From positions 11,389,456 to 11,453,455 of the forward strand of contig CM043792.1 of the NCBI GenBank assembly GCA_023974075.1: a stretch of 64,000 nucleotides of DNA. Reading direction: 5' to 3'. The notes beneath the pieces are model-generated. The model worked only from the letters and a program-made list of their open reading frames with translations, had not been told where the DNA came from and made no database searches. Position numbers and translations under genes: made by a program. Source of the stretch: Chaenocephalus aceratus. Its lineage: Eukaryota > Chordata > Actinopteri > Perciformes > Channichthyidae. This document shows positions 1 through 64,000 of the stretch, piece by piece; the stretch's first letter is position 1, and each line of letters begins with the position of its first letter.

Positions 1-9
1 TCAATCAAT

Positions 10-545
10 TAGGGGTGTAACGGTACACGTACCCGTACTGAAATTATTCGGTACGGGCCCTTCGGTTCGGTACACGTGTGTACCGAACGAATATAGCGTT
101 AAACATAAAAAATTGATTACATGAACAACTTTCTGGAAGTAATCTCAGGTATATATCATAGAGCGACCAAGTCATTTCATTGGATGAGAGGCATACTAAG
201 AGAGCTGGTCACAGGGATGCGTTCAAATGTAGTCAGTAATTTGAGGAACTGTCGAAATGGCGAACGCAGATAAAGTTGAGCTGAAAATCCTCCAGCATCA
301 TTGAAGTCTCCGGTTTGGGAACATTTTGGTTTCGCAGTTACGTACAAGGATGACGGACAAAGACAGGTGGACCGAACCAAAGCTGTTTGTCACTTTGACA
401 GCACTATCATCAGTGTATGTTCCATTAATGTGTATTTTCAGATATTTAACCACTTGAGCCATCAATATTTAGTCTTTTTCCCCCCCTCTACACCAAACCT
501 CTGCCAAAAATAGCAGATCTGTAGTAACTCTGGGGACCCCCTAGG
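10..545 (+). mobile_element. hAT-type transposon remnant with BED-finger-like fragment
   Basis: The sequence opens with a hAT-like terminus (TAGGGGTGTAACGGTAC from position 10). The translation from about 301 begins KSPVWEHFGF and continues to DRTKAVCHF, which resembles the start of a BED zinc finger as found in ZBED/hAT transposases. The finger is not completed and there is no long reading frame. The stretch around 530-580 (ggggaccccc...gacccctgctg) looks like the end of a second, different hAT. No matching right end or target duplication was found, so this is a decayed fragment. Confidence 0.5.
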
Positions 546-721
546 GGTCCCGGACCCCCTGTTCAAGACCCCTGCTGTAGACTATATGTTGAGCCAGATA
601 CGCTTTTCGGCGCGAGCAACCCTAACAGAAAATAACAGTACAGTGTTTGCTACTGTGTCACGTTAATGTTGATGTATCTGCACCAGAATGGGAGAAGAGT
701 CCGAAAAGAATACTCTGTGAG

Positions 722-958
722 ATGGAGACCAATGACGAGGCTGACACTACTAAACGGGTTACCAAGCCCAATTGGCGATACGTCGACAGTGATGAAGAGG
801 AGGAGGAGAAGGAGAAGAGTCCTGCTAAGAAGAGGGCTCATCTGGACGAAGAGGAGAGACCTATTTCCAAGAAAAAGGTAACTGACTGCATCCATTGCGT
901 GTTGTAAAGGTAAGTTTAGATTTAGCTGCATAACAGTAACTGTTTAAGGTAGACAATC

Positions 959-1049
<91 letters not shown>

Positions 1050-1154
1050 GCTGCAAGTGAGATACAGAGGGAGCAAGACACTTCAATGTGGGAGAAGAAA
1101 AAAATTCAGCAATTCCAGACAATGAAGTGCTGTGGGGGGTCACACATTGGATAA
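722..1154 (+). CDS. Candidate two-exon coding remnant, acidic/lysine-rich
   Basis: I do not recognise this protein. A possible exon (722-877) encodes a strongly charged segment: KPNWRYVDSD, then a run of glutamates, then KEKSPAKKRAH and a lysine run. It ends at AAG|GTAACT, a good splice donor. After a TG run of about 86 bp, an AG acceptor at 1048-1049 opens a segment (1050-1154) in the same phase that reads AASEIQREQD and MWEKKKIQQFQ before a TAA stop. The charge pattern and matching phase suggest part of a nuclear protein gene or a remnant of one. No upstream exon could be fixed. The remaining space to 2412 shows no convincing exon. Confidence 0.25.
962..1047. repeat. (TG)n microsatellite
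   Basis: An almost pure run of TG dinucleotides about 86 bp long. A shorter TG run follows at about 1578-1599. Confidence 0.95.
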
Positions 1155-2412
1155 TATATTGATTTCAAACCATGTCAGTGGGCTGCAGCATCAATTATTT
1201 TTGAAAGTGTAATACATAAGAATCAGTTGATTGTTACTATTAATGATCAGAGATTCATGTGATTGGTTGTTGGTCGCGTAAAGTCCCCAAGCTCAAGACA
1301 CGCCCACTGCCAAGCGTCAACGCACACCGCCGTGTGTAGGGGCCGTAAAGGTTTTTGGAAATGCTTGAAGTTGTCGTCTACGTCTGCATGTTTAAGCAGA
1401 GCTGTAGCGGAAAAGGATCAACCTGTAAAAGATCCCATGTCATGGCCATTTCTACTGATCATAATTCCATTGTTGAGGAAGAGTGAACTCCATTTAAACG
1501 AAAGAGAAGCCCCCGTTTCCACTTCAAAACACGCTGAATCTGAAATTGTACAGAAATAATGCGTGTGTCAATCAATCGTGTGTGTGTGTGTGTGTGTGTT
1601 TCCTCTGTACCTTGCAGGGTTGTTGGTCTTCATCACCAGGTTCTTCTGTATCAGAGTGCTCACTAAAGACCAGGCTGTGTACTTACTGCCCAGATCTGGC
1701 TACAAACACATAAAAGTTAACTGAATTAAAATACAAATATTGAGGACACTCTGATCAGGGTACCCTGTGCCGTCATATCAGTCAATAAATGGCCAATAAA
1801 AAAATGGTGCTCAAGCTAATTTTGTACCAAAAACATTAATATTTCATGCCTACAGACTCAACTTTTTTTTTAATAAAGAGTATTATTAGGAAGTATTTTC
1901 AATTGGAGTATTTTCTCTGCTTTTGATGACAATTTGTGAGTAAAAATAATGGTTTATTGTTAACAGGACATCCCAACACAAGTCCCTTTTTATATATTAG
2001 TTTCAGAACATCGGTGTGTTCATTTTCACTACATAATCCTCCACAAAGAACTCCCTTAATATTGAGTAGAATAGAGAGTAGGAGTCAGCCATCTTGTTGT
2101 TGTTTTTTCAAAAATGGAATGCCTGGGCAAAGTTACCCAGAATGCATCTTCACTGTTGCCATGGCCACATCTCTACATGTGAGCATTGTGCAAAAATTCC
2201 AAGTGATGTCACGATGACACTGTATTGTGCTTTGTGACATCAACGATAGTTCCAAATGAGAACCTGCAAGGAGACCAGTTTGAGTTTTATGGCACAGCAT
2301 ATACCAGTCCGACGCTGACAACACACCACGAAATTCAGTTTTTCCCCCGTGAAGAAACAGTTAGGTATTACCAGTTGCTACTGTGTGTGTATCATTGTCA
2401 TCTTAAAAAAAC

Positions 2413-4035
2413 ATGTCCTGCAATAAGGAACAAGTGGAATTGGGAGGTGACTACGCTGGAGTTAGGAGCAGTCTTGGGGAAGTTCAAGAACATATCAAGA
2501 CCCTACATGTGAAAATACAATCCATACAAAAACAGTTCGGCAGCTTTCCAGCGCTGGGGGAGCAGTTTGACGCTCTGAAGGCAGAGGGACATGTCGCGAG
2601 GCGCAAGTGTGCCTACCTCGAAAAAGTAGTGAGGGTTCTTAGTGAGAAGATCGAAAATAACGTTACCGTAGAGGCGATGTTCCAGGGACTAATCCAGACA
2701 AACAAGGAATTGGAGCATGAACGACAGATCCTCGAGGGACAGATGTTTGACCAGATAGATAAGCTGGATAGCATCGATGCGATCAAAGCCGAGCATGAAG
2801 CTGCACTACGTGTACGGAGAGAGCTCGAAGCACAGATTAAAGAGGTGCGTTCATCGATCCAATGCTATTCTGCTGCAGAGGAAACGCTCGATGCATTGAG
2901 AAGTGACGCAGAGGAAACCATCAGAGTAAATGGTGGCCTTGAGGAAGAACTTGAGTGTCTCAAGCAAAGGAAAGAGCAACTTCAGGATCGTTTCCAAGTG
3001 TCTAAGGCAGAGATAGAGACGGTTGTACAGAAGAACCAGGCTCTGCAGCAGGAAGTGGACGATCTCTGCAGGGAGCTTGAAAATGAAAGCATGGTGCAGT
3101 TTGAGATGGACGAAATGAACCGGTCGAAATATGAGGAAAGGAGCCAAACCGAAGACTTGCAAGAAGAGATCTTTGAGCTTTCAAAGAGGCTTCTGGGTTT
3201 CGAGGATCTTCAGGTGTCATACCAAATTGCGAAGGAAGAAAAACAGTTGATTTTCCAGCAAATCCAATTGTTGCAACAAAAGAAAGTCGAGTTGTGCCAA
3301 GAACTTGAGAACGAGGACACCATTAGGGAAAGTTACAACGCAATGGTGACAGAAAAAGCCGCCATGAGCCTCGAACATGTCTCCCTGCGAGAAGAAGCTT
3401 TGCAGCTCAAGAAAAGGCATCTGCGTTTCATGGAGCTCGAGGACTCTTACAAGGAGGCGAAAGCTGAGAGAGAGGACGTTAAGAGGAAGAACGAGGCTTT
3501 GATGAACAAGATCCAGGGTTTGAGCAATGAGGTTCACAAGGAAAAAAATCTCAGGATCAACTACGAGGCTTTGAAGGCATCCAACGAGACCTTGGGGTGT
3601 GATAGTGCCGCCATGGGGAAGGATCTCGTGGAACTTAACCTAGAGATTGGTGTTTTGAGGAAGGGTCGTTCTCAGAACAAAACTCTGCAGGAAAAGATGA
3701 ACGACCTGCAGTCTATGTGTGATGAGCCGCTGAGGGAAAGAAACACAGCGGTTCAGAATCCTAACGGCGATCAGGACCGAATGAACAGCTTGAATGTGAA
3801 CAACGTCACCGTTCACAATGACTTCCTTGAACACAAGAAAACATTTGGGGAGAAAAGAGCTCAGCAGGCCAAAAACACCGCGGATCAGAATCCAAACGGC
3901 GATCTCGGACAAAGGGTCCAAGAAGATCAAGACCGAATGAACGGCTTGAATGTGAAGATCGTCACCGTTGACAATGACTTCCTTGAACACATGAAAACGG
4001 TTCAGGAGAATCGAGCTCAGCAGGCCAGGAGATAA
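2413..4035 (+). CDS. Intronless coiled-coil protein, family not recognised
   Basis: A single open frame of 540 codons, chosen from the first ATG after an in-frame-poor leader. The product is rich in Glu, Lys, Gln and Leu with heptad-like spacing from about residue 15 to 440, so a long rod-like coiled coil is expected. No catalytic motif, signal peptide or membrane segment is visible. From about residue 206 there are three related units about 77 residues apart; each contains a block like LCRELENE, LCQELENE or LSNEVHKE and later a block like KRLLGFEDL, KRHLRFMEL or LEIGVLRKG. Near the C-terminus a second short repeat occurs twice, each copy carrying QNPNGD, then DRMNSLNV or DRMNGLNV, then NDFLEH. 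A related coding fragment lies downstream at 4715-4855. Codon use is ordinary and there is no frameshift, so it may be expressed. It could also be a young retrocopy or transposon passenger; no poly(A) tail marks it clearly. Confidence 0.6.
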   Translation: MSCNKEQVELGGDYAGVRSSLGEVQEHIKTLHVKIQSIQKQFGSFPALGEQFDALKAEGHVARRKCAYLEKVVRVLSEKIENNVTVEAMFQGLIQTNKELEHERQILEGQMFDQIDKLDSIDAIKAEHEAALRVRRELEAQIKEVRSSIQCYSAAEETLDALRSDAEETIRVNGGLEEELECLKQRKEQLQDRFQVSKAEIETVVQKNQALQQEVDDLCRELENESMVQFEMDEMNRSKYEERSQTEDLQEEIFELSKRLLGFEDLQVSYQIAKEEKQLIFQQIQLLQQKKVELCQELENEDTIRESYNAMVTEKAAMSLEHVSLREEALQLKKRHLRFMELEDSYKEAKAEREDVKRKNEALMNKIQGLSNEVHKEKNLRINYEALKASNETLGCDSAAMGKDLVELNLEIGVLRKGRSQNKTLQEKMNDLQSMCDEPLRERNTAVQNPNGDQDRMNSLNVNNVTVHNDFLEHKKTFGEKRAQQAKNTADQNPNGDLGQRVQEDQDRMNGLNVKIVTVDNDFLEHMKTVQENRAQQARR

Positions 4036-4455
4036 AAGCCACTAACTTATCCGTGGCATAGCGGGTTTTCTCCGGGAGTGCCGGGTTTTTCCCAAAATTT
4101 ACGATTTAAAAAAAACAAACATTAGTAAAATGTCTTCGCATGACATCAGGGGGCTTAGATATTCTTCCAGCAAGCTACAATTGCCACGAGATAAATACCA
4201 CGGGTTAAAGTTCATTAACTTGTCCTTGGCATAGCGGGTTTTCTCCGGGAGCGCCGGGTTTTTCCCAAAATGTACGATTTAAAAAAAACAAACATTAGTA
4301 AAATGTCTTAGCATGACATCAGGGGGCTTAGATATTCTTCCAGCAAGCTACAATTGCCACGAGATAAATACCACGGGTTAAAGTTCATTAACTTGTCCGT
4401 GGCATAGCGGGTTTTCTCCGGGAGCGCCGGGTTTTCCCAAATGTACGATTTAAAA
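4033..4455. repeat. 178-bp tandem repeat, about 2.4 copies
   Basis: Three starts of the same block (gtggcatagcgggttttctc at about 4053, 4231 and 4401) are spaced by 170-178 bp. Each carries the CCGGGAG/GCCGGG box, an A-rich tract and the tail agcaagctacaattgcca. The first unit begins at the stop codon of the coiled-coil gene. Part of the tail (agcaagctacaattgcca) recurs at about 4915. Confidence 0.9.
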
Positions 4456-4514
4456 AATAAATAAAACATTATTAACATAATAACTTTATTTTAATTCAAC
4501 AAAATGGATCTTTT

Positions 4515-4711
4515 TTTTTATTATTACATGTTACTTGTTAGACGCTTTTATCCAAAGCGACTTACATACTCAATACTGTGGACAATCCCCACAGGAGCAA
4601 TTTGGGGTGAAGAGTCTCAGGGACACAACGACATGCTGACTGCAGTGGGGTTTGAACCTGTGACCCCCTGATCCCAACACCTAGGCACTAATCCACTACG
4701 CCACACGCCTC
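4515..4711 (-). mobile_element. tRNA-derived SINE
   Basis: On the minus strand it starts GTGTGGCGTAGTGGATTAG, matching a pol III A box (TGGCGTAGTGG). A B box (GGTTCAAACCC) follows about 45 bases later. The 3' tail AAGTCGCTTTGGATAAAAGC is the tail shared by many fish V-SINE/L2-driven SINEs. A T-run at 4510 is the poly(A) side. It separates the orphan coiled-coil fragment from its own upstream part. Confidence 0.8.
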
Positions 4712-4714
4712 CAT

Positions 4715-4855
4715 CTTAATCTAGAGCTTGGAGTTTTGAAGAAGGGTCGGTCTTATGTGGTGACATTCGATCACTTGGATGGTTTGAAAGCGGTAAATGA
4801 CCTCCTGCTAAATAATCTGGATGATGTCAACGAAGAGATTGAGATTCAACGGTGA
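4715..4855 (+). pseudogene. Orphan fragment of the coiled-coil gene
   Basis: 47 codons ending in TGA read LNLELGVLKKGRS, almost the same as LNLEIGVLRKGRS in the gene at 2413-4035, then continue into sequence absent from that gene (FDHLDGLKAV, NEEIEIQR). The likely upstream part (aaaatggatct at about 4500) is cut off by the SINE. This looks like the 3' end of a duplicated copy, or of an ancestral longer gene. Confidence 0.7.
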
Positions 4856-5198
4856 CTTTTAAACATTATTAAGATTGTCTTAGCATGGCATCAAGGGGCT
4901 ACACATGTTTTACCAGCAAGCTACAATTGCCAGGCCTTACATTCATAATGTCAGCGGAGGGAGGGGGGGCGGTGCTGCGGAACAGCAGAGTGGCGAGGGA
5001 GAGCTGTCATCTTCCCTTTACAAGCTTCAAACATGTATTTATTGTGTGATTTTGGAAATAAAAGTTTCATATTCTGAAAGCCAAGACTTTGTTTATTTTA
5101 AAATCAAACAAAACACCTGAACCCCGAAAAACTATTTTTTTTTACGCAAATCCACGTTTATTTTGAAATGAGACTTTGCGACTTCCGACAGATTTCGG

Positions 5199-5460
5199 TA
5201 AAGCAGAGGCCTGTACTACGAAGCCGGTTCAACCTAACCTGGATATGTTTGAGTTAGCCCGTTGGCCTAATCCAAAAAATACGCGCTCCCGCTAAACGGT
5301 CCTACGACGCGGGTTATCAAGTGGATCGCTCAAGCCAGCCGTGTCCTATCTAGTTAGGTGCGCGTTCACATGCAAGGGGTGGTATTTGGAGCATTCGACC
5401 AATCACAAACATGGAGAAGCGTACTGACAGCACAGCGTCATACTTCCTGAATGAAAAGTT
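5199..5460. mobile_element. DNA transposon fragment
   Basis: The block beginning aggcctgtactacgaagccg and continuing into GC-rich text (ctacgacgcgggttatcaag) resembles ends of common fish cut-and-paste elements. I found no partner end, target duplication or reading frame, so the assignment rests on sequence style only. Confidence 0.35.
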
Positions 5461-5725
5461 AACTATAATATTAGACATATGAAGAAGTTAAACTTTAAAC
5501 ATCCATGACTTAAACACTTTATCCAGGATAAAAGCCACATAGTTGCACCTGCAAGGTGAATATAGCTGGTAACAGAACAAGTGTTTGAAGGCGTACATTA
5601 ACAGGTTTATGATATCACTGCCCCGTCTAAAACACGATCTGACTTTAATTACATTTGTCTTGTTTCGTCAACTTAATGTGTTGCTTAAAATAATACTTAC
5701 AAATACTTACTTATATGCACATATA

Positions 5726-6560
5726 GGTTGCACATATAGGTTTCACATATATGTAAAACATATATGTGCATATAAGTTTCACATATATGTGCATATAAGT
5801 TTAGCCTATATGTGCATATATGTGAAAGCTATATGTGCATATACGTTTAGCCTATATGTGCATATATGCAACCTATATGTGCATTTATGTGAAACCTATA
5901 TGTGCATATATGTGCAACCTATATGTGCATTTATGTGAAACCTATATGTGCATATTTGTGCAACCTATATGTGCATATAAGTTTAGCCTATATGTGCATA
6001 TATGTGAAACCTATATGTGGATATATGTGAAACCTATATGTGGATATATGTGAAACCTATATGTGGATATAAGTTTAACCTATATGTGCATATATGTGAA
6101 ACCTATATGTGCATATATGTGAAACCTATATGTGGATATATGTGAAACCTATATGTGGATATAAGTTTAACCTATATGTGCATATATGTGAAACCTATAT
6201 GTGCAACCTATATGTGCATTTATGTGCATATATGTGAAACCTATATGTACATATATGTGAAACCTATATGTGGATATAAGTTTAACCTATATGTGCATAT
6301 AAGTTTAGCCTATATGTGCATACATGTGCAACCTATATGTGCATATATGTGAAACATATATGTGCATATATGTGAAACCTATATGTGCATATATGTGAAA
6401 CCTATATGTGCATATACACTGCACCCATATATGTACATATATGTGTGTGCATATATGGATATATATGTACATATATGTTCAGAGACATATATGTAGGGGT
6501 CCAATTTCAGATATGTCACATATATGTTAAACATATATGTGACATATATTGAAAATATAT
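5726..6560. repeat. Large TATATGTG-type minisatellite
   Basis: About 830 bp built from units of roughly 23 bp. The core is acctatatgtgcatatatgtg, with variants carrying aagttta or gtggatat. TATATGTGCATATA is itself near-palindromic. The open frames it creates in several phases (repeats of CIYV and PICAY) are by-products of the repeat, not a protein gene. Confidence 0.95.
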
Positions 6561-6891
6561 AGGTTCATATATATTCCTTCCATGTGGGAATATCCACATG
6601 TCTACCCTACTTTTATCCTTTTCGAATAATAAATCTATCGATTAGATTTATGATAGACTTTTGAAACTACTAGAAGATAAGGAGGACTTTTACAAAAAAG
6701 TAATAGAGATTTTTGTCCAGAAGGATAGGCAAATGGACTTCATCTTCAAGTCAAGACCACCATTTTATTGAAAATGGGATCTTACTAAGAGAGAACAATT
6801 CAATATTTAAATGATACAATTACATTTTGTGGGTATCCTTTTGTTGAACTGTCTGTTTAAAATTAATCGAAGCATCAGACAAAAAAAGATT

Positions 6892-8637
6892 TTGAATGAT
6901 GGTGCATGATCACCTGTGTTTGCTTTTAAAAGAGTTCGAGCGCTACTTCCCAACCACAAAAGACCCACGAACTGCCAAGGAATTAGGGCTGTGCAATTTA
7001 ATCGATCTTGCGATATATATCGATATTTAGTTTTCCGAGAAAGTATCGATATTTCAGCCGCGGGTATCGATACATTAAGTCTGATAACTGTGTTCGTTAT
7101 ACTCGCGTCCAGGAGAGAAGCTTTAAAAAGGAGACTAATTGAGTCTCTGAGAATGTTCAAATGTATACTTTAATTAATAAAAAAGCGCGGTAATGTTACA
7201 AGCAGAAGATGGTTCAGTCAGAAAAACAGCTGTGTTCTGGCTCTCGTGAGCGAAGGGAAGAGAGCGAGCTCCACCTTTCCAGCTGTTAAATATCCTCTGC
7301 TGAATCCTCCCTGTGGGCGGGTTGGCGCTGCTGGGGATCGGCCCTCCACGTCTCCAATGTTCGTTGTTGCGCATTACAGAGGATTCAGACATTGCACATT
7401 AAATATATAACTAAACACGCCTTTTCTCCTCCTTATCTCTTTCATGACTTTTCATTTAATACATTTTAAACGCTGTAATCAATACTCCAAAAATACCTCA
7501 CGGCTGGTATCATTTCCGGTAGTTCCGAATGTTGTCTCATGCTACCCACGTCTGTAAACAAACGTATTCAAATAAACTGTACCTTCATTTAATATTCAGC
7601 AATAATAATATCTCGACGTCTATAGTTGTAGTGTTGAAATCAGTAGGTTTCGGTGTGCAACACTCCGTGTCATATCGCTACTAAATTCACCTCTATAGGA
7701 AATTGTATATTAGCCACATGCTAAATGCTAACCGGAGATGAAGGATTTTCAGAATAAAAGCTCAACAACAGGTTGTGCACAACAACTTCTGGTTTTTCAG
7801 TATAAAACAGCATTTAAACTGACGGTATGTTTATGGTACTTTATGCCATCAAAACATTGATTTTAATTTCTAACAAGTCCCATTCAAATCCCCCGTGTTC
7901 CGCCACCTGCTGCACCTTTTAATTCTCTGTGTTTCAATAAATGAAACTAATTTTCTCACCACATCTTTTGATTCATTTTGTCCAGCATTTGCAAGCTGGA
8001 GACTCTCTGTCAGAGCCATATATTGTATAATTGATGCTTTCAGTTTTCAGTTGAATTAATTCAATCCAAGTCAATGGAACACTCACAAGATGTCACCAAA
8101 ATCACACTGTCCCTTTAAAATCTTTCAGAAAATGATATAAGTGTATCGAATTATATCGAATCGTATCGAATCGTATCGTTGGCTGAATATCGTGATATAT
8201 ATCGTATCGTTGGCTGAATATCGTGTATCGTATCGTATCGTGAGATTAGTGTATCGCCACAGCCCTACAAGGAATGGATGCGCGACCCCTTTGTCAACAA
8301 ACCAGGTGAATCAAGCATGTCTATGCAAGAAGAAGATCAACTCCTGGAGATCGCAAATGACGGCGGCCTTAAAAGTATGTTCGAGACAACAACTCTGCCG
8401 GTGTTCTGGATTAAAGTCACGGCAGAATACCCTGAGATCGCCACAACAGCACTGAAAACCCTGTTGCCATTTCCGACGTCCTATTTGTGTGAAGCGGGAT
8501 TTTCTGCAGTGACAGCAACCAAAACAAAATTACGGAGTAGACTGGACATAAGCAACACACTTCGGGTGTCATTGTCTCCCATTACCCCCAGATGGGACCG
8601 TCTCGTTGCAGAGAAACAAGCTCAGGGCTCCCACTGA
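6892..8637 (+). pseudogene. hAT transposase C-terminus (FAM200/ZBED5 type), split by insertion
   Basis: The reading frame gives KEFERYFPTTKDPRTAKE up to 6983, then resumes after an inserted element with WMRDPFVNKPGE at 8276 and ends at 8637. The second part contains TALKTLLPFPTSYLCEAGFS and KLRSRLDI, which is the hAT-family C-terminal dimerisation domain as found in FAM200/ZBED5/SCAND3-like proteins. Taking out 6984-8267 plus one 8-bp duplication restores the frame exactly, so this copy was open when it was hit. The N-terminal part (BED finger and catalytic core) is absent upstream; 6600-6890 is AT-rich with no frame. The product is broken. Confidence 0.85.
6984..8267. mobile_element. Non-autonomous hAT element inside a hAT transposase frame
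   Basis: Ends are TAGGGCTGTGC at the left and CACAGCCCTA at the right, flanked on both sides by the exact 8-bp duplication CAAGGAAT (6976-6983 and 8268-8275). Both subterminal parts are rich in TATCG units (ATCGATATTTAG; TATCGTATCG). There is no transposase frame. A related piece lies in reverse orientation at about 13930-15650. Confidence 0.95.
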
Positions 8638-8899
8638 TTTAGCGTTATGGTGAGCTGTATTTTTCATGCACTTTATATTTGTTTTTGTGTTGTATCTTAT
8701 TTTGAAGGCATGTTTAAACGTTACCATAGCGACCAGAGAGTGTTAGGGGGCAGAGAGGATGTTACTCATGTTATGTTGTTGGTGCGATGTTCCGAGGTCG
8801 CTGATAATAAAGTTGCATACGAGTACACAGTGGATTCACGTTTAATATTATATTTATGAAAATACCACAGTTTTTATGCTGGTTGTATCATTTTATTTT

Positions 8900-8992
8900 G
8901 TGTATTTATCCGCCACACCTTAAAGGCCGGTCCGTGAAAATATTGTCTGACATTAAAACGGTCCGTGGCGCAAAAAAGGTTGGGGACCGCTG
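8900..8992 (+). mobile_element. 3' end of the FAM200/ZBED5-type hAT
   Basis: The text gtccgtggcgcaaaaaaggt followed by tggggaccgctg is the typical end of Charlie-like hAT elements (reverse complement CAGCGGTCCCCAACC). It follows the transposase stop at 8637 by about 350 bp, so it is probably the right terminus of that element. No left terminus remains. Confidence 0.7.
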
Positions 8993-9042
8993 CCTTAAAT
9001 GGTATGAAAGGAGGGAGGGTACATTTCTCATGAGGAGACAGT

Positions 9043-9955
9043 AGGCTTGTTTGAGACAAGCAAGACCTGCGCAGACCTGCGCAGTTGCGATCAACGTCTT
9101 GCTAGTGCGTTGCATGATGGTTAGTCATTTTGTCCGACTTGCTCTGGAGGCTCGCCCACATGAGACTTTGAAATCTCGCGGGACAAAGACGCCCGCAGCC
9201 TTGAGAGCGAGGCGAGGCGAGTTGGCGCAGTTGCTCTCCACGAGCTGCGGAAGCGAAATGCTTGATGGGAAACGGCTCGCTGGTATCTCGAGCTGAGCGC
9301 TCATTGGTGGTTTTTACCACGTGCTGCTGATGAAACTCTCCAATTGGCTGGCAAAAGTTTGTTGTTGTTTTGTGTCAGTTTTACGTCGCCACATCCATTC
9401 CCATTTTTCATCATTGTTCCACAATGTTTATCATCATGAAATTAATATCTATATATTTTATACTATACTGCTTACCGTTTTCATACTTTATATATCTTAG
9501 CATATTCATACACACTGTTCATACTGCTCACAGGCTGATATCTAGTGTATTCATACCCCACTGTTTATTCATCATTCAATTCATTCTATATGTTATTCTG
9601 TAGATTGTGTACATTACTTTCCACTTCACTGCTTGTTGCACCTGGTTAGAAGCTAAACTGCATTTCGTTCTCTCAGTACCTGTAATATGTGCAATAACAA
9701 TAAAGTTTAATCTAATCTTGAGCAGGAACAAATGTATTTACTTAGTACATATCTGACATTAACGATTAAACACATTTGTGCATTCTTTATAAATGCAAAC
9801 CGAGTCAAGCCGACTCCGGAGGTGGCGGTATGCACCTTAAAGTTGTTTGCAATCCGCTGTCCGACTTCAGGCGAGCTTTTTGAGACCTCCCCCGGCTGCG
9901 ATCGGCTACTCTCGTCTACTTTCGAGGCGAGCCGCAATGTGTCTCAAACAAGCCT
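9043..9955. mobile_element. MITE-like DNA element with 16-bp inverted ends
   Basis: Perfect 16-bp inverted ends (AGGCTTGTTTGAGACA) at 9043 and ending at 9955. Both sides are flanked by AGT, a 3-bp duplication as made by PIF/Harbinger elements. The first and last 250 bp are GC-rich and the middle is AT-rich. No coding frame is seen. Confidence 0.75.
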
Positions 9956-9958
9956 AGT

Positions 9959-10491
9959 TACAAATGCTAGCAGAACAAGACGACCCACCCCCATATACAG
10001 ATGTTGATGAAAATGATGAGATTGTTCAATGAATGTCCAGCTGATGTGATACTTTAAATTATGAAATCATGTGAAGAAGTGAGCAAACTAAAATGCTAAA
10101 ATGGAGTGAATCCATTTCAATTTACTTTACACTATTCCTATTATATAGGTTATTTTATTCTTTATTATTTTATACTATTCTAATATGGTAGATCTCATGT
10201 TTTATAAATCATTGCTATTCTAAAATGGTTTGTTTCTTTTCACTTTGTAAAAACAAGTGCCTTAACACTGAGCGTGATATGAGAAAGGTTTCTGTGAAAG
10301 GAGGGAGGAAGAAATGTTCTAATACCAAGCCATTGCTGCTATTTTGAAGAATGATATTGAATGTTAACACTAGAAGTTATGCACAAGGGAAAACTTTTAT
10401 GTTTGAACACAGTCAAAGTATTTTTTGCATTTTTGTAAAGTTGAGGCTATTGAACCATTCCATTTTGATTGTATGTTTTTGATATGAGTTA
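9959..10491. other. Spacer without recognised features
   Basis: AT-rich sequence between two mobile elements. I see no repeat boundary or gene. A 22-codon open stretch at 9967-10032 is too short to call. Confidence 0.6.
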
Positions 10492-10830
10492 TGACGGCCC
10501 CTAGGCCTTAGACTCAGGTCCCTGGTTAGCCACTCCCCAAATCAGGAGAGATTGCTGACACCTGATTTGGGTTGACTGCTCAGCTACAAGTATGGGTGCC
10601 TGAGCAGTCAGTCTTTCTCTCCTCTTGGGTAGCTTGGCTCTACTGGACCTTGGGTTGGGTGTGCTTTCGCTATATACTGATGCATGTTCACACACCCACA
10701 CCCACACACTACACACATAACTGATTAACTGACTTCATAGTTAATTTAGTTTCTTTAAATAAATGCACTTCAATTGGATGAATCATGTGTGGTCTCCTTC
10801 CTTTGTCCGTCCTTGAGCCAGGGCGTGACA
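10492..10830 (+). repeat. 5' LTR
   Basis: Starts TGACGGCCCCTAGG and ends GGGCGTGACA, so it has the TG...CA ends of LTRs. It carries a TATATA-like box (gctatatactg) and AATAAA (aaataaatgc), which are the expected promoter and poly(A) signals. Confidence 0.95.
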
Positions 10831-10842
10831 TGGGGGCTCGTC
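10831..10842 (+). promoter_or_regulatory. Primer-binding site, tRNA-Pro-like
   Basis: TGGGGGCTCGTC follows the 5' LTR directly. It equals the first 12 bases of the proline-tRNA primer site known from gamma-retroviruses and several gypsy/ERV families; the next bases do not match. Confidence 0.8.
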
Positions 10843-11376
10843 TAAAGTCAAAAGTCAAATTTTGACATACATTTTGTTGGTATGAATTTTCTGTGCTAAT
10901 TTAGGTTGGAGTATCACACATGGATGTAGTTGTTTTGGAGAGCTTTATTATAATCTAGTTTGGGCCAGTTTTCTTTGAGGTAAATATGCTAAATGTTTGG
11001 TGTGGCATGTGACTGGTGTTCTCCTCTGTGAGGCCAAGGAGCAGGTTCTAATAGAGAGTCTGTTGTCGGGGGTTGGGTTTAGTGTGACAGAGAAAGTGGC
11101 TAGAGCAGTTGTCTCGGGATCACGTCCATGGTTTCTTGTGGGGTTGCTGTGTATACAGTTGCTTTCCAGTGCCACTGGGTTTCAGTGAATAAATACCCAC
11201 CACAAGTATCTGTACGAAGACTAGGTACGAGTTTAGTCAGATAAGGGACATACACTAATGAGTTAGTTGAGTATGGGGAGTCACCAGTTGTTGTTGCCAC
11301 TAGTTGCATAGTGTAAAGGTTCGGTGTATGTTACCTCAATGTGGTTATCTAGGTTGCTAGATTTTTGTGGTTTGAT

Positions 11377-11571
11377 ATGGCTAACATTGTGGAAGATTTT
11401 GTTCTGTGTCCCTCGGCTGAGTTGTTGGAGCAATGTACAAAGGAGCAGTTGTTGAAGATTGCTCATTATTACTCTGTTGATTTTGATTCCAAGCAAACAA
11501 AGGAAACCCTGAAAAGTGTTTATAAAGGCTCATTTGCTAGACTGTGCGGTACTGATGGACAGGGGAGGTAA
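11377..11571 (+). pseudogene. Gag N-terminal segment, out of frame with the rest
   Basis: 64 codons from the ATG at 11377 (MANIVEDF...) contain CTKEQLLKIAHYY, a pattern common at the N-terminus of fish Gmr1-like Gag proteins. The frame stops with TAA at 11569-11571. The main Gag frame is +1 relative to this one and overlaps it from 11516. The simplest explanation is a single-base change in this copy; programmed frameshifting is a less likely alternative. Confidence 0.7.
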
Positions 11572-13207
11572 GAGCATTGTCACTAAGTATGTGTCTGGCT
11601 TGACATTTGAACAACAGAAAGAATTGTTGATTTTGAGGTTAGAACAAATGAAACTGGATTTGGAACTGCAAAAATTGGCTTTGATTAGCGCAGGTAAAAT
11701 GTCTGCATCGGCATTGAATGAGGAACTTGTAAGTTCACGCTTTGATGTTGCAAGTAATTTACTGTTGTTGCCAAAGTTTAATGAAAATGATATAGACACT
11801 TTTTTTTGTCTGTTTGAGCGTGTTGCTGATTCAAGAGGCTGGCCTGATGAGGACAGAACTTTAATGTTGCAGTGTGTGTTTACAGGTAAAGCACAAGAAG
11901 CCTACTCCGCTTTATCTTCTGATGCCTGTAAAGATTATGATACGGTGAAATCGTCTGTTTTGAAGGCTTATGAGTTGGTGCCTGAAGCGTACCGCCAACG
12001 TTTTAGAGACTGGCGAAAGAGTGGTAACAAAACACATGTGGAATTTACACGGGATTTGATCTTGCATTTCAAGTGCTGGTACTCTTCTTCTGGGGTAAAA
12101 ACATTGGATCAGTTATGTGATTTAATCATTCTGGAGCAGTTGAAACAGTCGGTCCCTGAGAACATTGCAACCTATATTAATGAACATAAAGTCACATGTC
12201 CTACGGAGGCAGCAGTACTGGCTGATGAGTATGTGTTGACGCACAGGCGCATCTTTGGTGAGCGTTATGAAAGGAATGAATCTCAGAGAGCAGGATCTTG
12301 GTCCCCAAAGTTTGCACAGCATCCTAATGGCACAAGCAATGCAAATGTGTGTAATTATTGCCATCAACAGGGTCATTGGAAAAAAGAATGTCCTTTGCTA
12401 GAGGGGAAAAGCAACAATTTTCGTGTGAAGTCAGTTGGTTTGGCTACAACTGTTCATAATCCCAGAGTTGGTGAAACAGAAGTCTTGGCTCCATTGCAAA
12501 TGCAGGGTAAGGCAATTGATATCTCAGAGGTTGAGTCGGGTTATGCTTCGTTTATGTCTGACGGTTTCGTAACCCTAGTTGGGAGTGACAAGAAAGTTCA
12601 AGTCAGGATTTTGAGGGACTCAGGCGCTTTGAATACTTTGGTGAGGGAGGCCATCTTGCCTTTTTCTCCAGATTCAGACACGGGGCGCTGTGTTCCAGTC
12701 AGAGGGATTGGTCTGCAATCCATTTCTGTGCCTGAGCATAAACTGTTTCTGTCCTGTGATTTGGTCCAGAGAGAAGTGGAGGTTGGTGTTCGTCCAGAGT
12801 TGCCCGTGACTGGAGTGGACATCATTTTGGGAAATGACCTGGCAGGTGGTCGTGTTTGGCCAGATCATGCAAAGCCATTCAGGGGTAACAAAATAAACAT
12901 TGAAGGAAAGAGTTTTCATGTTAGAGGCGAGGACTGGTTTTGTACTGATAAGTGTGGAATGATGAACTTTGCTAGAAGAAGCAGTTGTTACAGATGTGGC
13001 AGGAAGAAACCCATGAGGGCACAGATGATGAAAGCTGGAGGAACAGATAGTTGGAAAACTCTGGCTGGGAAGAGCAGGGGTCTCTTCAGTGTATATGATT
13101 GGAAGTGCAATACATGTGGCAATGTCAATTGGGCTAGAAGGTCAGAGTGCAACATTTGTAACACACGGAAGTATGTGAAAGAGAGCTACAGTAACCTCTT
13201 TGGATAA
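11516..13207 (+). CDS. Gag-protease protein fused to ZRANB2 zinc fingers
   Basis: 563-codon frame; the first ATG at 11516 is probably not the native start because the Gag N-terminus lies upstream in another frame. Order of parts: basic/helical region; SCAN-like capsid from about residue 88 to 245 (FFCLFERVADSRGWPDEDR, LVPEAYRQRFRDW, ATYINEHK, EAAVLADEYVLTHR); CCHC zinc knuckle at 279-292 (CNYCHQQGHWKKEC); retropepsin-like domain with the active-site triad as DSG at about 367-369 (RDSGALNTLV) and a later IILGNDLAGG; then from about 463 to 553 a segment that follows ZRANB2, starting GKSFHVRGEDW, with two RanBP2-type fingers. The SCAN-like capsid plus this protease is typical of Gmr1-like gypsy elements, from which the vertebrate SCAN domain is thought to descend. 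The usual polymerase is replaced by the captured piece. The frame is open to the end. Confidence 0.9.
   Translation: MFIKAHLLDCAVLMDRGGKSIVTKYVSGLTFEQQKELLILRLEQMKLDLELQKLALISAGKMSASALNEELVSSRFDVASNLLLLPKFNENDIDTFFCLFERVADSRGWPDEDRTLMLQCVFTGKAQEAYSALSSDACKDYDTVKSSVLKAYELVPEAYRQRFRDWRKSGNKTHVEFTRDLILHFKCWYSSSGVKTLDQLCDLIILEQLKQSVPENIATYINEHKVTCPTEAAVLADEYVLTHRRIFGERYERNESQRAGSWSPKFAQHPNGTSNANVCNYCHQQGHWKKECPLLEGKSNNFRVKSVGLATTVHNPRVGETEVLAPLQMQGKAIDISEVESGYASFMSDGFVTLVGSDKKVQVRILRDSGALNTLVREAILPFSPDSDTGRCVPVRGIGLQSISVPEHKLFLSCDLVQREVEVGVRPELPVTGVDIILGNDLAGGRVWPDHAKPFRGNKINIEGKSFHVRGEDWFCTDKCGMMNFARRSSCYRCGRKKPMRAQMMKAGGTDSWKTLAGKSRGLFSVYDWKCNTCGNVNWARRSECNICNTRKYVKESYSNLFG
12901..13182 (+). 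other. Captured host ZRANB2 segment (two RanBP2 zinc fingers)
   Basis: Finger 1: WFCTDKC, then NFARRSSCYRCG. Linker: MMKAGGTDSWKTLAGKSRGL. Finger 2: DWKCNTCGNVNWARRSEC, then NICN. In order, spacing and wording this is the N-terminal region of vertebrate ZRANB2 (from about codon 3 to 75), a splicing factor that binds GGU in single-stranded RNA. The piece runs without introns, which in the host gene would be expected within this span, so it came from a spliced RNA. Finger 2 keeps the Trp-Ala-Arg-Arg and Asn residues known to contact guanines. Finger 1 has C-X3-C where ZRANB2 has C-X4-C. The RS tail of ZRANB2 is absent. Confidence 0.92.
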
Positions 13208-13524
13208 GATGGGGCAGGCAAGGGGAGCTTCGTCCCAGTCTTCTTGAAATGTTGGCCGTACAGGCATTCCCTGTTTCGTCCACTAAGCAGCAGTAGTTGC
13301 TTTTCCTGGGGTTAGGCTATAATGATTGCAGGTTTTGTGCAAATTTCGGTAGTCACCTCAGGTACTTTTTGTCTTAGTTCCTTCTTTGCCTAGTATCACT
13401 TTTGATAGGCTTATAATGCAGTTTGTATGTGCTCTGAGACGTGTTACTCGGTTTTATGAATTGGAAGAAAATGTTGTCTAATATTCTTGTTTTGTTTCAG
13501 GATCTGAGGTGCTACCTCATTCTT

Positions 13525-13537
13525 AAGGGGGGAGGTG
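13525..13537 (+). promoter_or_regulatory. Polypurine tract
   Basis: AAGGGGGGAGGTG lies directly upstream of the 3' LTR, in the position expected for plus-strand priming. Confidence 0.85.
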
Positions 13538-13866
13538 TGACGGCCCCTAGGCCTTAGACTCAGGTCCCTGGTTAGCCACTCCCCAAATCAGGAGAGATTG
13601 CTGACACCTGATTTGGGTTGACTGCTCAGCTACAAGTATGGGTGCCTGAGCAGTCAGTCTTTCTCTCCTCTTGGGTAGCTTGGCTCTACTGGACCTTGGT
13701 TTGTTTGTTCTTTTGCTATATACTGATGCATGTTCACACACACACCCACACACTACACACATAACTGACTTCATAGTTAATTTAGTTTCTTTAAATAAAT
13801 GCACTTCAATTGGATGAATCATGTGTGGTCTCCTTCCTTTGTCCGTCCTTGAGCCAGGGCGTGACA
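13538..13866 (+). repeat. 3' LTR
   Basis: Same sequence as the 5' LTR apart from scattered changes and a missing octamer around 13768. It has the same TGACGG...GTGACA ends. Confidence 0.95.
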
Positions 13867-13929
13867 ACTATGCAAAGTTCAGATGAAGACCTCATGGATT
13901 TCAGTATTATACACACCTTTTAGGTGTGT

Positions 13930-15650
13930 AAGGAGGGACTGTTAGAAATTAAAATTAATTTGTTATGGCATAATGTACCTTAAACATACTGTCAGTTTAA
14001 ATGCTATTTTATTCTGGAAAAAAACGGAAGTTCTCAATACGAAGCTGTTATTCTGAAAATCCTTCATGACGACATCCGGGACTACCGCCCATTAGTATCA
14101 TTAAAGTGGCTATTGATGCCGTTAATATATAAAGTTATGAAAGAGATAAGGAGGAGAAAAGGCATGTGGAAGTAAGCAATGCATGTAAAATGTCGAAATC
14201 CTCTGTTTAACGCGATATCGGACACAGACGAACGAGGGGGGAAGTCCCCTACGTCACTACAGCTCACAGGGAGGAGGAGCGAACAGCCAGCAAGCGGGAA
14301 GGACGAATGCTTGTAAGCTCTCTTCTGCACGGCCAGCACCTGGGAGAGGAAGCTGCAGCATTTCTCTCCTGACTGAACAATATCCTGTTTGTAACATTAC
14401 CGCAGAGATGTTCACAAGTCTTTTTTTGCAAGTCCAAGTCTCAAGTCTTTGGTCACGAGTCCAAGTCTCAAGTCTTTGTGGGGTGAGACTTGATCAAGTC
14501 TCAAATCTTTGGTCACGAGTCCAAGTCAAGTCTCAAGTCTCTAAAAAAATAAAAGTCTCATGTCTCTTCTGGTTGTAATAAGCCTTCTATTGTCTGCTGC
14601 TATCCAGTCTGCTAAGAATACTGCACAGCTATATCTAAGAAATTCAAAGCATTTACAGTGTTATTATCACTCCTATATCTATTAGCATACAGTATCAGTA
14701 CTGATTAGTTGTTTGTTATATGATCACTTTAAACAGGCTATTGCAATGCAATATGAGGGACAACATCACACTTTAGCTAAATGCAAACAACTTATAAGCA
14801 AAACACTTCAGAATCAGAAATCAGTATCACAAATACAAAGCTAGTAGCAAGCTAAGTTAACATTACATAGCTGATGCTGAGCTAAACATGTTTGCTAACC
14901 GTCCATTTGCGTTAATGTGACTGACCTCTCCGGGTGAGTTTTCAAGTGCCTGTAGAAATTCGACGTTGTTGCGCCAGCATCCTTGATTTTGATATTGCAG
15001 ACTTTGCAGTGTGCACTCCTTTTGTTGGTGCCGCCGGCGTTTTGTTCGAAGTTTTTGTAGTTGAACCTAATTACAAGCGGGGCGGTACAGCCGCAGGTGT
15101 GCCGCCGGTCGCCATTGTGTTACTACGAGGTAGTAACAGAGGCGCGCACGTCTGCGTAATGAGCCCGGCTAAAATAACTGGATGGCCTACCTGCCTGTCA
15201 GCCTTCCATCTGGGCACACATTTATCTCGTGCCCTCATTGGTCATGTGCGCGTTCGTGTCTGTTGGAGGAGGCGGGCTCTATAAGGAAGTAGCAGCCAAG
15301 CAGATTTTCTCCGGTTGTGTATTTTCAAATTCTAGCGATCTCGAGCCGGTTTCTCTCAAATTTACCTACCCCACCTTTAATACGCCAAAAATAGAAAACA
15401 CAATGATTGTTCACGAGTCCCAACACACGAGTCCAAGTTGAGTCTGAAGTATTTTGGTCACGAGTCCAAGTCAAGTCTGAAGTCTCTGTGTGTGCGACTT
15501 AAGTGCGACTCGAGTCCGAGTCGCAGACTCGAGTCCCCATCTCTGCATTACCGCGCTTTTTATTAATTAAAGTACCAATTTTGAACCTTCCCAGAGACTC
15601 CATTTGGTCTTCTTTTTAAGCTTCTCTCCTGGACGCGAGAAAAACAATCA
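13930..15650 (-). mobile_element. Reverse copy related to the hAT at 6984-8267, interrupted
   Basis: On the minus strand, segments such as CTTTTCTCCTCCTTATCTCT and the region around CTCTCCTGGACGCGAG match the element at 6984-8267. The two halves (13930-14402 and 15554-15650) become continuous when the element at 14403-15545 is removed. Its termini are lost or too diverged to place. Confidence 0.75.
14403..15545 (-). mobile_element. hAT element with BED-finger exon
   Basis: Ends CAGAGATG and CATCTCTG, flanked by the exact 8-bp duplication CATTACCG (14395-14402 and 15546-15553). Both terminal regions are made of short AAGTCTCAAGTC-like subrepeats. On the minus strand about 15060-14926 encodes a BED zinc finger (RSAHCKVCNIKIKD, then NFYRHLKTHPER: C-X2-C and H-X4-H) ending at an AG|GTCAG donor. 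The rest of the transposase is missing, so this is a deleted, non-autonomous copy. Positions of about 15140-15387 carry part of a MITE also seen at 21154 and 41366. Confidence 0.9.
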
Positions 15651-15689
15651 TGGTTTACAATACCTGAACCGTAGCGTCCAGTTAGCTTG

Positions 15690-16065
15690 GCCACTGGCTT
15701 AGCGATAAATACACACAGCATTGTATTCTCCTCCCCCTGTCGGCCCTAAAAGCTTCAGAGGGTGGATACATGAGCTCCACAGCGTCCCGCTAATGTGAAA
15801 CACAGCGTTAGCGGGACATTCTCCTCCCCCTGTCGGCCCTTAAAGCTTCAGAGGGCGGATAGCTGGGCTCCGTAGCGTCCAGCTAGTTTAGCCGCTAGCT
15901 TAGCGATAAATACACGCAGCGTTGTATTCTCCTCCCCCTGACGGCCCTAAAAGCTTCAGAGGGCAGATACCTGAGCTCCATAGCGTCCCGCTAATGTGAA
16001 ACACACACACACAGCGTTAGCGGGACATTCTCCTCCCCCTGTCGGCCCTAAAAGCTTCAGAGGCA
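15690..16065. repeat. Tandem repeat of TCCTCCCCCTGTCGGCCCT units
   Basis: The string ctcctccccctgtcggccct followed by aaaagcttcagagg occurs four times (about 15729, 15821, 15929 and 16030). Two alternating spacers separate the copies: one has gcgataaatacac and the other has gcgttagcgggac. Confidence 0.85.
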
Positions 16066-16224
16066 GGGCCGGACTGGGACAATAAGTCAGGCCGGGAATT
16101 ATATACCCAGCCAGGCCACTACCAGTTTTTTGTGCCATTTTGCTGGATTTATTTGTCAATATTTACAGCGTTGCTGCCCATAGTGATGATAGCCCTAGTT
16201 GAAATCTACTACCCAATAATAAAC

Positions 16225-19192
16225 CAACACATCCTCACACCCAGGTCGGCCTATGTTGACGTTATGTCAAGTCCCCTGCCGGCTTTTTCTAACGCAAGGG
16301 GGGGGCCTTAGAGTCAATTTTCAACGCAAGGGGAGGGCCCTTAGCGTCCATTTTCAGCTTTCCGGGATGTCCATAATATGCTTCTATGGACGCTCATGGA
16401 AGCACGGCATTCGTTTATGCCGGCTGCCCTTAAAGGCAATGAGAGCGTCCATTCTCATTGGATAACGGAGAATTGTACACCCGGAAGTAAGTATTCCCCT
16501 TACTGTCGATTGATTTTACAGTGACATCTGCACTACTCATCGACTAAAAAACACCAGATTATCCTTGTTAATTACACAACATTGATTGGTTTAAATTGTG
16601 TGCAATGCTTTTGTATTTTTCCCCTTCGATTCGGAGAAACAAATCTTTTTTCGGAGTAAAGGATGGCAGAAGACACTACACTACCCAGAATCCCCAGCTA
16701 TCGTTTGGACTACACCATGTGCTCTGTTTGACAAACCCCGTGATAGTCCTCAAGCTCTGTGATTGGAGAGTGTGCTCCGAGGGTTACCGAGCCTCGAACA
16801 GCACTTGAAATGGGATGGAACCACGGCAGACTGTTCAAAACTGGATTTGAACGGGTCCACCGCGTCCCCCCCTCCCCCACCCCGTCCCCAGAACTACACA
16901 TGCTGGCTATTCTGTTTCGCAACATGTTCTCTATATGGCACGTCTCTACTGGGAGTTGTAGTTTTAAAAGACGTTTTCGTATTTCCCATAATAAGAAGTT
17001 GCCAGTATTAAACTGTGTACATCCCTGGAGGTTTAGGGGATAGGAAACACTCACATTTAACATATAATTAATACATGGGTGAAAATTGCTCGTGCCCATA
17101 ATGGGCAGTATTAATATATATACACACATGCCAGCTAAGGTCAGAAGAGCTTTATTTAACAGCTGGTGTTATGTTTGTGACCCCTCCTCTTGTTCATTGA
17201 TAACATTACATTACATGAATTGATAAGCCTGAAACATGCACTTGTCAAGGTTCAGAGGCAAATTGTGCAAATATGGCAGTAGCCATCGATCAGCTTAAGA
17301 TAAGATATACTTTATTGATCCCAAGTTGGAACATTTGCGTTACATCAGCATGTGTAACAGTTAAATATGCAGTGGTGTTTATTTGTAAATCATTTAGTAT
17401 AATCACACAAATTCTGTGTTTTATATTTAACAATTCTGTGTTCTTTATTTATTGATTGTTCAATACCTGACAAGGCCGGAGATGAAATATCTGCATACAT
17501 CTACAAGAGTATAATACATTATGTATAATATCAGTTAAAATAAGTGCTTCAACATAGTTAACATTGCTGGAGGTATGCACACATATTGATAGATGTCTTG
17601 TAATGCACTATTGAGGAACCTGCGACCCAAGTTTTTCATTCAGTGCAGAACTACACCACAGTTGTGTAGGCCTATATGATATGTCAATTAACCTTAGAAA
17701 ATCTTGAAATCTTGAACGGGATGTGCAAAATAGTCATTATATACAGTCTTTAATTAACTATTAGTAGAGAATAACGAGTAATGAATATACTTTATAAGGA
17801 TCCTATTAATATCTAATAATAAAAATAATGAAATTCAATAACATGCTTTAACCACCAGGTGTCCCTTTATATCAGCTGTGCACCTTTATGGTGTAAATAC
17901 AGCCTATCTACCAATTGGATCAAATATAAAAGTGAGCCGAATTAGTGTTGATACTGCAAGGAGACGTATTGTGTGAAAAGAAATGTAAGATGTTGTTTAA
18001 TGGCTGATATATTTATGATCCACGTCACGTTTCCAGTTCCTCATGTTTGTCTAGAGTCTTCTCATCAGGGCTCTATAAATACAGAACTACGGCAGATATG
18101 TAATATGTAATGCAGCCGAACCGTGTATTACAATGCCGTTATGTGATGACTTTCAAAGAGAAAAGCAAGAACACTCGGAATAAGGTATTATTTTATTTTT
18201 TAAAAATGTTTTCGGTCTGTTTCCGGTATTTGTTAATGACGATGTGCTGTGAGATGTGAGACTGGAATTGCACAGGGGAAAATAACGTATCTTTAGATGC
18301 GGACTAATATGTTTGCGCTGTGGACCAACACTATACAGTACATTGAAGGGGAAGGGGGGTAGCAATAAAGATAACACCATTAAACAGTTACACAACATAA
18401 CAGAAATAATATCGATAGCAGCGTCCCTAGCAACCACCTTGGTAACAATGAAAACGTTGGACGCAATTTCCTGAAGTAATCTTCGTAATAACTAGCAAAC
18501 TAAAGATCATGTACATCCACTGCACACATCATCTGAAATAACAACTCATATTTCTCGCATCAAATGACATCAAAACGCATTTTAATGGCCAAACTAACTT
18601 TAAAATAGGCATTTTCCACCGAGAATAAAACGAAGTTCGGCCATGTTTTTTTTCTGCAAGGAGAAATTTGAAGATCACGTGACGTCAAACAGAGCTTATG
18701 GTGTAGTCCAAACGATAGCTGGGGATTCTGGGTAGTGTAGTGTCTTCTGCCATCCTTTACTCCGAAAAAAGATTTGTTTCTCCGAATTGAAGGGGAAAAA
18801 TACAAAAGCATTGCACACAATTTAAACCAATCAATGTTGTGTAATTAACAAGGATAATCTGGTGTTTTTTAGTCGATGAGTAGTGCAGATATCACTGTAA
18901 AATCAATCGACAGTAAGAGGAATACTTACTTCCGGGTGTACAATTCTCCGTTATCCAATGAGAATGGACGCTCTCATTGCCTTTAAGGGCAGTCGACACA
19001 AACGAATGCCGTGCTTCCATGAGCGTCCATAGAAGCATATGGACATCCCGGAAAGCTGAAAATGGACGCTAAGGGCCCCCCCCTTGCGTTGAAAATGGAC
19101 TCTAAGGCCCCCCCCCCCCTTGCGTTGGAAAAAGCCGGCAGGGGACTTGACATAACGTCAACATAGGCCGACCTGGGAGTGAGGATGTGTTG
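16225..19192. mobile_element. Foldback element with 508-bp inverted ends
   Basis: Left arm 16225-16732 and right arm 18684-19192 are long, nearly perfect inverted repeats starting CAACACATCCTCAC. AATAAAC flanks both sides (16218-16224 and 19193-19199), a likely 7-bp target duplication. The 1.95-kb interior has no convincing coding frame. It includes a block at about 17300 (aagataagatatactttatt) that looks like a LINE-tail fragment. Long inverted ends fit foldback or Mutator-like elements, but the superfamily is not certain. Confidence 0.85.
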
Positions 19193-19249
19193 AATAAACA
19201 TATGGACATGGGTTATTATTTAAAAAAAATTGCAAATCTATTTAGGAAC

Positions 19250-19789
19250 CTATTCATGTGAACATATTTTAAGTGGGGGTGGACCTCAAACCCTATAGGG
19301 GGGTTCGGGGGCATGCTCCCCCGGTAAGATTTTTTTTTTAAACGTTGGACTTAAATGCATCAATCTGGTGCACTTTGAGGGGGAAATAAAGAGACTACAC
19401 CCATATGAAACAGAACTGTATACATTTAAATAATCATAAAATCATAAGAACATGGCCATAACCAATAACATACCATATATCCAATATGAAAAAACATTGA
19501 AACTTATATATTTATTTGTTTTTGGTTCATTTATAGTTGTGAGTGTGTCTGTGCTCCTGAATCAGCCTCTCCTGTCTCCCTCCTCTCCCCCTGCTCCTCT
19601 TTGAGGCAGCAGCAAAGACTAGTTTTAGCTCTCAACAAGTTTTAAGTTTATCTTACCTTTTTTCACCTAGTTAACATTTTATTTGTATTATTCATGCATA
19701 TTTTACTAATCACTCTCCCCTCAAATGGAAATATGTGTTTACATAAATGGTGACCAAACCGTTTGAGACCCACTGAGAATTTAGACTAA
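19250..19789 (+). mobile_element. Fragment of the CAGGGTCGGC hAT family, copy 1
   Basis: Contains the family block gggggcatgctcccccgg and the right-hand text ggtgaccaaaccgtttgaga, shared with 19816-20856 and 27236-30781. It is cut at 19790 by a Harbinger-like element (GGGTGCGTTCACACC after TAA). Confidence 0.7.
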
Positions 19790-19815
19790 GGGTGCGTTCA
19801 CACCTGCCTTGTATA

Positions 19816-20856
19816 CAGGGCAGGTGGGGGTGGACCTAACCTCCTCTAGGAGGGTCTGGGGGCATGCTCCCCCGGGAAGATTATTTTTAAAATATTGAAG
19901 TTAAATGCATCAATCTGGTACACTTTGAGAGCAAAATGAAGAGATCTATGGTTAGCCTACATCTCTCAGCATCCATATGAAACAGAACTGTACACAGATT
20001 TACTTTTTCTTTATGGATATTTTACTAATCACTCCCCTTTTAAACTGTATTATTACTATTATTATTATTATTATTGTTACTGTCCTATAGTATTTCATAC
20101 CTGTTTTTCATTTATTCTCTTATTCTTTAATAACTATAATAATCATATAAAGGTATTCCTCGCAAATACTTGTTTACATAAATGGTGACCAAACAGTTTG
20201 AGACCCACTGAGATAAGTTAACTTACACTAAAGTTAACTATCTAAACACTGAGAGAGTCCTTACCTCACTGAGCTGACGTTATAGGATCCTCTCAGTCTG
20301 ACAGGAGAGGACTGTCCTCCACCTTGGTGAAGAAACAGCTCTTTATATCCGTTAGCATAGCTAGCTAACCAGATGCTAACAACAACATTTCAAGTTACCG
20401 CTCGCAAACTCACAAAATGCGCTCTTGCCACACACACAGAGCCGAGCTTGAATGAAACAGAGACCCAGAGGTAGGCTACTTGTACTGTACTGTATATCAT
20501 ATTATTTTCGATGGCTTTACTGTATAATCAGTGTAACAGACGAACAGATCGCCACTGGGCTTTCATCTAAACACACAGCCACGTAATGATAACAAAACAA
20601 AGGTCGGGGGTCATTGGTCAAGCAACACACCAATCAGAGAGCAGCAGTGAGCACACCTCAGGCTGTGTTTTATATTTCTATTATTTATTTCTAATGTATT
20701 TCACACAAAAAAACTTTAGTGGAAACGTTTTCACTTATTTGATTATTTTTTTTAAAACGGCAAAGTGGCAAGGCTTGCCCACCCTGCGTTGGGGGGGCAC
20801 AGTGACTCATTTGGGGGGGCATGGCCCGCGAATGACCCCCCATGACGCCGACCTTG
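19816..20856 (+). mobile_element. CAGGGTCGGC hAT family, copy 2
   Basis: Starts CAGGGCAGGTGG and ends GCCGACCTTG, flanked by the exact duplication CTTGTATA (19808-19815 and 20857-20864). It sits inside a Harbinger-like element beginning at 19790; joining the flanks restores that element's text as seen intact at 28786 onward. No coding frame. Confidence 0.85.
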
Positions 20857-21153
20857 CTTGTATAGTCCGGTTGAATCGAACCCTGGTGCGTTTAGCCGCT
20901 TGGTGCGGTTCATTTGGGTCGGTGTGAACGCAGTCCGAGACCTCTTAAGTGAACTAAACAACCGGATTCTGGTCCGCTAAAATAGGTGGTCTCGGAGCGC
21001 TTGCTTGAGAACTCTGGAGCGGTTCATTGCTGGTGTGAACGCAGTCCGCACCAAAACATAGGAAGCTCAGTATTTACGTGTCACAAGAACGCGGATATCT
21101 TCAAAAATCTTTAGCGAAAGAGTCTTTCAAGACATCCGCGGTTGTTTAGTTAA

Positions 21154-21538
21154 AGGTGGGGTAGGTAAGTTTGACAAACCGGCTCGAGATCGCTAGAGTT
21201 TGAAAATACACAACCGGAGAAAATCTGCCACTTCCTTATAGAGCCCCTCCTCCAACACACACGAACGCGCACATGACCAATGAGGGCACGAGATAAGTTT
21301 GTGCCCCGATGGAAGACTGACAGGCAGGTAGGCCATCCAATCCGTTTAGCTGGCCTGGCTAAACGGATTGGTTGTACTTTTTACAGTATTACTGCTTCTA
21401 CAGATGAAATTTTGTTATGGATTTTTTGTCAAAGCACTTAAGATATTCATTGCTATCGGGATGTTAAGAGCATTCCATGGAATATAACAAAAAGTGTATC
21501 TCGAGCCGGTTTCTGAAACTTACCTACCCCACCTTTAA
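21154..21538. mobile_element. MITE with AAAGGTGGGG ends
   Basis: Inverted ends of about 40 bp (AAAGGTGGGGTAGGTAAGTT on the left, reverse complement at the right) enclose GC-rich text with aacacacacgaacgcgcaca. The same family is seen complete at 41366-41723 and in part at 15140-15387. Confidence 0.8.
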
Positions 21539-21573
21539 GTGTTTCAGTTTTACTATTTATTAAACCTTTAACT

Positions 21574-22906
21574 CAGGCATCCTCAAAGTACGGACTCCGG
21601 TCCGAATCCGGACCGAACCACAACTGTCTCTGGACTCTGAGCAAATTATACTTTTCATATGTATTATCTGTATCTGTGTTATCTGCGAGACATCGCCACA
21701 ACGCAACGAATCAAAATGATCCGCTATGTCCAAAGACTGCAAACAGCGCTCATCGGACATTTATGAGAGAAACTTTCTAATGTCCGAGTGCAAGTGAATG
21801 CAGCACAAGATGCACGTCATGCAACCCATCCCCCGGTCCTGGCGCGAGCGTGGACATATGATTGGCGGCGATTTCATTTGAACGGGACGGCGCAAAACAA
21901 GAAGCATTCGGACCCAAGCACTGAAGGAATGAGGTATTTGCGGTCTACACTGACAGAGAAGAGCCTGTCAGTTTGGCTGTACTCAGCATTGAATCAAAAC
22001 GCACTAAAGCTGTTGATCTTAATACGTTTGTGAGGCGTTTTGCTGAACAAGATGGTAATCGCCGCATTCAGCTGTAATACACGTCAACTTGATGCTCTGC
22101 TCACGGATGAGCATACAAAACTGTTAAGATGATGACCTTATGTGTGTAAATATATTTTTTTCTTTGAGGGGGTCTGCCCACAAAAAACAGTTTTAAGCCC
22201 TGAGAAAGTCAAATCAGACGGTGTGTAAAACTACACTGCCCAGCCAAAAGAAAGTAACCACTTTGATTTAACTAGGTTAGTAGGTAAGGACATTCCACTG
22301 GATAATAACTGAAGTATAAAAGAATGCATGACTGAAGTGATGGAGACCATGTTGAAGGCAAACAAAAAGAGGAAATAACAGGTCAAATCAAGCAAACCCC
22401 CCTCTCAGATTCCACAGCAACCAGAAGAACATAAATACTGGCTGGTGATTTGATTAATCAGCTTTGTGATGGAATAGAAAATGCACAGTGCATTTCCTTA
22501 GCTGTGGATGAGTCCACTGACACCGCTGACATTGCTCAGTTGCTAGTGTTTGTGAGTTTTTATGATGAGGCAAAGGGGGAGTTTGTTGAAGATGTGTTGG
22601 GCCTGACGAACCTCAGTGGACACAAAAAGGAGCAAGACATTTATAAAGCACGAATGGGAATGCTGAATGAAAGAGGGTGCAGCTGCCTTTATTCATAACT
22701 GTGCAGCTCTTACACTGCGACTCTGAGGGATCAAGCACAGACACAATAACAATGAAAACTGCTGCATAGATTATTTTTGTTTTTGCAACCTCGTGTTAAG
22801 AATCTTGTTGCAATTATTTAAAAGTTTGAATGACCGTAATAAATGGACCTTTGTCTTATTGAAACATTTATTTTGGACCTTTAAGATTAGTATTTGAGTA
22901 CCCCTG
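21574..22906 (+). mobile_element. hAT element with transposase remnant
   Basis: Ends CAGGCATCCTCAAAGTA and GAGTACCCCTG, flanked by the exact 8-bp duplication CTTTAACT (21566-21573 and 22907-22914). Residual coding at 22450-22698 reads NQLCDGIENAQCISLAVDES, then TDIAQLLVFVSFYDE, then LGLTNLSGHKK, which is the catalytic-region style of GTF2IRD2/ZBED-like hAT transposases with the DEST block. The rest is degraded by frameshifts and deletion. Confidence 0.88.
22450..22698 (+). pseudogene. hAT transposase core fragment
   Basis: 82 codons with the conserved SLAVDESTD block that holds a catalytic Asp region in hAT transposases of the GTF2IRD2/SCAND3 type. It ends in an early stop and lacks the BED finger and the C-terminal dimerisation domain. 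Non-functional. Confidence 0.75.
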
Positions 22907-23473
22907 CTTTAACTCAATGTATTTTCCGAAACAATTCCTGTTATTGAAGAAATCACAGCATTTGTACTTCCAGGTTTTGGGTACATGCTAGCATCTCTTT
23001 GAGGCTGTATTAAGTCACATTAGCGCTTGGAGCTAAATGCTAACATGGTCGCAGCGCGACAAGTGCTCTAACCTGATCAAAAGCAGATAGGGACTGTGAC
23101 TCCCTAAAACGAAATACGACATTGGCGATCCCTTCCAAGTGTCCAATACTGGTTTGACCAAATACTTGAAAAAAACGTTCCTATCAGCCTGAGCTGTACT
23201 GTGTTTAATGGTAATTAGCAAGATGGTAAACATGCTTAACCCTCTATGGCATTACTTTTTATTTTGGGAGGAAACAAATGTTTCACCATGTGTTTTAGGA
23301 GCTTAGGGGTCCCTGATATTATATCAATTATAAAATGTGACCCCCCTCACCCCTCAACCAGGGATTGGTTTGTTGCCTCAGGGCAACCATGTGCTACGAG
23401 TTTATTGAAACACCAAGGATTTCTACAATTCAGAAGAAATAGAAAAAACAACTCTATCAATTCAAAATGTTTT

Positions 23474-23612
23474 CTGTGTGTGTGTTTGTGTGTGTATATC
23501 TGTGTGTGTATGTGCTTGTCTGTGTGTGTGTATGTGTGTGTCTGTGTATGTCTGTGTGTATGTATGTGTGTGTCTGTGTGTGTGTTTCTGTGTGTATGTG
23601 TTTGTATGTCTC

Positions 23613-23647
<35 letters not shown>

Positions 23648-23672
23648 CTGTGTGTATGTGTTTGTATGTCTC

Positions 23673-23725
<53 letters not shown>
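23474..23725. repeat. TG/TCTG-type microsatellite
   Basis: About 250 bp of TG repeats broken by TC and TA, becoming pure TG after 23680. The Cys/Val-rich frames here are repeat artefacts. The run continues at 25857 after the inserted hAT. Confidence 0.95.
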
Positions 23726-23997
23726 TAGGGCTGTACCCGAATATTCGACTATTCGAATATTCGTTTGTTGGTCAACTATTCGGGTTTTAATTTCATTATT
23801 CGGACACATTTTTTCCTAAATGTATGCTATCAATAAAGGCGAATTTCCATATTCTTATACTATATTTATACTTTTGAATTGCACTGTTAAAATGCGGAAA
23901 TATATACAATCTCAGCCTGTGCTCCTGACATCGCGTTCACTCACAGTCACGAACGCAAATGGCACGCTTCACCTCGTTTCACACACCTGAACACAAA

Positions 23998-24132
23998 ATG
24001 CCGAAGACTTCAGCTGTGTGGGACCATTTTAAATTGGACGATGGTAAGAAGAAGGCAGTGTGCCAAATATGCGACAAGAAACTGGCCTACCATGGTGGCA
24101 CAACAACTCTGAAAAGTCACCGGATGCTGTAA
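23998..24132 (+). pseudogene. BED zinc-finger exon of a hAT transposase
   Basis: 44 codons from ATG: SAVWDHFKLDDGKKKAVCQI, then CDKKLAYHGGTTTLKSH. This is the BED-finger pattern (W near the start, C-X2-C, then L-X2-H) of ZBED1-like DNA-binding domains. The frame stops within the target duplication of the next insertion. No downstream core domain remains. Confidence 0.8.
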
Positions 24133-24134
24133 GT

Positions 24135-25137
24135 CAGGGGTGGGGAACCTCCGGCCTCCGGGCCGTATACGGCCCGCGAGACAATTTGGTACGGCCCTCG
24201 AGGTAATTTATAAACACACGCAAAAAATAAAAAAATGAAAGAAATCTAGACCGCAAAAAAATTAAACAAGCGAGTGCCTGTTTTTCCTGGCCAAGGTCAG
24301 GGTCCTTGAACACAACACGAGCCTAACGTGTCATCACGTGGTATATGTCTGGACTGACAGGGGTGCAGTTCTGACGGAGAGCACCAGAACGCCACTCCAG
24401 CACTTCAGAAATGGCAGTACCGATAAGTCCATACACATGCCGCAGTTTCTGCGTGTCTGTGTCTTTAGTTGAAAGCCCAGTGGCGATCTGCTCATCTGTC
24501 ATACTGATCAGACAGTCAATAACTGTGTTGTTATCATTAGCATCTGGTTAGCTAGCTATGCTAACGAATATAAGAAGCTTTTTCTACAACCAGTGAGGTA
24601 AAGGCACATCTTTATATGATATGAGAATAAAGTAAACAGGTATAAAATACTATATGACAGTTATTAATAAAGAAGAATACAGTTTGAAAGGGGAGTGATT
24701 TGTCAAATATCCATAAATTAAAAGAAGATCTGCTTACAGTTGTGTTTGGGTGTTGAGAGATGTGTCCATAGATCTCCTAATGTTGCTCTCAAAGTGCACC
24801 AGATTGATGCTTTTAACTTCAACATTTAAAAAATGGAGGAGGTTAGGTCCCCCCCCACTTAAATCAGGTTCACATGGATAGGAAACTAAATACATTTGCA
24901 CACATCTTGTGTCCATATCTTTCTGTTTTGGTGGTCACGCCACACCGTGCACGTGCATGCATACGCGAGTCATGGTGAGATATCTGGATTAAGAGGTTGC
25001 TTTTTCTTTGCACAGAATGAAATGAATGGGCTGTGATTTTAGTTTTTTTTAAGCAGAGGTCAATAACTTGTACGGCCCTCTGAGGATATTGTAAAAATTG
25101 AAATGGCCCTTGAGAGGAAAAAGGTTCCCCACCCCTG
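24135..25137. mobile_element. hAT element (CAGGGGTGGGGAACC ends)
   Basis: Starts CAGGGGTGGGGAACC and ends GGTTCCCCACCCCTG, flanked by the exact duplication CTGTAAGT (24127-24134 and 25138-25145). Inside, about 24530-24870 is a reverse fragment of the CAGGGTCGGC hAT family. No coding frame. Confidence 0.92.
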
Positions 25138-26384
25138 CTGTAAGTACTAGCCTAGCTTAGCTTAGCTTAGCTGTTGTCAAGTTGCCATGATGAAGCTGCT
25201 TTATCCGCCGTTTAAACAGTAACGTTACACATGATAAAATCGTGCACTTACTTTGCTTGGAAAATAGTTGCAAGCAAGCAACCGAATTGTTTTTTTATAT
25301 TAGTTTTTCAATTTGATCCGAATAGTGAAAATAATAGGAGCAATGTGGGAACATCTGGGACTAAGGCAATTATTGGCATACAGTTCGTTCATTTATTTTT
25401 CGTTCATTTATTTAAATACTGTTTACTGTATCGGTAACAAGTATTACACTGTTAGGCCTACTGTTACGGCTATGTTATTAAAAGCATTGTTGTTATAACA
25501 TAAATATGTGTTTTGTATCTTCAGGTTGTAAAACGTAATTTGGAACCAGATTTGGTCCCCAGGCGCTGCACTGCGGCTCGGTTAAATGCAGAGGACACAT
25601 TTAGTTTTAATGTATGCGAGTTCTGAGACAATAAATAAATATAAATCGTAATAGTATGCTCTTTCTGCATTTCTGCGTAACAGCATGTTGTCAGGTGTCT
25701 CGGAGCGTGTTATGACATTTGTTTGTAAAAAAAAAATGTTATTTAAAAAAATAATCAAAAAAAAAAATAATCTTTCCGCACCGAATATTCGAATATTCGC
25801 TGCTGATTACTATCGAATATCCGGAGCCCGAAAAATGGTATTCGGGACAGCCCGTATGTGTGTGTCTCTGTGTCTGTGTGTGTCTATGTGTGTGTGTGCC
25901 TAACCCTATCTTGACCTTCACTGTAACAGTCTGATCGTGTCCCTTCTGCCCATAACATGTTTTGGTGTCCATTTCCTATATCAGTCGATGGTAAAGTAAA
26001 AGCATTGATTAGGTTTATCATTTTACAGCTGAGCACATTTGCACACTTGCATGATATTGCCTGGAAAAAAGTGGTCAAGTGGCAGTGTTGCCCTGAGGCA
26101 ACGAACAAAAAAACATAGTTTTAGCTAATTAACAGTGGTGTAGTGGGCGTTAGACGCAGGGGTACGCCGTAACTTTTTTAAAATTGTCTAATAAATATAA
26201 AATCATTGCCAGTGTTATCAGTTGCAAGTGTGTATTTGTTGTAATAATGACAAAAACATAATACATTTCACATTAATTATAATAAAAACTAAAAACGATT
26301 TCATTAAAAAATGATGATTCGTCATCACGCTTGTGACCCCGCGGCGAGCTGGGGGTGTGTCAGTGATTTTGTCTTCAAAATGCA

Positions 26385-26415
<31 letters not shown>

Positions 26416-26429
26416 GCCTAGCATTACTA

Positions 26430-26665
26430 TACTTGTGGGGACCTAAATCTGTTTACATAGTCACGTGTGGGGACTCGCCTCCCTTATGGGGACAAAATGG
26501 AGGTCCCCATGAGGGGAATCATTAATTTTAGGGTGAAGACTTGGTTAGGTTTAGGGTTAGGGTTAGGGTAAGGGTTAGGGTTAGGCATGTGTTGGTTATG
26601 GTTAAAGTTAGGATAAGTCTCCAGGAAATGCATGAAAGTCAATGTAATGTCCCCTGAAGTGATGT
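26430..26665 (+). repeat. GTGGGGAC repeat with TTAGGG-like core
   Basis: Block from cttgtggggacctaaatctg to the tail ctccaggaaatgcatgaaag, with about five TTAGGG-like units in the middle. It is flanked by TG runs (about 26388-26412 and 26674-26731). The same block occurs reversed at 35965-36195. The TTAGGG units are internal and degenerate, so this is not a telomere. Confidence 0.8.
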
Positions 26666-26681
26666 ATACATGGTGTGTGTG

Positions 26682-26732
<51 letters not shown>

Positions 26733-28161
26733 CAGCGCTGTCTGCTTATTTGCAATGTAGGCTAGGCCTCATCAGAATAATTTAAAGTCCAGATTCAATA
26801 TTGTTTGCATAAGTAGGCTATATTTTTCGTTTCGTTTATTTAATAAGTTAATTTCAAGACAACTTTGGGAATTGTGTTTGTTTGTTATGAGTTTTAAATA
26901 GATTTTGAAAGTGGAGATAGAGAGAGAGAGAAGCAGCGCTGTCTGCTTAGTTGCAATACTGTAGCTCAAGCATCTATGCAATTTAGGCCTATATATTGTT
27001 TATGTAACTTATGTGCCAGTGTGTCCATGGTTTTGAGTATGTGTGTGTGTTGAGCGCACCGCCGTCTGCTTTTTGCAGTACAGTAACCATACTTGCCAAC
27101 CCTCCCGATTTTCGCGGAAGACTCCCGATTTCACTGCCCTCTCCCGGTTTCCTCCCGGGGTCATATTTCTCCCGATTTCTGACAAAATCAGATTTACTCA
27201 GGACTGTTTCCACTCAGACTTTAATACAGCTACACCAGGGTCGGCTCTAGAACAAATCGAATGGGGGGGCAATCATTTACGAAGGGGGGGGCACAAACTG
27301 CCGTCAACAACCAACACACAAACACCAACGCAACTTAAAAAAACATGCTGTAAAATCTATTGTCTTTCACACACATTGCAGGGTGTTGTGCTATTGTATA
27401 GCGCACCTATGACTTGTGCATACATGCACGGTTGTGGCACGACCACCAAAACAGAAACATATAAGGACATAGGCCACCATATAAAAAGGGTGCAAATGTA
27501 TTTAGTATCCTATCCATGTAAACATGTTTTAGGTGGGTGTTGACCTAACCTCCTCTAGGAGGATCTGGGGGCATGCTCCCCCGGGAAGATTATTTTAAAA
27601 ATATTGAAGTTAAATGCATCAATCTGGTGCACTTTGAGAGCAACATTAGGAGATCTATGGATAGTCTACATCTCTCAGCATCCATATGAAACAGAACTGT
27701 ACACAGATTTACTTTTTCTTTATGGATATTTTACTAATCACTCCCCTTTTAAACTGTATTCTTGTGTTACTGTCCTATAGTATTTCATACCCGTTTTTTT
27801 ATTTATTCTCTTATTCTTTAATAACTATAATGATCATATAAAGGTATTCCTCGCAAATACTTGTTTACATAAATGGTGACCAAACCGTTTGAGACCCACT
27901 GAGATAACCTCCACTAAAGTTAACTATCTAAACACTGAGAGAGTCCTTACCTCACTGAGCTGAGGTTATACGATCCTCTCAGTCTGACAGGAGAGGACTC
28001 TCCTCCACCTTGGTGTAGAAACAGCTCTTTATATCCGTTAGCATAGCTAGCTAACCAGATGCTAACATCAACATTCCACGTTACCGCTTGCGCACTCACA
28101 AAATGTGCTTGTGCCACACACACACAGAGCCGAGCTTGAATGAAACACAGAGACCCAGAAG

Positions 28162-30491
28162 TAGGGTTGGGTACCGAGAACCGGTTCCGGTTCGGAACCG
28201 GTTCCAACATTTCGATTCCAACGGCATCATTTAGAAATGTGAATTTCGGTTCCACTTATCGATGCCTGAGGAAATGTAGCGTTGTACCTACACTTCCTAC
28301 AGCGTAACCTGAAACCAGGGCCGGCCCGTTGCACTGGCGTTATAGATGTTCGCCTAGGGCGCCAGATCTGTGGAGACGCTGCGCTGACAGCTCTGGGAGG
28401 GAAAACAAATGTTTGTCATCCTAATTTTCGGCCTTGATGTAACAACATTCATAATTAAGTAAATGTAACACCCTTTTCATCCCGGTTACACGTTTCATTC
28501 GCCCTGTACGATGGGCGCTGCAAGTGATGAAAATGGGGGATGTTGGCTTATCTGGCGCCCGCAGCTCACAGCCAAAGTGCGAGTGAGCGAGGGAGAAAGG
28601 GAGGGTGCACTGGAACCGGCGCTGTTGTTATTAGCATCTGGTGCTAGCTGCTCTAACGGAAGAAGAATATGTTTCTCCAATGATGTGGAGGGTTAGGGTT
28701 AGAGAGTCCTCTCCAGTCAGACTGATAACTACAGCTCAGTGAGGTAAAGGACTCTTGAGTGTTTAGATAGTTCACTTTAGTCTAAGGGTGCGTTCACACC
28801 TGCCTTGTATAGTCCGGTTGAATCGAACCCTGGTGCGTTTAGCCGCTTGGTGCGGTTCATTTGGGTCGGTGTGAACGCAGTCCGAGACCTCTGAAGTGAA
28901 CTAAACAACCGGACTCTGGTCCGCTAAAATAGGTGGTCTCGGAGCGCTTGCTTGCGAACTCTGGAGCGGTTCATTGCTGGTGTGAACGCAGTCCACACCA
29001 AAACATAGGAAGCGCAGTATTTACGTGTCACAAGAACGCGGATATCTTCAATAATCTTTAGCGAAAGAGTCTTTCAAGACATTGTTTAGTTAAAGAGTAA
29101 AGCAGAATTAAGTGTTGAACAGTGTCGTGTAAAGTAAAAATTATCCGTCAGCTACATAAAAGTAAGAACACCTGTCGTCGGTGAAACGCCCCTCCTCTGC
29201 AGAACGTCTCTCATGGATAAGCAGGAAAAGAACACCGACAGGCTGATCAGGAGCCCGACGCGAAGCGGAGGGATCTAGATCGGCCTATAGGTGTTCTTTT
29301 CCCCATAATGACCGCGCTGCTGCACATTATCCCGCTTATTACATGGCCACATTCTCAACAAAGTAACGACATGACTCCCAATATTAATTGAAATGCTTTT
29401 GTGGATTTAGAAAATTATTTTATTGATTTAAAAAATAGTTGTATGTATTTACATTTACATGCATCCGCTAAGAAAAATAGTCCGTTGTTACTGTTTGAAC
29501 TAACGTAGCAACGCCAGGAACTGCTTCGATAGCGTTTTTGAGGAGCTTCATGATTACAGATTTGAAAAAAATCGTTGCACAGTCAACAAAGCCATGTAAT
29601 AATGTTTTTTAACGGACGTTGTCTGATTATATAAGCATATGTCTGTTGATCTCCAGACTAACAGCAGCATGAGAATAACCTGCCGAAAGTGCCGATGCTC
29701 CATGGCGGAGGCTCTGCTAGAAATTGCCGGGATTTGCGTTTGTACCCCCTTAATGTCTGACCAATGGTTGAACAGCATTTCCGAGCACATGACTTGTGTT
29801 TAAAGTTTATAGTCCGTTTGAGTTTTGCCCATGTGAACGCAAACCGAACCTTCTGAAAAATGAAACAATGTAACAAACTGTCGTCTGGTGCGCACCAGAG
29901 AGCGGACTATTAGGTGTGAACGCACCCTAAGTTATCTCAGTGGGTCTCAAATGTTTTGATCACAATTTATGTAAACACATATTTCCAAGGCATTCCTTTA
30001 TAATTATTGGGATAAAACAGGTTTGAAATCATTCCAGTGTATACTATAGGACAGTAAACCAGACATATCGTTTTAAACTGGAGAGATACAAATATATGCA
30101 TAAATAAAATAGTAAAATAAGATATGAATGAACAACAAAAATAAAATACGTTACATGTATTTGTTATTGGCTATGGGTTATTGGTTATGCTCACATACTT
30201 ATTTAATTATTCAAATGTAAACCGATCTTTTTCATATGGGTGTTTATGTACCCCCTAGATCTAGTCTCTAGTAATTCTGCTTAAAGTGCACCAGATTGAA
30301 GCATTTTGCTTTAAAATGTTCAAACATTTCTTCCTGGTATGCCTGAGAAGGCAGATATGCTTGTTTTTCTCAACAATAACTTAATCATTTTTATTACCCT
30401 GCCCCTCAAAGAATCGGAATTGAGAACCGTTAAGAACCGGAATCGAAAAGTAGAATCGGAATCGTGGAAATTCAAACGATACCCAACCCTA
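28162..30491. mobile_element. Nest level 5: hAT (TAGGGTTGGGTACCG ends)
   Basis: Starts TAGGGTTGGGTACCG and ends CGATACCCAACCCTA, flanked by the exact duplication CCCAGAAG (28154-28161 and 30492-30499). The subterminal parts are rich in GGTTCCGGTTC-like words. Its interior carries a reverse-oriented fragment of the CAGGGTCGGC family (about 28630-28785 and 29931-30330), meaning a relative of its own host. Confidence 0.93.
28786..29927. mobile_element. Nest level 6: Harbinger-like element
   Basis: Ends GGGTGCGTTCACACCT and AGGTGTGAACGCACCC, flanked by TAA on both sides, the 3-bp duplication of PIF/Harbinger elements. The uninterrupted text agttaactttagtg-taagtt is found near 20225, which supports the join. 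No transposase. Another, itself interrupted, copy begins at 19790. Confidence 0.88.
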
Positions 30492-31620
30492 CCCAGAAGT
30501 AGGCTACTTGTACTGTACTGTATATTATATTATTTTCGATGGCTTTACTGTATAATCAGTGTAACAGATGAACAGATCGCCACCAGGCTTTCATCTAAAC
30601 ACACAGCCACGTAATGATAACAAAACAAAGGTCGGGGGTCATTGGTCAAGCAACACACCAATCAGAGAGCAGCAGTGAGCACACCTCAGGCTGTGTTTTA
30701 TATTTGTATTCTTTATTTCTGACGTATTTCACACAAAAAACCTTTAGTGGAAACGTTTTCACTTATATGACGCCGACCCTGAGCTACACCATTGTTTGGT
30801 TTCCATGGTAGCGCGTCTCTTTAGTAGCGTGTGCAACTGAAAGTCTGAGAGGGTGATGCAGATAGTCACAGAAAACTGAACAAGAATCGACAACTTGACC
30901 CTCTGCTCACTCCTTTCCTGTAAAATACAGGTCCAGCCCACATATGCTCCATCAAGGATGGTGCTACAGGCCGCAAGGCAGTGCACTTACAACTACAATA
31001 AGCATGTTAATGTTGATCTAATACAGCTCCGGCGATCCACTAGCACCCCCCGCCCCCCCCTCCAGTTTTGAAATGCTCCCGATTTCTGGGGTCTCAAGGT
31101 TGGCAAGTATGACAGTAACTAAAGTAGGACTAAGCATCCCGGTAGTGTCTGTGGACCTGTCTGCCCGTTTTGTGAGTGCACTGTGCGCGTGCGCACTTGT
31201 GTGGCATTGTTTGGGATGACCTAATTAAAATAGCGTCCCCCCAGTAAAAAAATCCCCACTACACCACTGCTAATTAATAAATACATAATAAGTCTTTAAA
31301 CAATCAAATATACTTCTTTACGTATTCATGCACATGCATGTATTTTTTATTTTAAGTTGTGTACATTTCTAATATGTTAAAAAGTGAAATGTATCTTACC
31401 AAGTGGTGGCCCTGAGTCCCCTGCAGTTTTGCTTGCAGAAAGTACTGCTCCACCCCCAGACAAAATGCCACACCCATATAATTCCCTCATTGTATTGGAC
31501 ACCAGCATGTCAGGCGACATTGTGTATATTTAGAAAAATAAAAATATTTAGAGGGCCAGTGTGAGGTCAAAAAAAGTGGTTTGTTGCCTGAGGGCAACAG
31601 TATGCCATAGAGGGTTTTAA

Positions 31621-32655
31621 CATCGTGTTAGCATTCGCATTGCAAGCATGTTAGGGACTCTTGCTGGTTATTGTTGCTTGTAAACCATCTTCAATATGTC
31701 CAATTTATGTTGCAGGTTGGGAAACATTGTCTTAACTTAGTGTCAGATAATTTGTCTGATTTCAATCTCAGACAACAGCATTTGATGTTGGCAAGACTTG
31801 AGCCAACTTTATATCTCACCTCTGCATTTTAGCTATTAAAATGACACCCATTTTCATTTTTTTAATTACAGCTCAAACACAAGGTGACAGGTTTGTTGAA
31901 GTAAGTCTGAGCTGCTAGTGTTGTGATGGAAAATCTTCGACAGGAAAAAGACAAATGTATCAGCGTAAAGGTGGCAGATGTTTTCCCATAACATCTGTCA
32001 TTTTCTTCACATAATTCACATAATTTGTCTTACTTTGCGAGACATATCCCACATCAGCAGGCTGTTAGACGTGAAGAGATTTGCCTCGCATGCAAACATT
32101 ATGGATGGATTTTCATATGAGACTGTACACATGATGTCACGGGTTAGCGGCTGGACAACAGGCTCTTGATCTTTTGCGGCTGAAATTGCTTTTGAGATGC
32201 CCTTTGACATGAAATGCAGAGAAAAGAAATCTGGGAAATGTAAATTTGCCCTGGATTATAATTTAAGCTCATAGTTAATCTTTTTATTTTTGTATCATGA
32301 TGCTTAAAGGAAGTCTGAAATATAGGTGTAATGCATGATATTGCAGCAAAAGATTTGTGGAAGGGGAGGAGCGAGGGTACGGCGAGCTGCGACGAGAGCA
32401 ATATTTCAAATTAATCAGGAAAAAGCAAAATACTCCCATGGCTGTCTATTGTTTCTCTGGAGACAATGAATCCTTTCATCAAGTTGGTGGCACATCATTA
32501 GCGCCGGCGGTGGGATGTAAAGCGTTCTCACCCAAGAAGCCCCAACAGGATTATGAAGATTTGATGCATCTGCTGGGAGGCAAAACACGGTGGCTGCATT
32601 TCGAAAGCCAGGATTAGTTGCCTTTTTTTTTATGTCATCTCCTCTGGCCTGGACC
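31621..32655. other. Spacer upstream of gsg1l2
   Basis: The first part (to about 31700) is the right flank of the repeat hit by the piggyBac-like element. The rest has no recognised repeat or gene. The last 100 bp are probably the 5' untranslated region of gsg1l2; in-frame upstream ATGs lie at 32590 and 32632. Confidence 0.5.
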
Positions 32656-38595
<5,940 letters not shown>

Positions 38596-39109
38596 AGAGT
38601 CCCTGCCCCCGTGTCCCACTGGAACACTTTTCAGCGCTGATGTTCCAGATTGACTCTTGTTTCCTGGATTAACATTTCTAATACAGGAGTGTTTTTTGTT
38701 TTGTTGACACACATCAAATGTGTGTCCTGTGAGGCCACAGCCCAGATTCTTTTTTTTCTGTGAATAATGTTACATGGTCGGCTTTGATGCAACATGCATT
38801 TCATCAAATCTTTCCATGCGATTCTATTTGTGGGAGGAAGTGAAGAGGGCTGCAATTTCATAGCCTTCACACTAATCTGTAACAAGCTGCTGCTGCGGCG
38901 GCGGCATGGATTATTTATGTTTTAACTTCAAAGATATTCTGCTTTTGGCCTTTTTTTAAGTCAAGATGCATGGAAATGTTGGTCATGTGTTGTCCTCTGG
39001 GACAAGACTTAGTCACTTGCTCAAAAGGCTGGACAGTGGTTCTGAGTGAGAACATATTGCACGATACATCATTGATGGATTACTGGATGGTTACCATTTC
39101 TTGTTGGTC

Positions 39110-39600
39110 AATCAAAACATGCAAAACAACCAAATAAGACAAAATATAACCAAAAAGACACAAAACAACAATGAAGAGAGAACATAATACCACCATAAAG
39201 GCAAGCAAAAAAGACAAAACAACTACAAACACACACAGCAAACCATACAGAAATGCACAAATAAAGCCACAAAAACATGCAAAACAACCAAATAATACAC
39301 AAAAAACAACCACAGAGACACACAAATCAATAACACGACATAAAACCACAAAGACAAAGAAATTACTACATGACCCACAAAAAAGACCACCATAAAGCCA
39401 AGCAAAACAACCACTATCAGACACAAGATGACAACAAAATGAAAACAAAAAGACACAAACAAAAATCAAGGCACCCAACAACATGCAAAATAACCACTTA
39501 AGAACAAATAATGACCACAAAGACTACACACGTCAAGACGCAAAACGACTACCAAGACACACATATTACGAAGTCCCAAAAAGACACACAACAACTACAG
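39110..39600. repeat. A/C-rich degenerate tandem repeat
   Basis: About 490 bp made from words such as aaaacaaccacaaagaca and caaaacgacta with irregular spacing. The long open frames on the opposite strand (Phe, Val and Cys-rich) are artefacts. A similar tract lies at 49900-50300. Confidence 0.85.
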
Positions 39601-40943
39601 AGGATGCAGCAGCAGCTGTTTTGCACAAGCAGGCCTTTTATCATTGTCTAATAATCCATAAAAATAACACATCTGAGCAGAGGGTTTTTATGTCAACAGA
39701 AAGTAACCCTTCTGTCCGCAGCCTGCGAGTGTTGTAAGCCTGACTGTTACTCATCGTGCGGCTCATATGGAGCGCAGAGGATCAGACGAGGATCGCTCAT
39801 TCATGTATTAATGATCTCTCCTCTGGAGCCAAATGTACATGTCGTGCACGTGCAGGGACACATGTAAAAAGGTGAGGGCTTATTGATATCAAAAAGGCTT
39901 ATTTATCAAGTGTTTGATGGTGCATATATGATGAACAATTTGCCTGTATATATTTTTTCTAAAATAAAATTCCATGCTTTAGTTGTTATTGTTAAAAAAA
40001 ACGTACTTTATCTCCAACAAAAATCTGTTGCTTTTACACATTTCATATCAATGTAATGCAGATTTTTTTATTTCAGATATAAATCTAACATTGACAGTTA
40101 AATAAGAGTATAAAGGAGTAAGACTGACATCTATTGGAATACAAGTATATTGTCTTTTGAGCGTACTTGAAATATGCAAGATTTGTTTGTATTTTACAGA
40201 AATGCATTTATGTATAATTTGATTATAAAGTATAGATATTATTGAAGATAAAAAAGTTAAAGACTTAAGAGTATCTAAATGTATTACTCAAATACAGTAC
40301 ATTATTAACTGTACTTATTTACATTTCTCCATTGGTTTAGTTTTTTGCCCTCAGGTATTATATTATCTTGTGATACAGAGTACTTAATAACAACTATATA
40401 TAGATATTTATTTATATCTATACTTGTTTTGATTGGCTCTATCAATACTGACAAAGTAACCTATCCAGCAATTAATCCACCAGATACCATAATACTCAGA
40501 ATATCATGTTTAATCATCAAAAAATGCATATTCTTTAAGAGTTGTTGCTAAATGTTAGCAGAATTTTACTGAAGAGTGACAACGACATTACAAGCATTTT
40601 TAAAATGATATTCAGCACCCATTATTCTGCATCAGAGACAGTGTTCATTATTTTTGCAGAAATTATAAAATGATCAAACATGCCTGGCTAACATTTGCGT
40701 TTATTTTTTCCAAATATTAAATAATTAATACATATTAATACTTAGTGAGAAACTATGAATTAACTAATTAAAGATGACAACATTTGAAAAAGTGCTTTCT
40801 GGTATGAAAAATCAATTTACATAATTCAGGTTGTCGAACAACAATTTACAACTTGAAATATCTATTCAGATTATTTTTGACTGATTTTGGTTAAAGATAA
40901 TTTGAGGTAGCATCACTGGCTGTTCTTCACAATCTGGCTGCAG
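39601..40943. other. Spacer between gsg1l2 and natd1
   Basis: AT-rich, with no repeat border or gene recognised. AATAAA-like words at about 39962 may serve the gsg1l2 transcript, and tttatt on the plus strand at about 40700 may serve the natd1 transcript. Confidence 0.5.
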
Positions 40944-42700
40944 TCAAGGGATCACAAGTTCTTTATAAGTTTTCATTGGGTGATCCTCGATGTATTTCTT
41001 TATATACCAGCAGGAGATGTGAGCCTTGAGGTGTTCTTCAACCAGGAAGTCCATGGCAGCCTGTAAAAGAAGTATACAGTAAATACAGCTTGTTAGACCC
41101 TGCACATGCCTGCATGAAGTTTAAGTTACCTGTGACAGCAATGCAGCAACACCTTGGCCCCTAAATGTGTCTGGAACATACGTTGACACTAAGTCCACTT
41201 CCTTCTCTCCGATGAATTTGTAGTGCAGCACTGCACACTCTGCATGGCCGCCTGGGGAAACAGGAGGAGAAAGAGTCAGTGTTTAATTAAAATGACTCGG
41301 ATCAGAAAAAGGACCCTTAAAAAGAGAATTAAACATGTGAATCCAACTGTTTACTTTTAAGTACTTAAAGGTGGGGGGTAGGTAAGTTTCAGAAACTGGC
41401 TCGAGATACACTTGTTGTTATATTCCATGGAATGCTCTTAACATCCCGATAGCAATGAATATCTTAAGTGCTTTGACAAAAAATCCATAAAACAAATTCA
41501 TCTGTAGAAGCCGTAATACTGTAAAAAGTACAAGTACTTTTGGCCTACCTGCCTGTCAGCCTTCCATCGGGGCACAAACTTATCTCGTGCCCTCATGGTC
41601 ATGTGCGCGTTCGTGTGTGTTGGAGGAGGGGCTCTGTAAGGAAGTGGCGGATTTTCTCCGGTTGTGTATTTTCAAATTCTAGCGATATCGAGCCGGTTTC
41701 TCAAATTTACCAACCCCACCTTTAAGTATTTATTGATTTAGCTCATATTTTCTTGAATTCTAATTGGGTGAGGGACATGAGGTGAAAGTGAAATTATATG
41801 AGACCAAAACAAGCCTTTTGCTTACCCATTTGATAGACGTCCATGAGACGTCAAAATAATGACTTACCATGAATATTTGGTGAAAGTGTCTCATTATTTT
41901 CGAACAACTAATTCATTTTCTTGAGACACTATGCGATCATTTTTGGGAAGTTTATTTTTATTTAGAGATAGTAAAGTAATTATTTAGGGAATAAATGTGT
42001 CATTTAAAAACACAGTTTTAATTATTGTGGGGAAACTAGTCTCAGTGTCATTATAAATATGTACAGGCTTGTCTTTTAATCATATTGGCGTAAATTGTCT
42101 TCCATAAAACTCCCTCCGCAAATAGCTACTTTTAAGTGTGCCCTTCTAGACGGCTTCAGCGGTTCAACTGTTACTTACTAGACAACTATATGCTGAAATG
42201 TGTCACCTTTGCTAATGATATATATGCCGAACTGTTCGGTGGATATAAACGCATCATAACAATTACAAATCGTACATATCGGCTGCGAAACGTGTACCAT
42301 TGACAAAGTTACAGTAAATTCCCTTATTTTTAGATGATGTTTCGCTTGGTGTTATTGTCTCACAAAAACGAAACTGCCAATATAAATGGAAAATTGAACT
42401 CATTATCTTTAAAGAAATACATGTTTAATCTAACGGTGAACTAATCAATCGCATATATGTGTTCTAGTAGGCCGCGAGTAGACGCCGGGTTCTCTTACAG
42501 GACTTCCCCGGGCTGAGCAGCGTCATGCTCGGCTATATGTGCTTACCTGCCCCGCTGCCCGGAGTGACGGTGAAGCGCCGGTTCTGTCGGTCGTGTTCCA
42601 CCGATAAACTGCAGCCGGAGCATAACGCCCTGAAGGCAGTCTGTTGACCCTTAATTTGGAGGTTTAACGAGGTGAGTCTGGAGAAGATTTTAAATGCCAT
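40944..42700 (-). CDS. natd1: N-acetyltransferase domain-containing protein 1 (GNAT-like)
   Basis: Three minus-strand exons: 42547-42700 (start MAFKIFSRL), 41130-41251 and 40944-41060. The phases join to 130 aa. The protein matches the small NATD1/GTLF3B family: SVEHDRQNRRFTVT, then AECAVLHYKFIGEKEVDL, then TYVPDTFRGQGVAALL, then EEHLKAHISCWYIKKYIED. RGQGVA is the acetyl-CoA-binding loop of the GNAT fold (R/Q-X-X-G-X-A). The fold is a shortened, single-domain GNAT of the YidJ/Yjdj type, and its substrate is not known. The N-terminus before SVEHDR is longer than I expect for the mammalian core and is basic and hydrophobic (Arg, Lys, Leu and Phe without acids for about 20 residues), so a mitochondrial targeting segment is possible. 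Intron 1 holds a MITE. Confidence 0.92.
41367..41723. mobile_element. MITE with AAAGGTGGGG ends, complete copy
   Basis: Starts AAAGGTGGGG and ends CCCCACCTTT, with about 40 bp of inverted end including CTCGAGATA / TATCGAG. It is flanked by AAGTACTT and AAGTATTT, a probable 8-bp duplication with one change. It lies in natd1 intron 1. Confidence 0.85.
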
Positions 42701-43429
42701 TTATAGCCTACATTAAAAAGACACGGATAATAACTAAGCAGCATGTAATTGTGGTTGTTGTAAAGACAGACCACAAGGGGGCACCACATGCTAGAAAAAG
42801 ATAATGATTAACTTATCCATAACCTTTCTTTGATCTCCACTTTACAGAACAAACAGAGGTTATTAAAAATGCAATTACATATATGTTGTTTTGTTAACGT
42901 TAATGTGTTTAATTGTTTTATTTATTTAACAATATATAACAGTAATAGGCCTACTAGTAATACTATATTAATACATTTTTTTAAAGTCCTACATTTGTGG
43001 ACGAAAAAACTTGGACATTCTCTAAGATTAAAGATTATAATCTTTTAGAAATAATGTCAAGCAAAACCCTACATTTGGTAGAATTATTTAAAAATATATA
43101 TATATATTCTCTGATTTCTAAAGTTTATTAAGGTTTGTCAGGGAAAAACTTTGCTTCACTTCGCAATAAACTGAAAAATAAATTTCAAATAATTTCCAAT
43201 TAAAAATGAAATAATACAATTAGAGAACAACATTAACATGACAAGGGTTTACACAAACGTACTTTAATTTGTATTTTAAATCCACAAAGACAAGTACAGA
43301 TACATTTCTTATGATTTACTTTTTGATTTAAATGTTCCACCATGACAATACTACTCATATTAAAATGTAAATTATACATTATATTTTTTTTACAGTGAAA
43401 TAATACACATAGCGAACTCATGACTTAAC

Positions 43430-44290
43430 CCTGACATCATGGGTCATTTCTGTCCCATCTCCCATTTCTGTCAAAACTATCAACCAACTACAACGACCTG
43501 TCCGAACCATTTTCCAATCTTGTTTCCATTCACAATACAGCACAGAAACAGCCCTCCTCAGAGTCACAGACAACATGCTACTCTCCAATTGTCTGGACAC
43601 CACAGCATCCTTATCCTGCAGAACCTTACTGCCGCTTTCAACCACACCATTCTTCTCTCTGGTCTTGAATCGTCCCTCAACATCACCTCTCCTTCCCTCC
43701 CCTGTCCCAAGGCGTCCCCCAGGTGCTTGATCATCTCCTCTCAGTGGCGGACTGGGACTAAAAATCAGCCCGGGACCCACACCCACTACCGGCCCACTTC
43801 GGTACCGCAAGTAAATACCGCTAGTAAATTGTCAACAGGGGCCAATTCGCCACTGTCTCATCTTCATTCTCTACCTCCTAGACAGACCTTGGCAATATCA
43901 TACGCCATCATGGCCTCTTCAACTTCTTCACCAATGATGTCCAGCTCTAGATTTAAAAAAATCCATCACTGCATCCCTCTTCCGTCTCATCAACTGCCTT
44001 ACATAAATGAATCCCTGGATGCAATCCAACTTCCTCAAACTCAACTGATCAATCTGAAATGCTTATCATTGCTCTAAAACTCCACACCAAAATCAATCAA
44101 AACTCCGGCTAACCATTACAGATTAGACTCTCGCTTCCAATAATTAATAGTAATTTTCGGCATCAACCGGATCGCCAGAACCTCCTTTTTATCCAGCTCA
44201 AAACCATAGCACGTCTCAGTGACTGCACCAATCTATCTTTGTTAAAATCCGCAACTCGTAATTCACATTCTGAACGGTTTTGATACAATA
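43430..44290 (+). pseudogene. L2-type LINE reverse-transcriptase remnant
   Basis: Frame-shifted pieces resemble the L2 polymerase: FPFTIQHRN/STETALLRVTDNMLLSN (finger region), then SILILQNLTAAFNHTILLS where an active element has the LDLTAAFDTVDH motif, and after a short insertion a part that corresponds to the thumb (shift of ADDVQLY and MQSNFLKLN). Stops and shifts make it dead. The 212-codon open stretch here is partly chance. Confidence 0.75.
43742..43855. mobile_element. Short insertion (CAGTGGCGGACTGGG ends) in the L2 remnant
   Basis: 114 bp starting CAGTGGCGG and ending TCGCCACTG, flanked by TCTCCTCT and TCTCATCT (7 of 8 equal). It is a small hAT-type MITE. Related text is at about 16070 (gggccggactgggac) and 45330 (ggggcggactggcc). 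Confidence 0.75.
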
Positions 44291-44814
44291 ATATTGTATT
44301 TTTGTTATGATGTATGATAATGTAAATTGAGTACATAATCTGATGACATCACAATATGACATCATAAAAAGATAAAGATAATTGGACAAAACCAGGAAGG
44401 AAAAAAAAAGATAACATGAGAAAAAACTTTATTTGTAAATGTCAGTCATTTGAATAATTAGGTTGACAGTATTGATACATTATTTAAATGTAGTTAGAAC
44501 ATACATAAGTGTGGTATGTTTTACTGGACGACAATTCTTTTTCATGGAAGTGTCTTTTGGATTGCAGCCTGTTCTTTTTTCATTTTACAATTTAAAAATA
44601 AAATGTCTGTCAATACATGTAAGAACCACACTAGCATGGTTTAGAGATGCTATCGTCAATGAAGCCAAATCTTAGTTGTAGCTGAAAATATTTATTTCTG
44701 GGAACAAACGGTTAAATGTGGGACTGCCATTGTTAAAACATGACTCCCATTTCCACCGGTTTGTTACACCTTCAGCGATAAATCTCATGTCATATGTTCT
44801 TCTCTGCTTCAGCT

Positions 44815-47800
44815 CTACATGTTCTCAGAGGCCTCGGCGTGCTTCACTCCTGCAGCCATCACGGCGAAGAACACGTTGGGGAAGAAGGACCTGGCGTAGA
44901 CGGCCATCTTTGGGAGCGAGGGAGCGATCAGGACCTCTTTCCTCTTGTTGCTCAGTGTCTTCACGATCTCAGTCGCTGCCTCTTCTGGAGTGATGCCCAG
45001 AGGCTTCTTACTGTACAACACTGCAAAATATAAAATAATACATTATTGAAAATACCTGTATATTGCAGCACCCATACTTAATACATAGTCTCACCATAAG
45101 TAACTTAACTACAGTTTACATTTAACTACAAATATTTATTTGTACATTTTTGTTGTATACAGGTGGTGGAACTCAATTAAGGGGGCCATATTATGCTCTT
45201 TTTTAGGTTCATATTTATTTGTGGTGCCTCGACTGCTACATGTCTCCATGCGTTAATGTTCAAAAAGCTCTTTATTTTTCTCATACTGCCTGTGCTGCAG
45301 CACCTCTTTTCACCCTCTGTCTGACACCAGGGGCGGACTGGCCATTGAGAATACACCCCCCCCCCCCTCCGTTGACAATAGACTAGCGGTACCGAGTTGG
45401 GCCGGGCTGATTGTCCGGGCTGATTGTCTGGGCTGATTGTCTGAAACCAGTCTGCTCTGATTGGTTAGCTGGCCGGCTTTGTTGTGATTGGTCAACCGCT
45501 TAGAGATGTCACGCCCCTTAGCCTATCAAGAACAATGTGTTGGAGCACTGGCTAATAGAAGCGCAAGTTTTGCGTATAGTTATGTCACTATGTTACAGAA
45601 GTAAACAAATGAGTCCAATAGAGGCGTTTCAGGCAGGGGGGAGAAGCTCCCTCTGGAGGAAACTTTGGGATTGTAGCCTTTGCAGACCATTCACATGCAC
45701 TCAAACCTATACAAAACACTACAGGAAAGGGAAACCCCCAAAAAGCAAAGAACATTTACTTAAATGCAAGATTTGTCTAATTTTTTACACTTTGAAAGAC
45801 ATATTTTCTGTTATATATATCATTACAAATAATGTATTTTTCCCTCTGATTCTCCTCACATGAGCAGATGGACTTGGAGGGTGTCTCTGCCTCTTCGATC
45901 GATGCAGAGATGAAGGTGTGGTTGATGGTGCTGACGGAGATGCCATACTCCTCCACCTCAGATCTCAGGCTGTCAAAGAAGGCCTGGACGGCATGTTTAG
46001 AGGCTGAGTCTGGTCGAAATCACAAAGGAAAACATCTTTAAAACCCACAGCCATTTTTAGTTTGAACTTATTTTTAAGTGCTAATACAATAATGCAAACA
46101 AAAACAAGGAGAACATTATATTTCCATACTTATGAAAGCATTTGCCAGACTTAATTAAATGTAAAATGTTAAAATAGCATTTTCATTTTCCACTTACAAG
46201 CATACATTTGACATAAATAAACAAAATAAATACAATACACATATTCAATTTTCACTCCTAGCATGGGAGTTCTCTCTCATGCTGCTACTGTGGCAAAAAA
46301 GTACATGTTTATTGACCGGATTGAGTGAGTTATAATATAATGGTAGACTAATGGTGAGCAGTGCTTTCTGTGCAGTAGCACCAAGTATAGTAATTGAAGA
46401 AAAGCATTTCCCTTCATAACGCTCTGAACTCACATGCCGTGCGGAAAGGCATGGCCAGCTTCCCCTGGATGCTGTTGACCAGCAGCAGGTGACCCGTCCT
46501 CCTGCAGATCATGGAGGGCAGCAAACCTGCAACACAAATATGTCAACACTGTGAACAATAAGAAGCAAAAGTGCAGTCAAAATGGGGGCTTAGCTAAGAA
46601 AAACTGTTAATATTCAATAATCTTGTTACATCCCTTGACTAAAATAAAGTTAACATTTAATATAGGATAATAAAATATAAAATCCAAAAAAAATGCAAAT
46701 TCACAAGCTATCAGCAAATAAAGAATACAAATAAAACACATTAAGGAATCAATATTATATTGTACATTATAATATCAAAATATACAATATTATTTTTGTA
46801 ATTGCCCATTCGGTGTGAGCTTTTTTAGTAGTTTAGGTGTAGTTTATACATGTGTACCTTTAGTTAGATTTAAAAGCTTTACTTTAACTGGTGACAGAGT
46901 ACTTCTCCACCATTAGTACTTTCACTAATGTAAAAGGTCTGAACAATTTTCTGCTAATACACACCACACCAAACTTGACCAGTGCTGTATGAAGTCCTGC
47001 CCAGCCTTTACAACAACACTGTGTCATACTTTAACATGCTACTTGTGTCGCCATCTTCTACCTTTGGCCAGCGTGGCCGGTCCGAAGTAGTTGTTGTCCA
47101 TCAGCAGCTTGTCCATCTCCAAAGACACGCTCTGTACTGGCGCCTTCACCTTCAAGCTGCTGTTCAGGATGACGATGTCCAGGCAGCCGTAACACTCCAG
47201 GATCTCTGAGATCACGTCCGGCAAGCTGTCCATGTCTCCAAAGTCCAGCAGCACCAGTTTGGAGGGAAACGTCTGAGAAACAGAGATGAACACGGACTTT
47301 ACTTCATCCCTTTTCTGGTACTTTACACTATACTCAACTAAATGTATATGCTTACTTTATGTCTTCATTCAAACAAAGACCATTCATAAACTTACAAGAA
47401 AGAGAAGAAAGGGGTTTATACCAGATTTCTTGCTATTTCAAACTGCAGTTCCAGTTACAAACAAAACAATCAACACAACAGTTAAAGAGGCCCTATTTGT
47501 TTACTTCCATAACATAATGACATCGGTACATAACACTTGTGCTTCTATTAGCTAGCTCTCCAACACATTGTACATGATCGGATAAGGGGCGGGACTTCTC
47601 TAAGCAGTGGACCAATCACAACCGAGCTGGCAAGCTAGCCAGACTGGGCTCTGGTTTCAGAGGGTGAAACTAGGCAGAATGATAAAAATAAAGACCTTTT
47701 TGAACATTAAAGCATGTAGACAGGTCCCAGTAGAGGAATACAAATCAAATCAAGTTTTATTTATATAGCACATTTATAAACGATTTTTGGTCGAGCCAAA

Positions 47801-49199
47801 GTGCTGTACATCTAATAAATAGCCTACAGTAGAGACACTTTACAGCAAATACAACAGCACAGATTGTTCAGAATATCAGTATGAGAAAAATGACACCCTC
47901 TGTCCTTAGACCCTCACATCGTACAAGGAAAAACTTCCAGAGAAAACCCACAGTTTAAAGGGGAACATGGGAGAAACTTCAATACACATGTGAACCTGAA
48001 CATGAGCATAGTATGACTTATTTCATATAAAAAGTGTCTGTTTTAGTACTTACCAAAGTTGGGTCTGAGGCATTTGCCAAATCATCTTCAAGCTCTTCCA
48101 GTTTCTCCCAGCTCTTCCCACAGAGGATGAGCCTCGCTCCGCCTTTGTGAAACACATCTGCACATTCTGCATTGATAGAGCAGAGACACTACAGGTGAAC
48201 ACATTTAACATAGATATCACTATGACATTTCACAAGTTGATGACTTACATTAGAGGTATCAGAATCAAGTTTACTGCCAGGTACGTTTACACATACAATG
48301 AATTTGCTTTGGTGTATGGTGGTGCAAACATGAACAATCTAAGAACATGTGTTGTAAGAGTAGGTCCAAAATATAACAGGGGCTATATTACATATCAAGT
48401 TTAGGTCTGCAAATGAAGCATTACCTTCGAAAAGATGTGCTACATTGCCATTCATTTTCAGAAAAGTAATCTGACCATTGAACATTTTGTTGACAAATTA
48501 CAGTCAAAGGTTTTTACAGAGGGGGTTTTCGATATATTTTATAATCCCTGGATATATCAAAAACAATTCTGAAAACAACCATAAAAATGCATTTCAGACC
48601 CTTTTTTGTTTTATGACAATTAGGGTCTCTGATTAATAAACAAGGCCTTTGGTAAAAACCTTCATAATATGGATACAAATATCACTGGCAAGGTTGGTTT
48701 ATTCAAATGCTAGTGAAGTGGAGAAAACTCATTTTGAGAAAACAGCCTTAAAGATACTGTATTGTGAAAGTCATACATTGTGTACAATACAGGTGAATAT
48801 GCACTGAGGCATTATCTAATAATGACCTCTGGTGATTTTAGGACACAAAAAAAGTTATTAAAATAATCTCCTAAATGTTTTTTTTGTTCAACTAGTCTGA
48901 AAGAAGATATGGATACAAAATATCTCCAAATCTCAAACTTCTCTTTACCAATACATGAGACTTCAAGACTTTAGAGTCTCTCAAAAAAAGACATTAAAAA
49001 CGAATTCAAACCTTTAATAAAAACAATGCATGTTACCTTTTCCAAGCCCAGATAAGGCGTCGGTTATGACCACCACTTTATTGCGTACAGATGTTTTGGA
49101 CAATAGACCCACGACCGTGCTGTATAGGTAGAACAATCCAGCTGTCAGCACCACCACACATGGCACCAGCAGGACAGTGGTGGTCCACACCGGGTCCAT
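44815..49199 (-). CDS. dhrs7c: Dehydrogenase/reductase SDR family member 7C (SRP-35)
   Basis: Six minus-strand exons: 49037-49199, 48054-48166, 47062-47272, 46434-46526, 45860-46009 and 44815-45020. The phases join to 311 aa, matching the mammalian length of about 311. N-terminal hydrophobic anchor at 8-30 ([16 protein letters not shown]). The cofactor loop is TDALSGLGK, where usual SDRs have TGxxxGxG; DHRS7C of mammals has the same Asp. The active site is YSASK (Tyr-X3-Lys) with Ser 13 residues before Tyr (VNSIQGK). The C-terminal part [17 protein letters not shown] is typical. The mammalian protein sits in sarcoplasmic reticulum of heart and skeletal muscle and is linked to calcium handling and retinol metabolism. 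AATAAA lies about 120 bp after the stop (44691-44696). An alternative acceptor six bases into exon 5 would delete the active-site Tyr, so the outer one was chosen. Confidence 0.95.
45179..45535. mobile_element. MITE of the GGGGCC-TATTATGC family with inner insertion
   Basis: In dhrs7c intron 5. Left part gggggccatattatgctctt; right part with ctgctctgattggttagctg and gttgtgattggtcaaccgct. In between is a caggggcggactggcc insertion with a C-run (45355-45367) and three copies of gggctgattgtc. Confidence 0.65.
47490..47700. mobile_element. MITE of the GGGGCC-TATTATGC family
   Basis: In dhrs7c intron 2. Contains gtggaccaatcacaaccgag and gggctctggtttcagagggt, the shared right-hand words of the family. 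Confidence 0.6.
47745..47990. repeat. Dispersed fish repeat (caagttttatttatatagca)
   Basis: In dhrs7c intron 2. The start caagttttatttatatagca and the later caaagtgctgtaca are words of a very common fish interspersed repeat. The class is not certain from this copy. Confidence 0.55.
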
Positions 49200-49899
49200 C
49201 TCCTGGAGGAATTGCTGGAAAACGTTTTATTTCATATTTAATATGCAGAACTGCAATAAAACAAGAACGCATATATATTTGTCTTTGCTAGCACATAATA
49301 TTGAATGAGTTTGACATCTCTGGGAATTCCGCTTATTTGCTTTCCGGTGGAAAGTTAGAATAAGCTTTCGTTGTTTAAGCATGTTTTGGGTTTTTGTCAT
49401 ACTTTTAAGATGTGAAATGGCTTTTCTGATGATGCAGATGAGATGGGATGGAACGTCAACGACCGTGAAGGATCTAATGAACGTGATTTACATGATGAAA
49501 AGGAGCGTGTCCTACCCAAAAGCTCTCCGGCTCCGTAACATTGGACTCCATCTCACCTGTTACAATCATTTTTAAATTTAACTACTCTTACAACTCTGAA
49601 ATAAAAACAGAGAAGACAGTTTTAAACCATGATCTTACATTAATCATGAAAACAAAAAGTAGCCTACTGGATTTGCAAACACAAACTATTTCATTTCTAA
49701 ACATTTGCAATCTACAGGCAGTAAGTGCTTCATAAGGTAACATTACAATTCCAAATGTTAAAACTGAAAATGTAATTTGTGTGGGGGCAGAAAGCAGGAT
49801 TCAAGTATTTGTTTTGAATTTTAAAATTCGACTTTTTACTGACTTTTTCCAAAGATCAAAGCCTCTGTCTGATGTGCCATTTTAAAGTCTATCAACATT

Positions 49900-50300
49900 T
49901 GAGACAAACAAACATAAACCAAACATGAAGATACACAAAACAACACAAATGAAAAACAAAATGACTACAAAGGGCCACAAAAACTAACTTCAAACGATAG
50001 AAATTACTACAAAACAATCAAAACAACAACAACAAAATGACCACAAAATGACTACAAGGCCAACAAATTACACAAACTGGTCAGAAAGACAAACCAAACA
50101 ACAAAAAAGAGCAACAAAATAACCACAAAGAAAAGCAATATGGCCAAAAAAAAGACACAAAATGGCCAGAAAAATACGAAAAACAACCATAAAGAGACAC
50201 AAAAAACAAGAGAGACACAAAGACCAAAATGTAAAGATACTCATATGTGCAAAACAAAATTACCACAAAGCGACGCAAAACAACCATTATGTGTCTACAA
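49900..50300. repeat. A/C-rich degenerate tandem repeat
   Basis: About 400 bp of aaaatgaccacaaaatgact and similar words. Same style and same strand as 39110-39600. It lies upstream of dhrs7c, between the two divergent genes. Confidence 0.8.
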
Positions 50301-51544
50301 GGTTTTGGGGACTTCTGTTTAAATGACAGATTATTTTAGAGTATGAATCTTTATATTTTAACATCAAGTGTAATCTGTTAGAAACTCCTTGACGAGGCCA
50401 GTTAATTGTCTCATAAAGACGGGCACTCACGCGTTCCAGATTTGTCCAACAGGGAATTTTGGTTTAGGTTTACCCTTCCAAGCACCGGCTGCTGGTCTAA
50501 ATATAAACTGTGCTAGAAATAGATACTGTATCTCACACAAAGGTGCAATGCCATAGAGTTGTATTCACAGTATTCCATGACAGAGATACGTTAACACAAT
50601 TACAAACTAACCAGAAAATAAGGAAATGGAAGACTTTGTGTTGCAACAGCTGTGCAGAATCAAATCCAAGATCAAACCAGTAAAAAAATTGTTTTGGCAA
50701 TTAGTTCAGATAGATAAACGTAAGCTGGTCGTGTAGCTGACCTGGATCCTTCAAGAAGAAATGAATTATCTGCCAACACTTACTGCTTCTCAGGCTTCTG
50801 TAGGTCTTCTGGGTTTTATACCTCTGCAGCTCACTCACACAGCTCCTCCAACATGACAGTGCAGGCTGCCACAGCAATACTTTGGGATTTGAGCTCTTTT
50901 AATAGCAGCACAGCTGAGTCAGTTATTTTCCACGTGTGTTGGCGACATGGTATGTGTAAAGTGACATGAGAGTGGCGGGGGGTTCTGCTGGGTAAGAGAG
51001 GGGTTTCCATTGGGAACATTTTCAGGTGTACTGTTCTTGCATTCTAAGGATGTATGTATATAAAGTCAATTTTATTTATATTTTGACTTGTGTCACTACA
51101 GAAAATGCAAAATGAGCCAAAGATTATTTTTGACAAAAACATATAATATATGACAGTATTAAATATTTCAAAATATGATAGGAAAAAAACAATATAGAAA
51201 AAAAAATCTTATGCTTATAATACAAATAATTTGATGAATGATCTCCTCTTAATATAAATATTATTTATAGTATTTTTGTATGCATTTTTTCTCATTTCTC
51301 ATTATTTTTGTTTGCTAAATACCTGCTTTTTATTGTAAAATGCTATTGGATTGTTGTATACCAATGAACAAGGTATGGATCAAATGAGTCAAAGAATACA
51401 TTTTATTTTGAAGGTTGTAACCGGATGTAGTTTATATACACTCTGTTTTGACACCTGGGATATTTGAGTGGTTTTGCTGCACTGACACTCAGCGGACTGG
51501 TTGGTTTCCCCCTCAGACAGTGATACACAGTGACAACCGGTACA
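50301..51544. other. Spacer and 5' untranslated part between dhrs7c and u2af2
   Basis: The two genes are divergent, with start codons about 2.3 kb apart. No repeat border is seen in this stretch. The last 100 bp, with cagcggactggttggtttcc, are probably the u2af2 5' untranslated region. Confidence 0.5.
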
Positions 51545-62897
<11,353 letters not shown>

Positions 62898-63101
62898 AAG
62901 CACAGGAGAGTCCTTCTTTCTGTTTGTGAAAGGAGAATTCTGTTCGGGCGGTTTCTTTACCTAAGAAAATACTTATTTTATTACATCTTCTACCTAACAA
63001 ACTGGACTGAAGTGTGTGTTTCTTCATCGAATATCTAACTCCTAGCTTTAGCTTCAACACCTGAACTGAACTGAGTGAATACAAAATAATACTGCAGTAT
63101 C

Positions 63102-63533
63102 TAGGGATGTCACGATGCCAGATATTTCGTAGTGGATAACCATACCAATGAAATTCCACAATTCTTGATACCTAATGTGTAATTGTATGTATACTAGGGG
63201 CAGGAAATTTGACACATTGACTCATCTCTATACGGTTGACCAATCACAACAGAGCTGGCAAAAACAACATTTTAAAAGACCTTTTTTTAACACGTCATGA
63301 CAACGATTTGATTTACCTTCGCTGATTTATTCATTTTGAACGCTTCACAGTGAAACTCTATGGCCCTTCCACTATACCGGTTGCGAACAGCAAACATGAA
63401 GTAATCGTTCTTCCAAAATGAGGGCTAGTGATGTAATGAACACCTCTTTCAACAGTACCCTAATTTCTGTACTTTCATACGATCAAAATGCTTGCATCAA
63501 CTTACCTAAGTATCTGTTCTTGTGACATCCCTA
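63102..63533. mobile_element. Probable hAT (TAGGGATGTCACGA ends)
   Basis: Starts TAGGGATGTCAC and ends GTGACATCCCTA. Flanks GCAGTATC and TCAATATC agree at six of eight positions. Includes a fragment of the GGGGCC-TATTATGC MITE family (63190-63300). It lies just after the u2af2 stop, within its likely 3' untranslated region or spacer. Confidence 0.7.
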
Positions 63534-64000
63534 TCAATATCCATTACATTTTTAGTAGAATGAATGTGTATCTTATCTAATACTGCCTGACGATGCCAGA
63601 GTAGCTGTCTTATGGAGTATGCACTATATGAGAAAAAACAGTCAAATGTTTAGATATCCCTACTGAGCACAAACATTCATTTCACTGTTTTCGATTTGAA
63701 AAGCCATCATAAATGTTTATTGTGTGGCGATGAGAGGAAAAAAAAGGTTTTATTTATTTTTTGAAAAGTCATATTTTCGTCTTTACGTAATATTAGTCAT
63801 TAAACATATACAACTCTATTACACTGCTCACATAGATCAAATACAGGGCTGTACTGAGCAGTTCAAAACTAAAATGCTACATTCAAATATTAAATTAACA
63901 TTTGAATTCTGCAAAGCTTCTTTTTTTTGTCTGATGTATTTTCATTTACTTTAAAGCTGGTATTTGTTCAAGGTTGCAGATAAAGATTGGTTTTATTATA
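63534..64000. other. Right margin, no feature seen
   Basis: AT-rich sequence with no gene or repeat border recognised. It may include the end of the u2af2 transcript. Confidence 0.4.

Follow-up and report, generated by a model that had tools for sequence, protein, structure and literature searches.

How does the Gag-protease frame of a fish LTR retrotransposon come to end in the RNA-binding zinc fingers of a host splicing factor, and what might the fingers do there? The question is raised by a 64,000-nucleotide stretch of the Chaenocephalus aceratus genome (contig CM043792.1, positions 11,389,456 to 11,453,455), hereafter the window. Herein, an earlier note, made from the letters alone, had described a single frame leading from a SCAN-like capsid domain through a CCHC knuckle and a protease into two RanBP2-type fingers like those at the N-terminus of ZRANB2. 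The frame and its Gag-protease parts are as follows.

11516-13207, plus strand: Gag-protease-ZRANB2 finger open frame, 563 aa, open for 563 codons
11380-11568, plus strand: Gag N-terminal piece of 63 codons in another frame, starting at the ATG at 11380 and terminated by a stop
11981-12244, plus strand: SCAN domain (Pfam PF02023, 8.3e-13)
12347-12394, plus strand: CCHC zinc knuckle CNYCHQQGHWKKEC (Pfam, 16.1 bits, under the cut-off of 20.8)
12533-12865, plus strand: retropepsin domain with approximate limits, ending near ILGNDLAGGRVWPD (DSG active site and model matches)

The single frame was borne out by its 563 codons, by Pfam and by a predicted model, whereas the N-terminal piece of Gag lies outside that frame in the window copy. 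A stop at 11569-11571 ends the piece starting at ATG 11380, and since this piece is both out of register with the long frame and cut short, the Gag of the window copy is broken near its start. The SCAN domain has been described as the capsid C-terminal domain of Gmr1-like Gag, the DSG motif of the protease reads LRDSGALNT, and two RanBP zinc-finger stretches were detected in the 563-aa frame (Pfam, 1.3e-7). The predicted model of the 563-aa protein was weak (mean pLDDT 60.5) and poor in its finger part (mostly pLDDT below 50), and conclusions were taken from the protease part alone; compared with solved structures, the model gave 40 matches at E values up to 0.001, consisting of retroviral proteases and DDI-type relatives.

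The finger module that follows the protease comprises the following features.

12932-12997, plus strand: ZRANB2 zinc finger 1, with one Lys fewer than the host (structure-sequence match and host alignment)
12998-13096, plus strand: ZRANB2 linker GRKKPMRAQMMKAGGTDSWKTLAGKSRGLFSVY (amphioxus and host alignment)
13097-13159, plus strand: ZRANB2 zinc finger 2, with the D, N, W, R, R and N positions kept (sequence match)

The order of the fingers and their linker were confirmed as those of the ZRANB2 N-terminus by an amphioxus alignment, by solved finger structures and by the host gene. The best solved structures for the finger region were ZRANB2 finger 2 (7.5e-12) and finger 1 (1.6e-9), and amphioxus ZRANB2 (P0121) was aligned at 52% identity over 99% of the finger query, linker included. 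When 5.8 billion proteins were searched with the finger region, the sister fusion P0001 came up ahead of four ZRANB2 proteins from amphioxus. Vertebrate ZRANB2 was absent from the protein matches, teleost proteins being plentiful in the same database, and the vertebrate donor sequence was therefore drawn from the genome itself. The region bears the eight Cys and the linker of the ZRANB2 module and has ZRANB2 as its top match; the objection that its best matches might belong to a non-ZRANB2 family has thereby fallen away. Another RanBP2-finger donor was rejected, as RBM10, RBM5, FUS and Nup153 score below ZRANB2. A viral contig (L001) gave a short match of 21 residues.

The host ZRANB2 gene was located in the same genome from two finger match rows (L054, contig C4). 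Its exons 1-5 begin MSGKSFRVSDGDWICPDKKCGNVNFARRTSCNRCGSEKTTEAKMMKAGGTEIGKTLAEKSRGLFSANDWQCKTCGNVNWARRSECNMCNTPKYAKLEERTGYGGGFN, and in the homologous stretch it contains GT-AG introns of 673, 99, 212 and 78 nt. The element frame crosses the first three host exon junctions without any intron trace. The fourth host intron is missing from an old, interrupted copy, L055 (C13:11306000-11315900, about 80% identical), which keeps more ZRANB2 than the young copies and in which ZRANB2 sequence spans the fourth exon junction, ERTGYGGCFNKRE. Three further features mark the edges of the capture in the window.

12870-12898, plus strand: 5'UTR taken over from ZRANB2 and today read as in-frame coding sequence (host alignment)
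12899-12901, plus strand: ATT in place of the host ZRANB2 start codon (host alignment)
13181-13207, plus strand: C-terminal tail ESYSNLFG-stop, past the present ZRANB2 3' break (comparison with L055)

Within the 25 nt directly upstream of the host ATG, the element matches the host at 19 positions, and within 29 nt at 20, with agreement at chance level beyond; among 63,971 offsets of the window, only that of the capture site itself attains 20/29. Because of this 5'UTR homology, the peptide KPFRGNKINI before the fingers is read as mostly translated 5'UTR. Of 47 copies searched, 38 yielded the motif around the former start codon, and every one of them reads ATT there. Both fingers, the linker and the end of the 5'UTR are thus common to the host gene and the element, whereas the latter lacks the start codon, one Lys and the RS region, has 28 of 93 residues changed and is fused to Gag-protease. 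On the 3' side, L055 holds 99 nt between two AAGAGAG repeats that are missing from the window copy, and the present C-terminus is therefore likely to stem from a deletion between these short repeats.

Intron loss and the retained 5'UTR provide strong evidence, at the level of sequence, for a spliced ZRANB2 mRNA as the donor, which upholds the earlier proposal that a spliced ZRANB2 transcript had been transduced. In the events envisaged, ZRANB2 mRNA would have been co-packaged into a particle, and reverse transcription would have jumped to it at a point about 25-29 nt before the ATG, leaving it again within exon 5 or farther on. The pol region would have been lost at the site of ZRANB2 insertion, and the 99-nt deletion between the AAGAGAG repeats would later have shortened the ZRANB2 tail. 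We infer template switching in reverse transcription as the capture route, which agrees with the mechanism as given in excerpts of a review (PMC13317346).

The fusion is carried by an LTR element at window positions 10490-13866, with LTRs, a primer-binding site and a polypurine tract.

10490-10830, plus strand: 5' LTR (LTR alignment and comparison of copies)
10831-10842, plus strand: primer-binding site TGGGGGCTCGTC, abutting the 5' LTR
13525-13535, plus strand: polypurine tract AAGGGGGGAGG, adjoining the 3' LTR
13536-13866, plus strand: 3' LTR (LTR alignment and LTR search of the genome)

The marks of an LTR retrotransposon are present, namely TG..CA LTRs, a primer-binding site at the 5' LTR and a polypurine tract at the 3' LTR. 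The primer-binding site, which we take to be of the tRNA-Pro type, has the identical 12 bases in 21 of the 24 copies with two LTRs (L027, L031 and L033 differ). When 10492-10830 and 13538-13866 of the window copy were aligned, the two differed by 5 substitutions over 329 positions, with 2 gaps; from the other copies, the true LTR start was placed 2 nt upstream of the aligned 10492, at TGTGACGG. The matching LTR pair reported earlier was thus recovered, but comparison of its flanks gave no exact target-site duplication for the window copy, and its 5' LTR edge bases are TA, as against TG in the other 23 two-LTR copies.

In the genome (1.06 Gb), 65 finger match rows were found, which manual grouping assigned to the host gene and to 53 element loci, or about 50 loci after three probable duplicate pairs. 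Identical 5' flanks are seen in L037/L038 and in L023/L051; L049/L050 resemble a duplicated stretch, for which direct comparison at one offset failed. Copies were fetched for 47 of the 53 loci and for L055. The protease adjoins the fingers in 46 of the 47 fetched copies (L060 is the exception), and it follows that the fusion spread as an element. LTR counts cover the 24 of 47 copies in which both LTR ends could be placed, the other 23 being left out. Exact 4-bp target duplications flank 16 of these 24 copies, presupposing the LTR start TGTGACGG, and are missing from eight, including the window copy; the count becomes 14 of 22 if one member of each of the two identical-flank pairs is dropped. 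The distance between the LTRs of the 24 pairs ranges from 0 to 6%, with a median of 0.9% and a lowest value of 0/351. At ten other loci, an open frame of 611-623 codons covers the fingers, in one case with an in-frame gap. An LTR search of the genome yielded 40 scored matches from 215 candidates, and about 14 of these, lying away from any finger match, may be solo LTRs. In one copy (L059), short tandem repeats have expanded internally, once in gag and once in the protease region.

The same fusion is also found in P0001, a protein from another source (529 aa, 96% identical, four member sequences, on a 3344-nt contig). At two neighbouring finger positions, host ZRANB2 and P0001 have TT, while the genomic copies have P in 26/28 and M in 28/28. 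Because TT is shared with host ZRANB2, P0001 either branches early or stems from a related species.

These copies bear on two alternatives. An artefact of assembly or annotation, for which the window copy without an exact target duplication might speak, is refuted by many copies on different chromosomes and by the protein from another source, and its probability is negligible. In the same way, the fear that the fusion existed in one copy only, through assembly error, was laid to rest by the roughly 50 loci and P0001. The persistence of open frames at ten loci would suit domestication as a host gene, or the landing of a ZRANB2 retrocopy in an LTR element; this explanation is nevertheless very improbable, being refuted by a copy structure of about 50 dispersed loci, many of them with LTRs, primer-binding site, polypurine tract and target duplications, and by the protease adjoining the fingers in 46 of 47 copies.

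What the element lacks is equally defining. No pol frame lies between the LTRs of the window copy, and the integrase upstream of reverse transcriptase by which Gmr1 elements are recognized is not present. With the Gmr1-like Ty3/gypsy elements of vertebrates it shares the SCAN-type Gag, the CCHC knuckle and the retropepsin, but it has neither integrase nor reverse transcriptase and carries ZRANB2 fingers after the protease instead. Since pol is missing, it is regarded as a non-autonomous Gmr1-like relative and not as a complete Gmr1 element. The suggestion that the fingers had replaced the polymerase fits both the absence of pol between the LTRs and the relatives with integrase or reverse transcriptase after the protease.

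Candidate helpers were sought among gag-protease relatives. In the genome, 153 gag-protease matches were obtained (from 150 scored of 843 candidates). Among the matches listed, all those with at least 72% identity adjoin fingers, except two rows of L063. This locus is a broken copy in which the fingers begin and then break off after a solo-LTR-like insert, and it was rejected as a finger-less gag-protease copy because the fingers begin before the break. The insert (L063:668-953) starts TGTGACGGCCCC and is flanked by GGGG; its first bases are those of the element LTR and the rest is different, and it may be the LTR of a related family that possibly serves as helper. The next gag-protease matches listed have 40-60% identity and frames of up to 1560 aa. 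One relative of about 50% identity, L064, carries an integrase before reverse transcriptase and RNase H in one 3.1-kb piece, and integrase before reverse transcriptase is given as the Gmr1 order in excerpts of PMC2774666. Among proteins, 1116 gag relatives were found; all 120 listed carry PF02023, and the named ones are teleost proteins. They include two finger-less relatives from other fishes that are closer than the pol-bearing ones of the genome, one from Myripristis (P0002, 71% over 89% of the query) and one from Collichthys with a reverse transcriptase (P0005, 76% over 50% of the query). In the contig pattern search, no relative was present among 40 pattern matches. A Merluccius protein (P0044) combines a SCAN Gag with a long foreign C-terminal half, to which no Pfam family was matched, and is maybe a gene-model chimera.

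Altogether, we favour, with a probability of about 0.6, a polymerase-less Gmr1-like LTR element that carries the fingers of a spliced ZRANB2 as an extra RNA-binding arm of its Gag and is helped in trans. The element likely spreads with the reverse transcriptase and integrase of related Gmr1-like elements, and its mode of life would be that of a satellite LTR element. Against this reading, gag-protease identity to the pol-carrying relatives detected in the genome amounts to only about 50%. Gag would grip RNA by its CCHC knuckle and by a second, sequence-preferring grip of the fingers, and the likely benefit would be the loading of its own RNA into shared particles or the shielding of this RNA from splicing. 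In excerpts on the Cer1 element, a retroelement protein is required to export unspliced genomic RNA (PMC10309623); by analogy, this would show that such a need for RNA export exists, not that a finger fusion meets it.

The binding preferences of the fingers can be predicted from their contact residues. In excerpts of work on ZRANB2, a splicing factor, each finger binds GGU; in finger 2, contact with the second G is made by an aspartate, the U is recognized by two asparagines and a tryptophan stacks, and fingers without both asparagines accept any third base (PMC6384913). In the element, D, N, W, R, R and N are retained in finger 2, which is predicted to prefer GGU, while finger 1 has M and Y for the asparagines, the N14/N24 of PMC6384913 having been placed on the element positions by inference. 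Because both U-reading asparagines are replaced, finger 1 is predicted to be GGN-tolerant. As a simple cis-target signal, GGU enrichment was looked for in the element RNA and not found: against shuffled sequence, the counts were 17 vs 19.2 in the leader and 28 vs 28.5 in gag-protease, the fingers and 3' region lay under expectation, and the LTR count of 7 vs 5.5 was not unusual.

The fusion could also act on host RNA, by occupying 5' splice sites or competing with ZRANB2, and thereby favour the element or dampen splicing-linked silencing; we consider this improbable. GGU marks 5' splice sites and the contact positions of finger 2 are kept, but the RS region of ZRANB2 lies outside the fusion and Gag would be mainly cytoplasmic. 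The identity of ZRANB2 as a splicing factor with GGU-binding fingers, as excerpted from PMC6384913, speaks for such an action as well.

Selection on the fingers was assessed at two time scales. Between host and element, pS was 0.525, pN 0.148 and dN/dS 0.18 (medians over 28 copies and 93 codons), a ratio that mixes the host and element branches and would be less meaningful if the donor were the ZRANB2 of another species. Since the host branch is taken to add silent changes and few replacements, the element's own dN/dS would lie above 0.18. The 28 copies are the 47 minus four with less than 90% coverage and minus 15 of the remaining 43 with frameshifts; in 12 of the 28, codon 0 was scored as a gap where local alignments ended. 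In the window copy, the 28 of 93 finger residues changed relative to the host spare all eight Cys and all six finger-2 contact positions (chance 0.004); for the eight Cys alone, the chance is 0.05.

Among recent copies, neither shared variants nor pairwise dN/dS gave clear constraint on the fingers. Finger variants common to at least two copies comprise 13 nonsynonymous and 3 synonymous changes (pN/pS 0.95), compared with 18 to 10 in the protease (0.55) and 10 to 7 in gag (0.39), differences from the fingers that are not significant (p 0.31 and 0.26, respectively). Pooled pairwise dN/dS was 2.3 for the fingers (19 copies) vs 0.51 for the protease. After MAFFT realignment, from which the frameshift and variant counts derive, frameshifts were present in 15/44 finger, 16/40 protease and 15/38 gag copies, leaving 29, 24 and 23 frameshift-free, and two more finger copies contained a stop. 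The comparison of dN/dS over the fingers that had been proposed earlier thus points to conservation between host and element (0.18), but recent variation bears no sign of strong constraint.

It is on this evidence that a further explanation turns, namely that the capture is real and the fingers are passengers of a template switch that destroyed pol, kept by helpers indifferent to their function. A finger pN/pS near 1 in recent copies, the lack of GGU enrichment in the element RNA and the 15 of 44 aligned finger copies with frameshifts, along with the two with a stop, are what it would lead one to expect. Nonetheless, we hold it to be rather unlikely: the frame stayed open through 28 changes that kept the eight zinc ligands and the finger-2 contacts (p 0.004), dN/dS against the host is 0.18, P0001 from another source keeps the frame, and a second family has an RRM at the equivalent place. 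Because protease and gag copies carry frameshifts too, decay is not special to the fingers. Function of the fingers since capture, within an element whose Gag they would equip with an added RNA-binding arm, is therefore the likely reading of these sequence comparisons.

The second family is represented by P0077, also from another source (834 aa, 11 member sequences), in which a SCAN Gag-protease is followed by an RRM (PF00076, 4.6e-16). The best PDB matches of this RRM are hnRNP D-like, a yeast polyadenylated-RNA-binding protein and hnRNP A/B. P0077 belongs to the same Gag family and likewise has a host RNA-binding domain after the protease; it differs in its RRM of hnRNP A/B/D type, from another donor family, and is known from protein alone. 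By precomputed Pfam assignments, P0001 and P0077 are the two of the 120 listed gag relatives (of 1116) with a host-type RNA-binding domain, and PF16588 occurs in three more of the 120. No full-length match to the RRM piece was found in the genome; its 29 rows (best 73% over 60/83 residues) are taken as host hnRNP exons. P0077 suggests that capture of a host RNA-binding domain happened more than once. A broader proposal, offered as a tentative possibility, is that fish Gmr1-like elements repeatedly swap their polymerase for a host RNA-binding domain and become satellites that win packaging in helper particles by means of stolen sequence-reading domains.

Host sequences within LTR elements have several precedents. 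Maize Bs1 is not known to carry a reverse transcriptase and has a low copy number. It is among the first LTR elements with transduced host genes and, like the element described here, contains transduced host gene segments (excerpts of PMC13317346), but Bs1 is a plant element with enzyme fragments, whereas an RNA-binding module at about 50 loci is found here. In addition, plant LTR elements of rice and sorghum with captured genes between their LTRs (PMC3726574) and zebrafish LTR pairs whose internal parts were replaced by host genes (PMC8672886) have been reported; as excerpted, these cases concern host genes inside elements, which differs from a whole family with a host domain fused to its Gag-protease frame. 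Among the matches listed from open-licence PubMed Central, no described fusion of Gag-protease with a host splicing-factor RNA-binding domain spread over about 50 loci was found.

The locus offers a clear case of an LTR element that has spread while bearing, within its Gag frame, a domain of a host splicing factor, and a single genome shows the donor gene together with the loss of its introns, the retained 5'UTR and an intermediate copy. It makes Gag's choice of RNA, and the swapping-in of sequence-specific host domains, testable, and the RRM fusion, as a second case, suggests that this route recurs.

Elsewhere in the window, a long RSREKR-repeat frame with an RS-like tract lies at 53317-53895, where overlapping frames occur on both strands. 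Furthermore, repeats of 68 and 136 nt in several registers occupy 15669-16094.
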